Origin: Streptomyces aquilus
Lineage (GTDB): Bacteria > Actinomycetota > Actinomycetes > Streptomycetales > Streptomycetaceae
Assembly (NCBI RefSeq): GCF_003955715.1
Contig: NZ_CP034463.1
Coordinates: 8,370,001 to 8,434,000 of the forward strand
Reading direction: 5' to 3'
DNA length: 64,000 nt
The notes below the pieces were generated by a model. The model was not told where the DNA came from. It made no database searches and worked only from the letters and a program-made list of their open reading frames with translations. The translations under genes and the position numbers were made by a program. Below are positions 1 to 64,000 of this stretch, one piece after another (positions within the stretch are counted from its first letter, which is position 1; each line of letters opens with the position of its first letter).

Positions 1-209
1 TGGTTGGTGAGGTACGCGTAGGCGCCGTACATCCAGAACAGCACGAGGAAGATGAGCGCGACGCGTCCGGCCGTGGCGAAGGACAGGTCACCGGCGAGCA
101 GCACGGTGAGCTGGGTGAGGGTGAAGACGAAGACGAGGTCGAAGAACAGCTCGAGCGTCGTGACCCTGCGGTCCGGTTCCCGGTCCGGTTCCTCCGTGGT
201 GGCATGCAT
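1..209 (-). CDS. LtrA-family (low temperature requirement A) membrane protein, N-terminal part
   Basis: Only the first 69 codons are inside the window; the gene runs off the left edge. After a short charged N-terminus (MHATTEEPDREPDRR) comes the signature VTTLELFFDLVFVF of LtrA-type multi-pass membrane proteins, then a second hydrophobic stretch (ALIFLVLFWMYGAYAYL). The start at 209 is preceded by AGGGGG eight bases upstream. The family's molecular role is poorly known. It is transcribed divergently from the ROK regulator and is probably unrelated to the sugar locus. Confidence 0.8.
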   Translation of the reverse strand, partial: MHATTEEPDREPDRRVTTLELFFDLVFVFTLTQLTVLLAGDLSFATAGRVALIFLVLFWMYGAYAYLTN

Positions 210-304
210 GTGGTCCCCCTGTATCGACGTTGATCAGATCGTATGGGGGGCGCTCCGCCGAGCGGCGCTGGTGGGGGCGGGGGGTGTGCCTTTGTCCTGT
301 GAGT

Positions 305-341
305 GGAAGAAGTCGACATCAATTCGTGCACAGCTTCTTCC
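305..341. promoter_or_regulatory. inverted repeat upstream of the ROK gene
   Basis: Eight-base arms GGAAGAAG (305-312) and CTTCTTCC (334-341) are perfectly complementary and separated by 21 bases. They lie about 85 bases before the ROK start, in the LtrA/ROK divergent region. Dyads in this position often serve self-regulating repressors; that role here is inferred. Confidence 0.3.
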
Positions 342-424
342 CAGGTACGGCAGCCGCTGCTACGTTCCCCTCGAAAGCACGACGGCAGTCGGCCGGTCGA
401 GGCGGGGAGGGGCATGTGAGACGT

Positions 425-1606
425 ATGACGGCACGTCCCGCCAACACGCATCAGGCCCGGCTGCTCAAGCTGCTGCGCGACGGGGGTCCCAACTCCCGGG
501 CGCAGCTGGGCGATCAGGTCGACCTGTCGCGGTCCAAGCTGGCCGTGGAGGTGGACCGGCTGCTGGAGACGGGCCTGGTCGTGGCCGACGGGCTGGCCGC
601 CTCGCGCGGTGGCCGCCGGTCGCACAACATCCGGCTCAACCCGGGGCTGCGGTTCCTCGGTGTCGACATCGGTGCGACCTCGGTCGATGTCGCCGTCACC
701 AACGCGGAGCTGGAGATCCTCGGCCATCTCAACCAGCCCATGGACGTCCGTGAGGGCCCGGTCGCGGTCTTCGAGCAAGTCCTGTCCATGGCGGCGAAGT
801 TGAAGGCGACCGGGCTGGCGGAGGGTTTCGACGGTGCCGGTATCGGTGTGCCGGGGCCGGTCCGCTTCCCGGAGGGTGTGCCGGTCGCGCCGCCGATCAT
901 GCCGGGCTGGGACGGTTTCCCGGTGCGGGAGGCGCTCAGTCAGGAGCTGGGCTGTCCGGTGATGGTCGACAACGACGTGAACCTGATGGCGATGGGGGAG
1001 CAGCACGCGGGTGTCGCCCGTTCCGTGGGTGATTTCCTGTGCGTGAAGATCGGTACCGGTATCGGCTGCGGCATCGTGGTCGGCGGGGGTGTCCATCGGG
1101 GTGTCACCGGCAGCGCCGGGGACATCGGGCACATCCAGGCCGTCCCGGACGGACGGCCCTGCGCCTGCGGCAACCGGGGCTGCCTGGAAGCCCACTTCAG
1201 CGGGGCGGCCCTCGCCCGGGACGCCGTGGAGGCGGCCCAACAGGGGCTGTCGGCGGAACTCGCCGGCCGGCTGGAGGCCAACGGCACCCTCACCGCCATC
1301 GACGTGGCCGCCGCGGCGGCCGCCGGTGACGCCACCGCCCTCGACCTGATCCGCGAGGGCGGCAACCACACCGGCCAGGTCATCGCCGGCCTGGTCAGCT
1401 TCTTCAACCCCGGCCTGGTGGTGATCGGCGGCGGCGTGACCGGCCTCGGCCACACCCTGCTGGCCGCGATCCGCACCCAGGTCTACCGCCAGTCACTGCC
1501 GCTCGCGACCGGCAACCTGCCCATCGTTCTGGGGGAGTTGGGCCCCACCGCCGGAGTCATCGGCGCGGCCCGGCTGATCAGCGACCACCTGTTCTCACCC
1601 GCGTAA
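425..1606 (+). CDS. ROK-family transcriptional regulator / sugar kinase-like protein
   Basis: This 393-residue protein has an N-terminal winged helix (about residues 5-65) with the pattern SRAQLGDQVDLSRSKLAVEV. A ROK actin-like ATPase fold follows from LGVDIGATSVDVAV. The glycine-rich VKIGTGIGCGIVVGG and the zinc-binding CACGNRGCLE signatures are both present. The ATG at 425 was chosen because GGGGAGGGG lies just upstream and the protein then begins at the helix-turn-helix; longer in-frame extensions look non-coding. ROK repressors usually sense a sugar. The adjoining ribose-type importer and sugar-oxidising genes are its most likely targets, which is inference from position. Confidence 0.9.
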   Translation: MTARPANTHQARLLKLLRDGGPNSRAQLGDQVDLSRSKLAVEVDRLLETGLVVADGLAASRGGRRSHNIRLNPGLRFLGVDIGATSVDVAVTNAELEILGHLNQPMDVREGPVAVFEQVLSMAAKLKATGLAEGFDGAGIGVPGPVRFPEGVPVAPPIMPGWDGFPVREALSQELGCPVMVDNDVNLMAMGEQHAGVARSVGDFLCVKIGTGIGCGIVVGGGVHRGVTGSAGDIGHIQAVPDGRPCACGNRGCLEAHFSGAALARDAVEAAQQGLSAELAGRLEANGTLTAIDVAAAAAAGDATALDLIREGGNHTGQVIAGLVSFFNPGLVVIGGGVTGLGHTLLAAIRTQVYRQSLPLATGNLPIVLGELGPTAGVIGAARLISDHLFSPA

Positions 1607-1725
1607 CCCACCTCGTCACGCGCCACTACCCACCTCGTCACGGGTCACCACCCACCTCGTCACGCGTCACTCCCGTACGACTCGCTGCTTCGCCCTGCCC
1701 CCGCACCCGCTGCTTCGCCCTGCCC
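1606..1725. repeat. short tandem repeats between the ROK and ABC genes
   Basis: Three 22-bp units share ACCCACCTCGTCACG, at 1606-1627, 1628-1649 and 1650-1671. Then an 18-bp word starting CGCTGCTTCGCC occurs twice, at 1683-1700 and 1708-1725. They fill the 155-bp gap between the ROK stop and the ABC ATPase start. They may be operator half-sites or simple slippage products; nothing decides this from sequence alone. Confidence 0.7.
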
Positions 1726-1761
1726 TGAAACCGGCCCGCACGCCCGCCAAGGGGAACCCGC

Positions 1762-3279
1762 ATGGCACCAGAACCTCCGCTGCTCACCATGTCCGGCATC
1801 ACCAAGTCCTTCCCCGGAGTCCGCGCCCTCGACGGCGTCGACCTCGACGTCCAGGCCGGTGAAGTGCACTGCCTCCTCGGTCAGAACGGAGCCGGGAAGT
1901 CCACCCTCATCAAGGTGCTGGCCGGTGCCCACCAGCCCGACGACGGCGTGATCAGCTGGCGCGGCGAGCCGGTCACCCTGCGCTCGCCCATCGCCGCCAT
2001 GCGCCTCGGCATCGCCACCATCTACCAGGAACTCGACCTGGTGGAGCATCTGTCCGTCGCCGAGAACGTCCACCTCGGCCATGAACCGACGGCCGCCGGC
2101 TTCGTCGTACGAAGGAGGAGCGCGCGGGCCTCGACGGCCCAGCTGCTGAAGCGGCTCGGGCACGCGGAGATCGATCCGGGGCGCCTGGTCGGCGAGTTGT
2201 CGGCGGCCCAGCAGCAGATCGTCTCCATGGCGCGGGCCCTCTCCCACGACGTACGGCTCATCGTCATGGACGAGCCGTCCGCCGCCCTCGACCCGGACGA
2301 GGTCGACAACCTCTTCCGCATCGTCGGCGACCTCACCGCGGACGGCGTCGCCGTCGTCTACATCTCCCACCGGCTGGAGGAGATCCGGCGCATCGGCGAC
2401 CGGGTGACCGTACTGAAGGACGGCCGCGCCGTCGCCGGCGGACTGCCCGCGAAGACGACGCCGACCAGCGAGGTCGTGGCGCTGATGACGGGCCGCAACG
2501 TCGAGTACGTCTTCCCGGACCGGCCCACCGCCGCTCCCGAGGGCACACCGGTCCTGGAGGTGCGCGGGCTCGCCCGGGAGGGCGAGTTCGAGCCGCTCGA
2601 CCTCACCGTGCACCCCGGGGAGATCGTCGGCCTCGCCGGACTGGTCGGCTCGGGGCGGTCCGAGATCCTGGAGACGATCTACGGGGCGCGGAAGCCCTCG
2701 GCCGGGCAAGTGAGCATCGACGGACGGCCGTTGAAGACCGGCAGTGTGCGCGCCGCCGTCCGCGCCGGACTCGGGCTCGCCCCCGAGGAACGCAAGGCGC
2801 AGGCCCTGCTGATGCTGGAGTCCGTCACCCGCAACGTCTCGGTCTCCTCCATGTCCCGCTTCTCGCGCGGCGGTTGGCTCGACCGGAGCGCCGAGCGGGG
2901 CGCGGCCCGGGCCGCCACCCGGGAACTGTCGCTGCGGCCCGACAACCCCGCCGTGCCGGTGCGCACCCTGTCCGGCGGCAACCAGCAGAAGGCCGTGCTG
3001 GCCCGCTGGCTGCTGCGCGGTTGCAAGGTCCTGCTGCTCGACGAGCCGACCCGGGGCGTTGACGTCGGCGCCCGCGCCGAGCTGTACGCGGTGATCCGCC
3101 GCCTCGCCGACGAGGGTCTGGCCGTGCTGCTGGTCTCCAGCGAGGTCCCCGAGGTGCTCGGCCTCGCCGACCGTGTCCTGGTGCTGCGCGAGGGCCGCGT
3201 CGTCCACACCGCCCCCGCCCGCGAGCTCGACGAACACCGCGTACTCGACCTCGTCATGGAAGGAAGTCCGGCGTCATGA
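1762..3279 (+). CDS. sugar ABC transporter ATP-binding protein (RbsA/MglA type)
   Basis: This 505-residue protein has two tandem ABC ATPase domains, the hallmark of ribose/galactose-type importers. The first has Walker A GQNGAGKST near residue 40 and Walker B LIVMDEPSAALD. The second carries a degenerate Walker A, GLVGSGRSE, plus an intact LSGGNQQK signature and LLLDEPTRGVDVG. This asymmetry is normal in the family. AAGGGGA precedes the ATG by six bases. The stop overlaps the permease start by four bases, so the two are translationally coupled. The substrate is probably a monosaccharide or related sugar. Confidence 0.95.
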   Translation: MAPEPPLLTMSGITKSFPGVRALDGVDLDVQAGEVHCLLGQNGAGKSTLIKVLAGAHQPDDGVISWRGEPVTLRSPIAAMRLGIATIYQELDLVEHLSVAENVHLGHEPTAAGFVVRRRSARASTAQLLKRLGHAEIDPGRLVGELSAAQQQIVSMARALSHDVRLIVMDEPSAALDPDEVDNLFRIVGDLTADGVAVVYISHRLEEIRRIGDRVTVLKDGRAVAGGLPAKTTPTSEVVALMTGRNVEYVFPDRPTAAPEGTPVLEVRGLAREGEFEPLDLTVHPGEIVGLAGLVGSGRSEILETIYGARKPSAGQVSIDGRPLKTGSVRAAVRAGLGLAPEERKAQALLMLESVTRNVSVSSMSRFSRGGWLDRSAERGAARAATRELSLRPDNPAVPVRTLSGGNQQKAVLARWLLRGCKVLLLDEPTRGVDVGARAELYAVIRRLADEGLAVLLVSSEVPEVLGLADRVLVLREGRVVHTAPARELDEHRVLDLVMEGSPAS

Positions 3280-4295
3280 CGCAGCATGCCTCCCCACCCC
3301 GGGACGACACCGGCAAGGTGCCGTCGGCCGGTCAACCCCCCGTCTGGCGCGGCCTGTTCGCCCACGCCGACGTCCGTACCCTGTCCCTCCTCGGGGTGCT
3401 CGCCGCGCTGATCCTGGTCGGCGGCATCACCAAGCCGGACGAGTTCCTCGACACCCGCAACCTCCAACTCGTCCTCACCCAGGCCTCCGTGATCGGTGTC
3501 GTCACCGTCGGCATGACCTTCGTGATCATGTCGGGCGGCATCGACCTGTCCGTCGGCGCGATCGTCGCCCTCGCCTCCGTGTGGGCCACCACGGTCGCCA
3601 CCCAGGAGTACGGCTTCGGCGGCATCCTCCTCACCGCCGTGCTCGTCGGCCTCGGCTGCGGCCTGGTCAACGGACTGCTCATCGCGTACGGCGGGATGGT
3701 CCCGTTCATCGCCACCCTCGCCATGCTCGCCTCGGCGCGCGGCCTCGCCCTCCAGATCACCGACGGCAAGACCCAGATCGTCACCGTCGACTCCGTCCTC
3801 GACCTCGGGCTGCGCGACGCGTACGTGCTGGGCATCCCGCCGCTCGTCATGGTCTTCGCCGTCGTCACCGTCATCGGCTGGCTGGTCCTCAACCGCACCA
3901 CCTTCGGCCGCCGCACGGTCGCCGTCGGCGGCAACGCGGAGGCGGCCCGCCTGGCCGGCATCGACGTCCGCCGCCAGCGCCTCTACCTCTACCTGCTGTC
4001 CGGGCTGTGCTGCGGCATCGCCGCCTTCCTGCTGATCATCCTGTCCGGCTCCGGCCAGAACACCAACGGCAACCTCTACGAGCTCGACGCGATCGCCGCC
4101 GCGATCATCGGCGGCACGCTGCTCAGCGGCGGCCGCGGCACCATCACCGGCTCCGTGCTCGGGGTCCTGATCTTCACCACGATCACCAACATCTTCGCCC
4201 TGAACAACCTTCAGAGCGACGTCCAGCAGATCGCCAAGGGCGCGATCATCGTCGCCGCCGTGCTGGTCCAGCGCCGTACCGCAAGCACGACCTGA
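3276..4295 (+). CDS. sugar ABC transporter permease (RbsC type)
   Basis: This 339-residue integral membrane protein has about nine hydrophobic segments. It contains the BPD_transp_2 features VTVGMTFVIMSGGIDLSVG and, near the C-terminus, AAAIIGGTLLSGGRGTITGS, as in ribose, xylose and galactose permeases. It forms the membrane channel for the adjoining double-domain ATPase. The start overlaps the ATPase stop by ATGA, and the binding-protein gene begins 17 bases downstream, giving one operon. Confidence 0.95.
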   Translation: MTQHASPPRDDTGKVPSAGQPPVWRGLFAHADVRTLSLLGVLAALILVGGITKPDEFLDTRNLQLVLTQASVIGVVTVGMTFVIMSGGIDLSVGAIVALASVWATTVATQEYGFGGILLTAVLVGLGCGLVNGLLIAYGGMVPFIATLAMLASARGLALQITDGKTQIVTVDSVLDLGLRDAYVLGIPPLVMVFAVVTVIGWLVLNRTTFGRRTVAVGGNAEAARLAGIDVRRQRLYLYLLSGLCCGIAAFLLIILSGSGQNTNGNLYELDAIAAAIIGGTLLSGGRGTITGSVLGVLIFTTITNIFALNNLQSDVQQIAKGAIIVAAVLVQRRTASTT

Positions 4296-4312
4296 GGAAA
4301 GGGTTCACCGCC

Positions 4313-5350
4313 ATGACACAGCTCCCCACACGCAGAGGACTGCTCTTCGGGGCCGCCGCCGTATCCGCGGGTGCCGTCCTCGCAGGTTGCACGAGTAACG
4401 ACTCCGACGACGAACCGGCCGCGAACGACCAGCCGGCCGCCGACGACAAGCCCGGCAAGGCCGTCACCATCGGCTTCGCCGGCCCGCAGGCCGACCACGG
4501 CTGGCTCAACGCCATCAACGACAACGCCAAGAACCGGGCGAAGAAGTACTCCGACGTGACGCTGGAGATCACCGAGGGCTCCAACGACACCGCCGCACAG
4601 ATCGGCCAGATCGAGACCCTCATCAACAAGAAGGTCGACGTCCTGGTGATCCTGCCCGCCGACGGCAAGGCCCTCACCCAGGTCGGCCTGAAGGCGATGC
4701 GCGCCGGGATACCCGTCATCAACCTCGACCGCATCTTCAACTCCCCGCAGGCCTACCGCTGCTGGATCGGCGGCGACAACTACGGCATGGGCCTCAACGC
4801 CGGGAACTACATCGGCGAGAAGCTCAAGGGGAAGTCGGACGCCCGGGTGATCGAGCTGGCCGGGCTGGACAACCTGGAGCTCACCCAGCAGCGCACCAAG
4901 GGCTTCGACGACGCCCTGAAGAACTACCCGAACGTCAAGAAGGTGGCACGCCAGGCCGCCGAGTTCACGGTGGAGTCCGGGCAGGCCAAGATGGCCCAGC
5001 TCCTCCAGGCCCAGTCGAACTTCGACGCCCTCTGGAACCACGACGACGACCAGGGCGTGGGCGCCCTGCGGGCCATCGAACAGGCCGGGCGCGACGACTT
5101 CCTGATGGTCGGCGGCGCGGGCGCCCTGTCCGCCTTCCAGGCCATCAAGAAGGACGACGGCGTCCTGAAGGCGACCGTCCTGTACCCGCCGACCATGGCC
5201 GCCTCCGCGATCGACCTCGCCCGTGCCCTCGGTCAGAGCAAGGGTGTCGGCGGCCTCGCCGAGTTCGAGATCCCGGCGTCGATCACGCTCTACTCGGCCG
5301 TCGTCGACAAGACCAACGTCGACCAGTACATGTCCACCGGCTTCAAGTGA
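4313..5350 (+). CDS. sugar ABC transporter substrate-binding lipoprotein (periplasmic-binding protein family 1-like)
   Basis: This 345-residue protein starts with RRGLLFG followed by a lipobox LAGC (Cys about residue 28), so it is probably Tat-exported and lipid-anchored. A short acidic linker precedes the RbsB-like fold (VTIGFAGPQADHGWLNAIND). Sections such as DVLVILPADGKALTQVG and ALWNHDDDQGVGALRAIEQ match ribose-type binding proteins. It supplies substrate to the upstream ATPase/permease. AAAGGG lies nine bases before the ATG. Confidence 0.93.
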   Translation: MTQLPTRRGLLFGAAAVSAGAVLAGCTSNDSDDEPAANDQPAADDKPGKAVTIGFAGPQADHGWLNAINDNAKNRAKKYSDVTLEITEGSNDTAAQIGQIETLINKKVDVLVILPADGKALTQVGLKAMRAGIPVINLDRIFNSPQAYRCWIGGDNYGMGLNAGNYIGEKLKGKSDARVIELAGLDNLELTQQRTKGFDDALKNYPNVKKVARQAAEFTVESGQAKMAQLLQAQSNFDALWNHDDDQGVGALRAIEQAGRDDFLMVGGAGALSAFQAIKKDDGVLKATVLYPPTMAASAIDLARALGQSKGVGGLAEFEIPASITLYSAVVDKTNVDQYMSTGFK

Positions 5351-5355
5351 GCCGC

Positions 5356-5462
5356 TCCGCCCGGCGGACCGGGGCCTGTCCGGCGGATCGGCGTGCCGAA
5401 CCCCGCGTCCGCGGCCACGGCATGATCCGCCGGACCGGCCCCAGACGACTCCGCCGGGCGGA
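5356..5462. other. long intercistronic hairpin
   Basis: Three nested perfect stems can form: 5356-5368 with 5450-5462 (13 bp), 5371-5376 with 5437-5442 (6 bp) and 5378-5389 with 5424-5435 (12 bp), around a 34-base loop. There is no T-run. It sits between the binding-protein stop and the dehydrogenase ribosome-binding site. It may stabilise the transporter mRNA or attenuate the downstream genes. Confidence 0.75.
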
Positions 5463-5505
5463 CCGCACCCCCCACCGCGCCACGACGACGAGGAGGACAT
5501 TGCGC

Positions 5506-6714
5506 ATGGCACAGCCGCAGCAGTCAGAAGGAGAAGGCGCCGACAAGCCGCCGCTCCGCGTGGGCATGGTCGGCTACGCCTTCATGGGCGCCGCCCACTC
5601 CCAGGGCTGGCGCACCGCGGGTCGCGTCTTCGACCTGCCCCGGCAGCCGGTCCTGTCCGCGATCTGCGGGCGCGACCCGGACGCCGTGCGGGCGGCGGCC
5701 GACAAACACGGCTGGGCGGCGGCCGAGACCGACTGGCGTGCGCTGATCGCCCGCGACGACGTCGACCTCGTCGACATCTGCACCCCCGGCGACAGCCACG
5801 CCGACATCGCTGTCGCCGCCCTCGCCGCGGGCAAGCACGTGCTGTGCGAGAAGCCCCTGGCGAACTCCGTCGAGGAGGCCGAGAAGATGACGCGGGCGGC
5901 CGAAGAGGCCTTCGCACGCGGTCAGTTGGCGATGGTCGGCTTCAACTACCGCCGGGTGCCCGCCACCGCGCTCGCCCGGAACATGATCGCCGAGGGCCGT
6001 GTCGGAAAGCTGCGGCACGTGCGGGTGGCGTACCTCCAGGACTGGCTCGTGGACCCGGGGTTCCCGCTCACCTGGCGGCTGCGCAAGGAGTACGCCGGCT
6101 CCGGCGCGCTCGGCGACCTCGGCGCCCACATCATCGACCTCGCCCAGTACCTGGCGGGGGAGCGGCTGGCCGGGGTGTCCGCGATGACGGAGACCTTCGT
6201 GCACGAACGGCCCCTGCCGGCCGGCGGAGTGAAGGGCCTGTCGGCCGTGTCGGCCGGCGGAACCGCCCCGGTCACCGTCGACGACGCCGCCCTGTTCACC
6301 GCTCGCTTCGCCTCCGGTGCCCTCGCCACCTTCGAGGCCACCCGCTACGCCACCGGCCGCAAGAACGCCCTGCGCATCGAACTCAACGGTGACAAAGGCG
6401 CGTTGGCGTTCGACCTGGAACGCCTCAACGAGCTCTCGTACCACGACGGCACCGAACCCGGCACGCACGCCGGCTTCCGCCGCATCCTCGTCACCGAGCC
6501 CGACCACCCCTATCTGGAGGGCTGGTGGCCGCCGGGCCACGGCCTCGGCTACGAGCACAGCTTCGTCCATCAGGCCCGCGACCTCGTCCACGCCGTCGCC
6601 GAGGGCCGCCGCCCCGACCCGTCCTTCGCGGACGGGCTCCAGGTGCAGCGGGTGCTCGCCGCCGTGGAGGAGAGCGCGCAGAAGAACTCCGTCTACACGC
6701 CCATCGCCGTCTGA
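5506..6714 (+). CDS. Gfo/Idh/MocA family NAD(P)-dependent sugar oxidoreductase
   Basis: This 402-residue protein has an N-terminal Rossmann motif, VGMVGYAFMGAAHSQGW, and the family signature AAGKHVLCEKPLANS with its conserved EKP lysine. GDLGAHIIDLAQYL carries the conserved histidine. It should oxidise or reduce a ring hydroxyl of a sugar or inositol with NAD(P). AGGAGG lies nine bases before the ATG at 5506. It is followed after 15 bases by a sugar isomerase-like gene, a pairing seen in inositol and keto-sugar pathways. The exact substrate cannot be read from sequence. Confidence 0.92.
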   Translation: MAQPQQSEGEGADKPPLRVGMVGYAFMGAAHSQGWRTAGRVFDLPRQPVLSAICGRDPDAVRAAADKHGWAAAETDWRALIARDDVDLVDICTPGDSHADIAVAALAAGKHVLCEKPLANSVEEAEKMTRAAEEAFARGQLAMVGFNYRRVPATALARNMIAEGRVGKLRHVRVAYLQDWLVDPGFPLTWRLRKEYAGSGALGDLGAHIIDLAQYLAGERLAGVSAMTETFVHERPLPAGGVKGLSAVSAGGTAPVTVDDAALFTARFASGALATFEATRYATGRKNALRIELNGDKGALAFDLERLNELSYHDGTEPGTHAGFRRILVTEPDHPYLEGWWPPGHGLGYEHSFVHQARDLVHAVAEGRRPDPSFADGLQVQRVLAAVEESAQKNSVYTPIAV

Positions 6715-6729
6715 GGAGGGTTTTCCCCT

Positions 6730-7728
6730 ATGCCGCGCCAGTTCACGCTCTTCACCGGTCAGTGGGCGGACCTCCCCCTGGAGGAGGTCTGCCGACTGGC
6801 CCGGGACTTCGGCTACGACGGTCTCGAACTCGCCTGCTGGGGCGATCACTTCGAGGTCGACAAGGCGCTCGCCGACCCCGGCTATGTGAAGTCGCGCCAC
6901 CAACTCCTGGAAAAGTACGGCCTGAAGTGCTGGGCGATCTCCAACCACCTGGTCGGGCAGGCGGTCTGTGACGCCATCATCGACGAGCGGCATCAGGCGA
7001 TCCTGCCGGGTGAGATCTGGGGTGACGGGGACGCGGAGGGGGTGCGGCAGCGGGCGGCGGCCCGGATCGCGGACACCGCGCGGGCCGCGGCCGCGTTCGG
7101 GGTGGACACGGTGATCGGGTTCACCGGCTCGGCGATCTGGCATCTGGTGGCGATGTTCCCGCCCGCGCCGGAGGCGATGATCGAGCGCGGCTACGAGGAC
7201 TTCGCGGCCCGCTGGAACCCGATCCTGGACGTCTTCGACGCCGAGGGCGTGCGCTTCGCCCACGAGGTGCATCCCAGCGAGATCGCCTACGACTACTGGA
7301 CCACTCAGCGCGCCCTGGAGGCGGTCGATCACCGGCCGGCGTTCGGGCTGAACTTCGATCCCTCGCACTTCGTGTGGCAGGACCTGGACCCGGTCGGCTT
7401 CCTGTACGACTTCCGCGACCGGATCTACCACGTGGACTGCAAGGAGGCCCGCAAGCGCCTGGACGGCCGCAACGGCCGGCTGGGCTCGCATCTGCCGTGG
7501 GGTGATCCGCGCCGGGGCTGGGACTTCGTCTCCGCCGGACACGGCGACGTGCCCTGGGAGGACGTCTTCCGGATGCTGCGCTCGATCGGCTACGGCGGGC
7601 CGATCTCGGTGGAGTGGGAGGACGCAGGCATGGACCGCCTCCAGGGCGCCCCCGAAGCGCTGCGCAGCCTCAAGGCGTACGACTTCGAGGCCCCGACCAC
7701 CTCCTTCGACGCTGCCTTCGGCAACTGA
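6730..7728 (+). CDS. sugar phosphate isomerase/epimerase (xylose isomerase-like TIM barrel)
   Basis: This 332-residue AP-endonuclease-2/xylose isomerase-like TIM barrel begins [20 protein letters not shown]. Probable metal ligands lie in [36 protein letters not shown] and [11 protein letters not shown]. No signal peptide is visible, so it is cytoplasmic. GAGGAGGG precedes the start. Partnership with the adjacent Gfo/Idh/MocA enzyme suggests it isomerises or epimerises the keto-sugar formed there. Confidence 0.9.
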
Positions 7729-7814
7729 CTCTCCGTCCACGCTCTCCGGGATGACGGCGCATCCCGGCGCACCCGCACCCGCCCGTACAACCGGCCCCGT
7801 TCTGGAGGCATTTC

Positions 7815-10322
7815 GTGCACGGGAAACCCCGCACCACAAGATCCGACAGACCCGAGACCCACAGAGGACGCCTCACCTTTCGCAGGGCGGTGGCGTTCCT
7901 CGGCGGCGCCCTGCTGACGGGCGCGTCCCTCACGCTCACCGCCCCGCAGGCCGGCGCAGCCGTCGCCGAGCCCGCGCCGTCCTCGGTGGCCGCCGAGGAC
8001 TTCCAGCAGGTCACCCTCGCCAAGGGGGAACCGGAGGTCGGCGAGCCCATGTCGCTCGCCGTCCTCCCGAACCGCTCGGTCCTGCACACCTCGCGCGACG
8101 GTGAGCTGCGGATGACGGACGCTGCGGGTACCACGCGCCTGATCGGCAAGCTCGACGTCTACTCCCACGACGAGGAAGGCCTCCAAGGCGTCGGCGTGGA
8201 CCCGGACTTCACCACCAACCGGGCCATCTACCTCTACTACGCACCCCCGTTGAACACCCCCGCGGGCGACGCCCCCGAGACCGGCACCGCCGCCGACTTC
8301 GCCCCCTTCGACGGCGTCAACCGGCTCTCCCGGTTCACGCTGAACGCCGACGGCACCCTCGACAAGGCCAGCGAGAAGAAGGTCCTCGACGTCCCCGCCA
8401 CCCGCGGCCTGTGCTGCCACGTCGGCGGCGACATCGACTTCGACGCGGCCGGCAACCTGTACCTGTCGACGGGCGACGACACCAACCCGTTCCAGTCCGA
8501 CGGCTTCACCCCGATCGACGAGCGCGCCGGCCGCAACCCCGGCTTCGACGCCCAGCGTTCGGCCGGCAACACCAACGACCTGCGCGGCAAGATCCTGCGC
8601 ATCAAGGTCGCCGCCGACGGCTCCTACACCGTCCCCGAGGGCAACCTCTTCGCCCCCGGCACGGAGAAGACCCGGCCCGAGATCTACGCCATGGGCTTCC
8701 GCAACCCCTTCCGCTTCAGCGTCGACAAGGCGACCGGCATCCTCTACGTCGGCGACTACGGTCCCGACGCGGGCGCCGCCGACCCGGCCCGCGGACCTGC
8801 GGGACAGGTCGAGTTCGCGCGCGTCACCGGCCCCGGCAACTTCGGCTGGCCGTACTGCACCGGCGACAACGATGCCTACGTCGACTACGACTTCGCCACC
8901 GGCACCTCCGGTGCGTCCTTCGACTGCGCCGCCCCGAAGAACACCTCCCCGCACAACACCGGCCTCACCGACCTTCCCCCGGCGCAGGCCGCCTGGATCC
9001 CCTACGACGGCGGCTCCGTACCGGAGTTCGGCACCGGCTCCGAGTCCCCGATGGGCGGCCCGGTCTACCACTACGACGCCTCCCTCGACTCGCCCGTGAA
9101 GTTCCCCGAGGCCTACGACGGCGACTTCTTCGCCGGGGAGTTCGGCCGCCGCTGGATCAAGCGCATCACCAGCGACGCCTCCGGCACCGTCCAGTCGATC
9201 AACGACGTGCCGTGGACCGGCACCCAGGTGATGGACATGGCCTTCGGCCCCGACGGCGCGCTGTACGTCCTCGACTACGGCGTCTCCTGGTTCGGCGGCG
9301 ACGAGAACTCCGCCCTGTACCGCATCGAGAACGCCACCGACGGCCACTCGCCCGTCGCCCGGGCCGCCGCGAACCGCACCTCGGGGCAGGCGCCGTTGAA
9401 GGTGCAGTTCTCCTCCGCGGGCACCTCCGACCAGGACGGCGACGCCCTCACGTACAGCTGGGACTTCGGCGACGGCGGCACGTCCACGGCGGCGAACCCG
9501 ACCCACAAGTACACGAAGAACGGCACCTACACCGCGACCCTCACCGCCAAGGACGCCTCCGGGCGCACCGGCAGCGCGAGCGTGCAGGTCGTCGTCGGCA
9601 ACACCGCGCCCAAGGTCACCCTTGAACTCCCGCGCGACGGGCAGCTGTTCAGCTTCGGCGACGCCATCCCGTTCAAGGTGAGGGTCACCGACCCGGAGGA
9701 CACGGCCATCGACTGCTCCAAGGTCACGGTCACCTTCGTCCTCGGCCACGACAGCCACGGCCACCCGGTCACCTCCGCCAACGGCTGCACCGGCACCATC
9801 CAGACCAGCGCCGACGGCGGCCATGACGAGGACGCCAACATCTTCGGCGTGATGGACGCCGAGTACACCGACGGCGGAGGCGGCGGCCAGACCGCCCTCA
9901 CCACCCACGACCAGAGCGTGCTTCAGCCCCGGCACCGCCAGGCCGAGCACTTCGGCACCAGCAGCGGCATCTCGGTGATCGCCAAGTCCGCGGCGCACGG
10001 CGGCAACACCGTCGGCGACATCGACAACGGCGACTGGATCGCGTTCACGCCGTACGTGCTGAGCAACGCCAAGTCCGTCACGGCACGCATCTCGTCCGGC
10101 GGCGCGGGCGGCACGCTCGAAGTCCGTGCGGGGTCCTCGACCGGCACCCTGCTCGGCACGGCGACCGTGCCCGTGACCGGCGGCTGGGAGAACTTCCAGG
10201 ACGTCACCGCCGACCTGTCCCGCGCGCCCCGCGGAACGACCTCGCTCTACCTCGTCTTCAAGGGCAGCACCGGAAACGGCGCCCTGTTCGACGTGGACGA
10301 CTTCACCTTCACCACCGGCTGA
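7815..10322 (+). CDS. secreted glucose/sorbosone dehydrogenase-like protein with PKD and CBM6-like domains
   Basis: The 835-residue product starts at GTG 7815, seven bases after GGAGG. An N-terminal signal (FRRAVAFLGGALLTGASLTL, cleaved near AGAAVA) directs export. Residues about 60-510 resemble the GSDH/PQQ-dependent sugar dehydrogenase beta-propeller (GLQGVGVDPDFTTNRAIYLY, YAMGFRNPFRFSVD). A PKD domain follows (about 520-595, YSWDFGDGGTSTAANPTHKY), and a CBM6-like carbohydrate-binding domain lies at the C-terminus (about 705-835). It would oxidise sugars outside the membrane. PQQ use is a family property and was not verified here. Confidence 0.88.
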   Translation: MHGKPRTTRSDRPETHRGRLTFRRAVAFLGGALLTGASLTLTAPQAGAAVAEPAPSSVAAEDFQQVTLAKGEPEVGEPMSLAVLPNRSVLHTSRDGELRMTDAAGTTRLIGKLDVYSHDEEGLQGVGVDPDFTTNRAIYLYYAPPLNTPAGDAPETGTAADFAPFDGVNRLSRFTLNADGTLDKASEKKVLDVPATRGLCCHVGGDIDFDAAGNLYLSTGDDTNPFQSDGFTPIDERAGRNPGFDAQRSAGNTNDLRGKILRIKVAADGSYTVPEGNLFAPGTEKTRPEIYAMGFRNPFRFSVDKATGILYVGDYGPDAGAADPARGPAGQVEFARVTGPGNFGWPYCTGDNDAYVDYDFATGTSGASFDCAAPKNTSPHNTGLTDLPPAQAAWIPYDGGSVPEFGTGSESPMGGPVYHYDASLDSPVKFPEAYDGDFFAGEFGRRWIKRITSDASGTVQSINDVPWTGTQVMDMAFGPDGALYVLDYGVSWFGGDENSALYRIENATDGHSPVARAAANRTSGQAPLKVQFSSAGTSDQDGDALTYSWDFGDGGTSTAANPTHKYTKNGTYTATLTAKDASGRTGSASVQVVVGNTAPKVTLELPRDGQLFSFGDAIPFKVRVTDPEDTAIDCSKVTVTFVLGHDSHGHPVTSANGCTGTIQTSADGGHDEDANIFGVMDAEYTDGGGGGQTALTTHDQSVLQPRHRQAEHFGTSSGISVIAKSAAHGGNTVGDIDNGDWIAFTPYVLSNAKSVTARISSGGAGGTLEVRAGSSTGTLLGTATVPVTGGWENFQDVTADLSRAPRGTTSLYLVFKGSTGNGALFDVDDFTFTTG

Positions 10323-10337
10323 GAGGAGGAACACACG

Positions 10338-11684
10338 ATGCGCGCAACCACACGTACAGCGACCGCAGTTGCGGGAGCCGCGGTGCTCCTGGGCTGTGTT
10401 TCCGGCCCGGCCGCCTCACAGGGCGGCGACGACGGCAAGCGAGTCCTGGTCTTCTCCAAGACAGCCGGCTTCCGGCACGACTCCATCCCCGAAGGCATAG
10501 CGGCCGTGCGGCAGCTCGGCGAGAGCAACGGTTTCACCGTCGACGCCACCGAGGACGCCGCCGCCTTCACCTCCCGCAACCTGCGCCGCTACGACGCGGT
10601 CGTCTTCCTGTCCACCACCGGCGACGTCCTCGACGCCGCCCAACAGACCGCCTTCGAGGGCTACATCCGGCACGGCGGCGGCTACGTCGGCATCCACGCC
10701 GCCGCCGACACCGAGTACGACTGGGCGTTCTACGGCGGGCTCGCCGGCGCCTACTTCCAGTCGCACCCGGCGATCCAGCCCGCCACGGTCACCGTCGAGG
10801 ACAGCGCCCACCCCGCCACCTCGGGCCTGGCACGGACCTGGAACCGGACCGACGAGTGGTACAACTACCGCTCCAACCCCCGGGAGAAGGCCCACGTCCT
10901 CGCCTCCCTCGACGAGTCCTCGTACACCGGCGGCACCATGAACGGCGACCATCCGATCGCCTGGTGCCAGAACTACCAAGGCGGACGCGCCTTCTACACC
11001 GGCGGCGGCCACACCAAGGAGTCGTACGCGGACCCGCTGTTCCGCCGGCACCTCGCGGGCGGCATCCGCTACGCGATCGGCGACGCCCAGGCCGACTGCC
11101 GCCCGGAGAACGGCTACCGGCCGCTGTTCGACGGCACATCTCTGGATGGCTGGCAGCAGGCGGGTCCGGGCTCCTTCACCCTCTCCGACGACGGCACGCT
11201 CACGTCGTCGGGCGGGATGGGCATGCTCTGGTACGCCGCGTCGGGCTTCACCTCGTACTCCCTGAAGCTCGACTGGAAGATGGCCGGCGACGACAACTCC
11301 GGTGTGTTCGTGGGCTTCCCGCCCTCGGACGACCCGTGGTCCGCCGTGAACAACGGCTACGAGATCCAGATCGACGCCACCGACATGCCCGAGAAGACCA
11401 CGGGCTCCGTCTACGGCTTCCGCTCCGCCGACCTCAAGAAGCGTGACCGCGCGCTCAACCCGCCGGGGGAGTGGAACACGTACGAGATCCGCGTGGAGGG
11501 CGAACGACTCCGCGTCTGGCTCAACGGCGTGAAGATCAACGATTTCACCAACACCGACCCGGCCCGGAGCCTGCGTGACGGACACATCGGCATCCAGAAC
11601 CACGGCGCCGACGACCAGGTGTCCTTCCGGAACGTCCGGATCAAGGAGCTGCCCGTGAAGGCCTCGACCTCACAGGGCGACTGA
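10338..11684 (+). CDS. secreted ThuA-like plus DUF1080 (3-keto-disaccharide hydrolase type) protein
   Basis: This 448-residue protein has an N-terminal signal peptide (about residues 1-28). A ThuA-like domain (about 35-245) includes VLVFSKTAGFRHDSIPEGI and HGGGYVGIHAAADTEYDW. A C-terminal DUF1080 concanavalin-like domain (about 255-440) includes YRPLFDGTSLDGWQQAG and DDNSGVFVGFP. ThuA proteins act on 3-keto-disaccharides, and several DUF1080 proteins hydrolyse 3-keto-glycosides. GAGAGGAGGA precedes the ATG, and the gene follows the sugar dehydrogenase by 15 bases. The pairing fits an oxidation-then-cleavage route, which is inference. Confidence 0.87.
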   Translation: MRATTRTATAVAGAAVLLGCVSGPAASQGGDDGKRVLVFSKTAGFRHDSIPEGIAAVRQLGESNGFTVDATEDAAAFTSRNLRRYDAVVFLSTTGDVLDAAQQTAFEGYIRHGGGYVGIHAAADTEYDWAFYGGLAGAYFQSHPAIQPATVTVEDSAHPATSGLARTWNRTDEWYNYRSNPREKAHVLASLDESSYTGGTMNGDHPIAWCQNYQGGRAFYTGGGHTKESYADPLFRRHLAGGIRYAIGDAQADCRPENGYRPLFDGTSLDGWQQAGPGSFTLSDDGTLTSSGGMGMLWYAASGFTSYSLKLDWKMAGDDNSGVFVGFPPSDDPWSAVNNGYEIQIDATDMPEKTTGSVYGFRSADLKKRDRALNPPGEWNTYEIRVEGERLRVWLNGVKINDFTNTDPARSLRDGHIGIQNHGADDQVSFRNVRIKELPVKASTSQGD

Positions 11685-11688
11685 GCGG

Positions 11689-11722
11689 CGGTGGGCGGGG
11701 GACGCCGGACCCCCGCCCACCG
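11689..11722. terminator. strong hairpin, probable terminator
   Basis: A perfect 13-bp GC stem (11689-11701 with 11710-11722) closes an 8-base loop directly after the ThuA-DUF1080 stop. There is no T-run, as is common in streptomycetes. It separates the sugar locus from the ebo operon. Confidence 0.75.
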
Positions 11723-11801
11723 TCTTCCCACCTTCCCGCCTTCCCGACACGTCTTCCCGTCGGGGAGTTCATCGGTGACGCGTACGACAAGGAGGCTGCC
11801 C

Positions 11802-11879
11802 ATGTCCGCGCCCGTTTCCCCATCCCGTGTCGGCGTCTGCGAGCCGGGCCGAGCCGGGCTCCTGGGAGAGGCGCAGTGA
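11802..11879 (+). CDS. 25-residue small ORF at the head of the ebo operon
   Basis: The ATG at 11802 is preceded by AAGGAGG with about six bases of spacing, the best ribosome-binding site in this region. The ORF encodes 25 residues (MSAPVSPSRVGVCEPGRAGL and five more). Its TGA overlaps the GTG start of the UbiA-like gene in GTGA. It may be a coupling leader peptide or a small Ebo accessory. No family is recognised and its expression is unproven. Confidence 0.5.
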   Translation: MSAPVSPSRVGVCEPGRAGLLGEAQ

Positions 11880-13102
11880 AGCCGGGGCGTGCTGTGGGTT
11901 CCCGACGGCCGGCCCGTGCCCGTGCCCGTGCCCGTGCCTGGGCCGAACTCCTGCGGCTGCCCGCCCTGTTCACCGTCCCCGGCGACGTCCTGGCCGGTGC
12001 TGCGGCCACCTCCGCCCGCGTCAACTCCCGCACTCTGCTGGCCATCGGCTCCTCCCTCTGCCTTTACGAGGCCGGCATGGCCCTCAACGACTGGGCGGAC
12101 CGGACGGAGGACGCGGCCGAGCGCCCCCACCGGCCGATCCCGTCCGGCCGTGTCCGACCGGCCGAGGCACTGACGGCCGCCTGCGCCCTCACGGCGGCCG
12201 GACTGAGCCTCGCCGCCCGCGCCGGCCGCCCCGCCCTCGCGGTGGCCGCACCCCTGGCCACCACGGTGTGGGCCTACGACCTCGCCCTGAAGCACACCCC
12301 CGCGGGCCCCCTCGCCATGGCCGCGGCCCGTGGCCTCGACCTGCTCCTGGGGGCCGCGGCCACGACCGGCCGCGCCCGTGAGGCCATCCCCTCCGCCGCC
12401 CTGCTCGGCACCCACACCCTCGCGGTGACCACCGTCTCCCGCCAGGAGACCCGGAACGGCTCCCCCCTGCCGCCGCTGGCCGCCCTGGCCGCAACGGCCC
12501 TGCTGACCCACCTGATCGCCCCGCGTCTCCCGGCAGGCCGAGGAACAGCAGCCGCCTTCGGCCTGCCGGGCACCACGGCCTCGGGCCCGATCGACTCCGA
12601 CCTGAGTGACCTGAGCCCCCTCACCACACCGGCCACCGCTCAGGCCGCCCGCCGTCGCCCGCCCGAAACTCCGGTCGGCGCCGCTGCCTCGCGCGCGGCC
12701 CCGGGCATCCTGCGTGGCCTGCGCACGGTCCCGGCCGACCCCCCACTCCTGCGCGGCACCCCTGCCACCACCCGCGGCTTGCCCGCCACCTCGGCCACCA
12801 CCCGCGGCTTGCCGGCCACCCAGGCCACCGCAACCCCGGCCACCGCCCTACGTATCTCCACCGCCGCCCTCCGCACCACCCTCTCCGCCGCCTACGCCGC
12901 CACCGTCGTCCGCCCCTACTTCCACGCCGCCCTCAATCCCTCCCCTCCACTCACCCAACGCGCCGTCGGCAGCGGCATCCGCGCCACCATTCCCCTCCAG
13001 GCCGCTCTCGCCGCCCGCTCCGGAGCCCGGACCGGTGCCCTGCTCGTCGCCGCACTCGCCCCGCTCGGCAGGAAGTTCGCGAGAAAAGTGAGCGTCACAT
13101 GA
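11876..13102 (+). CDS. eboC: UbiA-like prenyltransferase EboC
   Basis: This 408-residue multi-spanning membrane protein carries the UbiA first aspartate motif NDWADRTED (residues 71-79), followed by ERPHRPIPSG. The second aspartate region is YDLALKHTPAGPLAMAAARG. The N-terminus has an Ala-Arg run made by repeats of CGTGCC. Residues about 225-330 are a Thr/Pro/Ala low-complexity insert with a repeated TTRGLPAT. GGGAGAGG precedes the GTG start. In ebo clusters EboC belongs to a set required for export or placement of specialised metabolites. Its overlap with the next gene indicates one operon. Confidence 0.85.
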   Translation: MKPGRAVGSRRPARARARARAWAELLRLPALFTVPGDVLAGAAATSARVNSRTLLAIGSSLCLYEAGMALNDWADRTEDAAERPHRPIPSGRVRPAEALTAACALTAAGLSLAARAGRPALAVAAPLATTVWAYDLALKHTPAGPLAMAAARGLDLLLGAAATTGRAREAIPSAALLGTHTLAVTTVSRQETRNGSPLPPLAALAATALLTHLIAPRLPAGRGTAAAFGLPGTTASGPIDSDLSDLSPLTTPATAQAARRRPPETPVGAAASRAAPGILRGLRTVPADPPLLRGTPATTRGLPATSATTRGLPATQATATPATALRISTAALRTTLSAAYAATVVRPYFHAALNPSPPLTQRAVGSGIRATIPLQAALAARSGARTGALLVAALAPLGRKFARKVSVT

Positions 13103-14043
13103 CCCGCACCGTCCCCGGCGCCCACCGGCCCCGTACCCCCCTCCGTTTCGGCTACGGCACCAACGGCCTCACCGACCTCCGTCTCGACGACGCCCTCGGC
13201 CTGCTCGCCGACCTCGGCTACGACGGCGTCGGTCTGACCCTCGACCACATGCACCTGGACCCGCTCGCCCCCGACCTGGCCGCCCGCACCCGAAGCGTCG
13301 CCCGGCGACTCGGGGCACTCGGGCTGGGCGTCACCGTGGAGACCGGGGCCCGTTACGTCCTCGACCCGCGCCGCAAGCATGGCCCGTCCCTCCTGGACGC
13401 GGACCCCGAGGACCGCGCCCGCCGCGTCGACCTCCTCGTCCGCGCCGTCCAGGTCGCCGCCGACCTGGGCGCCCACGCCGTGCACTGCTTCAGCGGGATC
13501 ACCCCGGCCGGCACCGACACCGACCTGGCGTGGAAGCGGCTCGCCGAGGCGCTGACCCCGGTCCTGGACGCCGCGACCGCCGCCGGCGTGCCGCTCGCGA
13601 TCGAACCCGAACCCGGCCATCTCCTCGCCACCCTCGCCGACTTCCACCGGCTCCGCCGGCTGCTCGACGACCCGGAGCCGCTGGGCCTGACCCTAGACAT
13701 CGGCCACTGCCAGTGCCTCGAACTCCTCCCTCCCGAGGCCTGCGTACGCGCCGCCGCCCCCTGGCTGCGACACGTCCAGATCGAGGACATGCGCAGGGGC
13801 GTCCACGAACACCTCCCCTTCGGAGACGGGGAGATCGACTTCCCGCCCGTCCTCGCCGCCCTGGCCGACACCGGCTACCGGGGACTCACCGTCGTCGAAC
13901 TGCCCCGGCACTCCCACGCCGGCCCCCACTACGCCGAGCAGTCCCTCCCGTTCCTCCACACGGCAGCCGCCCCCACCACCTCCTCCGATCCCGTACCACG
14001 TCCCGGCGATCCCTCCGCCACCCCAGAAGGGAGCACCCCATGA
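13099..14043 (+). CDS. sugar phosphate isomerase/epimerase-like TIM barrel within the ebo operon
   Basis: This 314-residue protein overlaps EboC by four bases and EboA by four. It begins LRFGYGTNGLTDLRLDDALG. Metal and acid residues typical of xylose isomerase-like barrels are seen in PLAIEPEPGHLL, GLTLDIGHCQCLE, VQIEDMRRGVHEHLPFGDGEI and LTVVELPRHSH. It is a different protein from EboE further down. In this operon it takes the place where a dehydroquinate synthase-like EboD might be expected. Its substrate is unknown. Confidence 0.82.
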   Translation: MTRTVPGAHRPRTPLRFGYGTNGLTDLRLDDALGLLADLGYDGVGLTLDHMHLDPLAPDLAARTRSVARRLGALGLGVTVETGARYVLDPRRKHGPSLLDADPEDRARRVDLLVRAVQVAADLGAHAVHCFSGITPAGTDTDLAWKRLAEALTPVLDAATAAGVPLAIEPEPGHLLATLADFHRLRRLLDDPEPLGLTLDIGHCQCLELLPPEACVRAAAPWLRHVQIEDMRRGVHEHLPFGDGEIDFPPVLAALADTGYRGLTVVELPRHSHAGPHYAEQSLPFLHTAAAPTTSSDPVPRPGDPSATPEGSTP

Positions 14044-14921
14044 GCCGCATCAGCCCCATGAACCCCGCGGGCACCGCCAACAGCGACAGCCCCGTGGCCG
14101 CCACCGACAGCCCCGTGGACGCCACCGACAGCGTCCGTCCCGTGGACGGCGTCGACAACGCCAGCTCTGTCGACAACGCCAGCTCTGTGGACGCCGTCGA
14201 CAGCGACGACCTCGCCCGCGTCCACCCCGCCGACCTCCACAGCCGCCTTGACTCCCACCTCACCGGAGCCGCCCGTGCCTGGCTCGACCAGGCCCTCGAC
14301 GAGGCCGGCACCCATCCCGGCACGCACGGCCCCATCTCCGTGTGGGAGTTGCGGCTGGCCGAGGCGGGGCGGCGCTGCGGTGCCGAGCACGCCGACGCCG
14401 CCCGCGTCCTGATCCTGCACGCGGCCCGCGCCGACGCCGCCGCCCTCACCCGCGTCTACCAGCAGGGCACGGCCGCCGAACGCCGCGCCGTCCTGCACGC
14501 CCTGCCCCACCTCGTGCCGGGCCCGGACGCGCTCCCGCTCGTCGAGGACGCGCTGCGCACCAACGATACCCGGCTCGTCGCCGCCGCCGTCGGCCCGTAC
14601 GCGGCCCGGCACCTCGACCCCCACCAGTGGCGGCACGCCGTACTGAAATGCCTGTTCACCGGCGTGCCCGTCGCGGCGGTGGCCGAACTGGACCGGCGCG
14701 CCCACGCCGACGCCGAACTCGCCCGCATGCTCGGCGACTACGCCGCCGAACGCACCGCCGCGGGCCGTTCCGTGCCCGCGGACCTGCACCGGGTGCTGAC
14801 CCTGACCGACCCCACGGCCACCCCACCCGCACCGGCCACCGCACCCGCACCGGCACCGGCCACCCCACCCGCACCGGCCACCGCCCCTGGCCCGCGCGGC
14901 ACCGACGGCGAGGAGTCCTGA
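14040..14921 (+). CDS. eboA: EboA-domain protein
   Basis: This 293-residue protein has a central helical EboA domain (about residues 60-255) with WELRLAEAGRRCGAEHADAA and AVLKCLFTGVPVAAVAELDR. The first 55 residues are low-complexity with repeats (ATDSPV, VDNASS). The last 35 are an Ala/Pro/Thr tail built from repeated CACCGGCCACC-type units. Both ends are probably disordered. EboA is the defining member of ebo clusters, but its biochemical role is not known. It overlaps both neighbours and is therefore co-translated with them. Confidence 0.83.
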   Translation: MSRISPMNPAGTANSDSPVAATDSPVDATDSVRPVDGVDNASSVDNASSVDAVDSDDLARVHPADLHSRLDSHLTGAARAWLDQALDEAGTHPGTHGPISVWELRLAEAGRRCGAEHADAARVLILHAARADAAALTRVYQQGTAAERRAVLHALPHLVPGPDALPLVEDALRTNDTRLVAAAVGPYAARHLDPHQWRHAVLKCLFTGVPVAAVAELDRRAHADAELARMLGDYAAERTAAGRSVPADLHRVLTLTDPTATPPAPATAPAPAPATPPAPATAPGPRGTDGEES

Positions 14922-15778
14922 TGCGCATCTTCGACCCCCACATCCACATGACCTCCCGCACCACCGACGACTACGAGGCCATGCACGCCGCAGGCGTCCG
15001 CGCCGTCGTCGAACCGTCCTTCTGGCTCGGTCAGCCCCGCACCTCGCCCGCCTCCTTCCTCGACTACTTCGACGCCCTCCTCGGCTGGGAGCCCTTCCGC
15101 GCCGCCCAGTACGGCATCGCCCACCACTGCACGCTCGCCCTCAACCCCAAGGAGGCCAACGACCCGCGCTGCGTGCCCGTCCTCGACGAACTGCCCCGGT
15201 ATCTCGTCAAGGACCAGGTCGTCGCCGTCGGCGAGATCGGCTACGACTCCATGACCCCCGCCGAGGACACCGTCCTCGCCGCCCAGCTCCAGCTCGCCGC
15301 CGACCACGCACTGCCCGCCCTCGTCCACACCCCGCACCGCGACAAGCTCGCCGGTCTGCGCCGCACCCTCGACGTCGTCCGGGAGTCGGCACTGCCCCCG
15401 GAGCACGTCCTTCTCGACCACCTCAACGAGACCACCGTCAAAGAGGCCAAGGACAGCGGCGGCTGGCTCGGGTTCTCCGTCTATCCCGACACCAAGATGG
15501 ACGAGGAACGGATGGTCGCGATCCTCCGGCAGTACGGCTCCGAGAAGGTGCTCGTGAACTCCGCCGCCGACTGGGGCAGAAGCGATCCGCTCAAGACCCG
15601 CCGGGTCGGCGACGCCATGCTCGCCAACGGCTTCACCGAGGACGACGTCGACCTGGTGCTGTGGCGCAACCCCGTCGCCTTCTACGGGATCAGCGGCCGC
15701 CTCGCCCTCGACCCCGAGGGCACCTCGGCCACCGGCGCCACCCACGAGGGCAACTCCATCCTGCGTGGGGGCGAGTAG
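14921..15778 (+). CDS. eboB: TatD-family metal-dependent hydrolase EboB
   Basis: This 285-residue amidohydrolase-type TIM barrel has metal-ligand motifs FDPHIHM (N-terminal HxH), VGEIGYD (Glu), LVHTPH and LLDHLNE, with a late aspartate in NSAADWGRS. Ebo operons normally carry such a TatD-like protein. The start abuts the EboA stop (TGATG), giving coupling. The family includes nucleases and deacylases, and the substrate in ebo systems is not established. Confidence 0.88.
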   Translation: MRIFDPHIHMTSRTTDDYEAMHAAGVRAVVEPSFWLGQPRTSPASFLDYFDALLGWEPFRAAQYGIAHHCTLALNPKEANDPRCVPVLDELPRYLVKDQVVAVGEIGYDSMTPAEDTVLAAQLQLAADHALPALVHTPHRDKLAGLRRTLDVVRESALPPEHVLLDHLNETTVKEAKDSGGWLGFSVYPDTKMDEERMVAILRQYGSEKVLVNSAADWGRSDPLKTRRVGDAMLANGFTEDDVDLVLWRNPVAFYGISGRLALDPEGTSATGATHEGNSILRGGE

Positions 15779-15781
15779 GGC

Positions 15782-16942
15782 ATGCGCTTCCGCCACCCCG
15801 ACGGCTCCACCGTCCATCTCGCCTACTGCACCAACGTCCACCCCGCCGAGACCCTCGACGGCGTCCTCACCCAGCTCCGCGACCACTGCGAACCCGTCCG
15901 CCGCCGCCTCGGCCGCGACCGGCTCGGCATCGGACTGTGGCTGGCCGCGGACGCCGCCCGCACCCTCGACGCCGACCCGGCCGCCCTGCGCACCCTGCGC
16001 GCCGAACTCGACCGGCGCGGCCTGGAGGTCGTCACCCTCAACGGCTTCCCGTACGAAGGGTTCGGCGCCGGGGAGGTCAAGTACCGCGTCTACAAACCGG
16101 ACTGGGCCGACCCCGAACGCCTGGAGCACACCACCGCCCTCGCCCGGGTCCTGGCCGGACTCCTCCCCGACGACGTCACCGAGGGCAGCATCTCCACCCT
16201 GCCGCTCGCCTGGCGCACCTCCCACGACGCGGGCCGCACCGAGAAGGCCCTGCGCACCCTCGCCGAACGCCTCGACGCGCTCCAGGAGCTGACCGGCCGC
16301 TCCCTGCGCGTCGGCCTGGAACCCGAACCCGGCTGCGTCATCGAGACCACCCGTGACGCGCTCGCCCCGCTCACCGCGATCGCCCACCCCCGCATCGGCA
16401 TCTGCGTCGACACCTGCCATCTCGCCACCTCCTTCGAGGACCCGCACACCGCCGTCGACGCCCTCACCGCGGCCGGCGTCACCATCGTCAAATCCCAGCT
16501 GTCGGCCGCCCTGCACGCCGAGCACCCCCATCTCCCCGAGGTCCGCTCCGCCCTCGCCGCCTTCGACGAACCCCGCTTCCTGCACCAGACCCGCACGGCC
16601 ACCGCCGCCGGCCTGCGCGGCACCGACGACCTCGGCGAAGCCCTCGCCGGCGAGGCGCTCCCCGACGGCGCACCCTGGCGCGCCCACTTCCACGTCCCCC
16701 TGCACGCGGCCCCCGCCGCACCCCTCACCTCCACCCTCCCCGTCCTGAAGGACACGCTGACGCGACTCGTGGGCGGCCCGCACCCGCTCACCCGCCACCT
16801 GGAGGTCGAGACCTATACCTGGCAGGCCCTTCCGCCCGAGCTGCGCCCCCGCGCCCGCACCCAGCTCGCCGACGGCATCGCCGCCGAACTCACCCTCGCC
16901 CGCGACCTGTTGACCGGGCTCGGCTTGAAGGAGCTGCCATGA
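15782..16942 (+). CDS. eboE: metabolite traffic protein EboE (TIM barrel)
   Basis: This 386-residue protein begins VHLAYCTNVHPAETLDGVL, typical of EboE. Later it has VGLEPEPGCVIETT and IGICVDTCHLATSFEDP, with the conserved glutamate and histidine residues of xylose isomerase-like barrels. The start lies three bases after the EboB stop, and its end overlaps the next ORF by four bases. In characterised ebo clusters loss of the set impairs export of specialised products. A direct catalytic reaction has not been assigned. Confidence 0.85.
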   Translation: MRFRHPDGSTVHLAYCTNVHPAETLDGVLTQLRDHCEPVRRRLGRDRLGIGLWLAADAARTLDADPAALRTLRAELDRRGLEVVTLNGFPYEGFGAGEVKYRVYKPDWADPERLEHTTALARVLAGLLPDDVTEGSISTLPLAWRTSHDAGRTEKALRTLAERLDALQELTGRSLRVGLEPEPGCVIETTRDALAPLTAIAHPRIGICVDTCHLATSFEDPHTAVDALTAAGVTIVKSQLSAALHAEHPHLPEVRSALAAFDEPRFLHQTRTATAAGLRGTDDLGEALAGEALPDGAPWRAHFHVPLHAAPAAPLTSTLPVLKDTLTRLVGGPHPLTRHLEVETYTWQALPPELRPRARTQLADGIAAELTLARDLLTGLGLKELP

Positions 16943-18345
16943 GCACCCGGAGCACCGATCGGACCGACCCGGCTCCCACGCCGCTCCTCGTCCTGGACGT
17001 CGTAGGCCTCACCCCTCGCCTCCTCGACCACATGCCCCACCTCAAACGGCTCGCCCAGGCGGGCTCCCACGCCGCCCTCGGCACCGTCCTGCCCGCCGTC
17101 ACCTGCGCCGCCCAGTCCACCTTCCTCACCGGCACCCACCCCGCCGAGCACGGCATCGTGGGCAACGGCTGGTACTTCCGCGACCTCGGCGACGTACTCC
17201 TGTGGCGACAGCACAACGGGCTGGTCACCGGCGACAAGCTCTGGGACGCCGCCCGCCGCGCCCACCCCGGCTACACCGTCGCCAACATCTGCTGGTGGTA
17301 CGCCATGGGCGCCGACACCGACATCACCGTCACCCCCCGGCCGATCTACTACTCCGACGGCCGCAAGGAACCCGACTGCTACACCCGGCCCCCGGCCCTG
17401 CACGACGAACTCACCGAGAAACTCGGCACCTTCCCCCTCTTCCACTTCTGGGGACCCGGCGCCGACCTGGTCTCCAGCCAGTGGATCATCGACGCGACCC
17501 GCCACATCATGGCCACCCGCCACCCCGACCTGACCCTCTGCTACCTCCCTCACCTCGACTACGACTTGCAGCGCTTCGGCCCCGACGATCCACGCTCCCT
17601 GAAGGCGGCCGCCGACCTGGACCGGGCCATGGCCCCGCTCCTGGACGACGCCCGCGCGGAGGGCCGTACCGTCGTCGCCCTGTCCGAGTACGGGATCACG
17701 CGCGCGGACCGGCCCGTCGACATCAACCGCGCCCTGCGCCGAGCCGGACTGCTCGAAGTGCACACCCAGGACGGCATGGAGTACCTGGACCCGATGGCTT
17801 CCCGCGCCTTCGCGGTCGCCGACCACCAGATCGCCCATGTCTACGTACGCCGAGCCGAAGACCTGGAGGCGACCCGGGCCGCCCTCGCAGACCTCCCCGG
17901 TATCGAGCAACTCCTCGACGACGAGGGCAAGAAGACCCATCACCTCGACCATCCGCGCGCGGGCGAGCTCGTCGCCGTCGCGGAGCCGGACGCCTGGTTC
18001 ACGTACTACTACTGGCTCGACGACGACCACGCGCCCGACTTCGCGCGCCTCGTCGAGATCCACCGCAAACCCGGCTACGACCCGGTCGAGTTGTTCATGG
18101 ATCCGCTCGACCCCTACGTCAAGGTCAAGGCGGCAACGGCGCTCGCCCGCAAGAAGCTGGGCCTGCGCTACCGGATGGCGGTCGTACCCCTTGACCCGTC
18201 ACCTATTCGAGGCAGCCACGGTCGCCTCCCCGCGAGCGACGACGAAGGTCCGCTCCTCATCTGCTCCACCCCCCGAGCTGTCGACGACCGCGTCGCGGCC
18301 ACCGACGTGAAGTCACTCCTGCTGCGACTGGCCGGACTTTCCTGA
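16939..18345 (+). CDS. eboF: alkaline phosphatase / nucleotide pyrophosphatase-family protein EboF
   Basis: This 468-residue member of the type I phosphodiesterase family opens PLLVLDVVGLTPRLLDHMPH. AVTCAAQSTFLTGTHPAEHG holds the nucleophilic Thr/Ser region. Later metal ligands appear in LPHLDYDLQRFGPDD, ALSEYGITR and AFAVADHQIAHV. No signal peptide is visible. It ends the coupled ebo block. The substrate may be a phosphorylated or nucleotidyl intermediate of the exported metabolite, which is inference. Confidence 0.85.
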   Translation: MSTRSTDRTDPAPTPLLVLDVVGLTPRLLDHMPHLKRLAQAGSHAALGTVLPAVTCAAQSTFLTGTHPAEHGIVGNGWYFRDLGDVLLWRQHNGLVTGDKLWDAARRAHPGYTVANICWWYAMGADTDITVTPRPIYYSDGRKEPDCYTRPPALHDELTEKLGTFPLFHFWGPGADLVSSQWIIDATRHIMATRHPDLTLCYLPHLDYDLQRFGPDDPRSLKAAADLDRAMAPLLDDARAEGRTVVALSEYGITRADRPVDINRALRRAGLLEVHTQDGMEYLDPMASRAFAVADHQIAHVYVRRAEDLEATRAALADLPGIEQLLDDEGKKTHHLDHPRAGELVAVAEPDAWFTYYYWLDDDHAPDFARLVEIHRKPGYDPVELFMDPLDPYVKVKAATALARKKLGLRYRMAVVPLDPSPIRGSHGRLPASDDEGPLLICSTPRAVDDRVAATDVKSLLLRLAGLS

Positions 18346-18377
18346 CTGGTCACCAGTGAAGCACCCGCCACTGACAA
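18345..18377 (-). promoter_or_regulatory. palindrome and antisense TGTCAGTG promoter-like element
   Basis: A perfect dyad ACTGGT-C-ACCAGT spans 18345-18357 on the last base of the EboF stop. Read on the minus strand, TTGTCAGTG (18377-18369) is followed after eight bases by TTCACT (18360-18355), the layout of the PafBC-type promoter. It would drive antisense RNA across EboF. Either match may be chance. Confidence 0.3.
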
Positions 18378-18405
18378 CGCCCTCCGACCCCGAGGAGACC
18401 GAGAC

Positions 18406-19437
18406 ATGAGCCGCATCTCCCAGCCAGACCCCGAGCTCACCCACCGCCTCAGCAGACGAGGCATGCTCGGCGTGGCCGCGGGCGCGACCGCCGCCGCACT
18501 GCTCGGCGCCGCAGCGGCCCCGGCGACCGCCGCGTCCTCCACCGCCGGCCGGGGCCGCCCCGTCCTGCCGCCCGGCCGGCTCGGCATCCAGCTCTACAGC
18601 CTCCGCGACAAGGTCTCCACCCTCGGCTTCGCCCCCGTCTTCGCCGAACTCGAGAAGTACGGCTACGACGAGGTCGAGTTCGCCGGATACACCCAGGGCT
18701 CGGCCGGTCCCCTCACGCTCGCCCAGCTCAGGCGGCTGGCCAGGGACCACGGCCTGAACCCGATCGGCAGCCACGTCGGCTACTACTCCGACGACCCGAA
18801 CGCCTACACCTTCGCCCAGAACCTCACCAAGGTCCTCGACGACGCCCAGGCCCTCGGTCTGAAGCACATAGGCACCGCCTCCGGCCCGTTCCGCTACGGC
18901 TCGACCGTGGACGCCTGGAAGCGGGCGGCGGAGGAGTTCAACACCTACGGCGCGGCGGCCAAGGCGCGCGGCATGAAGTTCTACCAGCACAACCACTCCG
19001 AGGAGTTCTCCTTCGCCACCGACAACCCCAAGGTCCGTCTCTACGACGTGCTGCTCGCGGAGACCGACCCGGACCTGGTGTTCCTGGAGATGGACATCTT
19101 CTGGGCCTACTCGGGCCAGTTCCGCTTCTCCAAGCGCCCCGACGGCAGCCCCGCCCCCTTCGAGCCGCTGGACTACGTCCTCAGGCAGCCGCACCGCTAC
19201 CCGCTGTTCCACGTCAAGGACGGCGTCAGCGACCCGGCCGACACCTACGGCTACCGCATGACCGACGTCGGCGACGGCGACATCGACTACCAGCGTTTCA
19301 TCTCCGCCGTGACCCGGCTGCGTGGTGAACGCCTGGCCCACCACTGGCAGGCCGAACACGACCAGCCCACCGAGTCGTTCACCTTCGCCCGCCGGTCCAG
19401 CGCGTATCTGCACTCCCTGCGTGACAAGGGCTGCTGA
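18406..19437 (+). CDS. Tat-exported sugar phosphate isomerase/epimerase-like protein
   Basis: This 343-residue protein has a twin-arginine signal (SRRGMLGVAAGATAAALLGA, cleavage near ATAAS). A TIM-barrel domain begins LGIQLYSLRDKVSTLGFAPV. Conserved features include KFYQHNHSEEFSFAT, VFLEMDIFWAYSG, PLFHVKDG and HHWQAEHDQP. It is the third isomerase-like barrel in this half of the window and the only one exported. It probably acts outside the membrane with the secreted dehydrogenase and DUF1080 protein. A 60-base gap separates it from EboF, and a strong terminator follows. Confidence 0.87.
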   Translation: MSRISQPDPELTHRLSRRGMLGVAAGATAAALLGAAAAPATAASSTAGRGRPVLPPGRLGIQLYSLRDKVSTLGFAPVFAELEKYGYDEVEFAGYTQGSAGPLTLAQLRRLARDHGLNPIGSHVGYYSDDPNAYTFAQNLTKVLDDAQALGLKHIGTASGPFRYGSTVDAWKRAAEEFNTYGAAAKARGMKFYQHNHSEEFSFATDNPKVRLYDVLLAETDPDLVFLEMDIFWAYSGQFRFSKRPDGSPAPFEPLDYVLRQPHRYPLFHVKDGVSDPADTYGYRMTDVGDGDIDYQRFISAVTRLRGERLAHHWQAEHDQPTESFTFARRSSAYLHSLRDKGC

Positions 19438-19448
19438 CATGAGACAGC

Positions 19449-19482
19449 CGACGCCCGCCGCACCTCGGTGCGGCGGGCGTCG
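19449..19482. terminator. strong rho-independent-type hairpin
   Basis: A near-perfect 15-bp stem (CGACGCCCGCCGCAC paired with its complement) with a 4-base CTCG loop follows the isomerase stop by 11 bases. It closes the ebo/isomerase transcription unit. Confidence 0.88.
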
Positions 19483-19689
19483 GGCCGCTCGCCCCCTCAC
19501 GCCTCGTGAGCTCAGTGTCGTCGTATGGTCAACCTTCTACAGACGGGCTACTCTCAGTTCTTCGTCATGTTTGGTGTAATTGGGATCAACTCGCCCCGTA
19601 CTCAAGGCACTTGAGTGGTGGGCCGGATGGTCGGTGCGGGAAAGGCGCCACGCGAAGGGTCACGATTCTGCCGACTGCAAGGGGTCACG

Positions 19690-20055
19690 TTGTCTGAAAT
19701 GATCTTTGGCTTCGACGGGGACGAGCAAACGGTCGCGGACAATGCGCAGAGCCTGACAGCCTGGTTCCGTGACACTGAAAACCTGGCTCGCGCGGACATC
19801 AACAGAGTCTCTCGGCCGCCCTCTGACGGGCGACAGGGCGCCGTTGACGAGGCGGTACGCGTGCTCGCCGAATCGGGGCCGGTATTGTCCGCCGCTCTGA
19901 CCGCTTACTGCAACTGGTTGCTGCAGCGGGTGAAGACACGAAACGTGGCCGTAAGGATCACATGCCCCAACGGCGTCGAGATCACCGGTACGGCTCGGTC
20001 CGAGGCGGATGTTCCGCGGGTCAAGGCGAAGATCTTGCGGGACTGCGGGGTGTGA
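19690..20055 (+). CDS. EACC1-like effector-associated constant component
   Basis: This 121-residue protein starts at TTG 19690, about six bases after AAGGGG; an internal ATG at 19699 is the alternative. The N-terminus MSEMIFGFDGDEQTV and the layout match the EACC1 family: a short beta/alpha lead, ADNAQSLTAWFRD, a hydrophobic helix LSAALTAYCNWLLQ and a final strand VAVRITCPNGVEITG. In published domain surveys this family sits beside caspase, trypsin or TIR-type effectors in predicted conflict systems. Here a caspase-like gene follows after 10 bases. Base composition is less GC-rich than in flanking genes, suggesting transfer. The assignment is by pattern and was not checked by a profile search. 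Confidence 0.7.
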   Translation: MSEMIFGFDGDEQTVADNAQSLTAWFRDTENLARADINRVSRPPSDGRQGAVDEAVRVLAESGPVLSAALTAYCNWLLQRVKTRNVAVRITCPNGVEITGTARSEADVPRVKAKILRDCGV

Positions 20056-20065
20056 GGGGAATGGG

Positions 20066-21016
20066 ATGAGCCTGTCATGGCCTACGCGTCCGATCGACCG
20101 GGAAAACTCCTGGGCGGTCCTGGTGGGCACGTCTGAGCAGGTGCACCCGAGTAACCTGCCCGCCATTCCCCAGGCAGCGTCCAGCCTCGAAGATCTCGCA
20201 CGGGCGCTGACCGGCTCCCAGGGGCTGTTCGACGAGGAACACGTCCTGCCCGTCGGCAACCCCAAGAGCACAGAGGAGGTCCTCGGCGCGCTCGACCGCA
20301 TCGCGGGTGAGAAGCCGGACGTCGTCCTCTTCTACTACGTGGGGCATGGCATGCAGGCCTCGCTCGCCGGTGACGGGAGCGGGCGTACCGAACTGTTCCT
20401 CGCTCTTGCCGGATCGATAGACGAGCGGAATGAGGCGGTCCGTACGGGGCTGCCGATCAGCTCCGTTTTCAGTCGTCTGCACTACTTGAGGGCCAAGCAG
20501 TCCGTAGCCGTGCTCGACTGCTGCTTCGCCAGTCGGGCCCTGGACGATCCGAGCGTCGGTGACGTCCATGTCCTGTGCGCGACGGGCAAGACAACTCCCG
20601 CACTTTACGAGCTGACAGACCGGCATACCGGCTTCACGGGCAGTCTCTTGCGCATCCTGGACAAGGGCATTCCGGACGGCCCGCAGTACCTGGACCTGCA
20701 GACGGTGTTCCACTATCTGTCGGTGATCCTTCCGACAACGTTCTGCGCCGCGTCCCAAGAGCCGAACGGCGGTCTTCCCCGCCCTCGGCAGCGCACCACG
20801 GATCACCGGGGCAGCCTGGCACTGGCTCGCAACGCCGCGTTCGGGACCGCCCTCACGCCGGAAGGTCTCGCCGCGCGTGCGGAGTTCGCTCGCCGGGTTG
20901 CCTCCCTCGGTAATGATCCGCTCATCGAGACAGGCGATCAGCGCATGCTGCTGGCGCACGCGGCTGATCTCTTCGAGGAGATCGCGAAGGACACGGGTGT
21001 TGTGCATACGTCCTGA
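20066..21016 (+). CDS. caspase-family protease (predicted conflict-system effector)
   Basis: This 316-residue protein starts at ATG 20066, five bases after AGGGGA. The caspase/metacaspase fold is shown by SWAVLVGTSEQ (first strand), VVLFYYVGHGMQ with catalytic His94, and SVAVLDCCFAS with catalytic Cys153. The usual SG after the cysteine pair is AS here. A helical tail of about 55 residues follows from residue 260, with no recognised effector-adaptor domain. Bacterial caspases act as suicide proteases triggered by a sensing partner. The upstream EACC1-like protein is its likely companion, co-transcribed between two terminators. Confidence 0.85.
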   Translation: MSLSWPTRPIDRENSWAVLVGTSEQVHPSNLPAIPQAASSLEDLARALTGSQGLFDEEHVLPVGNPKSTEEVLGALDRIAGEKPDVVLFYYVGHGMQASLAGDGSGRTELFLALAGSIDERNEAVRTGLPISSVFSRLHYLRAKQSVAVLDCCFASRALDDPSVGDVHVLCATGKTTPALYELTDRHTGFTGSLLRILDKGIPDGPQYLDLQTVFHYLSVILPTTFCAASQEPNGGLPRPRQRTTDHRGSLALARNAAFGTALTPEGLAARAEFARRVASLGNDPLIETGDQRMLLAHAADLFEEIAKDTGVVHTS

Positions 21017-21048
21017 ATCCAGTTGCGTCACGCAACCGTCGCTGTGAC

Positions 21049-21089
21049 CTCAGCCAGGCCCCCCGTAGTCCGAGGGGGGCCTGGCTGAG
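21049..21089. terminator. bidirectional terminator hairpin
   Basis: A perfect 16-bp stem (21049-21064 with 21074-21089) and a 9-base loop lie between the convergent caspase and transporter genes. It can stop transcription from both sides. Confidence 0.88.
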
Positions 21090-21106
21090 CATTCCGCGTC
21101 GTGCCG

Positions 21107-22513
21107 TCAGCTCGTCGGCTGTGGCTGCGGGGGCCGGGAGACCGCTGTGCTCCGGCCCGGCTGCCGCAGCAGCAGGGCGAGCACCGCCGCCACCATGGAG
21201 ACGGCACCGGCCAGTGCGTACGCCCCGTCGTAGCCCCAGGCCGCGACGACCATGGAGCCGAGGCCGCCGCCGAACAGGCCGCTGATCAGCTTGCCGCTGT
21301 ACACCAGGCCGTAGTTGGTGGCGTTGAAGTTCTCCCCGAAGTAGTCCGGCGTCAGCGCCGCGAAGAGCGGGTAGAAGGCGCCGCCGCCGAAGCCGGAGAG
21401 GAACGCGAAGAACAGGAACAGCGACTCGCTCCTGATGTCGCCCGCCCAGATCACGCCGAACTGGGCCAGGCCCAGCACGACGATCACGAACACCAGGGCC
21501 TGCTTGCGGCCCCACTTGTCGGAAAGCCAGCCCACGACTCCGCGGCCGATACCGTTGATGACCGCCATGACACCCATCGAGGACGCCGCCACCAGCGGGC
21601 CGAAGCCCACCTCCTTCGCGTAGTCGACCTGGAAGGAGATGCCGAAGATCGACACTCCCGCGGTCATCACGATGAGGACCCACATCAGGGGGAGCATGCC
21701 GGTCCTGATGGCCTCCTTGGGCGCGTACTGCCGTGCCGCCGGAGGGTTCTTGGCGAGACTCGTCGCGTTCTTCCCGTTGCCCGCGTACGTCAACGGGTCG
21801 ATGTCCGCGGGCCACCAGTTCTTCGGCGGGTCCTTGAAGAAGAAGGCGCTTCCGAAGACCACGATCATGATGTAGCAGCCGATCAGGTCCAGGACCCGGT
21901 GGTAGTTCGCGGTGTCGAAGCCGTAGTTGAAGATGAAGATGAACGGCAGCGACCCGTACGCGAAGCCGCCGTTGACGAACCCCGTCTTCGCTCCCCGGCG
22001 TTCGGGGAACCACTTGCCGACCATGTTGATGCAGGTCGCGTAGACGAGCCCGGCGCCGATGCCCCCGACGACGCCGAAGCCCAGGATCGCCAGCCAGACG
22101 TTGCTCAGGTGCGACAGGGCGAGGAACCCGACCAGACACAGTCCTGAGCCGACGTACATGGCCTTGCGCGCCGTCAGCAGGCCCTTCTCCCGCAGCCAGC
22201 CCGCCGGGAAGGCGACGCCGGCCTGGAAGAAGATCCAGACGCTGAGGATCCAGAAGGTGTTGCTCTGCGTCCAGCCGTGGGCGTGGGACAGGGTGTCCTC
22301 CGCCGAGCCGTACGCGTACTCGAAGACACTGATGGCCATCATGGCGATCCACGGCAGATACACCATGAGCTTGCGGGAGTGACCGAGGATGTCCCGGTCG
22401 GTCTCACCGACACGGAAGACACGTCCGTGCGCGTCGGTCACTTCTCGGTAGGGACGGTGTGCGGCGTCGGGGGAGGTGGTCGAGTTGTTCGATGCGATGG
22501 GGTCCGCCGTCAT
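21107..22513 (-). CDS. OFA-family MFS transporter (oxalate/formate antiporter-like), copy 2
   Basis: This 468-residue protein has about 12 transmembrane segments and the OFA-type features ASGLV/GLVYATCINMVGKWFPERRG, KTGFVNGGFAYGS and YFGENFNATNYGLVYSGK. The N-terminal tail (PYREVTDAHGRVFRVGETD) is shared with the next transporter, so the two arose by duplication. It should exchange oxalate for formate or take up oxalate. GGAGGAA lies ten bases before the ATG. It is the last gene of a frc1-transporter-transporter unit on the minus strand and ends at the shared terminator. Confidence 0.88.
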   Translation of the reverse strand: MTADPIASNNSTTSPDAAHRPYREVTDAHGRVFRVGETDRDILGHSRKLMVYLPWIAMMAISVFEYAYGSAEDTLSHAHGWTQSNTFWILSVWIFFQAGVAFPAGWLREKGLLTARKAMYVGSGLCLVGFLALSHLSNVWLAILGFGVVGGIGAGLVYATCINMVGKWFPERRGAKTGFVNGGFAYGSLPFIFIFNYGFDTANYHRVLDLIGCYIMIVVFGSAFFFKDPPKNWWPADIDPLTYAGNGKNATSLAKNPPAARQYAPKEAIRTGMLPLMWVLIVMTAGVSIFGISFQVDYAKEVGFGPLVAASSMGVMAVINGIGRGVVGWLSDKWGRKQALVFVIVVLGLAQFGVIWAGDIRSESLFLFFAFLSGFGGGAFYPLFAALTPDYFGENFNATNYGLVYSGKLISGLFGGGLGSMVVAAWGYDGAYALAGAVSMVAAVLALLLRQPGRSTAVSRPPQPQPTS

Positions 22514-22547
22514 TGCTGGGCAATTCCTCCGTGTCAGGCCGGGGTTG

Positions 22548-23939
22548 TCAGGCCATTTCCTCGCCGAGCGGCTGGGGGTTGGGGGCGATGCCGCGGCTGG
22601 TCCTCGGTGTGCCGGGCGCCTTCAGGAACACGGCGAGCACGGCGGAGCACAGGCCGATGGAGCCGGCCAGCACGAACGCGCCCTCGTAGTCCCATGCGTC
22701 GACGACGACCGCACCCATTCCGGAGCCCACGAGACCGGAGATGAGCTTCGAGCTGTAGACCATGCCGTAGTTCGAGGCGTTGTTGTTCTCACCGAAGTAG
22801 TCCGCCGTCATGGCCGCGAACAGCGGGAAGATCGCGCCGCCGCCGAAGCCGGAGACCATGGAGCAGAACAGGAAGAACGGCATGCTGCCCATCTGGCCCG
22901 AGACCAGCACACCGAACTGGGCGGTGCCCAGCACCAGACACACGATGATCAGCGTGTTGCGGCGCCCGTAGCGGTCGGAGATCCAGCCGATGACGCCACG
23001 ACCGGTGCCGTTGACGATCGCCTTCAACGACATGGCGGTGGCCACGATCCCGCCCGCGAAGCCCATGTCCTTGCCGAACGGCACCTGGAAGGCGATACCG
23101 AAGATGTTGATGCCGGCCGTGCACAGCAGGCAGAACCACATCATCCACAGAACGGGCTGACGAGAGGCCTCCTTCGGGGTGTACTGCTTGGGGGACGGCG
23201 GGTTCTTCTCCAGCGCCCGGCGGATCTTCGGGTCGTCGGTGACCTTCAGCGGGTCGACGTGCGAGGGCCACCAGTTCTTCGGCGGGTCCTTGAAGAACCA
23301 GCCGGCCGACGCCACGACCAGGCACAGTCCGACGCCCACGCTGGCGAGCACGGTCTGGTAGTTGCTCAGGTCCATGTACGAGGTGAACAGGAACACGAAG
23401 GGCACCGAGCCGTAGGCGAAACCGCCGTTGACGAAGCCGGTCTTGCCGCCCTTGCGCTCCGGATACCACTTGCCGACCATGTTCACGCAGGTCGCGTAGA
23501 CGAGACCGGCGCCGATACCGCTGCACATGCCGAAGCCGAAGTAGGCCACGAGCACGTTCGGCGCGAAGGCCAGCGACAGATAGCCGAGCATCGTGCCGAC
23601 CGCGCCGAGCATCATCGCCGTACGGGCCGGGAGTTTGCCGCTCTCGCGCAGTTGTCCGGCGGGGAAGGCCACGGCCGCCTGGAAGAACACCCAGACGCCC
23701 ATCAGCCAGAAGATGTGCCCGCTGCTCCACAGATGAGCCTCGTGGAGGGTGTCCTCCGCCGACGTGAACGCGTACTCGGCGGAGCTGATGCCCATCATGC
23801 CCACCCACGGCAGGATGACCATCCACCTGCGCCTGCGGCCCATGATGTCCACATCGGTCTCACCGATGCGGTACACGCGGCCGTTGCGGTCCGTCACCTC
23901 CCGATACGGGACGGACGTCGAATAGTCGATGGTTGTCAT
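22548..23939 (-). CDS. OFA-family MFS transporter (oxalate/formate antiporter-like), copy 1
   Basis: This 463-residue paralogue of the neighbouring transporter has the same layout: about 12 membrane spans, GLVYATCVNMVGKWYPERKG, KTGFVNGGFAYGS and YFGENNNASNYGMVYSSK. The ATG at 23939 was chosen because it matches the paralogue's start; AAGGAG lies 13 bases upstream, a rather long spacing. It lies 35 bases before copy 2 and downstream of a formyl-CoA transferase gene. This supports oxalate or formate as substrate. Two differently tuned paralogues may handle high and low oxalate, which is inference. Confidence 0.88.
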   Translation of the reverse strand: MTTIDYSTSVPYREVTDRNGRVYRIGETDVDIMGRRRRWMVILPWVGMMGISSAEYAFTSAEDTLHEAHLWSSGHIFWLMGVWVFFQAAVAFPAGQLRESGKLPARTAMMLGAVGTMLGYLSLAFAPNVLVAYFGFGMCSGIGAGLVYATCVNMVGKWYPERKGGKTGFVNGGFAYGSVPFVFLFTSYMDLSNYQTVLASVGVGLCLVVASAGWFFKDPPKNWWPSHVDPLKVTDDPKIRRALEKNPPSPKQYTPKEASRQPVLWMMWFCLLCTAGINIFGIAFQVPFGKDMGFAGGIVATAMSLKAIVNGTGRGVIGWISDRYGRRNTLIIVCLVLGTAQFGVLVSGQMGSMPFFLFCSMVSGFGGGAIFPLFAAMTADYFGENNNASNYGMVYSSKLISGLVGSGMGAVVVDAWDYEGAFVLAGSIGLCSAVLAVFLKAPGTPRTSRGIAPNPQPLGEEMA

Positions 23940-24069
23940 CTTGGTCAAGCACTCCTTGCGTCGAAAGATCTGGCCAGCGCCCCCTGTCCAAATGCCTTTC
24001 GTGCGCACACGGATCCCGGGGCCTCGCCGACGCGCACCGTCGGTCGGCCCCTCGCTCACTCACGTCACG

Positions 24070-25302
24070 TCAGACCACCCCGCTCGTCTTCAGCAGGCGC
24101 AATTCCTCGTCACCCAGGCCGAGTTCACCGATGTAGATCTCTTCGTTGTGTTGGCCGAGGAGGGGGGAGGGGGTGATGCGGGTGGGTGAGTCGGAGAGTT
24201 TGAGGGGGTTGCCCACGGTGGTGTAGGTGCCCCGTTCGGGATGCTCGACAGTGACGATCATGTCGTTCGCGGCGAGTGAGGCGTCCTCGATGATCTCCCG
24301 GGTGGACAGGATCGGCCCGCACGGAATGTTGTGCGCGTTGAGCTCCTCCAGCACCTGCCACTTGGGCAGGGTGCTGGTCCACTCCTCGATCAGCTGGAAC
24401 ATCTTCGCCAGCTTCGGCAACCGCGCCTGCGGCGTCGCCCACTCCGGATCCTCGACCAGCTCCGGCCGCCCGATCAGCTCCGCGATCGGCCGCCAGCCCA
24501 CCGGCTGGACGATCACATACACATAGTCGTTCGGGCCGCCCGGCGCACACCGCACCGCCCACCCCGGCTGCCCACCACCGGAGGCATTGCCGGAGCGCGG
24601 CACCTCGTCACCGAAGTCGTCATTGGGGTATTCGGGCAGCGGGCCGTGCGCCAGACGCTGCTGGTCACGCAGCTTGACCCGGCACAGGTTCAGCACCGCA
24701 TGCTGCATCGCCACGTTCACCCGCTGACCCCGCCCGCTGCGCTCCCGCTGCAACAACGCCGCCAGAATCCCGGCGACCGCATGGATGCCGGTGCCGGAAT
24801 CACCGATCTGCGCACCCGTCGCCATCGGCGGACCGTCCGCATCCCCCGTGGTCGCCATCGACCCACCCATCGCCTGCGCCACCACCTCATACGCCTTGAA
24901 CCCGGTGTATGGCCCCTCCCCGAAGCCCTTGATCGACGCATACACGACCCGCGGATTGATCTCCCTGATCCGCTCCCACGTGAACCCCATCCGGTCCACC
25001 GCCCCCGGACCGAAGTTCTCCACCAGCACATCCGAACCCCGGATCAGCTCGGTCAGGATCTCCTTGCCCCGCTCGGTCTTCGTGTTCAACGTGATGCTGC
25101 GCTTGTTGCAGTTGAGCATCGTGAAATACAGCGAGTCCACATCCGGCAGATCCCGCAACTGGCCCCGGGTGACGTCCCCGCCCGGCGCCTCCACCTTCAC
25201 CACATCCGCTCCCAGCCACGCCAGCAACTGCGTCGCCGACGGACCCGACTGCACATGCGTCATGTCCAGGACACGCACACCCTCAAGAGCCATCGCTGCC
25301 AC
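24070..25302 (-). CDS. frc: formyl-CoA:oxalate CoA-transferase-like protein, copy 1 (frc1)
   Basis: This 410-residue class III CoA-transferase starts at GTG 25302, five bases after GAGG; ATG 25293 is the alternative. The family core is [20 protein letters not shown], and the catalytic aspartate lies in IGDSGTGIH. The Gly loop reads SGGGQP, where frc3 has GGGGQP. Codons from 1 to about 388 are identical at nucleotide level to the gene at 29306; only the C-terminal 20 residues differ. Codon use is less GC-rich at third positions than in neighbours. It transfers CoA to oxalate and heads the transporter operon. A GntR-type operator lies just upstream. Confidence 0.88.
24133..25295 (-). repeat. 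1,163-bp perfect inverted repeat, left copy
   Basis: This block matches 29319-30481 on the opposite strand with equal length. Translations in several frames are identical, so the nucleotides are identical as far as can be read. It starts two bases before the shared ATG of frc1 and ends at the codon for tyrosine in NEEIY. The intervening 4,023 bases (25296-29318) hold both frc promoters, sucC, sucD and an aldehyde dehydrogenase. Confidence 0.92.
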
Positions 25303-25320
25303 GGTCACCTCGCTTGGCAC

Positions 25321-25348
25321 ATTGCATACAGTCGACGAATACTGTATG
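25321..25348. promoter_or_regulatory. candidate GntR operator between frc1 and sucC
   Basis: ATTGCATACAGT (25321-25332) matches the local consensus ACTG-YATR-CAGT at 11 of 12 positions. It is followed by a mirrored ACTGTATG, forming an 8-bp dyad CATACAGT (25325-25332) and ACTGTATG (25341-25348). It lies in the divergent promoter region of frc1 and sucC. Confidence 0.6.
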
Positions 25349-25419
25349 AAGATTGTTATCCCGCATTCGATGGGTGATGTCCAGGGGGCGTGCACCACTT
25401 TTAAGACGGGAGCCGAAGC

Positions 25420-26550
25420 ATGGACCTTTACGAGCATCAGGCGCGGGGACTCTTCCAGGAGCACGGCATTCCGGTGCCGCGGGCGGAGGTCACCGACTCG
25501 CCGCAGGAGGCCCGCGAGATCGCCCGCAGGCTCGGTGGCCGCGTGGTCGTCAAGGCGCAGGTGAAGACGGGGGGCCGGGGCAAGGCGGGAGGCGTGCGGC
25601 TCGCCGCCGATCCGCCCGCGGCGGAGCTCACGGCCCGTCAGATCCTCGGCATGGACATCAAGGGACACACGGTCGGCAAGGTCATGCTGGCCCAACCCGT
25701 CGACATCGAGGCCGAGTTCTACGTCTCGTACGTCCTCGACCGCGCCGCAGGGCGATTCCTCGCCATCGCCTCCGCCGAGGGCGGCATGGACATCGAGGAG
25801 ATGGCGGCCAGCCGGCCGGAGGCGGTCGCGCGCCTCCACATCGACCCGGTCGAGGGCGTCACCTCCGCGAAGGCGGGAGAGATCGCCGACGCGGCCGGTC
25901 TGCCGGCCCAGACCGTCGACGTTCTCGTACGGCTGTGGCAGGTGCTGGTCCGCGAGGACGCCGTCCTCGTCGAGGTCAACCCCCTCGTGCGTACCCGGCA
26001 GGGGCGGATCCTCGCCCTCGACGGCAAGGTCACGCTCGACGACAACGCCCGCTTCCGTCAGGCACGTTGGGGCGACGAGAGTGTCGCGCACGACGATCCG
26101 CTGGAGGCTGCCGCCGCCGCGAAGGGCCTCAACTACGTCAAGCTGGACGGCGAGGTCGGCATCATCGGCAACGGCGCGGGCCTGGTCATGTCGACGCTCG
26201 ACGTCGTCGCCGGCTGCGGTGCCCGGCCCGCCAACTTCCTCGACATCGGAGGCGGCGCATCGGCCCGCATCATGGCCGACGGGCTGTCCGTCATCCTCTC
26301 CGACCCCGCCGTGAAGTCGGTGTTCGTCAACGTCTTCGGCGGGATCACCGCCTGCGACGCCGTCGCCGACGGCATCGTGCAGGCCCTGGACGCGGTCGAG
26401 TTGACCAAGCCGCTCGTGGTGCGCCTCGACGGCAACAACGCCGCCCGCGGCCGAGCGATCCTCGACGGCCGCGCCCACCCCCTCGTCCAGCAGGCCACCA
26501 CCATGGACGGTGCCGCCCGCCGCGCCGCCCAACTCGCCAACACCAGTTGA
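25420..26550 (+). CDS. sucC: succinate-CoA ligase beta subunit-like (ATP-grasp)
   Basis: This 376-residue protein starts [20 protein letters not shown], the classic SucC N-terminus. The ATP-grasp domain has [20 protein letters not shown] and VLVEVNPLV. The C-terminal CoA-ligase flavodoxin-like part has [18 protein letters not shown] and [23 protein letters not shown] lies about seven bases before the ATG. Its place between two frc genes suggests a dedicated paralogue of the citric-acid-cycle enzyme. It might link succinyl-CoA, or another acyl-CoA, to oxalate activation. It overlaps no neighbour and precedes the alpha subunit by 11 bases. Confidence 0.9.
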
Positions 26551-26561
26551 AGGAGCGGGAC

Positions 26562-27446
26562 ATGGCCGTCTTTCTCACCAAGGAGTCCAAGGTCCTCGTC
26601 CAGGGCATGACGGGCGGCGAGGGCATGAAACACACCCGGCGCATGCTCGCCGCCGGCACGAACATCGTCGGCGGCGTCAACCCGCGCAAGGCCGGGCAGA
26701 GCGTCGACTTCGACGAGCGGGCCGTCCCGGTCTTCGGGTCGGTCGCCGAGGGCATGCGGGCGACCGGGGCCGACGTCACCGTCGTCTTCGTGCCGCCCGC
26801 CTTCGCCAAGTCGGCCGTCGTCGAGGCCGCCGACGCCGGCATCGGGCTGGCCGTCGTCATCACCGAGGGCATCCCCGTCCACGACTCCGTCGCCTTCACC
26901 TCGTACGCGAAGGAGAAGGGCACCCGGATCATCGGTCCCAACTGTCCTGGCCTGATCACTCCGGGCCAGTCCAACGCGGGCATCATCCCCGCGGACATCA
27001 CCAGGTCCGGCCGTGTCGGCCTGGTGTCCAAGTCGGGCACGCTCACCTACCAACTCATGTACGAGCTGCGCGACATCGGCTTCTCGACCTGTGTCGGCAT
27101 CGGCGGCGACCCCGTCGTCGGCACCACCCACATCGACTGCCTGGCCGCCTTCCAGGACGACCCCGACACCGAACTCGTCGTTCTCATCGGGGAGATCGGC
27201 GGAGACGCCGAGGAACGGGCCGCCGCCTACATCCGCGACCACGTCACCAAGCCGGTCGTCGGCTACATCGCCGGCTTCACCGCGCCCGAAGGCAAGACCA
27301 TGGGCCACGCGGGCGCCATCGTGTCCGGGTCCTCCGGCACCGCGCAGGCGAAGAAGGAGGCCCTGGAGGCGGTCGGTGTCAAGGTCGGAAACACCCCGAC
27401 CGAGACGGCCCGCCTTGTGCTCGCCCGGCTGGAAACGGGCGCCTGA
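26562..27446 (+). CDS. sucD: succinate-CoA ligase alpha subunit-like
   Basis: This 294-residue protein has the CoA-binding Rossmann part ([26 protein letters not shown]) and the ligase part. The phosphohistidine motif [12 protein letters not shown] carries the catalytic histidine, and [13 protein letters not shown] is conserved. AAGGAG overlaps the sucC stop region, so the two subunits are coupled. With sucC it should form an alpha-beta acyl-CoA synthetase making or using succinyl-CoA. A 204-base gap containing a consensus TTGACA hexamer (27482-27487) precedes the next gene. Confidence 0.9.
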
Positions 27447-27650
27447 CACCACCCACGCTGGAACCTGGCACCACTCGGTGGTTGACACGGAGACCCTGCC
27501 GGGAACAACGGAGTAACCGCGGGGCGCACATCCGGCGCCACCGCATTCTCCCCGCATGAGCGGCTGTCGGCCGCGTGGACATGTGTTCCCACGCGATCCG
27601 GCAGACATCACCCCCCGCCCCCGACTGTGCACCGAGAGCGGAGACACCGC

Positions 27651-29207
27651 ATGACATCCACCCTCAACGCCACACCCCTCGTGGTGAAGTCCGGCACGAA
27701 CTGGGCCGACGCCTGGCAGCGCTGCCTCGCCGTCGCCCCCGAGGCGTTCCGCGACGACCGCGTCCTCAACCTCTGGAACGCCGCCTGGCAGGCGGACGGC
27801 CGGGCCCTGCCCGCCACCAGCCCCGTCGACGGCAGCCCCATCGCCGGCCCGCCCCGCCTCGACCGTGACGCCGCCCACCGGGCCGTCCGCGCCTCCCTCG
27901 ACCAGCACCGCGCCTGGCGGCACGTCTCGCTCGCCGAGCGCCGCGCCCGTGTCGCGGCCACCCTCGACGCCCTCACCCAGCACCGCGAGCTGCTCGCGCT
28001 CCTCCTCGTCTGGGAGATCGGCAAGCCGTGGCGGCTCGCCCAGGCCGACGTCGACCGGGCCATCGACGGAGTGCGCTGGTACGTCGACGGCATCGAACCG
28101 ATGGTCGCGGGCCGCGCACCCCTCGACGGCCCGGTGTCCAACATCGCGAGCTGGAACTACCCGATGAGCGTGCTCGTTCACGCATTGCTGGTCCAAGCAC
28201 TGGCGGGCAACGCGGTCATCGCCAAGACCCCGACCGACGGCGGCGTCGCCTGTCTCACCCTGGCCTGCGCCCTCGCCGCCCGTGAGGGCATCCCCGTGAC
28301 CCTCGTCAGCGGCAGCGGCGGCGAGCTGTCGGAGGCACTGGTCAAGGCGCCCGAGATCGGCTGCGTCTCCTTCGTCGGCGGCCGGGACACCGGCGCCGCC
28401 GTCGCCACGGCCGTCGCCGACCTCGGCAAGCGGCACATCCTCGAACAGGAAGGACTCAACACCTGGGGCATCTGGAACTACTCGGACTGGGACACGCTGA
28501 CAGCCGTCATCCCCAAGCTCTTCGACTACGGCAAGCAGCGCTGCACGGCGTACCCACGCTTCGTCGTCCAGCGCGAGCTGTTCGACGCGTTCCTCGCGGC
28601 GTACCTCCCGGCCGTGCGCTCGCTCAGCGTCGGGCACCCGCTGGCGGTCACCCACGCCGACGACCCCTACCCGGCCCTGGACTTCGGCCCGGTCATCAAC
28701 GCGGCCAAGGCCAAGGAGCTGCACGACCAGATCGCCGAGGCCATCAGCCGCGGCGCCGTCCCGCTGCACCGCGGCTCGCCTGCCGACGCCCGCTTCCTGC
28801 CCGGCCAGGACACCTCGGCGTACGTCCAGCCCGTCACCCTCCTCAACCCGCCCCCGTCCTCCCCGCTGCACCACGCGGAACCCTTCGGCCCGGTCGACAC
28901 CATCGTCCTGGTCGACACGGAGGCCGAGCTGCTGGCCGCCATGAACGCCTCCAACGGCGCCCTGGTCGCCACCCTGTCCACGGACGACCAGTCGACCTTC
29001 GACCGGCTCGCACCCCAGATCCGCGCCTTCAAGATCGGGCACGGCAAGCCGCGCTCCCGCGGTGACCGCGACGAGCTGTTCGGCGGCTTCGGCGCGTCCT
29101 GGCGCGGCGCGTTCGTCGGCGGTGAGCTGCTGGTGCGCGCGGTGACCCAGGGCCCGGCGGACGAGCGCCTGCCCGGCAACTTCCCGGAGTACCAGCTGAT
29201 GCCGTAA
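27651..29207 (+). CDS. aldehyde dehydrogenase-family protein
   Basis: This 518-residue protein starts at ATG 27651, seven bases after GGAG. The ALDH fold is shown by PVSNIASWNYPMSVLVHALL, GNAVIAKTPTDGG and FVGGRDTGAAVATAVADLG. A probable catalytic cysteine lies in YGKQRCTAYPRF, and a glutamate lies in ILEQEGLNTWG in place of the usual ELGGKN. These departures point to a specialised subfamily. Because it sits in an oxalate island beside CoA genes, an acylating reaction such as oxalyl-CoA/glyoxylate interconversion is possible but unproven. A terminator follows. Confidence 0.8.
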   Translation: MTSTLNATPLVVKSGTNWADAWQRCLAVAPEAFRDDRVLNLWNAAWQADGRALPATSPVDGSPIAGPPRLDRDAAHRAVRASLDQHRAWRHVSLAERRARVAATLDALTQHRELLALLLVWEIGKPWRLAQADVDRAIDGVRWYVDGIEPMVAGRAPLDGPVSNIASWNYPMSVLVHALLVQALAGNAVIAKTPTDGGVACLTLACALAAREGIPVTLVSGSGGELSEALVKAPEIGCVSFVGGRDTGAAVATAVADLGKRHILEQEGLNTWGIWNYSDWDTLTAVIPKLFDYGKQRCTAYPRFVVQRELFDAFLAAYLPAVRSLSVGHPLAVTHADDPYPALDFGPVINAAKAKELHDQIAEAISRGAVPLHRGSPADARFLPGQDTSAYVQPVTLLNPPPSSPLHHAEPFGPVDTIVLVDTEAELLAAMNASNGALVATLSTDDQSTFDRLAPQIRAFKIGHGKPRSRGDRDELFGGFGASWRGAFVGGELLVRAVTQGPADERLPGNFPEYQLMP

Positions 29208-29216
29208 GGCCGACGC

Positions 29217-29250
29217 GGCGGGCGGCGCCCTGACACGGGCGCCGCCCGCC
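29217..29250. terminator. strong hairpin terminator
   Basis: A perfect 14-bp GC stem (29217-29230 with 29237-29250) with a 6-base loop follows the aldehyde dehydrogenase stop. It isolates sucCD-ALDH from frc2. Confidence 0.85.
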
Positions 29251-29274
29251 AACGGCGAACACAACACTCTGCCG

Positions 29275-29292
29275 GTATGCACTATGCAAAAC
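29275..29292. promoter_or_regulatory. weak operator-like motif before frc2
   Basis: GTATGCACTATGCA contains TATGCA twice and a TGCA-N3-TGCA dyad. It resembles the GCATAC half-site of the other island operators but does not fit the 12-bp consensus. It lies about 15 bases before the frc2 start. Confidence 0.3.
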
Positions 29293-29305
29293 GAAGAGGG
29301 ATGGG

Positions 29306-30544
29306 GTGGCGAGCATGACGATGGCTCTTGAGGGTGTGCGTGTCCTGGACATGACGCATGTGCAGTCGGGTCCGTCGGCGACGCAGTTGCTGGCGTGGCT
29401 GGGAGCGGATGTGGTGAAGGTGGAGGCGCCGGGCGGGGACGTCACCCGGGGCCAGTTGCGGGATCTGCCGGATGTGGACTCGCTGTATTTCACGATGCTC
29501 AACTGCAACAAGCGCAGCATCACGTTGAACACGAAGACCGAGCGGGGCAAGGAGATCCTGACCGAGCTGATCCGGGGTTCGGATGTGCTGGTGGAGAACT
29601 TCGGTCCGGGGGCGGTGGACCGGATGGGGTTCACGTGGGAGCGGATCAGGGAGATCAATCCGCGGGTCGTGTATGCGTCGATCAAGGGCTTCGGGGAGGG
29701 GCCATACACCGGGTTCAAGGCGTATGAGGTGGTGGCGCAGGCGATGGGTGGGTCGATGGCGACCACGGGGGATGCGGACGGTCCGCCGATGGCGACGGGT
29801 GCGCAGATCGGTGATTCCGGCACCGGCATCCATGCGGTCGCCGGGATTCTGGCGGCGTTGTTGCAGCGGGAGCGCAGCGGGCGGGGTCAGCGGGTGAACG
29901 TGGCGATGCAGCATGCGGTGCTGAACCTGTGCCGGGTCAAGCTGCGTGACCAGCAGCGTCTGGCGCACGGCCCGCTGCCCGAATACCCCAATGACGACTT
30001 CGGTGACGAGGTGCCGCGCTCCGGCAATGCCTCCGGTGGTGGGCAGCCGGGGTGGGCGGTGCGGTGTGCGCCGGGCGGCCCGAACGACTATGTGTATGTG
30101 ATCGTCCAGCCGGTGGGCTGGCGGCCGATCGCGGAGCTGATCGGGCGGCCGGAGCTGGTCGAGGATCCGGAGTGGGCGACGCCGCAGGCGCGGTTGCCGA
30201 AGCTGGCGAAGATGTTCCAGCTGATCGAGGAGTGGACCAGCACCCTGCCCAAGTGGCAGGTGCTGGAGGAGCTCAACGCGCACAACATTCCGTGCGGGCC
30301 GATCCTGTCCACCCGGGAGATCATCGAGGACGCCTCACTCGCCGCGAACGACATGATCGTCACTGTCGAGCATCCCGAACGGGGCACCTACACCACCGTG
30401 GGCAACCCCCTCAAACTCTCCGACTCACCCACCCGCATCACCCCCTCCCCCCTCCTCGGCCAACACAACGAAGAGATCTACGTCCGTGAACTCGGGCTGA
30501 CCCTGGACGAGTTGCCGCTGCTCAAGTCGCAGGGAGTGATCTGA
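29306..30544 (+). CDS. frc: formyl-CoA:oxalate CoA-transferase-like protein, copy 2 (frc2)
   Basis: This 412-residue class III CoA-transferase begins at GTG 29306 (ATG 29315 and 29321 are alternatives) after AGAGGG. Catalytic Asp170 lies in IGDSGTGIH, and the SGGGQP loop is as in copy 1. From ATG 29321 to the codon for NEEIY it is identical to copy 1 at DNA level. The C-terminus then diverges ([20 protein letters not shown]). Identity despite different tails points to recent duplication or ongoing gene conversion. It is coupled to the carbonic anhydrase gene by a one-base overlap (TGATG). Confidence 0.88.
29319..30481 (+). repeat. 1,163-bp perfect inverted repeat, right copy
   Basis: This is the partner of 24133-25295. 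The boundaries fall at the start codon region and at the tyrosine codon of NEEIY in both copies. Flanking bases differ immediately outside. No transposase, terminal repeat or target duplication is visible at the edges. Confidence 0.92.
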
Positions 30545-31032
30545 TGTCGGTCACCGACCAGCTCGTGAAGTCGAACAAGGACTACGCCGCCGCGTTCACC
30601 GACCCCGGCATGGACGCCCGCCCTGTTCTGCACGTCGCCATCGTGGCCTGCATGGACGCCCGCCTCGACCTGCACGCGGCGCTCGGCCTGGAGCTCGGCG
30701 ACTGTCACACCATCCGCAACGCGGGCGGCGTGGTCACCGACGACGTGATCCGGTCCCTGACCATCAGCCAGCACAAGCTGGGCACCCGCAGCATCGTGCT
30801 GATCCACCACACCGGCTGCGGTCTGGAGGCGATCACCGAGGACTTCCGCACCGAGCTGGAGATGGCGGTCGGCCAGCGCCCGGCCTGGGCCGTGGAGGCC
30901 TTCCGGGACGTCGACCAGGACGTGCGCCAGTCCATGCAGCGGGTGCGCACCAACCCGTTCCTGCTGCACACCGACGACGTGCGCGGCTTCGTCTTCGACG
31001 TGAAGACCGGCCTGGTACGGGAGATCCGCTGA
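30544..31032 (+). CDS. beta-class carbonic anhydrase
   Basis: This 162-residue protein has the zinc ligands of beta-carbonic anhydrases: Cys36 in ACMDARLD (with the Asp/Arg dyad) and His89/Cys92 in HHTGCG. The core IRNAGGVVTDDVIRSL is also conserved. It interconverts CO2 and bicarbonate. Coupled to frc2, it would trap or hydrate CO2 released by oxalyl-CoA decarboxylase and formate dehydrogenase, and may help balance the alkalinity of oxalate use. The length is normal for the short actinobacterial type. Confidence 0.92.
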   Translation: MSVTDQLVKSNKDYAAAFTDPGMDARPVLHVAIVACMDARLDLHAALGLELGDCHTIRNAGGVVTDDVIRSLTISQHKLGTRSIVLIHHTGCGLEAITEDFRTELEMAVGQRPAWAVEAFRDVDQDVRQSMQRVRTNPFLLHTDDVRGFVFDVKTGLVREIR

Positions 31033-31127
31033 CCTCGCATCAGCTCCTCGGCCAGGTCGGCGTCGCCGGCGGCGATTGCCTCCACGATCGGAAATTCCCC
31101 GTCCCGACCTCTGGCGTCGGAGTACGG

Positions 31128-31148
31128 ATACAGAATACTGTATGCAGT
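31128..31148. promoter_or_regulatory. candidate GntR operator before the ACAD-like gene
   Basis: ACTGTATGCAGT at 31137-31148 is an exact match to ACTG-YATR-CAGT. It overlaps an ATACAG-AATA-CTGTAT dyad at 31128-31143. It lies 57 bases before the GTG start of the acyl-CoA dehydrogenase-like gene. Confidence 0.65.
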
Positions 31149-31204
31149 CATCGCTCGACAGTAGTCCACAGTGGCCCAACGGCCACTTCCGAGGGGGTCG
31201 CCCC

Positions 31205-31987
31205 GTGTCGTACCGCACCGCTCTCTCAGAAATCCTGACCAGTGTCGTCGCCCCCGCCGCCGAACTGACCGGTGTGCGGGGCCGGTTCCCCCGCGGTGCG
31301 GTGACGGCCCTCGGGCGCGCCGGGCTGCTGGGGCTCACCGTCTCCACCGCGTACGGCGGTGGGGGACAGGGGTTGCCGGAGGCCGCGGACGTGGTGGCCC
31401 GTACCGCACGCGTCTGCCCGGCCACGGGGGCCGTCCTCCAGTCGCACTACGCGGCGGTCGCCGTCATCGAGGCGTACGGCGGCTCCTGGGTGCGCACGGA
31501 GATCGCGGCGGGCCGTCATCTGAGCAGCCTCGCCCTCGCGGAGACGGAGGCGCTCGGGGAGGACGGCCTCCTCGCGCCGCACTCCCGTGCCGTCCGCTCC
31601 GGTGACGTCGTCGCGCTGCGGGCCCGTAAGCAGCGGGTGGTGGCGGCAGGGGAGGCCGACAGTTATGTGTGGTCCTCCCGCCCGCTCGCCGCGCTCGACG
31701 GGCTCACGCTGTGGGGGGTTCCGGCGCACGCCCCGGACCTGTTCGTGCCGGCCCGGCCGGGAGGTGCGGGTCCGTGCGGGAGCGGGACGTCCACGGTGTT
31801 CGCCGACCCGGTCCTCGTCCCCGCCGACGCGATGCTCGGCGCGGACGGTGCCGGGCTCGACATCCTGCGGCGTACGGTCCTGCCGTGGCTGCGCGAGCTA
31901 CGGGCCGCCGTGAGCGCCGGAGTTCAGGCTCCGCAGGCCGTCGGTGTCACCACCTCCCGACCGGCCGCGTCCTTGGCGCCGTCCTGA
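31205..31987 (+). CDS. short acyl-CoA dehydrogenase-like protein lacking the C-terminal domain
   Basis: This 260-residue protein starts at GTG 31205, seven bases after GAGGGGG. It has the ACAD N-terminal helical domain (FPRGAVTALGRAGLLGLTVS, STAYGGGGQGLPEA) and a middle beta domain (LSSLALAETEALGEDG, TVFADPVLVPADAMLG). It stops where the C-terminal four-helix domain with the catalytic Glu and FAD contacts should begin; full enzymes have about 380 residues. The reading frame is clean, so it is either a decayed enzyme or a shortened derivative. An operator-like dyad upstream suggests it is still regulated with the island. Confidence 0.75.
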   Translation: MSYRTALSEILTSVVAPAAELTGVRGRFPRGAVTALGRAGLLGLTVSTAYGGGGQGLPEAADVVARTARVCPATGAVLQSHYAAVAVIEAYGGSWVRTEIAAGRHLSSLALAETEALGEDGLLAPHSRAVRSGDVVALRARKQRVVAAGEADSYVWSSRPLAALDGLTLWGVPAHAPDLFVPARPGGAGPCGSGTSTVFADPVLVPADAMLGADGAGLDILRRTVLPWLRELRAAVSAGVQAPQAVGVTTSRPAASLAPS

Positions 31988-32014
31988 ACTCCTCGGGGGA
32001 GGAGGCGAGTTGTG

Positions 32015-32704
32015 TCAGTCCCGACCGGCCTTGGCGGCGAACTGCCTGCGGTAGAAGTCGGCCGTGCGCTCGGCGTGCCTGCGCATCACCTCGCCCGCCC
32101 GGTCCGCGTCTCCCTTGGCGACGGCCTTGATGAGCTGTGCGTGCTCGTTCCAGGCCTCCTTGCCGCGGGGCTTGGCGATGGGGGTGTAGTACCAGCGCAC
32201 CTTCTGGCCCACCTGCCCGAGCATCTCCGCCAGTACGTCGTTGGCGGCGACGGAGGTGAGGAAGGAGTGCAGGGCCGTGTTGGCGGCGACCAGCCGCTCG
32301 ACGTCACCCTCGGCGAGCGCGTCGACGCCGTCCTGGTGGAGCTCCCAGAGGCGCTCGACGTCCTCGGGCTTGGCGTTCTGCGCGGCGAGTTGCGCCGAGT
32401 AGGTCTCCAGGACCGCGCGGACACCGAGGAGTTGGGCGGCCTCCTCCTCGGTGGGGGAGTGCACGAAGGCGCCCTGGGCGGGCCGCAGGTCGACCCAGCC
32501 GGCGGTCTGGAGCCGCTGGAGGGCCTCGCGGACCGGCTGGCGGCTGACCCCGAGGTGCTCGGCGAGTTCGGCCTCGACCAGATGCTGGCCGGGCTTGAGG
32601 GAGCCGTTGACGATCAGCTCGGTCAGGGCGTCGTACACGGCCTGGCGCAGGGGGGCCGGGCGGGTGACGCGCCGGGTCGCAGCGGCTGTGAGTGCCTCGC
32701 GCAT
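32015..32704 (-). CDS. GntR-family regulator, FadR/FCD type, copy 1
   Basis: This 229-residue protein has a GntR winged helix (about residues 18-80: LRQAVYDALTELIVNGSLKP, HLGVSRQPVREALQRLQTAG) and a helical FCD ligand domain. Metal-binding positions are probably within NTALHSFL and RRHAERTADFYRR. AGGA lies five bases before the ATG at 32704. It is divergent from the formate dehydrogenase operon, with two operator-like sites between. FCD regulators bind small carboxylates or acyl-CoAs, so oxalate, formate or a CoA ester is the likely signal. Confidence 0.9.
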   Translation of the reverse strand: MREALTAAATRRVTRPAPLRQAVYDALTELIVNGSLKPGQHLVEAELAEHLGVSRQPVREALQRLQTAGWVDLRPAQGAFVHSPTEEEAAQLLGVRAVLETYSAQLAAQNAKPEDVERLWELHQDGVDALAEGDVERLVAANTALHSFLTSVAANDVLAEMLGQVGQKVRWYYTPIAKPRGKEAWNEHAQLIKAVAKGDADRAGEVMRRHAERTADFYRRQFAAKAGRD

Positions 32705-32765
32705 GGTTGTCCTGTTCTGCCGCCGAGAGGATCGGCCGCCGGGGAGGGCCGACGGTGGCCTCAGA

Positions 32766-32781
32766 ATACAGGTTTTGGTAT
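32766..32781. promoter_or_regulatory. imperfect operator at the GntR promoter
   Basis: ATACAG-GTTT-TGGTAT is a 6-4-6 dyad with one mismatched base pair. The opposite strand reads GTTGCATACC, sharing GCATAC with the site near 25321. Its place upstream of the GntR gene suggests self-regulation. Confidence 0.45.
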
Positions 32782-32860
32782 GCAACATGGCGTGACCTGT
32801 GGATGGGGGACCCGCCCGGTCTCCGAGGGGCGGTGCTCTGCCGGCTCACTGCGACTGTCG

Positions 32861-32886
32861 TCTGTATACAGAAGCCTGTATGAGGT
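32861..32886. promoter_or_regulatory. candidate GntR operator before the formate dehydrogenase operon
   Basis: TCTGTATACAGA (32861-32872) is a perfect palindrome and matches the island consensus at 10 of 12 positions. ATACAG-AAGC-CTGTAT (32866-32881) gives the same 6-4-6 dyad as the site at 31128. It lies about 60-80 bases before fdsG. Confidence 0.6.
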
Positions 32887-32944
32887 ATTGTCTCAGTCTC
32901 CGCAGCCCTCGCCGGGGACCCGTGTCACGGAAGGCGAAGCGATC

Positions 32945-33418
32945 ATGACGACCAGCGGGAGTGACATGACGGTCGAGAGCGTGGTCCGGAGGGTGGTGGC
33001 CGACCACCGGGGACAGCGCGGTGCGCTGCTCCCCGTACTGCACGCCGTACAGGCCGAGTTGGGCCATGTGCCGCAGGAGGCGGTCCCGGTGCTGGCCGAC
33101 GAACTGAACCTCTCCCGGGCGGACGTCCACGGAGTGGTGACCTTCTACCACGACTTCCGCCGCGAACCGGCGGGCCGCACCGTGGTGCGCATCTGCCGCG
33201 CCGAGGCCTGCCAGGCCCTGGGCGCTGACCGCCTGGTGAGCTACACGCGCGAAGCCGGACTGCCTCTGGGGGAGACCGCGGCCGACGGCTCCGTCACCGT
33301 CGAACAGGTCTTCTGTCTGGGCAACTGTGCGCTGGGACCGTCCGTGGAGGCGAACGGACGGCTGTACGGACGAGTGGGGCCGACCCGCCTGGGCGCGATC
33401 CTCGACGGGACGGTGTGA
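32945..33418 (+). CDS. fdsG: NAD-dependent formate dehydrogenase gamma subunit (NuoE-like)
   Basis: This 157-residue thioredoxin-like [2Fe-2S] protein has four ligands at Cys84, Cys89, Cys124 and Cys128 (CRAEAC and CLGNC). The helical N-terminus (ALLPVLHAVQAELGHVPQEA) is typical of NuoE/FdsG. It carries electrons between the flavin subunit and the iron-sulfur chain of a soluble formate dehydrogenase. The stop overlaps the possible GTG start of fdsB. An operator-like palindrome lies upstream. Confidence 0.93.
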   Translation: MTTSGSDMTVESVVRRVVADHRGQRGALLPVLHAVQAELGHVPQEAVPVLADELNLSRADVHGVVTFYHDFRREPAGRTVVRICRAEACQALGADRLVSYTREAGLPLGETAADGSVTVEQVFCLGNCALGPSVEANGRLYGRVGPTRLGAILDGTV

Positions 33419-33420
33419 TC

Positions 33421-35025
33421 ATGAACAACGCTGCCCACTCCGCCGCGACGGTCTACGTCCCCCGCGACTCGGCGGCCCGCTCCGTCGGCGCCGACGAGGT
33501 GGCCGCCGCCCTCCAACACGCCGCCACCCGCGGGGACTTCGCGATCGAGGTCGTACGCAACGGGTCGCGCGGCATGCTCTGGCTGGAGCCGATGATCGAG
33601 GTGGTCACCCCACAGGGCCGCGTCGGCTACGGCCCCGTGGCCCCCGAGGACGTCGACGGACTTCTCGCCGCCGGCCTGCTCGACGGCGCGGAGCACCCGC
33701 TGCGGCTCGGCCTCGTCGACGAACTCCCCTGGCTGGCGCGGCAGACGAGGGTCACCTTCGCCAGAGTCGGCGTCACCGACCCGCTCTCCCCGCAGGACTA
33801 CGTCGAGCACGGCGGCCTCAAGGGACTCCGCGCCGCCCTCGACATGGCCCCCGCCGACGTCGTCGCCGCCGTCACCGAGTCGGGGTTGCGCGGCCGAGGC
33901 GGCGCCGGATTCCCGGCCGGCATCAAGTGGAAGACGGTGCTGGACTGCGCCGACGAGCTGAAGTTCGTGTGCTGCAACGCGGATGAGGGCGACAGCGGGA
34001 CCTTCGCCGACCGGATGGTCATGGAGGGCGACCCGTTCCTGCTCATCGAGGGCATGACCATCGCGGCACACGCGGTCGGCGCGAGCGAGGGCTACGTCTA
34101 CATCCGCTCGGAGTACCCGGACGCCATCGCCACGATGCGCGAGGCCATCGAACTCGCCCGCCAGCAGGGCTGGTTGGGCCAGGGCATCCTCGGCTCGCCG
34201 CTCGACTTCGACCTGCACGTCCGGGTCGGCGCCGGCGCGTACATCTGCGGTGAGGAGACCTCCATGCTGGAGAGCCTGGAGGGCAAGCGTGGCATGGTCC
34301 GGGCGAAACCGCCGATCCCGGCGATCGAGGGGCTGTTCGGCAAGCCGACCGTGGTGAACAACGTCCTGACGCTCACCACCGTCCCGGTCGTCCTCGCCGA
34401 CGGCCCGAAGGCCTACCAGGACCTCGGCGTCGGCCGCTCCCGCGGCACCCAGGTCTTCCAGTTGGGCGGCAACATCGCCCGCGGCGGCATCGTGGAGACC
34501 GCGTTCGGCATCACCCTGCGCGAGCTGATCGAGGAGTACGGCGGCGGCACCCGCACCGGACGCCCCGTGCGGACGGTTCAGGTCGGCGGGCCGCTCGGCG
34601 CGTACCTGCCGGAGTCGCAGTTCGATCTGCCCATGGACTATGAGGCGTTCGCCGAGGCCGGCGCGATGCTCGGGCACGGCGGCGTCGTCGTCTTCGACGA
34701 CACCGTGGACATGGCGGCGCAGGCCCGCTTCGCCATGGAGTTCTGCGCGGAGGAGTCCTGCGGCAAGTGCACCCCCTGCCGGGTGGGGGCCGTACGCGGC
34801 GTCGAGGTGATCGACAAGATCGTCGCCGGTACGCACCGCGACGAGAACCTCGCCCTGCTCGAAGACCTCTGCGACCTGATGACCGACGGCTCGCTGTGCG
34901 CGATGGGCGGATTGACCCCGATGCCCGTGCGCAGTGCCCTCGCCCACTTCCCCGACGACTTCCTCGGCGGGCGCAGGCTCCTGGACATCCACCCCGTGAA
35001 CACGAGGACGGAGGGCTCGGTATGA
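33421..35025 (+). CDS. fdsB: NAD-dependent formate dehydrogenase beta subunit (NuoF-like)
   Basis: This protein of about 534 residues starts at ATG 33421, or at GTG 33415, which overlaps fdsG. A thioredoxin-like N-terminal part precedes the NuoF core. The FMN/NADH site is GRGGAGFPAGIKWKTV with CNADEGDSGTF and GAYICGEETSMLESL. The [4Fe-4S] ligands are Cys447, Cys450, Cys453 (SCGKCTPCR) and Cys493 (LCAMGG). It reduces NAD with electrons from formate. The last codon overlaps the fdsA start (ATGA). Confidence 0.94.
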   Translation: MNNAAHSAATVYVPRDSAARSVGADEVAAALQHAATRGDFAIEVVRNGSRGMLWLEPMIEVVTPQGRVGYGPVAPEDVDGLLAAGLLDGAEHPLRLGLVDELPWLARQTRVTFARVGVTDPLSPQDYVEHGGLKGLRAALDMAPADVVAAVTESGLRGRGGAGFPAGIKWKTVLDCADELKFVCCNADEGDSGTFADRMVMEGDPFLLIEGMTIAAHAVGASEGYVYIRSEYPDAIATMREAIELARQQGWLGQGILGSPLDFDLHVRVGAGAYICGEETSMLESLEGKRGMVRAKPPIPAIEGLFGKPTVVNNVLTLTTVPVVLADGPKAYQDLGVGRSRGTQVFQLGGNIARGGIVETAFGITLRELIEEYGGGTRTGRPVRTVQVGGPLGAYLPESQFDLPMDYEAFAEAGAMLGHGGVVVFDDTVDMAAQARFAMEFCAEESCGKCTPCRVGAVRGVEVIDKIVAGTHRDENLALLEDLCDLMTDGSLCAMGGLTPMPVRSALAHFPDDFLGGRRLLDIHPVNTRTEGSV

Positions 35026-37790
35026 CGCTCCTCAAGGAACCCGACTTCGGAACACCGGAGCGACCGGGCCCGGCCACGGTCTCCGTCGAGATCGACGGCC
35101 TGCCGGTGACCGTCCCCGAGGGCACCTCGGTGATGCGCGCCGCGGCGGAAGCCGGCGTCGACATACCCAAGTTGTGCGCCACCGACAGCCTGGACGCCTT
35201 CGGCTCCTGCCGCCTGTGCGTGGTCGAGATCGACGGCCGCCGCGGCACCCCGGCCTCCTGCACCACCCCCTGCGCCGACGGCATGAAGGTGAGCACCCAG
35301 ACACCGAAGGTGGAGAAGCTCCGCCAGGGCGTCATGGAGCTCTACATCTCCGACCATCCCCTGGACTGCCTGACCTGCCCCGCCAACGGCGACTGCGAAC
35401 TCCAGGACATGGCAGGCGTGGTGGGCCTCCGGCAGGTCCGCTACGGCTACGAGGGCGCCAACCACCTCGACGCCGAGAAGGACACCTCCAACCCCTACTT
35501 CGACTTCGACCCGTCCAAGTGCATCGCCTGCTCCCGCTGCGTGCGCGCCTGCGGGGAGGTCCAGGGCACGTTCGCGCTCACCATCGAGGGCCGCGGCTTC
35601 GACAGCAAGGTCTCACCGGGCGCGGGGGAGTCCTTCATGGACTCCGAGTGCGTGTCCTGCGGCGCCTGCGTCCAGGCCTGTCCGACCTCCACGCTCCAGG
35701 AGCGCTCGGTCGTCGAACTCGGCATGCCCACCAGGTCGGTTGTCACCACCTGCGCCTACTGCGGCGTCGGCTGCTCCTTCAAGGCCGAGCTGCGCGGCGA
35801 CGAACTCGTGCGCATGGTCCCGTACAAGGACGGCGGCGCCAACGAGGGCCACTCCTGTGTGAAGGGCCGCTTCGCCTTCGGCTACGCCACCCACCCCGAC
35901 CGCGTGCTCAAGCCGATGGTCCGCGACCGGATCACCGACCCGTGGCGCGAGGTCGAGTGGGACGAGGCGATCGGCACGGTCGCCCGCCGGATGCGCGAGA
36001 TCCAGGACCGGCACGGCTCGGGCGCGGTCGGCGCCATCACCTCCTCCCGCTGCACCAACGAGGAGGTGTACGTCGTCCAGAAGATGGTCCGCGCGGCCTT
36101 CGGCAACAACAACGTCGACACCTGCGCCCGCGTCTGCCACTCCCCGACGGGCTACGGCCTCAAGCAGACCTTCGGCGAGTCGGCGGGCACCCAGGACTTC
36201 CGCTCGGTCGCGCAGGCCGACGTCATCATGGTCATCGGCGCCAACCCCACGGACGGGCACCCGGTGTTCGCCTCCCGGATGAAGCGCCGGCTGCGCGAGG
36301 GCGCGAAGCTCATCGTGGTCGACCCGCGCCGCATCGACCTGGTCCGCTCGCCGCACATCGAGGCCGAGCACCACCTCCAGCTGCGGCCCAGCACCAACGT
36401 GGCCGTGGTCAACGCCATGGCCCACGTCGTCGTCACCGAGAACCTGGTCGACCGGGACTTCGTGACCGCGCGCTGCGAAGGCTTCGACGACTGGGCGGAG
36501 TTCGTCGCCCGCCCCGAGAACAGCCCGGAGTCGGTCGAGGAGATCACCGGCGTACCCGCCGCCGAACTCCGCGCCGCCGCACGGCTGTACGCGACCGCGC
36601 CCAACGGCGCCATCTACTACGGCCTCGGCGTCACCGAGCACAGCCAGGGCTCGACCATGGTCATGGGGATGGCCAACCTCGCGATGGCGTGCGGCAACAT
36701 CGGCCGTGACGGTGTCGGCGTGAACCCGCTGCGCGGCCAGAACAACGTCCAGGGCTCCTGCGACATGGGCTCCTTCCCGCACGAACTCCCCGGCTACCGC
36801 CACGTCTCGGACGACGCGGTACGCACCGTCTTCGAGAACCTCTGGGGCGGAACCCTCCTCGCCGAGCCGGGACTTCGCATCCCCAACATGTTCGACGCGG
36901 CCATCGACGGCTCCTTCCGCGGCCTGTTCGTGCACGGCGAGGACATCGCCCAGTCCGACCCCAACCTGAAGCACGTCACCGCCGCCCTCGAAGCCATGGA
37001 ACTGGTCGTCGTCCAGGACCTGTTCCTCAACGAGACCGCCAAGTTCGCGCACGTCTTCCTGCCCGGCGCCTCCTTCCTGGAGAAGGACGGCACCTTCACC
37101 AACGCGGAGCGCCGCATCAACCGCGTCCGCGCGGTGATGAAGCCCAAGACCGGCAAGCACGAGTGGCAGATCGTGAGCGAGATCGCCACCGCCATGGGCT
37201 ACCCGATGGCGTACGACCACCCGGGTCAGATCATGGACGAGATCGCCGCCGTCACCCCCACCTTCACCGGCGTCTCCTTCGAGCTGCTCGACAAGCTCGG
37301 CAGCGTGCAGTGGCCCTGCAACGAGGAGGCCCCGGAGGGCACGCCCATCATGCACGTGGACGAATTCGTGCGCGGCAAGGGCAGGTTCGTGGTCACGTCG
37401 TACGTCCCCACCAACGAACGCAGCACCAGGCGCTTCCCGTTGGTCCTGACGACCGGCCGCATCCTCAGCCAGTACAACGTCGGCGCGCAGACCCGCCGTA
37501 CCGGCAATGTCGCCTGGCACCCCGAGGACATCCTGGAACTGCATCCGCATGACGCGGAGGACCGGGGCATCAAGAACGGTGACATGGTCACCCTGGCCAG
37601 TCGGGTCGGTGAGACCACCCTGCGCGCGGAGATCTCCGACCGGATGCCGACCGGGGTCGTCTACACGACCTTCCACCACCCGGTGACCGGCGCGAACGTC
37701 GTGACCACCGAGAACTCCGACTGGGCCACCAACTGCCCGGAGTACAAGGTCACCGCCGTGCAGGTCGGCCTGGCGACGGCGGGGAGCTGA
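35022..37790 (+). CDS. fdsA: NAD-dependent formate dehydrogenase alpha subunit (molybdenum/tungsten)
   Basis: This 922-residue protein has, in order, a NuoG-like [2Fe-2S] region (FGSCRLCVVEIDGRRGTPAS), a histidine-Cys cluster (DHPLDCLTCPANGDCELQ), two [4Fe-4S] ferredoxin motifs (CIACSRCVRAC, CVSCGACVQAC), and a further cluster (CAYCGVGCSF). The bis-MGD catalytic domain follows, with Cys372-His373 in RVCHSPTGYG as the metal ligand. It is cysteine, not selenocysteine. A molydopterin-binding C-terminal domain ends the protein. It oxidises formate to CO2, the final step of oxalate breakdown here. Confidence 0.95.
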   Translation: MTLLKEPDFGTPERPGPATVSVEIDGLPVTVPEGTSVMRAAAEAGVDIPKLCATDSLDAFGSCRLCVVEIDGRRGTPASCTTPCADGMKVSTQTPKVEKLRQGVMELYISDHPLDCLTCPANGDCELQDMAGVVGLRQVRYGYEGANHLDAEKDTSNPYFDFDPSKCIACSRCVRACGEVQGTFALTIEGRGFDSKVSPGAGESFMDSECVSCGACVQACPTSTLQERSVVELGMPTRSVVTTCAYCGVGCSFKAELRGDELVRMVPYKDGGANEGHSCVKGRFAFGYATHPDRVLKPMVRDRITDPWREVEWDEAIGTVARRMREIQDRHGSGAVGAITSSRCTNEEVYVVQKMVRAAFGNNNVDTCARVCHSPTGYGLKQTFGESAGTQDFRSVAQADVIMVIGANPTDGHPVFASRMKRRLREGAKLIVVDPRRIDLVRSPHIEAEHHLQLRPSTNVAVVNAMAHVVVTENLVDRDFVTARCEGFDDWAEFVARPENSPESVEEITGVPAAELRAAARLYATAPNGAIYYGLGVTEHSQGSTMVMGMANLAMACGNIGRDGVGVNPLRGQNNVQGSCDMGSFPHELPGYRHVSDDAVRTVFENLWGGTLLAEPGLRIPNMFDAAIDGSFRGLFVHGEDIAQSDPNLKHVTAALEAMELVVVQDLFLNETAKFAHVFLPGASFLEKDGTFTNAERRINRVRAVMKPKTGKHEWQIVSEIATAMGYPMAYDHPGQIMDEIAAVTPTFTGVSFELLDKLGSVQWPCNEEAPEGTPIMHVDEFVRGKGRFVVTSYVPTNERSTRRFPLVLTTGRILSQYNVGAQTRRTGNVAWHPEDILELHPHDAEDRGIKNGDMVTLASRVGETTLRAEISDRMPTGVVYTTFHHPVTGANVVTTENSDWATNCPEYKVTAVQVGLATAGS

Positions 37791-37791
37791 G

Positions 37792-38004
37792 ATGACCGCG
37801 ACCGTGCCGTCCGAGCAACGGATGGCGAACGACATCGCCAGGAACCTCGGGCATCTGCCCCAGGAGCGGGCGGCGGAGGAGATCGCGGGGCACATCGGCC
37901 GGTTCTGGGACCCGCGGATGCGCGCCCGGCTGGACGCGTACGTCGACGCCGGCGCGGACGGCCTCGACCCCCTGGTGGTCGCCGCGGTGAAGCTCCTGCG
38001 CTGA
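37792..38004 (+). CDS. fdsD: formate dehydrogenase delta subunit
   Basis: This 70-residue protein has the FdsD features QRMANDIARNLGHLP, AAEEIAGHIGRFWDPRMRAR and a terminal VVAAVKLL. FdsD is a small subunit needed for assembly of the soluble formate dehydrogenase complex. It starts one base after the fdsA stop and completes a GBAD operon. The standalone fdhD-type sulfurtransferase is not in the window. Confidence 0.88.
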   Translation: MTATVPSEQRMANDIARNLGHLPQERAAEEIAGHIGRFWDPRMRARLDAYVDAGADGLDPLVVAAVKLLR

Positions 38005-38057
38005 GGCGGTGTCGCGGCCGCGTCTCCGGCGTGCCCGGGGGTGTACACGTCGAACGG

Positions 38058-38073
38058 ATACTGCATACAGTAT
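38058..38073. promoter_or_regulatory. candidate GntR operator before the LysR gene
   Basis: ACTGCATACAGT at 38060-38071 matches the island consensus exactly and is flanked by AT on both sides to give ATACTG-CATA-CAGTAT. It lies about 52 bases before the LysR start. This suggests the GntR regulators also control the LysR gene. Confidence 0.65.
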
Positions 38074-38124
38074 CTGCGTCGGCCGTCTACAGCCCCGGCC
38101 TGCCCGGCGAGAGAGGAGTCGTTC

Positions 38125-39066
38125 ATGCTGTTCCGGCAGCTTGAGTACTTCGTGGCGGTGGCGCGGGAGCGTCATTTCGCCCGGGCGGCCGAATCCTGCT
38201 TCGTGTCGCAGCCGGCGCTGTCGGCGGCGATCGCCAAGCTGGAACGGGAGTTGAACGTCACCCTCATCAACCGCGGCCACACCTACCAGGGCCTCACCCC
38301 GGAAGGCGAGCGGCTCGTCGTCTGGGCCAAACGGATCCTCGCCGAACAGGACGCCTTCAAGGCCGAGGTGGCCGCGGTCCAGTCCGGCATCACCGGCACC
38401 CTGCGGCTCGGCACCGACCCCACGGCCTCGACGACCCTGGCCCTGCCCGTCGCCGCGTTCTGCGCCGCCCACCCGCTGGCCAAGGTGCAGGTGCGCTCCC
38501 GGCTGTCGACCAAGGAACTCCACCGCCAGCTCCGCGACTTCGAACTCGACGTGGCGATCGCCCACTTCGACCCCGGCGACCAGGAGGGCCTCCAGGTCGT
38601 CCCCCTGTACCAGGAGCGGTACATGCTGCTGGTGTCGGACGACCAGCCGGTCACCCAGTCCGCCACCGTCACCTGGGCGGACGCGGCCCAACTGCCGCTC
38701 GCCCTGCTGACACCCGACATGCGCATCCGGCAGATCGTCGACACCGTCTTCGCCGAGAAGGGGTTCGTGGTGACCCCGCAGATCGAGACGGACTCGATCG
38801 CCTCCCTCTACGCGCATGTGGGCGGCGGCGGTTGGGCGAGCATCGTCCCGCACACCTGGCTGCGCGCGATGCCGGTCGTCGGCCGCACCCGGGCGGTGCC
38901 CCTGGTCGATCCGGAGGCCGGCGCCCAGGTCTCGGTGGCGATCCATGCCGGAACCCCCGGCTCGGTCGCCGCCCGCGCCTTCGTCAACGCGGCGACGGGC
39001 CTGTCCCTGGACGACGTCTTCGCCCGCCCGCTGCCCGCCGACCACCTCGTGCGCGCCGTCCCCTGA
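38125..39066 (+). CDS. LysR-family transcriptional regulator
   Basis: This 313-residue protein starts at ATG 38125, six bases after GAGAGGAG. The N-terminal winged helix reads MLFRQLEYFVAVARERHFAR and FVSQPALSAAIAKLERELNV. The rest is the periplasmic-binding-like effector domain. It follows fdsD by 120 bases and faces the oxalate-CoA ligase gene tail to tail, with a gap of three bases. Likely targets are fdsGBAD or the divergent ligase/oxc promoter, where a nested four-part dyad is seen. Confidence 0.9.
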   Translation: MLFRQLEYFVAVARERHFARAAESCFVSQPALSAAIAKLERELNVTLINRGHTYQGLTPEGERLVVWAKRILAEQDAFKAEVAAVQSGITGTLRLGTDPTASTTLALPVAAFCAAHPLAKVQVRSRLSTKELHRQLRDFELDVAIAHFDPGDQEGLQVVPLYQERYMLLVSDDQPVTQSATVTWADAAQLPLALLTPDMRIRQIVDTVFAEKGFVVTPQIETDSIASLYAHVGGGGWASIVPHTWLRAMPVVGRTRAVPLVDPEAGAQVSVAIHAGTPGSVAARAFVNAATGLSLDDVFARPLPADHLVRAVP

Positions 39067-39069
39067 CGC

Positions 39070-40644
39070 TCACGGCGCGTACCGGGCCTGTACGGCCTTC
39101 CGGTCGAGCCCTCCCTTGGCGGTGTACGGCAGCGCGTCGACCACTTCGAGCCGGTCGGGCACCTCGAACGCGGCGAGCCGGTCCCGGCAGTACCGCAGGA
39201 TCTCCGCCGCGTCCACGCCCTCACCGTCGCGCACCACCACGGCGGCCCCGACCCGCTGCCCGTACGTCGCGTCCGGTACGGCGAACACGGCCGCCTCCGC
39301 CACCCCCGGGCAGCCGGCGAGGATGTCCTCCACATGCTCGGGCGCGATCTTCTCGCCACCGCGGTTGATGAGGTTCGTGATCCGCCCGGTCAGCGACAGA
39401 TACCCGTCCGCGTCCAGCAGGCCCAGGTCACCGGTGCGCAGCCAGCCGTCGACGAAGGTGTACGACGTCTCGTCCGCGTCGCCGAGATACCCGCGGGCGA
39501 CCGTGGGCCCCTGCACCCACACCTCGCCCTCCACACCCACGGGGCAGGGAATCCCACCGGGTCCGACGACCCGGACCTCGACACCGGTCGGCCGGCCGAC
39601 CGAGCCCTGCTTCAACTCCCCCCGCCCCGGCAGGGGTTCACTGGTCGCCTGGTGCGAGGACTCGGTCATCCCGTACGCGGACAGCAGGGGTGCGCCGAAC
39701 GTGCGCTCCAACGCCCGCTGGGTGGCCGTGTTGAGCGGAGCGCTGCAACTGCGGACGAACTTCAGCGGTGGCGCCTGCGGCCCCGGGTACTCCTGCTCCG
39801 ACCGGTCCAGCAGGATCTCGTGCAGGGCCGGGACCGCCGTGAACCACGTGGCGGCCACTGCCCGCATGTCGTCCCAGAACGTCGTCGCGGAGAACCGCCC
39901 CCGCTCGGGCAGCAGCACACAGCCGCCGCTCGCCAGCGAGGCCAGCAGTGCCGCGAACAGCCCGTGTCCGTGGAAGAACGGCATCACCGCGACCGTCGCG
40001 TCCCGGGGGCCCAACTCGTAAGTGGCGCAGATGTTCCGTACGGACGCCGTGACGTTCGTATGGGTCAGCGGGACCATCTTCGCCCGCGCGCTGGTCCCGG
40101 CGGTGAACATCACGAGGGCGTCGTCGCCCGACAACTCGGCGGCGGCTCGCGGCAGATGGGCCGCGGGGCCGACGTCGAGGGTGACCGAGGCCGTGCCCGC
40201 CCGGGAGACGCCGACGCGCAAGGGCCACGCCTGCACCGGCAGTCGGGTGTCCGCGACGGGCGGCCCCACCAGAACGCCCCGGGCGCCCAAAGCACTTACC
40301 CGGGCCGAGAGTTGGGCCATCGGAAGCGCCGGGTCCAACGGCGCGACCACCAGCCCGGCCCGAGCCGCCCCGAACAACGCCACGACGAACTCGGCCGTGT
40401 TGGCGGACAGCACCCCGACCGCGTCACCGCGTCGCAGCCCGGCCCCGCCGAGCCGGGCGGCCACGTCGTCGGCCAGGGCGGCGAGGGCGCGGTAGGACAG
40501 GTGGACCCGCTCACCGCCGACGACCAGAGCACGGGCGTACGGACGTTCCCGGGCCTGCCGGTCGAGGAGATCGACCAGGCCCGTCAGCGTCGGAGGCCGG
40601 TACCGATCCGCGTCGCGCACGGCTGCCGCGACCACAGCGGCCAT
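39070..40644 (-). CDS. acyl-CoA synthetase, probable oxalate-CoA ligase
   Basis: This 524-residue ANL-superfamily enzyme starts at ATG 40644 after GGGGTGGGG. Core motifs are DALVMFTAGTSARAKMVPLT (the P-loop TSGTTG is altered to TAGTSA), LSAYGMTESSHQATS, WLRTGDLGLLDADGYL and GRITNLINRGGEKIAPEHVE. The C-terminal lysine is in YTAKGGLDRKAVQARY. The GRITNLINRGGEKI pattern resembles plant and yeast oxalyl-CoA synthetases. Position beside oxc supports oxalate as substrate. It would supply oxalyl-CoA by ATP use, parallel to the Frc transferases. Confidence 0.82.
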   Translation of the reverse strand: MAAVVAAAVRDADRYRPPTLTGLVDLLDRQARERPYARALVVGGERVHLSYRALAALADDVAARLGGAGLRRGDAVGVLSANTAEFVVALFGAARAGLVVAPLDPALPMAQLSARVSALGARGVLVGPPVADTRLPVQAWPLRVGVSRAGTASVTLDVGPAAHLPRAAAELSGDDALVMFTAGTSARAKMVPLTHTNVTASVRNICATYELGPRDATVAVMPFFHGHGLFAALLASLASGGCVLLPERGRFSATTFWDDMRAVAATWFTAVPALHEILLDRSEQEYPGPQAPPLKFVRSCSAPLNTATQRALERTFGAPLLSAYGMTESSHQATSEPLPGRGELKQGSVGRPTGVEVRVVGPGGIPCPVGVEGEVWVQGPTVARGYLGDADETSYTFVDGWLRTGDLGLLDADGYLSLTGRITNLINRGGEKIAPEHVEDILAGCPGVAEAAVFAVPDATYGQRVGAAVVVRDGEGVDAAEILRYCRDRLAAFEVPDRLEVVDALPYTAKGGLDRKAVQARYAP

Positions 40645-40727
40645 GACCCCACCCCCTAGCCAGGTCCGATGGAACAGTCCTCTGCGAGCCTGCGGCGACC
40701 TTCGGCGGCCGTCCAATACGCACTGCC

Positions 40728-40808
40728 GACCGGCCGATAACGGGCGCCTATCAAGGGAGCTGTGAGGGCCCGTGCCGGCCCTCGATAGAAGTTGCTTATC
40801 GGCTGGTC
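40728..40808. promoter_or_regulatory. nested four-part dyad in the ligase/oxc divergent promoter
   Basis: Outer arms GACCGGCCGATAA (40728-40740) and TTATCGGCTGGTC (40796-40808) pair at 12 of 13 positions. Inner arms CTATCAAGGG (40748-40757) and CCCTCGATAG (40779-40788) pair at 9 of 10. All four half-sites share a TATC/GATA core around one centre. Such spacing fits a LysR-type tetramer; the cognate protein is inferred to be the LysR at 38125. Confidence 0.6.
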
Positions 40809-40898
40809 GCCGATGGGTCTTGGACGTGGGCGAACGCGCTGCGGATGGTGAGAGGAGTAGCCGCACCGGCAGGACCTGCCCAAGGAGGACCCCGGACC

Positions 40899-42650
40899 AT
40901 GACCGCCCCCTCGACACAGGAGACCGCGGCAGCAGCCGACGTGCCGACCGAGCAGCTGACCGACGGGTACCACCTGGTCGTCGACGCGCTCAAGATGAAC
41001 GACGTCGACACCATCTACGGGGTCGTCGGCATCCCCATCACCGACCTCGCCCGCCTCGCTCAGGCCCAGGGCATCCGCTACATCGGCTTCCGGCACGAGA
41101 GCAACGCCGGACACGCGGCCGCCGCCGCCGGCTACCTCACCAAGAAGCCGGGCGTGGCCCTCACGGTGTCGGCACCGGGCTTCCTCAACGGCCTCGTCGC
41201 GCTGGCGAACGCGACCACCAACTGCTTCCCCATGGTGCAGATCTCCGGCTCCAGCGAGCGCCACCTCGTCGACCTCAAGCAGGGCGACTACGAGGAGATG
41301 GACCAGCTGGCCGCCGCCCAGCCGTTCGTCAAAGCCGCGTACCGCGTCAGCCGCGTCGAGGACATCGGCCGCGGTATCGCCCGCGCCCTGCGCACCGCGA
41401 TCTCCGGGCGCCCCGGCGGTGTCTATCTCGACATCCCCGCCGCGGTGCTCGGCGCCATCATGCCCAAGGCGGACGGCGACCGGACCCTGAGCCGCCTCGT
41501 CGACCCCGCGCCGCGTCAACTCCCCGCCCCCGACGCCGTGGACCGCGCGATCGAGCTGCTGGCCTCCGCCGAGCGCCCACTGATCGTGCTGGGCAAGGGC
41601 GCCGCGTACGCCCAAGCGGACGACAAGGTACGGGAGTTCATCGAGTCCACCGGCATCCCGTACGTACCGATGTCGATGGCGAAGGGCCTGCTGCCCGACG
41701 ACCACCCGCAGTCCGCGGCCACCGCCCGCTCCCTGGCCCTGAAGAAGGCCGACGTCGTCATGCTGATCGGCGCCCGCCTCAACTGGCTCCTCGGCCATGG
41801 CCAGGCGGGCTGGAACCCGGACGCCAAGTTCGTCCAGATCGACATCGACCCCAAGGAGATGGACAGCAACCAGCCCATCGCCGCGCCGCTCGTCGGCGAC
41901 ATCGAGTCGGTGCTCGACGCGCTCGCCGAACGCACCAAGCCCGGCCAGATCCAGGCCCCTTCGGCCTGGCGCGACGAACTCGGGGCGCGCTCCGCGCAGA
42001 ACGTCGCCAAGATGGCCCAGCGGCTGGCGGCCGACCCGCACCCCATGCAGTTCATGGGCGCCCTGAAGGCCGTACGCGACGTCATCCACGCGCGCCCGGA
42101 GACGTACCTCGTCAACGAGGGCGCCAACGCCCTGGACATCGCGCGCAACGTCATCGACATGCACGTACCGCGCCACCGCCTCGACAGCGGCACCTGGGGC
42201 GTCATGGGCATCGGCATGGGGTACGCCATCGCCGCCGCCGTCGAGAGCGGACAGCCGGTCGTGGCCGTCGAGGGCGACAGCGCCTTCGGGTTCAGCGGCA
42301 TCGAGATCGAGACGATCTGCCGCTACCGGCTCCCGGTCGTCACCGTGATCATGAACAACGGCGGCGTCTACCGCGGCGACGACACCAACCCGTACGACGA
42401 CGCCCCCGCGCCCACCACGCTCATGTCGGCGGCCCGCCACGACCTCCTCATCGAGGCGTTCGGCGGCAAGGGCTACCGCGCCACCACCCCCGCCGAGGTC
42501 ACCGCCGCCCTCACCGAGGCCCTCGCCTCCGGCGGCCCGGCGCTGATCGACTGCGTCATCGACCCCTCGGCCGGCACCGAGAGCGGCCACATCTCGCACC
42601 TCAACCCCAAGGGCATCACCGTCGGCAACATCACGCCGGCCAAGAAGTGA
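40899..42650 (+). CDS. oxc: oxalyl-CoA decarboxylase
   Basis: This 583-residue thiamine-diphosphate enzyme starts at ATG 40899 after AAGGAGGA. The catalytic glutamate (about Glu67) is in [20 protein letters not shown], and [14 protein letters not shown] is typical of Oxc. The ThDP/Mg motif is [20 protein letters not shown] followed by NN (about residues 457-485). It converts oxalyl-CoA to formyl-CoA and CO2. The frc3 gene follows after 43 bases, giving the classic oxc-frc pair. Confidence 0.95.
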
Positions 42651-42693
42651 CCGCCCAGCCCAGCCCCCGCAACTTCACGAAAAGGAAGCAGAC

Positions 42694-43950
42694 ATGAGTG
42701 AAAAGCCGCTCGCCGGAATCAAGGTGATCGACTTCACCGGGGTCCAGGCCGGTCCCGCCTGCACGCAGATGCTCGCCTGGTTCGGCGCCGACGTCCTGAA
42801 GGTGGAGCGCCCCAACGGCGGCGACGTGACGCGCCGTCAGCTCAGGGACATCGAGGACCTCGACGCGCTCTACTTCACGATGCTCAACAGCAACAAGCGC
42901 TCCCTCGCCATCAACACCAAGACCCCCGAGGGCAAGGAGGTGCTGGAGAAGCTCATCAAAGACGCCGACGTCCTGGTGGAGAACTTCGCGCCCGGCGCCC
43001 TGGACCGCATGGGCTTCACCTGGGAGCGCATCCAGGAGCTGAACCCGCGCCTCATCTTCGGCTCGGTGAAGGGCTTCAACGACCAGTCGTCCTGGAACGA
43101 CCTCAAGGTCTACGAGAACGTCGCCCAGTGCGCCGGCGGTGCCGCCTCCACCACCGGCTTCTGGGACGGCCCGCCGACCATCTCCGGCGCCGCCCTCGGC
43201 GACACCAACACCGGGATGCACCTGGCGATCGGCATCCTCACCGCGATCATCGACCGGAACAAGACCGGCAGGGGCCAGAAGGTCTCCGTCTCCATGCAGG
43301 ACGCCGTCCTCAACCTCTGCCGCGTCAAGCTGCGCGACCAGCAGCGCCTGGAGCGGGTCGGCTACCTGGAGGAGTACCCCCAGTACCCCAACGGCGAGTT
43401 CACCGACGTCGTCCCGCGCGGCGGCAACGCGGGCGGCGGCGGCCAGCCCGGCTGGGTGCTCAAGTGCAAGGGCTGGGAGACCGACCCGAACGCGTACATC
43501 TACTTCACCGTCCAGGAGCAGAACTGGAAGCGGACGGCCGAGGTGATCGGCCACCCCGAGTGGGCCGAGGACCCCGAGTACGCCACCGCGCGCGCCCGGC
43601 AGTCGCACATCTTCGAGATCTTCGCGGAGATCGAGAAGTGGCTCGCCGACAAGACCAAGTACGAGGCGGTGAACATCCTGCGCGAGTGGGAGGTGCCCTG
43701 CGCCCCCGTGATGAGCATGAAGGAGATCGCCTACGACGAGGACCTGCGCAAGAGCGGCACGGTCGTCGAGGTCGAGCAGAAGGAACGCGGCACCTATCTC
43801 ACCGTGGGCAGCCCGGTGAAGTTCTCCTCCTTCAAGCCCGACATCACCGGCGCCCCGCTGCTCGGCGAGCACAGCTCCGAGGTGCTGGTCGAACTCGGCT
43901 ACGACGAGGAGACCATCGGCCGCCTGAAGGAGACCGGCGTCATCGTGTAG
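42694..43950 (+). CDS. frc: formyl-CoA:oxalate CoA-transferase (frc3, canonical type)
   Basis: This 418-residue class III CoA-transferase has catalytic Asp170 in LGDTNTGMH and an intact glycine loop AGGGGQPGW, both as in the well-studied Oxalobacter-type enzyme. It begins [20 protein letters not shown]. It swaps CoA from formyl-CoA to oxalate, regenerating oxalyl-CoA and freeing formate. Codon use is strongly GC-biased like its neighbours, unlike the two identical copies at 24070 and 29306. A long terminator hairpin follows. Confidence 0.95.
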
Positions 43951-43957
43951 GCAGGGA

Positions 43958-44005
43958 CAGGTGAGTGGGGGCCGTTGCCTGAAAGGCAACGGCCCCCACT
44001 CACCT
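43958..44005. terminator. very long terminator hairpin
   Basis: A perfect stem of about 22 bp (CAGGTGAGTGGGGGCCGTTG and onward, paired with 43984-44005) with a tiny GAA-centred loop sits between the convergent frc3 and PAS genes. It probably acts in both directions. Confidence 0.9.
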
Positions 44006-44020
44006 GTGCGTTCAGGGAGT

Positions 44021-44446
44021 TCAGACGGCGGCCTCGGCACGCCGTCGCATCAACTCCCGCTCCCGCTCGCGCCGCGCGGTCACATCCCGGATGACCGCAC
44101 CGCAGTACATGTCACCGTCGGCGGCCGGGAGCATGACCACGCTGAACTCGATGGAGATCCTGCGCCCGTCCGCGGCCAGCGCGGGCACGTTCAGCAGATC
44201 GGCCTCTCCGTACTTGCTGGTGCCGCGGTCCATGGCCCCCTGGAAGCCGTCCCAGTGCCGCTTGCGGTGCTTCTCCGGGATGATGACGTCCAGACTTCGC
44301 CCGTCCACGTCGGCCGCCGAGAACCCGAAGATACGCTCCGCGCCTTGGTTCCAGTACCGGATGAGTCCGTCGCCGTCGATGATCACGATGCCGTCGGGCG
44401 CCTGGGCGGCCATTCCCAGGACCACCTCGGGATGCAGATCTTCCAT
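44021..44446 (-). CDS. single PAS-domain protein
   Basis: This 141-residue protein is little more than one PAS domain: APDGIVIIDGDGLIRYWNQG, AERIFGFSAADVDGRSL, and the PAC part MYCGAVIRDVTARRERE. GGAGG lies five bases before the ATG at 44446. No kinase, cyclase or DNA-binding domain follows. It could bind heme, flavin or a small ligand and act on a partner protein. Its place between frc3 and a GntR gene suggests a sensory role in the island, which is only positional. Confidence 0.85.
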   Translation of the reverse strand: MEDLHPEVVLGMAAQAPDGIVIIDGDGLIRYWNQGAERIFGFSAADVDGRSLDVIIPEKHRKRHWDGFQGAMDRGTSKYGEADLLNVPALAADGRRISIEFSVVMLPAADGDMYCGAVIRDVTARRERERELMRRRAEAAV

Positions 44447-44570
44447 GTCGCCTCCGAGCAGGGGCTGTGTCACTGGCATGGGTGAGGCGGGACCCTTGCG
44501 GCGCAGGGGGCGCTCCCCGCCACTCAGGGTCCCGCCGCCGACGAACCGTGTCGACGAAATATTGTCTACA

Positions 44571-44582
44571 GGATGAGATTGG
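44571..44582. promoter_or_regulatory. weak operator-like site before the second GntR gene
   Basis: ATTGTCTACAGG matches ACTG-YATR-CAGT at 9 of 12 positions. CTACAG here also has an inverted partner CTGTAG about 40 bases on. It lies between the PAS gene and the second GntR gene. Confidence 0.35.
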
Positions 44583-44686
44583 CGCCAGCAAGACTCCGGC
44601 CCGTTTGTGCGCCGTAGACTGTAGGCGAAAGCCAATTCATAATTGCCTCCTGCACGCAGCGACGACGCTGACGAGGAGGGGCCGTG

Positions 44687-45379
44687 ATGTTGTCGACGAC
44701 TGGCCTGCCACAGGGTGCGGTACCCAAGCTCGAACGTCCCGGCCCGCTGCGCGACCGTGTGTACGAGGCGCTCCTCGAACTCATCACCACCCGCGCTCTC
44801 CAGCCCGGCCAGCACCTGGTGGAGAGCGAGCTCGCCGGGCATCTGGGTGTCTCGCGTCAGCCGGTGCGCGAGGCGCTGCAACGGCTCAGCACCGAGGGAT
44901 GGGTGGATCTGCGCCCGGCGCAGGGCGCGTTCGTGCACGAACCGACAGAGGAGGAGGCCGACCAGCTCCTCACCGTCCGCACCCTCCTGGAGGCCGAGGC
45001 GGCCCGGCTCGCCGCGGCCAACGCCGACAGCACGGCCATCGCCGCCCTCGAGGAACTGTGCGCCGAGGGTGAGCGGGCCGTCGCGACCGACGACGTGGAC
45101 GGCGCGGTCGCGATGAACGCCCGGCTGCACGCGAAGATCATGGAGCTCGCGGGCAACGACGTCCTGGCGGAGCTGGCCGCCCAGGTCGACCGGCGGGTCC
45201 GCTGGTACTACACGCCGGTCGCGCGGCAGCGCGGACAGCAGTCCTGGACCGAGCACCGCGAACTGATCGCCGCGATCGCGGACCGCGACGAACAGCGGGC
45301 GATCGAGGCCATGCGGACCCACACCGAGCAGACCCGGAAGATGTACCACGAGCGAGGGAACCGGCCGCGCCGACGGTAA
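44687..45379 (+). CDS. GntR-family regulator, FadR/FCD type, copy 2
   Basis: This 230-residue protein starts at ATG 44687 (GTG 44684 possible) after GAGGAGGG. It is a clear paralogue of the GntR at 32015: both share HLGVSRQPVREALQRL, GWVDLRPAQGAFVH, a WYYTP segment and an acidic helical FCD domain. It ends the island on the right. Two related regulators with similar helix-turn-helix residues probably recognise the same ACTG-YATR-CAGT operators and may respond to different ligands. Confidence 0.9.
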   Translation: MLSTTGLPQGAVPKLERPGPLRDRVYEALLELITTRALQPGQHLVESELAGHLGVSRQPVREALQRLSTEGWVDLRPAQGAFVHEPTEEEADQLLTVRTLLEAEAARLAAANADSTAIAALEELCAEGERAVATDDVDGAVAMNARLHAKIMELAGNDVLAELAAQVDRRVRWYYTPVARQRGQQSWTEHRELIAAIADRDEQRAIEAMRTHTEQTRKMYHERGNRPRRR

Positions 45380-45537
45380 CCGCCCGGTCGCGCACGGTGC
45401 GGCCCCGAGCGGCCTTCCGCAGGTGGCGGGGGACGGCTGCCCAGCGGACGGATATGCAGGTGAAAGGCGCTCCGAAAGCTTGGTATTGTTGTCCATGTCG
45501 CCGCGGGGAACACCCCCGGCCAGGCGGCAGACACCTA

Positions 45538-45622
45538 GTCCGGGTGGCGGAATGGCAGACGCGCTAGCTTGAGGTGCTAGTGCCCTTTATCGGGCGTGGG
45601 GGTTCAAGTCCCCCCTCGGACA
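45538..45622 (+). tRNA. tRNA-Leu (anticodon GAG)
   Basis: The acceptor stem GTCCGGG pairs with CTCGGAC, with discriminator A at 45622. The anticodon stem CTAGC/GCTAG closes the loop TTGAGGT, giving anticodon GAG (reads CUC/CUU). A long variable arm (TGCCCTTTATCGGGCGT) and a T-arm GGGGGTTCAAGTCCCCC confirm a class II leucine tRNA. CCA is not encoded. Confidence 0.95.
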
Positions 45623-45634
45623 CAGAGAGTAACC

Positions 45635-45676
45635 ACAGCTGTGCGGGTCGAGGATCTCCTCGACCCGCACAGCTGT
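45635..45676 (+). terminator. tRNA terminator
   Basis: A perfect 20-bp stem (45635-45654 with 45657-45676) ending in TTTT follows the tRNA by 12 bases, a classic intrinsic terminator. Confidence 0.93.
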
Positions 45677-45776
45677 TTTCCGTGGCGTGCGCGGCCGTCG
45701 AATAATCATGTGCCGACCCACCCGCCCCCTCCCTACACTCACCTCAAGATCCGTGACGAACGAGGGGAGCCCGGCC

Positions 45777-45893
45777 GTGTGTGACCGCACCGCTGTCGTC
45801 GCTTCCCGTACCCGCTACGAGGTGATCCTCGTGTCTCCGGCCGCCCGGCGCCCGCTGCGCGGCCGGTGCCGGATGCCCGTCACGAACTCCTGA
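45777..45893 (+). CDS. 38-residue small ORF, possible leader peptide for the EF-G paralogue
   Basis: The GTG at 45777 follows GAGGGGAG by about seven bases. A TACACT hexamer at 45734-45739 could be the -10 of its promoter. The product starts [20 protein letters not shown] and is rich in Arg and Pro. It ends 77 bases before the EF-G-like start, with GC-rich dyads in between. The place and size fit a translational attenuator for a ribosome-acting factor. No family is recognised with certainty. Confidence 0.5.
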
Positions 45894-45970
45894 CGCATCG
45901 TCAAAACGAGTGTTTCGTACGGGAATTGCGCTGCCCTTTTGTCACGGAACACCTCGAAAGGCCATGGGCC

Positions 45971-48016
45971 GTGCGTACTCGCAGCAACCCTCTCACCACC
46001 GTCCGTAACCTGGGCATCCTCGCCCACGTCGACGCCGGCAAGACCACCGTCACCGAGCGGATCCTGTTCGCCACCGGCACCACGCACCGGCGCGGTGAGG
46101 TCCATGACGGCACGACCGTCACCGACTTCGATCCGCAGGAGCGCGACCGCGGCATCACGATCTTCGCGGCGGCGATCAGCTGCGCCTGGGACGGTCATCG
46201 CATCAACCTGATCGACACCCCGGGGCACGTCGACTTCGCCGACGAGGTGGAGCGCTCCCTGCGGGTGCTCGACGGCGCGGTCGCGGTGTTCGACGCCGTC
46301 GCGGGCGTGGAACCGCAGAGCGAGTCCGTCTGGCGGCAGGCCGACCGGTACGGCGTTCCGCGGATCGCGTTCGTCAACAAGATGGACCGCGCGGGCGCCG
46401 ACCTCGACGCCGCCGTCGCCTCCATCCGGGAGCGGCTGCACCCGGCGCCCCTCGTGGTGCAGCTGCCCATCGGCGCGGAGGACGGCTTCCGCGGGGTCGT
46501 CGACCTGGTCGGCATGCGGGCGCTGACCTGGGCCGACGGCGACGACATGGTCGTACAGGAGATCCCGGAGGCGCTCGCCGAGGAAGCGGCGCGGCGGCGT
46601 CGGGTGCTGGAGGAAGCGGTGGCCGAACTGCACGCCGGCGCGCTGGAGGAGTTCTGTGCCCGGTCGGCGCTCGACGCGCGGACGCTCGGCGAGGCGTTGC
46701 GGGACCTCACGCACTCCGGCGACGGGGTCGTGGTCCTGTGCGGTTCGGCCTACCGCAACCGTGGTGTCGAACCGCTGCTCGACGCGCTCGTGGCCTATCT
46801 GCCGTCGCCGCTCGACGTGCCCGCCGTGCGCGGCACCGGCGAGGGCGACGGGCAGGAGCGGCCCGCCGACCCGGCGGCGCCGTTCGCGGGGCTGGTGTTC
46901 AAGGTGAACGCCACCCCGACCGGGCGCCTCACCTACCTGCGGGTCTACTCCGGAACGATCGAGAAGGGAGACACGGTGTGGGACTCCGGCGTACGGCGCA
47001 CCGAGCGCATCGGGCGCATCCTGCGGGTGCAGGCCGACCGGCACGCCCAGGTGGAGCGGGCGGTCGCCGGGGACATCGTGGCCGTCGTCGGGCTGAAGGC
47101 GGTCCGCGCCGGGTCGACGCTGTGCGCGCCGGACGCCCCGCTCGTCCTCGAACCGCCCGGTGCCGCCGAACCCGTCGTGTCCGTGGCGGTCGAGGCAGTG
47201 CGGTCCACCGACACCGACCGGCTGGCCCAGGCGCTCGCCCGGCTGGCCGAGGAGGACCCGTCGCTGGTCGTGCGCACCGACCCGGAGACCGGGCAGACCG
47301 TGCTGTCCGGCATGGGCGAACTGCATCTGGAGGTCGCACTGGAGAAGGTGCGGCGTGACCAGGGGCTGGACGTCAACGCCGGGCGGCCGCGGGTGGCGCT
47401 CCGGGAGACCGTCGGGCGCGGGGTGTCCGGGTTCGTCTTCCGGCACGTCAAACAGGACGGTGGCGCGGGGCAGTTCGCGCATGTCGTCCTCGATGTGGAG
47501 CCGCTGCCCGTGGACGCCGGGTTCGAGTTCCGCTCGGCCGTCGTCGGCGGGCGGGTGCCGCAGGAGTACGTCCGGGCGGTCGAGGCCGGCTGCCGCGACG
47601 CCCTGGCCGAAGGGCCGCTCGGTGGTCACCCGGTGACCGGGCTGCGCGTCACCCTCACCGACGGGGCGACCCATGTGAAGGACTCCTCCGACACGGCCTT
47701 CCGCACGGCGGGCCGGTTCGGGCTCCGGGACGCCCTGCGCGCCTGCGCCATGGTGCTGCTCGAACCCGTCGCCGAGGTCACGGTCACCGTGCCGGACGCC
47801 GCGGTCGGCGGAGTGCTCGGCGACCTCGCGGCCCGGCGCGGTCGGGTCACGGGTTCGGCCGCGCGCGCCGGTTCGGCGGTCGTCACGGCCACCGTGCCGC
47901 TCGCCGAACTCTTCGGCTACGCGACCCGGTTGCGCAGCCGGACCCAGGGCCGCGGCACGTTCACGGCCCGGCCGACGGGGTACGCCCCGGCGCCGTCCGG
48001 GGTGACGGCTGCGTAG
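45971..48016 (+). CDS. elongation factor G paralogue (EF-G2 type)
   Basis: This 681-residue translational GTPase starts at GTG 45971 after GAAAGG. G motifs are [26 protein letters not shown] and FVNKMDRAG. Later EF-G domains are clear: domain II ([20 protein letters not shown]), III ([11 protein letters not shown]) and IV ([39 protein letters not shown]). It is shorter than and distinct from the housekeeping EF-G. Paralogues of this kind act in ribosome recycling or antibiotic protection. It is monocistronic, between the small ORF and a strong terminator. Confidence 0.92.
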
Positions 48017-48054
48017 TCCCGGGGCCGCGGTCCTGGGTCACAGGTCCCGTTGCC

Positions 48055-48093
48055 GGTTCGCGCCACGAACGAACAACGTTCGTGGCGCGAACC
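48055..48093. terminator. terminator hairpin after the EF-G paralogue
   Basis: A perfect 17-bp stem (48055-48071 with 48077-48093) with loop AACAA lies about 40 bases after the stop. It separates the EF-G gene from the convergent beta-helix gene. Confidence 0.88.
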
Positions 48094-48217
48094 GAAAGGG
48101 TGCCCCGGGGGCGGGGCACGCCGTCGACGGCGCCGTCGGCCGCTGGGCGCGGGAGACCGCCCCGGCGGTGCGGGCGGCCGTCGTGGCCGCCCGCACCTGA
48201 CGAGTCGTCAAGATCCG

Positions 48218-49963
48218 TCAGGGGTACGACACCACGGTGGACGGCACGGTCGACGTGCCCGACGTCGCCGCCCCCGTCTCGTTGATGACGTGCTCGTACT
48301 GGCCGTTGCCCCCGAGCGAGACGACCAGCAGGTCGTGGAAGCGCACTCCCGGCCGGTTCGGGGCGGCGAAGCCGTGGTGCTGCACGATCGTGGGGTCGAC
48401 GTTGTAGTAGCAGTAACTGCCGAGTCCCCAGCCCTCGTGCGTGGTGACGGCCTCGCCGACCCGGTAGGCCGCGTAGCCCTTGACCGCGCCGTTCTGGATC
48501 GCGGCCTGGTTCGGGGCGTCGTACGCCTTCTCGTTCTGGAAGAAGATCGTGCGGCCGCGTTCGCCGAACCACTGGACGTCGTACTTGTTGAAGTGCTCCA
48601 CGAACAGGCCGGTGGCGAGGACGTCGGAGCCGTTGACGACCACGCCGTAGTCCGCGCGGTTGGTCTCCCAGCCGACGCCCTCGCCGTGGTCGGCGCGCCA
48701 CACCCAGGTGTGGTCGACGATGGTGTGCCGGTTGTTGACGACCATGGAGGTGGTGGCCTTGCCGGGGCCCGCGCCGCCGATGCGGAGGAACACGTCCTGC
48801 ACGGTGGTGGGGTTGGCGGAGTGGTCCCGCCAGGCGCCGCTCGGGCCGACCTCCAGCAGGGACGCCGAGTTGACCGGGCCGGCGTCGACCAGGAAGCCGG
48901 CCAGCCGGACACCGTCGACGTCGGCGACCTTCAGCGCGGTGACGCCGTTGTCCGGCACGAGGGTCGCGTAACCCAGGCCCAGGACCACGGTGTTGGCGCG
49001 GTTCACCTGGATCGGCCGGTCGACGTGGTAGATCCCCGGCGTCAGCAGCAGGTGCAGCCCTTGGGTGAGGGCCTGGTTCAGCGTCGCCGCCGAGACGCCC
49101 GGCTTGGCGACGTAGAACCGCGACAGCGGCAGCGAGGTGCCCCGAGGGGTGCCGTTGCCCCAGGTCACCCCGCGTGCGTTGGTGCGCAGGGACGGCAGGA
49201 AGACCCGGTACTCGCTGCCGCTGAGGTACAGGAAGGGCTTCTCGCGGGAGACGGGTGTGGTGTCGAGAGTGGTGTACGGCGGGTTCGGGAAGCTCTGCGC
49301 GGGGGCGCCCTCGACGCCCGAGAACACCATGTTCCAGACACCGTTGAGCCAGCTGCCGATCGCGCTGTCCCTGGTGTACCACTGCTGCTGGGAGTACGGG
49401 CCGATCTGACCGTCGATGCGGCTGTCGGCGATGTAGCCGCCGCTGGCCCAACCGTAGCCGGTGGGCGAGAGGTTGAGGCCGCCGCGGACGTGCATCCGGC
49501 GGAACGGGGCGGCCTGCGCGACCGCCCAGCGGTTGGTGCCGTTCGCCGGGACCAGCGCCAGGTTCTCCGCCGAACGCCAGAAGTTCTGCGTGGCGTTGCC
49601 GCCGAACCAGCCCGCGTCGACCGTCACGTCCCCGTTGATGGTCGTGTCGTCGGGGGAGAGGCCGAGGCCCGCGATCGAGGTGTAGAAGCCGAGTTGGGCG
49701 TTGAGGCCGTGGTAGGTGCCGGGCTTGAAGAGCAGCGCGTAGCGGCCGGTGCCGAACTGGGCCGACTCCTGCTGGGCGAACACCGCGTCCAGCTTCGCCT
49801 GGATGTCAGGGGTGCTCGGGTCGAAGACCAGGACGTTCGGGCCGAGGTCGCCGCCTCCGGGGAGGGCGTTCGGGCGGCCCCAGGACGGGGTCGCGGACAG
49901 GGCCAGGGCGGTGGGGACCGCGGCGCCCAGGACGGTTCTCCGGCTGAGCGGGGACGGACTCAT
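48218..49963 (-). CDS. secreted right-handed beta-helix (pectate-lyase/GH55-like) protein
   Basis: This 581-residue protein has a twin-arginine-type signal (SRRTVLGAAVPTALALSA). The mature part has two pectin-lyase-like repeats: ALLFKPGTYHGLNAQLGFYT and LLLTPGIYHVDRPIQVNRAN, with PTTVQDVFLRIGGAG in the second. This resembles a streptomycete family often labelled adenylyl cyclase by mistake. It is more likely a polysaccharide-active or binding protein, perhaps on beta-1,3-glucan. It is divergent from a sugar ABC importer and shares a LacI-type operator with it. Confidence 0.8.
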   Translation of the reverse strand: MSPSPLSRRTVLGAAVPTALALSATPSWGRPNALPGGGDLGPNVLVFDPSTPDIQAKLDAVFAQQESAQFGTGRYALLFKPGTYHGLNAQLGFYTSIAGLGLSPDDTTINGDVTVDAGWFGGNATQNFWRSAENLALVPANGTNRWAVAQAAPFRRMHVRGGLNLSPTGYGWASGGYIADSRIDGQIGPYSQQQWYTRDSAIGSWLNGVWNMVFSGVEGAPAQSFPNPPYTTLDTTPVSREKPFLYLSGSEYRVFLPSLRTNARGVTWGNGTPRGTSLPLSRFYVAKPGVSAATLNQALTQGLHLLLTPGIYHVDRPIQVNRANTVVLGLGYATLVPDNGVTALKVADVDGVRLAGFLVDAGPVNSASLLEVGPSGAWRDHSANPTTVQDVFLRIGGAGPGKATTSMVVNNRHTIVDHTWVWRADHGEGVGWETNRADYGVVVNGSDVLATGLFVEHFNKYDVQWFGERGRTIFFQNEKAYDAPNQAAIQNGAVKGYAAYRVGEAVTTHEGWGLGSYCYYNVDPTIVQHHGFAAPNRPGVRFHDLLVVSLGGNGQYEHVINETGAATSGTSTVPSTVVSYP

Positions 49964-50015
49964 GGCGGCTCCTTGTTCGGGAAGTCCTTGTTCAGGAAGT
50001 GAACGACGGAAGGGT

Positions 50016-50029
50016 TGGGAGCGCTCTCT
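50016..50029. promoter_or_regulatory. LacI/CebR-type operator
   Basis: TGGGAGCGCTCTCT matches the 14-bp streptomycete CebR box TGGGAGCGCTCCCA at 12 positions. It lies in the 221-bp divergent region between the beta-helix gene and the ABC binding protein. Control by cellobiose or a related beta-glucoside is implied. The repressor gene is not in the window. Confidence 0.75.
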
Positions 50030-50121
50030 CGCCGAGGGATGCTTCAGGGTTCAAACGCGGACGTCAAGAGGTGTCGCCGAGTTCAACAAGTGCTGTTCAA
50101 CCCCTTGACGCGCCGAACGCC

Positions 50122-50151
50122 TGCCGTTTAACTCACGTCCTAAATTAAGCC
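50122..50151. promoter_or_regulatory. AT-rich dyad-like promoter element before the sugar-binding protein
   Basis: TTTAACTCACGTCCTAAATTAAG is unusually AT-rich for this genome and has TTTAA and TTAAG ends in partial dyad symmetry. A TTGACG hexamer at 50104-50109 lies upstream. The stretch may combine promoter and ROK- or LacI-type operator functions. Confidence 0.3.
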
Positions 50152-50184
50152 GTGAGTGCATTCCCTGAAGGGACACCAGGAGCC

Positions 50185-51501
50185 ATGCGCAGCATCCGAG
50201 CCGCGGCCGTAGGCGCCGTCACCATGTCTCTCGCCCTGGCCGCGTCGGCCTGCGGAGGCGGTTCGTCGACCGAGGGCGGGTCCAACGACTCGCCCAAGAC
50301 GCTCACCTACTGGGCCTCCAACCAGGGGGCGAGCGTCGAGATCGACAAGAAGGTCCTCCAGCCGGAACTCGACAAGTTCAAGAAGCAGACCGGCATCGAG
50401 GTGAAGGTGGAGGTCGTGCCCTGGTCGGACCTCCTCAACCGCATCCTCACGGCGACGACCTCGGGCCAGGGCCCCGACGTCCTCAACATCGGCAACACCT
50501 GGAGCGCCTCCCTCCAGGCCACCGGCGCGCTGCTGCCGTGGGACGCGAAGAACTTCGCGGCGATCGGCGGCAAGGACCGCTTCGTCGACTCCGCGCTCGG
50601 CTCCACCGGCGCCGAGGGCAAGGACCCGGCCGCGGTGCCGCTGTACTCGATGGCGTACGCCCTCTACTACAACAAGAAGATGTTCGCCGACGCGGGCATC
50701 GCCCAACCGCCCACCACCTGGGCCGAGTTCGTCGAGGACGGCAAGAAGCTCACCAAGGGCGGCAAGTGGGCGCTCGGTGTCGAGGGCGCGAACCCCTCCG
50801 AGAACATCCACCACGCGGTCGTCTTCGCCAAGCAGCACGGCGGCGACTTCTTCACCGCCGACGGCAAGCCCGACTTCACCAACGACGGGGCGGTCGCCGG
50901 CGTCAAGGAGTTCGTCGACCTGATGGCCAAGGACAAGGTCATCGCGCCGGGCAACGCCGAGTACGCGCAGAACCAGTCGGTCAGCGACTTCGCCAAGGGC
51001 AAGACGGCCATGCTGCTGTGGCAGTCGGCGTCCGCGAACCTCAAGTCCCAGGGCATGAGCGAGGACTCCTTCGGCATCGCCCCGGTGCCCGTGCAGTCCG
51101 GCACGCCCGGCACCGGCACCGGCGTCAACTCGATGGTGATGGGCATCAACCTGGCCGTCTTCAAGAACTCCGACAACCTCGACGGCGCCAAGAAGTTCGT
51201 GAAGTTCATGACGAGCGACGCCGAGCAGAAGATCCTCAACACCGCCTACAGCTCCATCCCGCCGGTGAAGGGCGCCCAGGCGGACCCGGCCTTCAACACC
51301 CCCGCCAACGGCGTCCTGAAGAACACCCTCGCCACCAGCGCGGTCGCGGCCCCGCAGGTCGCCGACGAGTCGCAGTTCGAGACGGCGGTCGGCACGGCCA
51401 TCAAGGGCCTGTTCGCCGACGCGGCCGCCGGGCGCGCGGTGACCACCGAGTCGGTGAAGGCGGCCCTGGAGAAGGCCCAGGCGCAGATGCCGGCGGCGTG
51501 A
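50185..51501 (+). CDS. beta-glucoside-type ABC transporter substrate-binding lipoprotein
   Basis: This 438-residue extracellular solute-binding protein (family 1) has a lipoprotein signal with lipobox ASAC (Cys about residue 23). The domain includes TLTYWASNQGASVEIDKKVL, QGPDVLNIGNTWSASLQATG and AALPLYSM-like PLYSMAYALYYNKKMFADAG. Start ATG 50185 has AGGAG only two bases away and GAAGGGA at 11; GTG 50152 is an alternative. It delivers an oligosaccharide to the two permeases. The operator and the GH1 gene point to cello- or laminari-oligosaccharides. Confidence 0.92.
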   Translation: MRSIRAAAVGAVTMSLALAASACGGGSSTEGGSNDSPKTLTYWASNQGASVEIDKKVLQPELDKFKKQTGIEVKVEVVPWSDLLNRILTATTSGQGPDVLNIGNTWSASLQATGALLPWDAKNFAAIGGKDRFVDSALGSTGAEGKDPAAVPLYSMAYALYYNKKMFADAGIAQPPTTWAEFVEDGKKLTKGGKWALGVEGANPSENIHHAVVFAKQHGGDFFTADGKPDFTNDGAVAGVKEFVDLMAKDKVIAPGNAEYAQNQSVSDFAKGKTAMLLWQSASANLKSQGMSEDSFGIAPVPVQSGTPGTGTGVNSMVMGINLAVFKNSDNLDGAKKFVKFMTSDAEQKILNTAYSSIPPVKGAQADPAFNTPANGVLKNTLATSAVAAPQVADESQFETAVGTAIKGLFADAAAGRAVTTESVKAALEKAQAQMPAA

Positions 51502-51506
51502 CCCTG

Positions 51507-52499
51507 ATGACCAGCACTGTCGAACTCCCGGTGCGCAAGGGGGAGTCGGGCGACAAGGCGGCGCGTGGACCGCGCCGCCGCGTCCCCGGCCGCATCCGCC
51601 GCGTCGGACTGCCCTATCTGCTCCTCCTGCCCGCCCTGATCCTCGAACTCCTCGTCCATCTCGTGCCGATGGTCATCGGCATCGTGATGAGCTTCAAGGA
51701 ACTCACCCAGTTCTACATCCGCGACTGGGGCGCCGCGCCCTGGGCCGGCCTCGACAACTTCCGGATGTCGGTGGACTTCGACGCCCCGGTCGGCGAGGCC
51801 CTGCTGCACTCCTTCCTCGTCACGGTCGGCTTCACGCTCGCCTCGGTCGGCCTGTGCTGGCTGATCGGCACGGCCGCCGCGATCTGCATGCAGGACACCT
51901 TCCGCGGCCGGGGCCTGCTGCGCGCCCTGTTCCTGGTGCCGTACGCCCTGCCGGTCTACGCGGCCGTCATCACCTGGGTGTTCATGTTCCAGCACGACAA
52001 CGGCCTGGTGAACCACGTCCTGCACGACCAGCTCGGCCTCACCGACAAGCCGTCCTTCTGGCTCATCGGCGACAACAGCTTCATCGCCCTGCTGGTCGTG
52101 TCCGTGTGGAAGGGCTGGCCGTTCGCCTTCCTCATCGTCATGGCCGGACTCCAGAACATCCCACGGGAGTTGTACGAGGCCGCCGCCCTCGACGGCGCCG
52201 GGATGTGGCAGCAGATCCGCCGCATCACCCTGCCGTCGCTGGGCGCCGTCAACCAGGTGCTGATCCTGGTGCTGTTCCTGTGGACGTTCAACGACTTCAA
52301 CACGCCGTACGTGCTGTTCGGCAAGTCGGCCCCGGAGGCCGCGGACCTCATCTCCGTCCACATCTACCAAGCCTCCTTCGTCACCTGGAACTTCGGCACC
52401 GGCTCGGCCATGTCCGTGCTCCTGCTGCTGTTCCTGCTCCTCGTGACGGGCGTGTACCTCGCCGTCACCTCGCGCGGACGGAGGGCGTCGCGTGCCTAG
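51507..52499 (+). CDS. sugar ABC transporter permease 1 (MalF/CebF type)
   Basis: This 330-residue protein has six membrane spans after a basic N-terminus. It has the EAA loop ELYEAAALDGAGMWQQIRRI, which docks an ATPase (residues about 225-245). The opening LPYLLLLPALILELLVHLVP is typical of CUT1 permeases. It starts five bases after the binding-protein stop and overlaps the next permease by eight bases. No ATPase gene is in the operon, so a shared MsiK-like ATPase elsewhere probably powers it, as is usual in streptomycetes. Confidence 0.93.
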   Translation: MTSTVELPVRKGESGDKAARGPRRRVPGRIRRVGLPYLLLLPALILELLVHLVPMVIGIVMSFKELTQFYIRDWGAAPWAGLDNFRMSVDFDAPVGEALLHSFLVTVGFTLASVGLCWLIGTAAAICMQDTFRGRGLLRALFLVPYALPVYAAVITWVFMFQHDNGLVNHVLHDQLGLTDKPSFWLIGDNSFIALLVVSVWKGWPFAFLIVMAGLQNIPRELYEAAALDGAGMWQQIRRITLPSLGAVNQVLILVLFLWTFNDFNTPYVLFGKSAPEAADLISVHIYQASFVTWNFGTGSAMSVLLLLFLLLVTGVYLAVTSRGRRASRA

Positions 52500-53346
52500 T
52501 TCCCCCATGGCGCCGCCGCGGTCCTTCCTGTGGACCCGGCGCGTGTTCCTCACCCTGCTGGCGGGCTTCGTGCTGCTGCCGGTGTACGTGATGATCTCCA
52601 GCTCGCTGAAGCCGCTCGCCGACGTGACCGGCAAGTTCCGCTGGATGCCGAGTGAGTTGACCTTCCAGCCGTACGTCGACATCTGGTCGACGGTCCCGCT
52701 CGCCCGGTACTTCGTGAACTCCCTGATCGTGGCGAGCGCGGCGGCCGTCTGCTCGGTGGTGATCGCCGTGTTCTCGGCGTACGCGGTCAGCCGCTACGAC
52801 TTCCGCGGCAAGCGCGTCTTCACGGTCACCGTCCTGTCGACGCAGATGTTCCCCGGCATCCTCTTCCTGCTCCCGCTGTTCCTGATCTACGTCAACATCG
52901 GCAACGCCACCGGCATCGCCCTGTTCGGCTCGCGCGGCGGGCTGATCCTGACGTATCTCACCTTCTCCCTGCCGTTCTCGATCTGGATGCTCATCGGGTA
53001 CTTCGACTCGGTGCCGCGTGACCTGGACGAGGCGGCGCTCGTGGACGGCTGCGGGCCGCTCGGCGCGCTCTTCCGGGTCGTCGTGCCGGCCGCCATCCCC
53101 GGCATCGTCGCGGTCACCGTCTACGCGTTCATGACGGCCTGGGGCGAGGTGCTGTTCGCGTCGGTGATGACCAACGACACCACCAGAACCCTCGCCGTCG
53201 GCCTCCAGGGCTACTCCACGCTCTACGACGTGTACTGGAACCAGATCATGGCCGCCTCGCTGGTCGTGAGCGTCCCGGTGGTGGCCGGCTTCCTGCTCCT
53301 CCAGCGCTATCTCGTCGCCGGGCTGACGGCGGGCGCCGTCAAGTGA
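52492..53346 (+). CDS. sugar ABC transporter permease 2 (MalG/CebG type)
   Basis: This 284-residue six-span permease has the EAA motif [20 protein letters not shown] and the family start [23 protein letters not shown] 52492 has GGAGGG about six bases upstream; ATG 52507 is a later alternative. It pairs with the upstream permease as the channel heterodimer. The stop is followed by a short duplicated CCGTCAAGTGACC before the GH1 gene. Confidence 0.93.
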
Positions 53347-53389
53347 CCGCTTCGGACACCGTCAAGTGACCACTCCTGAAAGGACTTTC

Positions 53390-54748
53390 GTGACCATCGA
53401 TCTCGCCGCACTCCCGGACGACTTCCTGTGGGGCACGGCCACAGCCGCCTACCAGATCGAGGGAGCCGTGACGGAGGACGGCCGTTCGCCGTCGATCTGG
53501 GACACGTTCTCGCACACCCCCGGCAAGGTGGCGAACGGCGACACCGGCGACATCGCCTGCGACCACTACCACCGCTGGCGCGAGGACATCGGCCTGATGC
53601 GTCAACTGGGCGCCAACGCCTACCGGTTGTCCGTCGCCTGGCCGAGGGTGGTGCCCGGCGGCGACGGCCCGGTCAATCCCAAGGGCCTCGCGTTCTACGA
53701 CGAGTTGATCGACGGTCTGCTCGCGGCCGGCATCACCCCGTCCGTCACCCTCTACCACTGGGACCTGCCCCAGGCCCTCCAGGACCGCGGCGGCTGGCCC
53801 GAGCGCGAGACCGCCGAGCACTTCGCCGCGTACGCCTCGGTCGTGGCCGAGCGCCTGGGTGACCGGGTGCACCACTGGACCACCCTCAACGAGCCCCTGT
53901 GCTCGGCGTGGATCGGCCACCTGGAAGGGACGATGGCCCCAGGCTGGACCGACCTCACGGCGGCGGTCCGGGCCTCGTACCACCTGCTCCTCGGCCACGG
54001 CCTCGCCGCACAGGCCATCCGCGCGGCCGCCCCCGGCGCCCGGGTCGGCATCGTCAACAACCTCTCCACCGTCCACCCGGCCACCGGCCGCCCGCAGGAC
54101 CTGCGAGCCGCCCGCCGCATGGACGGCCACACCAACCGCTGGTGGCTGGACCCGGTCCACGGCCGCGGCTTCCCGGCGGACATGCGAGAGGTGTACGGCG
54201 TCGAACTCCCGGAGAAACCAGGCGACTTGGAGACCATCGCCGCTCCGCTCGACTGGCTCGGCCTGAACTACTACTTCCCGCAGACCGTCGCCGACGACCC
54301 TAACGGCCCGGCCCCGTACGTCCGTTCCGTCCGCCGTGACGGCGTACCCCGCACCGGCATGGACTGGGAGATCGACGCGAGCGGCATCGAGACCCTGCTG
54401 CTGCGCCTCACCGACGAGTACGGCGCCCGCAAGCTGTACGTCACCGAGAACGGCTCCGCCTACCCGGACGTCGTACGCCCCGACGGCACCGTCCACGACC
54501 CCGAGCGGCAGGACTATCTGACCCGGCACCTCGCCGCCTGCGCCTCCGCCGCCCGCAAGGGTGCCCCGCTGGCCGGCTATTTCGCCTGGTCGCTGCTCGA
54601 CAACTTCGAGTGGGCCTACGGCTACGACAAGCGGTTCGGGCTGGTCCACGTCGACTACCGCACCCAGACCCGCACGATCAAGGGCTCAGGCCACCGGTAC
54701 GCGGAGATCATCCGGGCCCACCGGGGACGGGAGCGGTACGCGGCATAA
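53390..54748 (+). CDS. GH1 beta-glucosidase
   Basis: This 452-residue protein starts at GTG 53390, six bases after GAAAGGA; GTG 53366 lacks a binding site. GH1 motifs are [29 protein letters not shown] with the acid/base Glu, and [12 protein letters not shown] with the nucleophile Glu. The end [20 protein letters not shown] is also conserved. No signal peptide is visible, so it cleaves imported beta-glucosides in the cytoplasm. Being in the importer operon, it completes a transport-and-hydrolysis unit. Confidence 0.95.
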
Positions 54749-54810
54749 GCGGCGGACGGGGCCGGAAGTCCCTGCTCATCGGGTCCTAGGGCGGTTCGTG
54801 GTCACGTCCT

Positions 54811-54826
54811 GGGACCCTGCCGTCCC
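54811..54826. promoter_or_regulatory. GGGAC-N6-GTCCC dyad before narK (DevR/OsdR-like)
   Basis: GGGAC (54811-54815) and GTCCC (54822-54826) are perfect 5-bp arms spaced by six bases, 60 bases before the transporter start. DevR/OsdR (NarL-family) response regulators bind GGGAC-GTCCC type dyads, and nitrate transport genes are known members of such hypoxia regulons. The protein-site link here is inferred. Confidence 0.5.
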
Positions 54827-54885
54827 CCTTGTCGCCGGAGGAGGCTGAAGAAGCAAGGACAGCCTCCTCACCACCAGGAACAGCC

Positions 54886-56301
54886 ATGCCTGCCGTACAA
54901 GAAGCGACGAGCACGGTCGCCGGGCGGTCGTACGACCTCGCCCAGTACCGGCCCGGCCGGGACATCACCGACTGGGAGCCCGAGAACGAGCTCTTCTGGA
55001 ACTCCGTGGGGAAGCGGGTCGCCCAACGGAACCTCTGGATCGCCGTCCCGGCCCTGCTCGTGGCCTTCGTCGTATGGCAGGTGTGGAGCGTCACCGCCAC
55101 CAACCTCGCCGACGTCGGCTTCTCCTTCACCACCTCGCAGCTGTTCTGGCTGACCGCGATACCCGGCCTGACCGGCGGCACGGCCCGGATGATCTACACC
55201 TTCCTGGGCCCGAGGACCGGCCAGCGCACCTTCACCGCGCTGTCCACGGTCGTCCTGATCGTCCCGCTGATCTGGCTGGGGTACGCGATCCAGGACACCT
55301 CCACGTCCTTCACCACCATGGCCGCCATCGCCGCCCTCTGCGGCATCGGAGGCGCCAACTTCTCCTCCTCCCTCGCCAACATCGGCTTCTTCTTCCCTCA
55401 GCGCGAGAAGGGCAACGCCACCGGCATCAACGGCGGCCTCGGCAACCTGGGTGTCTCCGTCGTCCAGCTGCTGACCCCGATCGTCATCACCAGCTCGGTC
55501 ATCGCGATCGGCTCCGGCCAGGCCAACACCAGGACCGGCGAGACGGTGTACCTCCAGAACGCGGCCTTCGTCTGGGTCCCGGTGCTGATCGTCCTCGCCG
55601 CCGTCGCGTGGTTCGGCCAGAACAACCTCAAGACGGCGTCGACGTCCTTCGCCCGCCAGAAGGTGATCTTCCGCCGCAAGCACACCTGGGTGATGACCTG
55701 GCTCTACGTCGGAACCTTCGGCTCCTTCATCGGCTTCGCCGCCGCCCTGCCGATGCTGATCAAGACCACCTTCCCGGCCTACTCCGTCGCCACCTACGCC
55801 TGGATGGGTCCGGCCCTCGGCGCCCTCGCCCGCTGGGCCGGCGGCTGGATCGCCGACAAGCTGGGCGGCGCCCGCGTCACGATCCTGTCGTTCGTCGGCA
55901 TGGCGGCCTCGATCATCGGAGTGATCAACTTCCTCCCCGGCGGCAGCACCGGCAACTTCGCGGGCTTCTTCGGCTGCTTCCTCGCCGCGTTCCTCTTCTC
56001 CGGCATCGGCAACGGCTCGACGTTCCGCCAGATCCCCGTCATCTTCCGCAACCGGCACCTCAAGGGCCTGACCCAGGGCACCCCGGAGTACACCAGGGCC
56101 CTGCGGCAGACCGAGATGGAGGCGGGCGCGGTCACCGGCTTCACCGCCGCCGTCGCCGCCTACGGCTTCTTCTTCATCCCGGCCCTGTTCGCCAACTTCG
56201 CGGTCACCAGCGCGATGTGGGGCTTCGTGGCCTTCTACGTCACCTGCATCGGCGTGACGTGGTGGTACTACGCGCGTGAGGGCGCGGAGTCGCCGAGCTG
56301 A
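54886..56301 (+). CDS. narK: NarK-family nitrate/nitrite MFS transporter
   Basis: This 471-residue protein starts at ATG 54886, six bases after AGGAA. About 12 spans are visible. NarK nitrate-signature regions are GIGGANFSSSLANIGFFFPQ and NGGLGNLGVSVVQLL, plus a later GIGNGSTFRQIPVIF. It exchanges nitrate and nitrite or imports nitrate. It is a stand-alone gene, separated from the GH1 gene by 137 bases with a DevR-like dyad. No nitrate reductase is in the window. Confidence 0.93.
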   Translation: MPAVQEATSTVAGRSYDLAQYRPGRDITDWEPENELFWNSVGKRVAQRNLWIAVPALLVAFVVWQVWSVTATNLADVGFSFTTSQLFWLTAIPGLTGGTARMIYTFLGPRTGQRTFTALSTVVLIVPLIWLGYAIQDTSTSFTTMAAIAALCGIGGANFSSSLANIGFFFPQREKGNATGINGGLGNLGVSVVQLLTPIVITSSVIAIGSGQANTRTGETVYLQNAAFVWVPVLIVLAAVAWFGQNNLKTASTSFARQKVIFRRKHTWVMTWLYVGTFGSFIGFAAALPMLIKTTFPAYSVATYAWMGPALGALARWAGGWIADKLGGARVTILSFVGMAASIIGVINFLPGGSTGNFAGFFGCFLAAFLFSGIGNGSTFRQIPVIFRNRHLKGLTQGTPEYTRALRQTEMEAGAVTGFTAAVAAYGFFFIPALFANFAVTSAMWGFVAFYVTCIGVTWWYYAREGAESPS

Positions 56302-56363
56302 GCCGTACCGGGGCGGGGACTTATTACGTTGCCGCAGGTGAGGTCCGCTGAAAGGCTCACGTC

Positions 56364-57206
56364 ATGCCTACCTTCCACGCCCCCGACGGCACCCTCCTCG
56401 CCTACCACGCCACCGGCGACGGCCCGCCCCTGATCTGCCTCCCCGGCGGCCCCATGCAGGCCTCCGCCTACCTCGGCGACCTGGGCGGCCTCACCGCCCA
56501 CCGCACGCTGATCCGCCTGGACCTGAGAGGGACGGGCGACTCCGCGACGCCGACGGACCCGGCGTCGTACCGCTGCGACCGGCTGGTCGACGACGTGGAG
56601 GCGCTGCGGAAGGAACTGGGCCTGGAGCGCGTGGACCTGCTCGCCCACAGCGCCGGGGCCAACCTTGCGACCCTCTACACGGCCCACCACCGCGACCGGG
56701 TCGCGCGCCTCGCTCTCATCACGCCGAGTGTGTACGCGGTCGGCATCGACATCACCGCCGAGGACCGGTTGGGGGCCGCGCGGCTGCGCCGGGACGAGGA
56801 GTGGTTCGGCGCGGCGTACGCGGCGCTGGAGGCGGTGACCGAAGGACGCGCGGCGGGTGACGACTGGGAGGCCATCGCCCCGTTCTGGTTCGCACGCTGG
56901 GACGAGCAGGCGCGAGCCGTGCGGGCGGCCGAGGCGGAGCAGCGCAATGGCGAGGCGGCGGGGGTGTACGGCTCGGAGGGAGCCTTCGATCCGGCGGCCA
57001 CGCGGGCGGCGCTGGCGGAGTTCGAGGGGCGGGCGCTGGTACTGGCGGGTGAGGTGGACGTGGCGGCACCGCCGCGGGCGATGGGGGAGTACGCGGGGCT
57101 GTTCGGGAAGGCCGAGTCGGCGGTGCAGGCAGGGGCGGCGCATTTTCCGTGGCTGGACGACGCGGGGAGCTTCGTGAAGGCGGTGGAGGGGTTTCTGCGC
57201 GGTTGA
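56364..57206 (+). CDS. alpha/beta hydrolase (proline iminopeptidase-like)
   Basis: This 280-residue protein has an oxyanion strand LICLPGGPM and LIRLDLRGTGDS. The nucleophile elbow is LAHSAGANLATLY (Ser about 99), and a late histidine lies in GAAHFPWLD. The DLRGTGDS motif is like proline iminopeptidases and epoxide-hydrolase relatives. AAAGG lies eight bases before the ATG. The substrate is unknown. It stands alone between narK and the TGTCAGTG repeat region. Confidence 0.88.
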   Translation: MPTFHAPDGTLLAYHATGDGPPLICLPGGPMQASAYLGDLGGLTAHRTLIRLDLRGTGDSATPTDPASYRCDRLVDDVEALRKELGLERVDLLAHSAGANLATLYTAHHRDRVARLALITPSVYAVGIDITAEDRLGAARLRRDEEWFGAAYAALEAVTEGRAAGDDWEAIAPFWFARWDEQARAVRAAEAEQRNGEAAGVYGSEGAFDPAATRAALAEFEGRALVLAGEVDVAAPPRAMGEYAGLFGKAESAVQAGAAHFPWLDDAGSFVKAVEGFLRG

Positions 57207-57409
57207 GAGCGGGCTGTGCAGGAGAGCCGGGCGTGCGGCGATGAGCGTGGGAGCGATGGCGGGGAGGCGGTGATCGCAGGGCCGCGCGCGGACTCGCCGG
57301 CCGGGCCGTGAGCTGGGCCGGCGCTGCGGCTTGGCAGGACTGAGCGGGACTTGTGGGGCGGCTGACCGCGAGCGCCTGGGCGGCGCCGGTCGCGCCGCCG
57401 CGCAGACCG

Positions 57410-57553
57410 CACTGTCAGTGTGGGCGGCGCCGGTCGGGATGCCGCACAGGCCGCACTGTCAGTGTGGGCGGCGCCGGTCGCGATGCCGCACAGGGTCACA
57501 CTGTCAGTGTGGGCGGGGCCGGTCGCGCCGCCGCCCAGGCCGCACTGTCAGTG
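57410..57553. repeat. tandem 44-45 bp repeats carrying CACTGTCAGTG
   Basis: The palindrome CACTGTCAGTG (5-bp arms around T) occurs at 57410, 57454, 57499 and 57543, so spacing is 44, 45 and 44 bases. Between copies TGGGCGGCGCCGGTCG recurs almost unchanged, and a partial unit without the palindrome lies just before. The rest of the 368-bp gap from 57207 holds no gene I can support. Confidence 0.92.
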
Positions 57554-57574
57554 CCGCCTGCCATGATCGCTCGC
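57546..57574 (+). promoter_or_regulatory. PafBC-type DNA-damage promoter of the DUF4132 gene
   Basis: TGTCAGTG (57546-57553), an 8-base spacer, then CATGAT (57562-57567) fit the actinobacterial RecA-independent damage promoter, TTGTCRGTG-N8-TANNNT, apart from the first bases of each box. Transcription would begin at or near ATG 57575, making the mRNA leaderless. Confidence 0.65.
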
Positions 57575-59893
57575 ATGCTCTACGACGACTTGGCGCGGGC
57601 GTTGTCCGACGCGGCCTTCGCACGGGACGTCCGGTCCGCCGACCTGGCGCAGCTCACCGACGAGCAGCTCGGTGAGCTGCTCCCGGCCGCCCACCGGGTG
57701 CACCATGCCGACGTCACGCCCGCGACCTGGCGGACAGCCATGGCGGTGCGGCAAGCGGCCGACGAGCGGCGACCGCGTGTCAGCCCCGACGCCTGTCGAC
57801 GCTTGTTCGAGGCGCTCGTCGTGCGCAGCCGGCACAGCGAGTGGGCGGTCGACCTGACGCCGGGGGTGGCGGCGTTGGTGGGGTGCGCCGGCCCGTGGCC
57901 CGAGCTGGCGGAGCCCGCCCGGGCCCTGTCCGAGAGCCTGTTGGTGAGGAAGACCATCGCGCACCCGTACGCGCTGTTCCTGATCGCCGGACTCGCGGAC
58001 GACGCGACCTTGCGCGCGGTCGCGCAGCGGCTCGGAGAGGGGCCCATCGCCATGGACGAGATGAACCTCCTCACCGGGCTCACCCCGGCGGATCGAGCCG
58101 TGATGACCGAACTCGACCTGGTCAACACATACATCGAGCCGGAGTCGCCCCCCGAGGTGTGGCAGAAACTGGCCGACCTGCCGGTGTACGTCGACTTCGC
58201 CCGAAGCGCCCTGGAAGCGGCGGCCGACCGGGCCGACGGTATCCAGTCCGGCGCGATCCCCTACCTGGCCGACAAGGCGTTCACGGCACGTGAGGTCGCC
58301 GTGCTCGGACAGGCCGCGCGGGTGGCGCTGCTGCGGGACGAGGAGTGGCTGCCGGAGGTGTGCGCGCGGCTGCTGCCCGGCATCGCGGTCGCGCCGACCC
58401 CGGCGAGGACGGTGCCGTCGCAGGCGCTCCTCTATGAACTGGTCCGCGCCGCAAAGGAGTTCCCGACCCCGGAGGCGGTCACCGCCATCCGCACCGCTCG
58501 CTCGGTCACCCGGCACGCGGGCGTCCCCAAGCAGCTCGACAAGCTGCTGAAGAAGGTGGAGGCGGCGCTGGCCCAGCGCACGGAGGTGGCCCTGCGCCTG
58601 CCGAGGCTGGGCTTCGACGAGGAAGGTGTCCTGCGCAGACCGGCGGGCGACGGCTACGCGGCCGTCGTCAGGGTCACCGAGACCGCCCAGCTGACGTGGC
58701 AGAAGGACGGCCGTGCGCTGCGGAGCGTCCCCGCATCCGTCCGTCGTGACCACGGTGACCTGGTGAAGGAGCTGCGGGACCTGGTCAAGCGGGTGGACCT
58801 CCAACTGGTCACACTGGCACGGGCGTTGGAGGGCGGGATGCCGGCCGACACCGGCCACCCTTACGGCTGGTGGCGGACGGAGCTGGCCGGGCACCCGCTG
58901 GCCCGGACGGTTGTCGGCAGACTGATCTGGGAGATCGAGACGGCGCCCGGCGCATGGAAGACGTTCCTCCCGGCCGCGGACGACCTCCCCGACGCCCCCG
59001 ACGACGCCTGCGTACGCCTGTGGCACCCGATCCGCGCCGATGCCGAGACGGTACGCGCCTGGCGGGACCGGCTGGTGGACGGACAGGTGAGACAGCCGTT
59101 CAAGCAGGCGTTCCGCGAGATCTACCGGCTCACCCCGGCCGAGGAGGAGACCCGCCTCCACTCCCACCGCTTCGCCGCCCACCTCGTCCACTACCGCAGG
59201 ATGCGCGGGCTGTTCCGGGCCCGGGGCTGGACGAGCCGGCTGCTGGGCCCGTGGGACGGAGGCGACGGCGACGAGGCGACGCGCGTGCTGGTGTCGGGCC
59301 GTTGGCGGGCCCGCTTCCTCCACTCCTTCGTGGACTGGGCGGACGACGACCCGGTGGCCTCGACGGACTGGGTCCGCTTCGACCAACGGTTGGACGGCCA
59401 CTGGACGGAGGCCCCGCTGGCCGAGGTACCCCCGCTGGTCTTCAGCGAGGCGATGCGGGATGTCGACCTCTTCGTCGGCGTGACCTCCATCGCCGCGGAC
59501 CCCGACTGGACCGAGCAGGGCCCGGCCCGCGCCTACTGGGAGCGTGCCGGTTTCGCCGACCTCACGGAGACCGCCGAGGCCCGCCGTGACGCCCTCATCC
59601 GCATCCTGCCCCGCCTGAAGATCGCGGACCGCTGCACGCTGGACGACCGCTTCCTGACCGTCCGAGGCGACCTGCGCACCTACCGCATCCACCTCGGCTC
59701 GGCCAACATCCTCATGCAGCCCGACGACGCCTACCTGTGCATCGTCCCGGCACGCGGCAGGGTCACCGCGAAGGTCTTCCTGCCCTTCGAGGACGACCGC
59801 CTGTCGGTGATCCTCAGCAAGGCGATGCTGCTGGCGGCGGACGCCGAGATAACCGACGCGTCCATCCGCGCGCAGATCGACCGAGCCGCCTGA
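57575..59893 (+). CDS. DUF4132-domain protein
   Basis: This 772-residue protein starts at ATG 57575; ATG 57563 lies inside the -10 box. The first half is helical and repeat-like. The second half has the DUF4132 features VRLWHPIRADAETVRAWRDR, QPFKQAFREIYRLTPAEEE and HSHRFAAHLVHYRRMRGLFR. The C-terminal part (TYRIHLGSANILMQPDDAYL, CIVPARG) resembles a region found at the end of such proteins. Function is unknown; family members with WGR domains hint at nucleic-acid or ADP-ribose links. The promoter suggests induction by DNA damage. Confidence 0.85.
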   Translation: MLYDDLARALSDAAFARDVRSADLAQLTDEQLGELLPAAHRVHHADVTPATWRTAMAVRQAADERRPRVSPDACRRLFEALVVRSRHSEWAVDLTPGVAALVGCAGPWPELAEPARALSESLLVRKTIAHPYALFLIAGLADDATLRAVAQRLGEGPIAMDEMNLLTGLTPADRAVMTELDLVNTYIEPESPPEVWQKLADLPVYVDFARSALEAAADRADGIQSGAIPYLADKAFTAREVAVLGQAARVALLRDEEWLPEVCARLLPGIAVAPTPARTVPSQALLYELVRAAKEFPTPEAVTAIRTARSVTRHAGVPKQLDKLLKKVEAALAQRTEVALRLPRLGFDEEGVLRRPAGDGYAAVVRVTETAQLTWQKDGRALRSVPASVRRDHGDLVKELRDLVKRVDLQLVTLARALEGGMPADTGHPYGWWRTELAGHPLARTVVGRLIWEIETAPGAWKTFLPAADDLPDAPDDACVRLWHPIRADAETVRAWRDRLVDGQVRQPFKQAFREIYRLTPAEEETRLHSHRFAAHLVHYRRMRGLFRARGWTSRLLGPWDGGDGDEATRVLVSGRWRARFLHSFVDWADDDPVASTDWVRFDQRLDGHWTEAPLAEVPPLVFSEAMRDVDLFVGVTSIAADPDWTEQGPARAYWERAGFADLTETAEARRDALIRILPRLKIADRCTLDDRFLTVRGDLRTYRIHLGSANILMQPDDAYLCIVPARGRVTAKVFLPFEDDRLSVILSKAMLLAADAEITDASIRAQIDRAA

Positions 59894-59899
59894 ACGCCG

Positions 59900-60292
59900 T
59901 CAGCAGTCCCGGAACTCGGGTGACTGGTTCAGGATCTGCGAGCGGAGTGAGGTGAAGCGGGTGTACGTCTCGCTCGTCTCCGCGCCGGGGCGGAACGCCG
60001 CCACCCGGTGGCAGTTCTGGAAGGCCAGGGTCACTCCGAAATGGCGTTCCAGACTGCCTCGGATCGCGTCGCTGGCCAGGGCGCGCAGGAGCTGGCCGCG
60101 CTCCTTCTCGGACGGGGGAGGGGTCTGGTTGTCGGTGAAGTCGGCCGTGCCGGACTTGAGTTCGGTGGCGAGGGACGCGATGAGGTCGTAGGCGTAGGGG
60201 AGGGACGTGCGGACGGTGTCCACGAAGTCCTCCTCGCGGACGGCGCCCTGTTCGGCTTCGGCGAGCAGCTGAGGGGAGACGTCGAGAGACAT
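59900..60292 (-). CDS. SCO5389-like small conserved protein
   Basis: This 130-residue protein starts at ATG 60292, eight bases after AGGA. The sequence (SLPYAYDLIASLATELKSG, FTDNQTPPPSEKERGQLLRA, RHFGVTLAFQNCHRVAAF, LNQSPEFRDC) agrees with the small family annotated as SCO5389-like in streptomycetes, recalled from memory. No catalytic motif is evident. It probably forms one unit with the upstream CooC-like ATPase (46-base gap on the minus strand). Confidence 0.8.
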   Translation of the reverse strand: MSLDVSPQLLAEAEQGAVREEDFVDTVRTSLPYAYDLIASLATELKSGTADFTDNQTPPPSEKERGQLLRALASDAIRGSLERHFGVTLAFQNCHRVAAFRPGAETSETYTRFTSLRSQILNQSPEFRDC

Positions 60293-60338
60293 GGGGTGGT
60301 CCTGTCTGTGCTGTGAGGGGGGTGGTCGGGGTCAGGGG

Positions 60339-61274
60339 TCAGGAGTGGGGGATGTGGCCCGGCGTGTACTCCGGGTCCACCTGGGACGCCAGGTCCTCGC
60401 CCGCCCAGGCGCGGGCGTTGCGGAGGTGGAACTCGACCGCGTGGCGGTGGAGTCGGGGCCAGTCGCGCGGGTGGGCGTCGACCGAGTCGCGCAGGACGTT
60501 CAGGGCGTGGTGGTTCTGGGGTTCCAACTCGCCCTGGGCGCGGCCCTGTTCGGCGGCCCGGACGTACGGGGACTGGGTGAGGTGGGTCAGGAGGTCGTCG
60601 CCCACCTCCTGCTTGAGGAAGAGCAGGTCGTCCTCGCCGGTCACCTTGTTGCCGACGACGGCGATACGGATCCCGAACTCCCGGGCGTGGTCCCGGTACT
60701 GGCGGTAGACCGAGACGCCCTTCCGGGTGGGTTCGGCCACCAGGAAGGTCATGTCGAAGCGGGTGAACAGGCCCGACGCGAACGCGTCCGCGCCCGCCGT
60801 CATGTCGACGACCACGTACTCGCCGGGTCCGTCGACCAGGTGGTTGAGATAGAGCTCCACCGCGCCGAGCTTGGAGTGGTAGCACGCCACCCCGAGGTCG
60901 CTCTCGTCGAACTCGCCCGTCACCATCAGCGGTACGTCCCCCACGTGCCGGACATGGCGGGTGTGGAGTTCGTCGTCGCCGAGCAGTGACAGCAGGCGTG
61001 AGCCGCGGCCGGGCGGCGTCGTCTTGATCATTGCCTCGGCCGAGGCGATGCGCGGGTTGGTGCCGCGCAGGTAGTCCTTGATGGCCTTCAGGTGTGCGCC
61101 CAGGGGAGGGGCGTCGAGCGGCGGCCCGTCGTGGCCCAGCGCCTCGGCCAGGTGCTGGTTGATGTCCCCGTCCACGGCCAGGACCGGTGCCCCGGCCCGG
61201 GCCAGGTGGCGGGAGAAGAGGGCCGACAGGGTCGTCTTGCCGCTGCCGCCCTTGCCGACGAAGGCGATGCGCAT
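60339..61274 (-). CDS. CooC/ArsA-like P-loop ATPase
   Basis: This 311-residue protein has a deviant Walker A FVGKGGSGKTTLSALF (residues 5-20), a switch region VLAVDGDINQHL and Walker B-like YVVVDMTAGADAFASG. This is the MinD/CooC class of dimeric ATPases, which load metals (CooC loads nickel) or move proteins. The later FLVAEPTRKGVSVYRQYRDH is as in CooC-like proteins. GGGGTGG precedes the start; GTG codons just upstream are alternatives. A Zur-like site lies in its upstream region. The client protein is unknown. Confidence 0.87.
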   Translation of the reverse strand: MRIAFVGKGGSGKTTLSALFSRHLARAGAPVLAVDGDINQHLAEALGHDGPPLDAPPLGAHLKAIKDYLRGTNPRIASAEAMIKTTPPGRGSRLLSLLGDDELHTRHVRHVGDVPLMVTGEFDESDLGVACYHSKLGAVELYLNHLVDGPGEYVVVDMTAGADAFASGLFTRFDMTFLVAEPTRKGVSVYRQYRDHAREFGIRIAVVGNKVTGEDDLLFLKQEVGDDLLTHLTQSPYVRAAEQGRAQGELEPQNHHALNVLRDSVDAHPRDWPRLHRHAVEFHLRNARAWAGEDLASQVDPEYTPGHIPHS

Positions 61275-61308
61275 CAGCACCACCCCGGCGGAACAGCTAA
61301 GCCGTTTT

Positions 61309-61323
61309 TGAAAATGGATGTCA
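61309..61323. promoter_or_regulatory. Zur-like zinc operator
   Basis: TGAAAATGGATGTCA matches the streptomycete Zur consensus TGAAAATGATTTTCA at 11-12 of 15 positions, depending on the reading of the centre. It lies 35 bases upstream of the CooC-like start and in the divergent region with the GNAT/ABC unit. Confidence 0.4.
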
Positions 61324-61369
61324 TGTCGATAGGTTTTAGGGGTGTCCCCGATCACTGTCAAATCGCCTG

Positions 61370-61401
61370 TTGATCAAGCACCCGCCCTTAATGCATATGA
61401 T
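61370..61401 (+). promoter_or_regulatory. promoter of the GNAT/ABC operon (leaderless)
   Basis: TTGATC at 61370-61375 and TATGAT at 61396-61401 form a promoter with a long 20-base spacer. The GTG at 61408 is seven bases after the -10 box and has no ribosome-binding site, so a leaderless transcript is likely. Confidence 0.55.
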
Positions 61402-61407
61402 GTGCAA

Positions 61408-61944
61408 GTGCGTGACTACAGCATCAGGGCCGCGGGCCCGGACGACCTGGACGGTGCGCGAGCCGTGATGCTCGACACCGTCTACCGCGACTTCGGCACC
61501 GGGTACGTGCCCCGCTGGCACGGCGACATCATCGACCCGGCCGCCGCCTATCTGACCCCGCCCCGCCACACGCTTCTCGTCGCGGTCGACCCGGACGGCG
61601 GCGAGATCGTCGCCACCGGCGCCCTCGACGCGCGCGGCCCCGCCCACCCGCCGAACCCCCGCCACATCGCCGAGCGCTACCCCTCCGGGGAGACCGCCCA
61701 GGTGCGGCGGCTCTACGTCCGCCCCGAGCACCGCCGACGCGGCCTCGCCCGCCGGATGGTCGCCGAGCTGCTGACCTTCGCCGCGGCGGACGGCACCTAC
61801 CGCGCCGTATATCTGCACACCGATCCGTCGGTCCCCGGCGCCGAGGCCTTCTGGCGGTCGCTCGGCAAGCTCGTGCACGACGAGCGGGACGACCCGGACG
61901 GCGGCAACGGCGTCCTGCACTTCGAACTTCCGATGGGACGGTGA
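61408..61944 (+). CDS. GNAT-family N-acetyltransferase
   Basis: This 178-residue protein starts at GTG 61408 (MRDYSIRAAGPDDLDGARAV); a longer form from GTG 61342 is less likely. The acetyl-CoA loop is VRRLYVRPEHRRRGLARRMV, preceded by ALDARGPAHPPN. It would acetylate a small molecule or protein. It begins a unit with the ABC binding protein eight bases downstream. Such GNAT-led importer operons suggest modification of the imported compound. Confidence 0.88.
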   Translation: MRDYSIRAAGPDDLDGARAVMLDTVYRDFGTGYVPRWHGDIIDPAAAYLTPPRHTLLVAVDPDGGEIVATGALDARGPAHPPNPRHIAERYPSGETAQVRRLYVRPEHRRRGLARRMVAELLTFAAADGTYRAVYLHTDPSVPGAEAFWRSLGKLVHDERDDPDGGNGVLHFELPMGR

Positions 61945-61951
61945 CCGGCCG

Positions 61952-63442
61952 ATGCGCCGCCTCCGACTGCTCTCCGCACTCCTGCTCGCCCCCGCCCTGA
62001 CCGGCTGCTTCGCCTCCGAGGGCGCCGACGGGACGTCGGACGACACCGGCGACGGCTCCCGGCTGCGGGTCGCGCTCGCCTTCCCGCCCGCCGAGAACCT
62101 CTCGCCGTACGGCGCCGATGCCACGATCCTCAGCCGCCTCGGCGTCACCGAAGGCCTGACCGCCCTCGACGCCAACGGCGCCGCCGCCCCCGCGCTCGCC
62201 TCCTCCTGGCGGCGCGAGAACGACCGCACCTGGCTGTTCACCCTGCGCGAGGCCGACTTCCAGGACGGCACCGAGGTCACCCCGGCCGCCGTCGCCGCCT
62301 CCCTCACCCACGCCACCGAGGCCAAGCCGGCCCCGGCCGCCCTGGCCGGCGTGACCCTCACCGCGAAGGCCGAGGGAAGCACGGGAGTACGGGTCACCAC
62401 CAAGGACCCCGACCCCGTCCTGCCGCTGCGCCTGTCCAGCCCGAGCCTCGCCGTGCTCTCCACCAAGGCCTACGCCGGCGACGACGGCGCCGACCCGGTC
62501 GGCCACGCCACCGGCCCCTTCGAGCTCACCAAGGTCATGGGCGCCACCGCCGCCACCCTCGACCGCTTCGCCGACTACTGGGGCGGCCGGGCCCAAGCCT
62601 CCGGTGTCGACGTCAAGTTCGTCGCCGACGGCACCGCCCGCGCCAACGCCCTGCGCACCGGACAGGTCGACCTCGCCGAGGCGATACCCGTCGCCCAGGC
62701 CGCCACCCTCGACCCGGGCACGCGCAAGGCGACGGCGACGACCCGCACCACCAGCCTGCTGATCAACACCGCGTCGGGGCCCTTCGAGAACGCCGGTCTG
62801 CGGGCCGCCGCCCGCCAGGCCGTGGACACCTCGGTGTTCGCCAAGGACGTCTACGAGGGGTACGCGGACGCCGGCACCGGCATCTACGGGCCGGCCGTCA
62901 CCTGGGCCGAGGGCAAGCGGACCGCACCGACCGGACGGGCCCGGCCCGCCGACGCCGACGGGACCACGATCACCCTCGCCACCTACGACAACCGGCCCGA
63001 ACTCCCGGAGGTCGCCCAGGTGTTGAAGCAGCAACTGGAGAAGGCGGGATTCCGGGTCGACCTGGAGGTGCGCGAGTACTCGCGGCTCGAAAGCGACGCG
63101 CTGGACGGGAAGTTCGACGCGTTCGTCCTCGCCCGCAACACCCTCGTCGACACCGGCGACCCCGTCTCCGTCCTCGCCAGTGACTACACCTGCGACGGCG
63201 GCTACGACATCGCCCAACTCTGCGACAAGGACGTGGACAAGGCCGTCGCGAAGGCCGAGCGGGTCACCGACACCGACGAACGGCAGGACGCGGCCATGGC
63301 CGCCGAGGCGGAGATCCTCGGCACCGACGCCGTCGTCCCCCTGATCCACCAGCGGATCATCACCGGCGTCGGCACCGGCGTCCGCGGCGCGCTCCTCGAC
63401 CCGTACGAGCGCACCCTCGTCGGCACCGGCACCCGGCGCTGA
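61952..63442 (+). CDS. peptide/nickel-type ABC transporter substrate-binding lipoprotein (family 5)
   Basis: This 496-residue protein has a lipobox LTGC (Cys19). The family 5 (DppA/OppA/NikA) fold shows VALAFPPAENLSPYGADATI, LAS-like ALASSWRRENDRTWLFTLRE and GHATGPFELTKVMG. C-terminal VPLIHQRIITGVGTGV is also typical. Family 5 proteins carry peptides, nickel chelates or metallophores. It starts eight bases after the GNAT stop and precedes a permease by two bases. Confidence 0.9.
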   Translation: MRRLRLLSALLLAPALTGCFASEGADGTSDDTGDGSRLRVALAFPPAENLSPYGADATILSRLGVTEGLTALDANGAAAPALASSWRRENDRTWLFTLREADFQDGTEVTPAAVAASLTHATEAKPAPAALAGVTLTAKAEGSTGVRVTTKDPDPVLPLRLSSPSLAVLSTKAYAGDDGADPVGHATGPFELTKVMGATAATLDRFADYWGGRAQASGVDVKFVADGTARANALRTGQVDLAEAIPVAQAATLDPGTRKATATTRTTSLLINTASGPFENAGLRAAARQAVDTSVFAKDVYEGYADAGTGIYGPAVTWAEGKRTAPTGRARPADADGTTITLATYDNRPELPEVAQVLKQQLEKAGFRVDLEVREYSRLESDALDGKFDAFVLARNTLVDTGDPVSVLASDYTCDGGYDIAQLCDKDVDKAVAKAERVTDTDERQDAAMAAEAEILGTDAVVPLIHQRIITGVGTGVRGALLDPYERTLVGTGTRR

Positions 63443-63444
63443 CG

Positions 63445-64000
63445 CATGCGGAACCGAGCGGCCGCGCTGCTGTGGCGGGCCGGGATCACGGCCGCCCTCG
63501 TGTGCGCGATCGGCCTGCTGCCGTGGCTGACCCGCACCGATCCGGCGCTCACCGTGCTCAAGGCGCGCTCGGCCGAACGCGATCCCGACCCCGCGGTGTT
63601 GGCCGACATCCGCGCCCAACTCGGGCTGGACGAAGGCCCGTTCCATTTCCTCGCGAAATGGGTGCGCGGGGACGCGGGGCGGTCGTGGATCTCCGGCGAC
63701 GAGGTCACGCCCGCCGTCCTCCAAGCCCTGGGCGCCTCCCTGCTGCTGATGGCGGCCGCCCTGGCGGTCGCCGCCGTCACCGCCGCGCTGATCTGCGCGC
63801 GCACGCTGTGGCTGGGCGCCCACTGGCGGCTCGCCGGCCGGCGGGCGGGGGGCGGCGGTTCCGCGGTCCTCGCCGCGCTGCCCGAGTTCCTCACCGCGTC
63901 CGTGCTCGCCACCGTCGTCGGCGTCCAACTCGGCTGGCTGCCCGCCCTCGGCTGGTACGGGCCACGGTGGACGATCCTGCCCGCCCTCGCCCTCGGCCTA
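63445..64000 (+). CDS. ABC transporter permease (DppB/NikB type), N-terminal part
   Basis: The first 185 codons are in the window; the gene runs off the right edge. The order is a membrane span (LLWRAGITAALVCAIGLLPW), an extracellular linker with DPAVLADIRAQLGLDEGPFH, then the first spans of the permease core (SLLLMAAALAVAAVTAALIC, LPEFLTASVLATVVGV). This is the usual DppB/NikB plan. It is coupled to the binding protein. Confidence 0.88.

Follow-up and report, generated by a model that had tools for sequence, protein, structure and literature searches.

The two frc genes of Streptomyces aquilus described here are very probably an old paralogous pair that flanks a sucC-sucD-aldh operon as inverted copies and owes its lasting similarity to repeated gene conversion. 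Gene bodies that pair by genome, 3' tails that pair by position, mosaic copies in two other genomes and copies of mainly frc2 type in the window (the whole 64,000-nt stretch that was analysed) together argue for concerted evolution by gene conversion. The features of the locus are as follows.

22548 to 24059, minus strand: mfs2, transporter resembling the oxalate/formate antiporter family (PF07690; TIGR00890 191 bits, below the cut-off of 375)
24070 to 25293, minus strand: frc1, formyl-CoA transferase family, transporter side (TIGR03253 661 bits on 24070-25281; frame from ATG to stop)
24070 to 24132, minus strand: frc1 unconverted 3' tail (its final 42 nt ahead of the stop are positional orthologues in the species compared)
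24133 to 25295, minus strand: left arm of the perfect inverted repeat (repeat search and base-by-base check)
25296 to 25419, no strand: promoter region between the divergent frc1 and sucC, which looks conserved by eye and contains the GntR-type operator ATACAGTCGACGAATACTGTAT at 25326
25420 to 26550, plus strand: sucC, succinate-CoA ligase beta (NF001913 491 bits)
26562 to 27446, plus strand: sucD, succinate-CoA ligase alpha (CoA_binding, Ligase_CoA)
27627 to 29207, plus strand: aldh, aldehyde dehydrogenase family gene (PF00171)
29217 to 29250, plus strand: terminator-like GC-rich hairpin (14 bp) in the aldh-frc2 gap; by eye it lacks a T run
29306 to 30544, plus strand: frc2, formyl-CoA transferase family, carbonic anhydrase side (TIGR03253 663 bits)
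29319 to 30481, plus strand: right arm of the perfect inverted repeat (repeat search and base-by-base check)
30482 to 30544, plus strand: frc2 unconverted 3' tail (its final 42 nt ahead of the stop are positional orthologues in the species compared)
30544 to 31032, plus strand: carbonic anhydrase family gene (PF00484)
32015 to 32788, minus strand: GntR/FCD regulator (PF00392, PF07729)

The initial annotation had described a perfect inverted repeat of frc around a loop, and base-by-base alignment agrees: the 1,163 bp of 24133-25295 match 29319-30481 in reverse orientation without a single mismatch, and 4,023 bp separate the two blocks. A repeat search recovers one inverted pair that extends slightly further (24067-25295 / 29319-30547, 98% over 1,229 nt). 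The alignment also bears out that both genes point outward from the loop and that their tails diverge after NEEIY; 21 mismatches between the frc arms fall within 24069-24132, and beyond the arms the sequence is unrelated on both sides. A chance origin of the repeat is excluded by its length. Both genes score above the TIGR03253 cut-off of 504 bits and are predicted to encode enzymes of the formyl-CoA transferase family. A third frc (42694-43950), with 65% DNA identity over the main match, adjoins an oxalyl-CoA decarboxylase gene (oxc) and is a diverged relative. The neighbourhood, with transporters of oxalate/formate antiporter type, the anhydrase, formate dehydrogenase and oxc, is probably an oxalate-degradation region.

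Relatives were sought by searching 392 Streptomyces genomes with the arm (E up to 1e-3), of which 270 had a match; among the matches listed, at least 8 genomes including that of the window carry two arm-like copies no more than 7 kb apart. The genomes given a species or strain name here were drawn from the best 80 of 573 confirmed places. In ten genomes a single contig or scaffold carries the two arms: the window (G000), L007 (Streptomyces sp. GKU 895), L011 (sp. GQFP, G079, an assembly 78% complete), L016 (S. turgidiscabies), L115 (G141), L116 (G140), L117 (G189), L118 (G091), L119 (G124) and L121 (sp. LUP47B, G292, L014). In G235 the arm copies lie at two contig ends. G222 (L129), added on a renewed search of the 80 genomes with at least two matches, is the eleventh genome for orientation and has runs of N inside both its arms. 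It was left out of the tree for these runs. Two further genomes were also kept out of it: G090, whose two loci are identical and belong to a shared stretch that is at least 13.9 kb long, and G120, whose copies are 76.8% alike. Carbonic anhydrase was tried as a genus-wide marker of frc2 loci and rejected, since most of its strongest listed matches fell on a second anhydrase at another place in these genomes.

The same arrangement is found in other Streptomyces, and in the genomes with near pairs the bodies of the genes resemble each other most within the genome. Stretches of 100% identity between the two copies cover 1,163 bp in the window, 1,178 bp in L116, 1,179 bp in L117 and 1,186 bp in L118, and the other six of the ten genomes show 94.2-98.8% over the best stretch. 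Between species the bodies differ by 5-18%: over the first 1,150 nt, identity among nine genomes ranges from 81.8 to 94.8% (mean 86.0 over 72 comparisons of genes at the same position, with L115/L116 the closest pair). L121 was excluded from this range, its comparisons with other genomes giving 69.0-78.4% on account of a scaffold scar, and was kept in the trees, the tail comparison and the orientation count. Two trees were built, a quick one of 109 rows with the tails included and a careful one of 48 rows with the tails removed. In both, the bodies pair by genome in all 11 near pairs (G235 included, G222 excluded), with support of 99-100 for each pair in the quick tree; in the careful tree seven pairs have support of 99-100 and four consist of identical copies. 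A tree constrained to unite the ten frc1 genes is rejected, being 1,380 log units worse (p-AU 0.0005); three identical pairs, which lay on both sides, were exempt from the constraint.

The tails show the opposite grouping. Over the last 42 nt before the stop (14 codons), each of the 20 tails has its nearest match at the same position in another genome, and mean identity is 0.62 within a genome vs 0.85 (frc1) and 0.76 (frc2) between genomes. Each gene thus keeps its own C-terminal tail, and conversion appears to end where the 3' tails differ. Because the tails group by position in every case and the neighbours are the same, the duplication predates the species splits. If each species had copied frc anew into a second place, this would likewise have produced pairs that are nearly identical inside a genome. 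Such independent recent duplications are, however, extremely improbable given the shared position, orientation and neighbours, the grouping of the tails and the presence of mosaic tracts.

These tracts are clearest in L007 and L016, where exact runs between the copies (336 and 360, respectively) were reached in none of 5,000 random placements. The same test gave 7/5,000 in L121, the row with the scaffold scar, and was weak in L119 (154/5,000), L011 (172/5,000) and L115 (209/5,000); it is uninformative for the window, L117 and L118, which have no mismatch, and for L116, which has one. Two loci whose genes group by position, L058 (181/5,000) and L072 (35/5,000), gave values similar to those of the weak near pairs. 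In the four fully identical pairs the edges of the tract are sharp and lie close to the start codon and to the tail. The suggestion of gene conversion in the initial annotation is therefore upheld by the trees, the tails and the mosaics alike.

The direction of conversion in the window can be read from the relatives that retain two types of copy. At the 64 sites that separate the copies of L007, the window has the frc2 base 46 times, the frc1 base 15 times and neither 3 times; within the first 300 columns of this comparison the counts are 33, 6 and 2. In L006 (S. antibioticus) the start of the left arm is 96.2% identical to L007 frc1 and that of the right arm 95.9% identical to the window, the two arm starts being 89.2% alike. 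This split of sites and the two arm types of L006 show that frc2 replaced at least the 5' part of frc1 in the lineage of the window once that lineage had separated from Streptomyces sp. GKU 895 and from S. antibioticus. In 200-bp bins, window and L007 are 84-96% identical in the frc bodies, mostly 96-100% in the loop and on the transporter side (with bins down to 92) and mostly 92-98% on the anhydrase side, with lower values in gapped bins. Reading frames are broken in the L007 contig of this locus, and some of its copy differences may be sequencing errors, but 51 of the 64 fall on third codon positions.

In the most homogenised genomes the converted part begins shortly ahead of the start codon and reaches about nt 1,165-1,190; conversion is probably driven by homologous recombination of RecA type. 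Its benefit may lie in dosage, or in keeping one enzyme in two transcription units. Inversion of the loop would be at most a by-product that is never fixed.

That the repeat was collapsed or copied during assembly, which the initial annotation had named as a way in which its reading could fail, is likewise extremely improbable. Drafts do break here: the loop contigs of L010 and L012 run out after about 92 bp of frc on either side, the L006 contig ends about 395 bp inside both arms, and the loop contigs of L008, L009 and L013 end before frc. Breaks at or near the arms are as expected for assemblers that meet near-identical arms. An insertion of about 186 nt common to both arms of LUP47B was considered as evidence of conversion and rejected, being an overlap repeat with N and hence a scaffold scar, and polishing could have over-homogenised the arms in some assemblies. 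Against an artefact, the host genome of the window is one contig of 10.39 Mb that contains both arms, followed by two different tails, and the equivalent 100% stretches of 1,178, 1,179 and 1,186 bp recur in three independent assemblies of 3, 2 and 1 contigs.

The copies of G040, 79 kb apart, are 91.3% alike, and those of G267, 89 kb apart, 86.9%; those of G212, on two contigs and cut at the ends, are 86.2% alike. The frc2 genes of these three genomes form one clade (100/100) separate from their own frc1 genes, with G040 frc1 adjoining the clade. Copies are closer within than between genomes in all 11 near pairs that have no insert, but not in L058 and L072. In these two loci an extra GntR gene lies between aldh and frc2, and the copies, about 5 kb apart, in inverted order and 89.7% alike, yet group by position. 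The copies of G367 (matched to S. acidicola), by contrast, are on separate contigs and group by genome, at 96%. Closeness alone therefore fails to explain the pattern.

The initial annotation had also placed the promoters of both frc genes inside the loop. This is correct for the frc1/sucC promoter, while in front of frc2 the window has only a hairpin and no operator. The GntR-type operator ATACAGTCGACG(A/G)ATACTGTAT occurs in the frc1-sucC gap of 10/10 genomes and in the aldh-frc2 gap of 0/10; in the variant loci L058 and L072, however, frc2 is preceded by its own copy of the operator. The region 29205-29300, with the 14-bp hairpin after aldh, folds at -52.8 kcal/mol (z -5.8), and in L011 only about 45 nt lie between aldh and frc2. 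Hairpin and short gap suggest that frc2 may be partly transcribed from the loop operon. Related palindromes stand at 31128, 32866 and 38058, and the GntR/FCD protein (32015-32788) is a candidate reader of the operator that may bind these sites.

Were the loop to invert, frc2 and the anhydrase would gain the operator promoter, while frc1 and the transporters would lose it. On this geometry the initial annotation had proposed a possible promoter-swap switch. For such a switch the arms would have to recombine and turn the loop round so frequently that the promoter with the GntR operator moves, in a regulated or bet-hedging manner, between the transporter-linked and the carbonic-anhydrase-linked frc. 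The outward genes and the operator at one loop end only do fit an exchange of promoters. Inverted copies in Salmonella, moreover, do invert: passages of PMC8262849 report the segment inverted in 8% (5/59) of selected clones and cite inversion at tuf of up to a quarter, and almost half of the events were inverted at one selected site according to passages of PMC5485169. Because such copies invert in part of these events, inversion of the loop in the window locus is physically plausible.

The comparison between species, from which two orientations might have emerged, returned only one. In 11/11 genomes the order is mfs2 and frc1 leftward, then sucC, sucD and aldh rightward, then frc2 rightward and the anhydrase, and no inverted loop was found in these 11 genomes with readable junctions. 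Orientation was called from mfs2, frc, sucC, aldh and anhydrase (sucD was not used); two of the 11 genomes carry N inside the arms, and seven are assemblies of 1-3 contigs (G000, G079, G091, G124, G140, G141, G189). L118 is without sucC and sucD, and L119 has a shortened sucC and no room for sucD; in both, the direction was taken from aldh and the flanks. L058 and L072 share the same gene order, with no anhydrase match in L072, and the single-frc loci L042, L126 and L127 show the same divergence of frc1 and sucC. If both orientations were equally frequent, seven genomes would agree on either one with a chance of 1/64. Assuming one fixed conversion per lineage, ten would agree with a chance near 0.4 if conversion inverts the loop with a chance of 0.08, of about 0.06 at 0.25 and of about 0.001 at 0.5. 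The constant orientation thus argues against a free switch and is compatible with rare inversion. Pfam scans of proteins from part of the window's reading frames revealed no family of site-specific recombinases or transposases (48218-49963 matched nothing). We therefore regard the proposed switch as highly unlikely: the operator asymmetry stands, its use as a switch is unsupported, and the arms are very probably paralogous genes rather than an invertible element made by a recombinase.

A related scenario, which we consider unlikely, is that each conversion has an appreciable chance of inverting the loop, so that a minority of cells in a culture would carry the GntR promoter on the anhydrase-linked frc until selection on that promoter restores one orientation. 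The recombination that keeps the enzymes alike would then also keep testing the regulatory layout, and in the minority cells the transporter operon would lose its GntR promoter.

The locus has parallels in known systems. As in fimS and the Hin segment, inverted repeats flank a promoter-bearing segment in the window locus; those systems use short sites and a dedicated recombinase, whereas the arms here are 1.16 kb of coding sequence and no inverted form was found among the genomes compared. The tuf genes, which encode a translation factor and lie far apart in Salmonella, are, like the frc genes of the window, two near-identical inverted protein genes kept alike by gene conversion. The frc pair differs from tuf in having a catabolic function, a loop of only 4 kb and 3' tails that remain distinct. 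Concerted evolution itself is already a known kind of process: passages of PMC6053082 describe it as long-lasting in prokaryotes for 26 genes, with gene conversion as the cause, and these paralogs, like frc, are closer within than between species. Searches for 'CoA transferase' and Streptomyces gave 0 matches in the main text of PMC6053082. Among titles and abstract openings we found no prior account of conversion in a Streptomyces frc pair, and a literature search found no paper on invertible promoters in Streptomyces.

The gene frc serves as a marker for oxalate-degrading bacteria. As such a marker it is exchangeable between paralogs, and short-read assemblies break at this locus. Since homogenised bodies, position-specific tails, near pairs and distant pairs can be set side by side in one genus, it becomes possible to test how distance, orientation and local divergence influence gene conversion in Streptomyces.

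The neighbourhood of the frc1 gene in the window differs from that in L042, a locus with one frc gene from a relative. In the window, the transporter gene mfs2 directly adjoins frc1, while in L042 the same two genes are separated by an open reading frame of 734 aa. Judged by eye, this frame is a candidate acyl-CoA synthetase gene. The neighbouring transporter gene pair of the window (21107-24059) consists of tandem paralogs, which share three blocks of 80-168 nt with 72-80% DNA identity. The features are:

L042:4112-6316, 734-aa open reading frame between mfs2 and frc1
Window 19615-21016, pair formed by a gene for EACC1 (effector-associated constant component) and an adjoining caspase-like Peptidase_C14 gene

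The adjacency of the latter two genes suggests a conflict system.

The carbonic anhydrase of the cluster (window 30544-31032) is also encoded at another site of the genome (G000:C1:3052559-3053038), by a second copy with 93% protein identity, and a search across the genus (E <= 1e-40) returned matches in 377 of 392 genomes. GntR-type operator-like palindromes are repeated across the region (window 25326, 31128, 32866 and 38058). At one spacing and on both strands, eight rows were counted against 0.15 expected, a set from which the palindrome at 25326 differs by its longer spacing.

In G090, a further Streptomyces genome, the two frc loci L138 and L139 lie 557 kb apart in direct orientation and have at least 13.9 kb in common with 99.97% identity. 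This shared stretch reflects either the recent duplication of a large segment or misassembly. In Streptomyces sp. LUP47B, both frc genes of the scaffold locus L121 contain an overlap repeat of approximately 186 nt that includes an N. This repeat is a scaffolding scar, which risks being annotated as an insertion.
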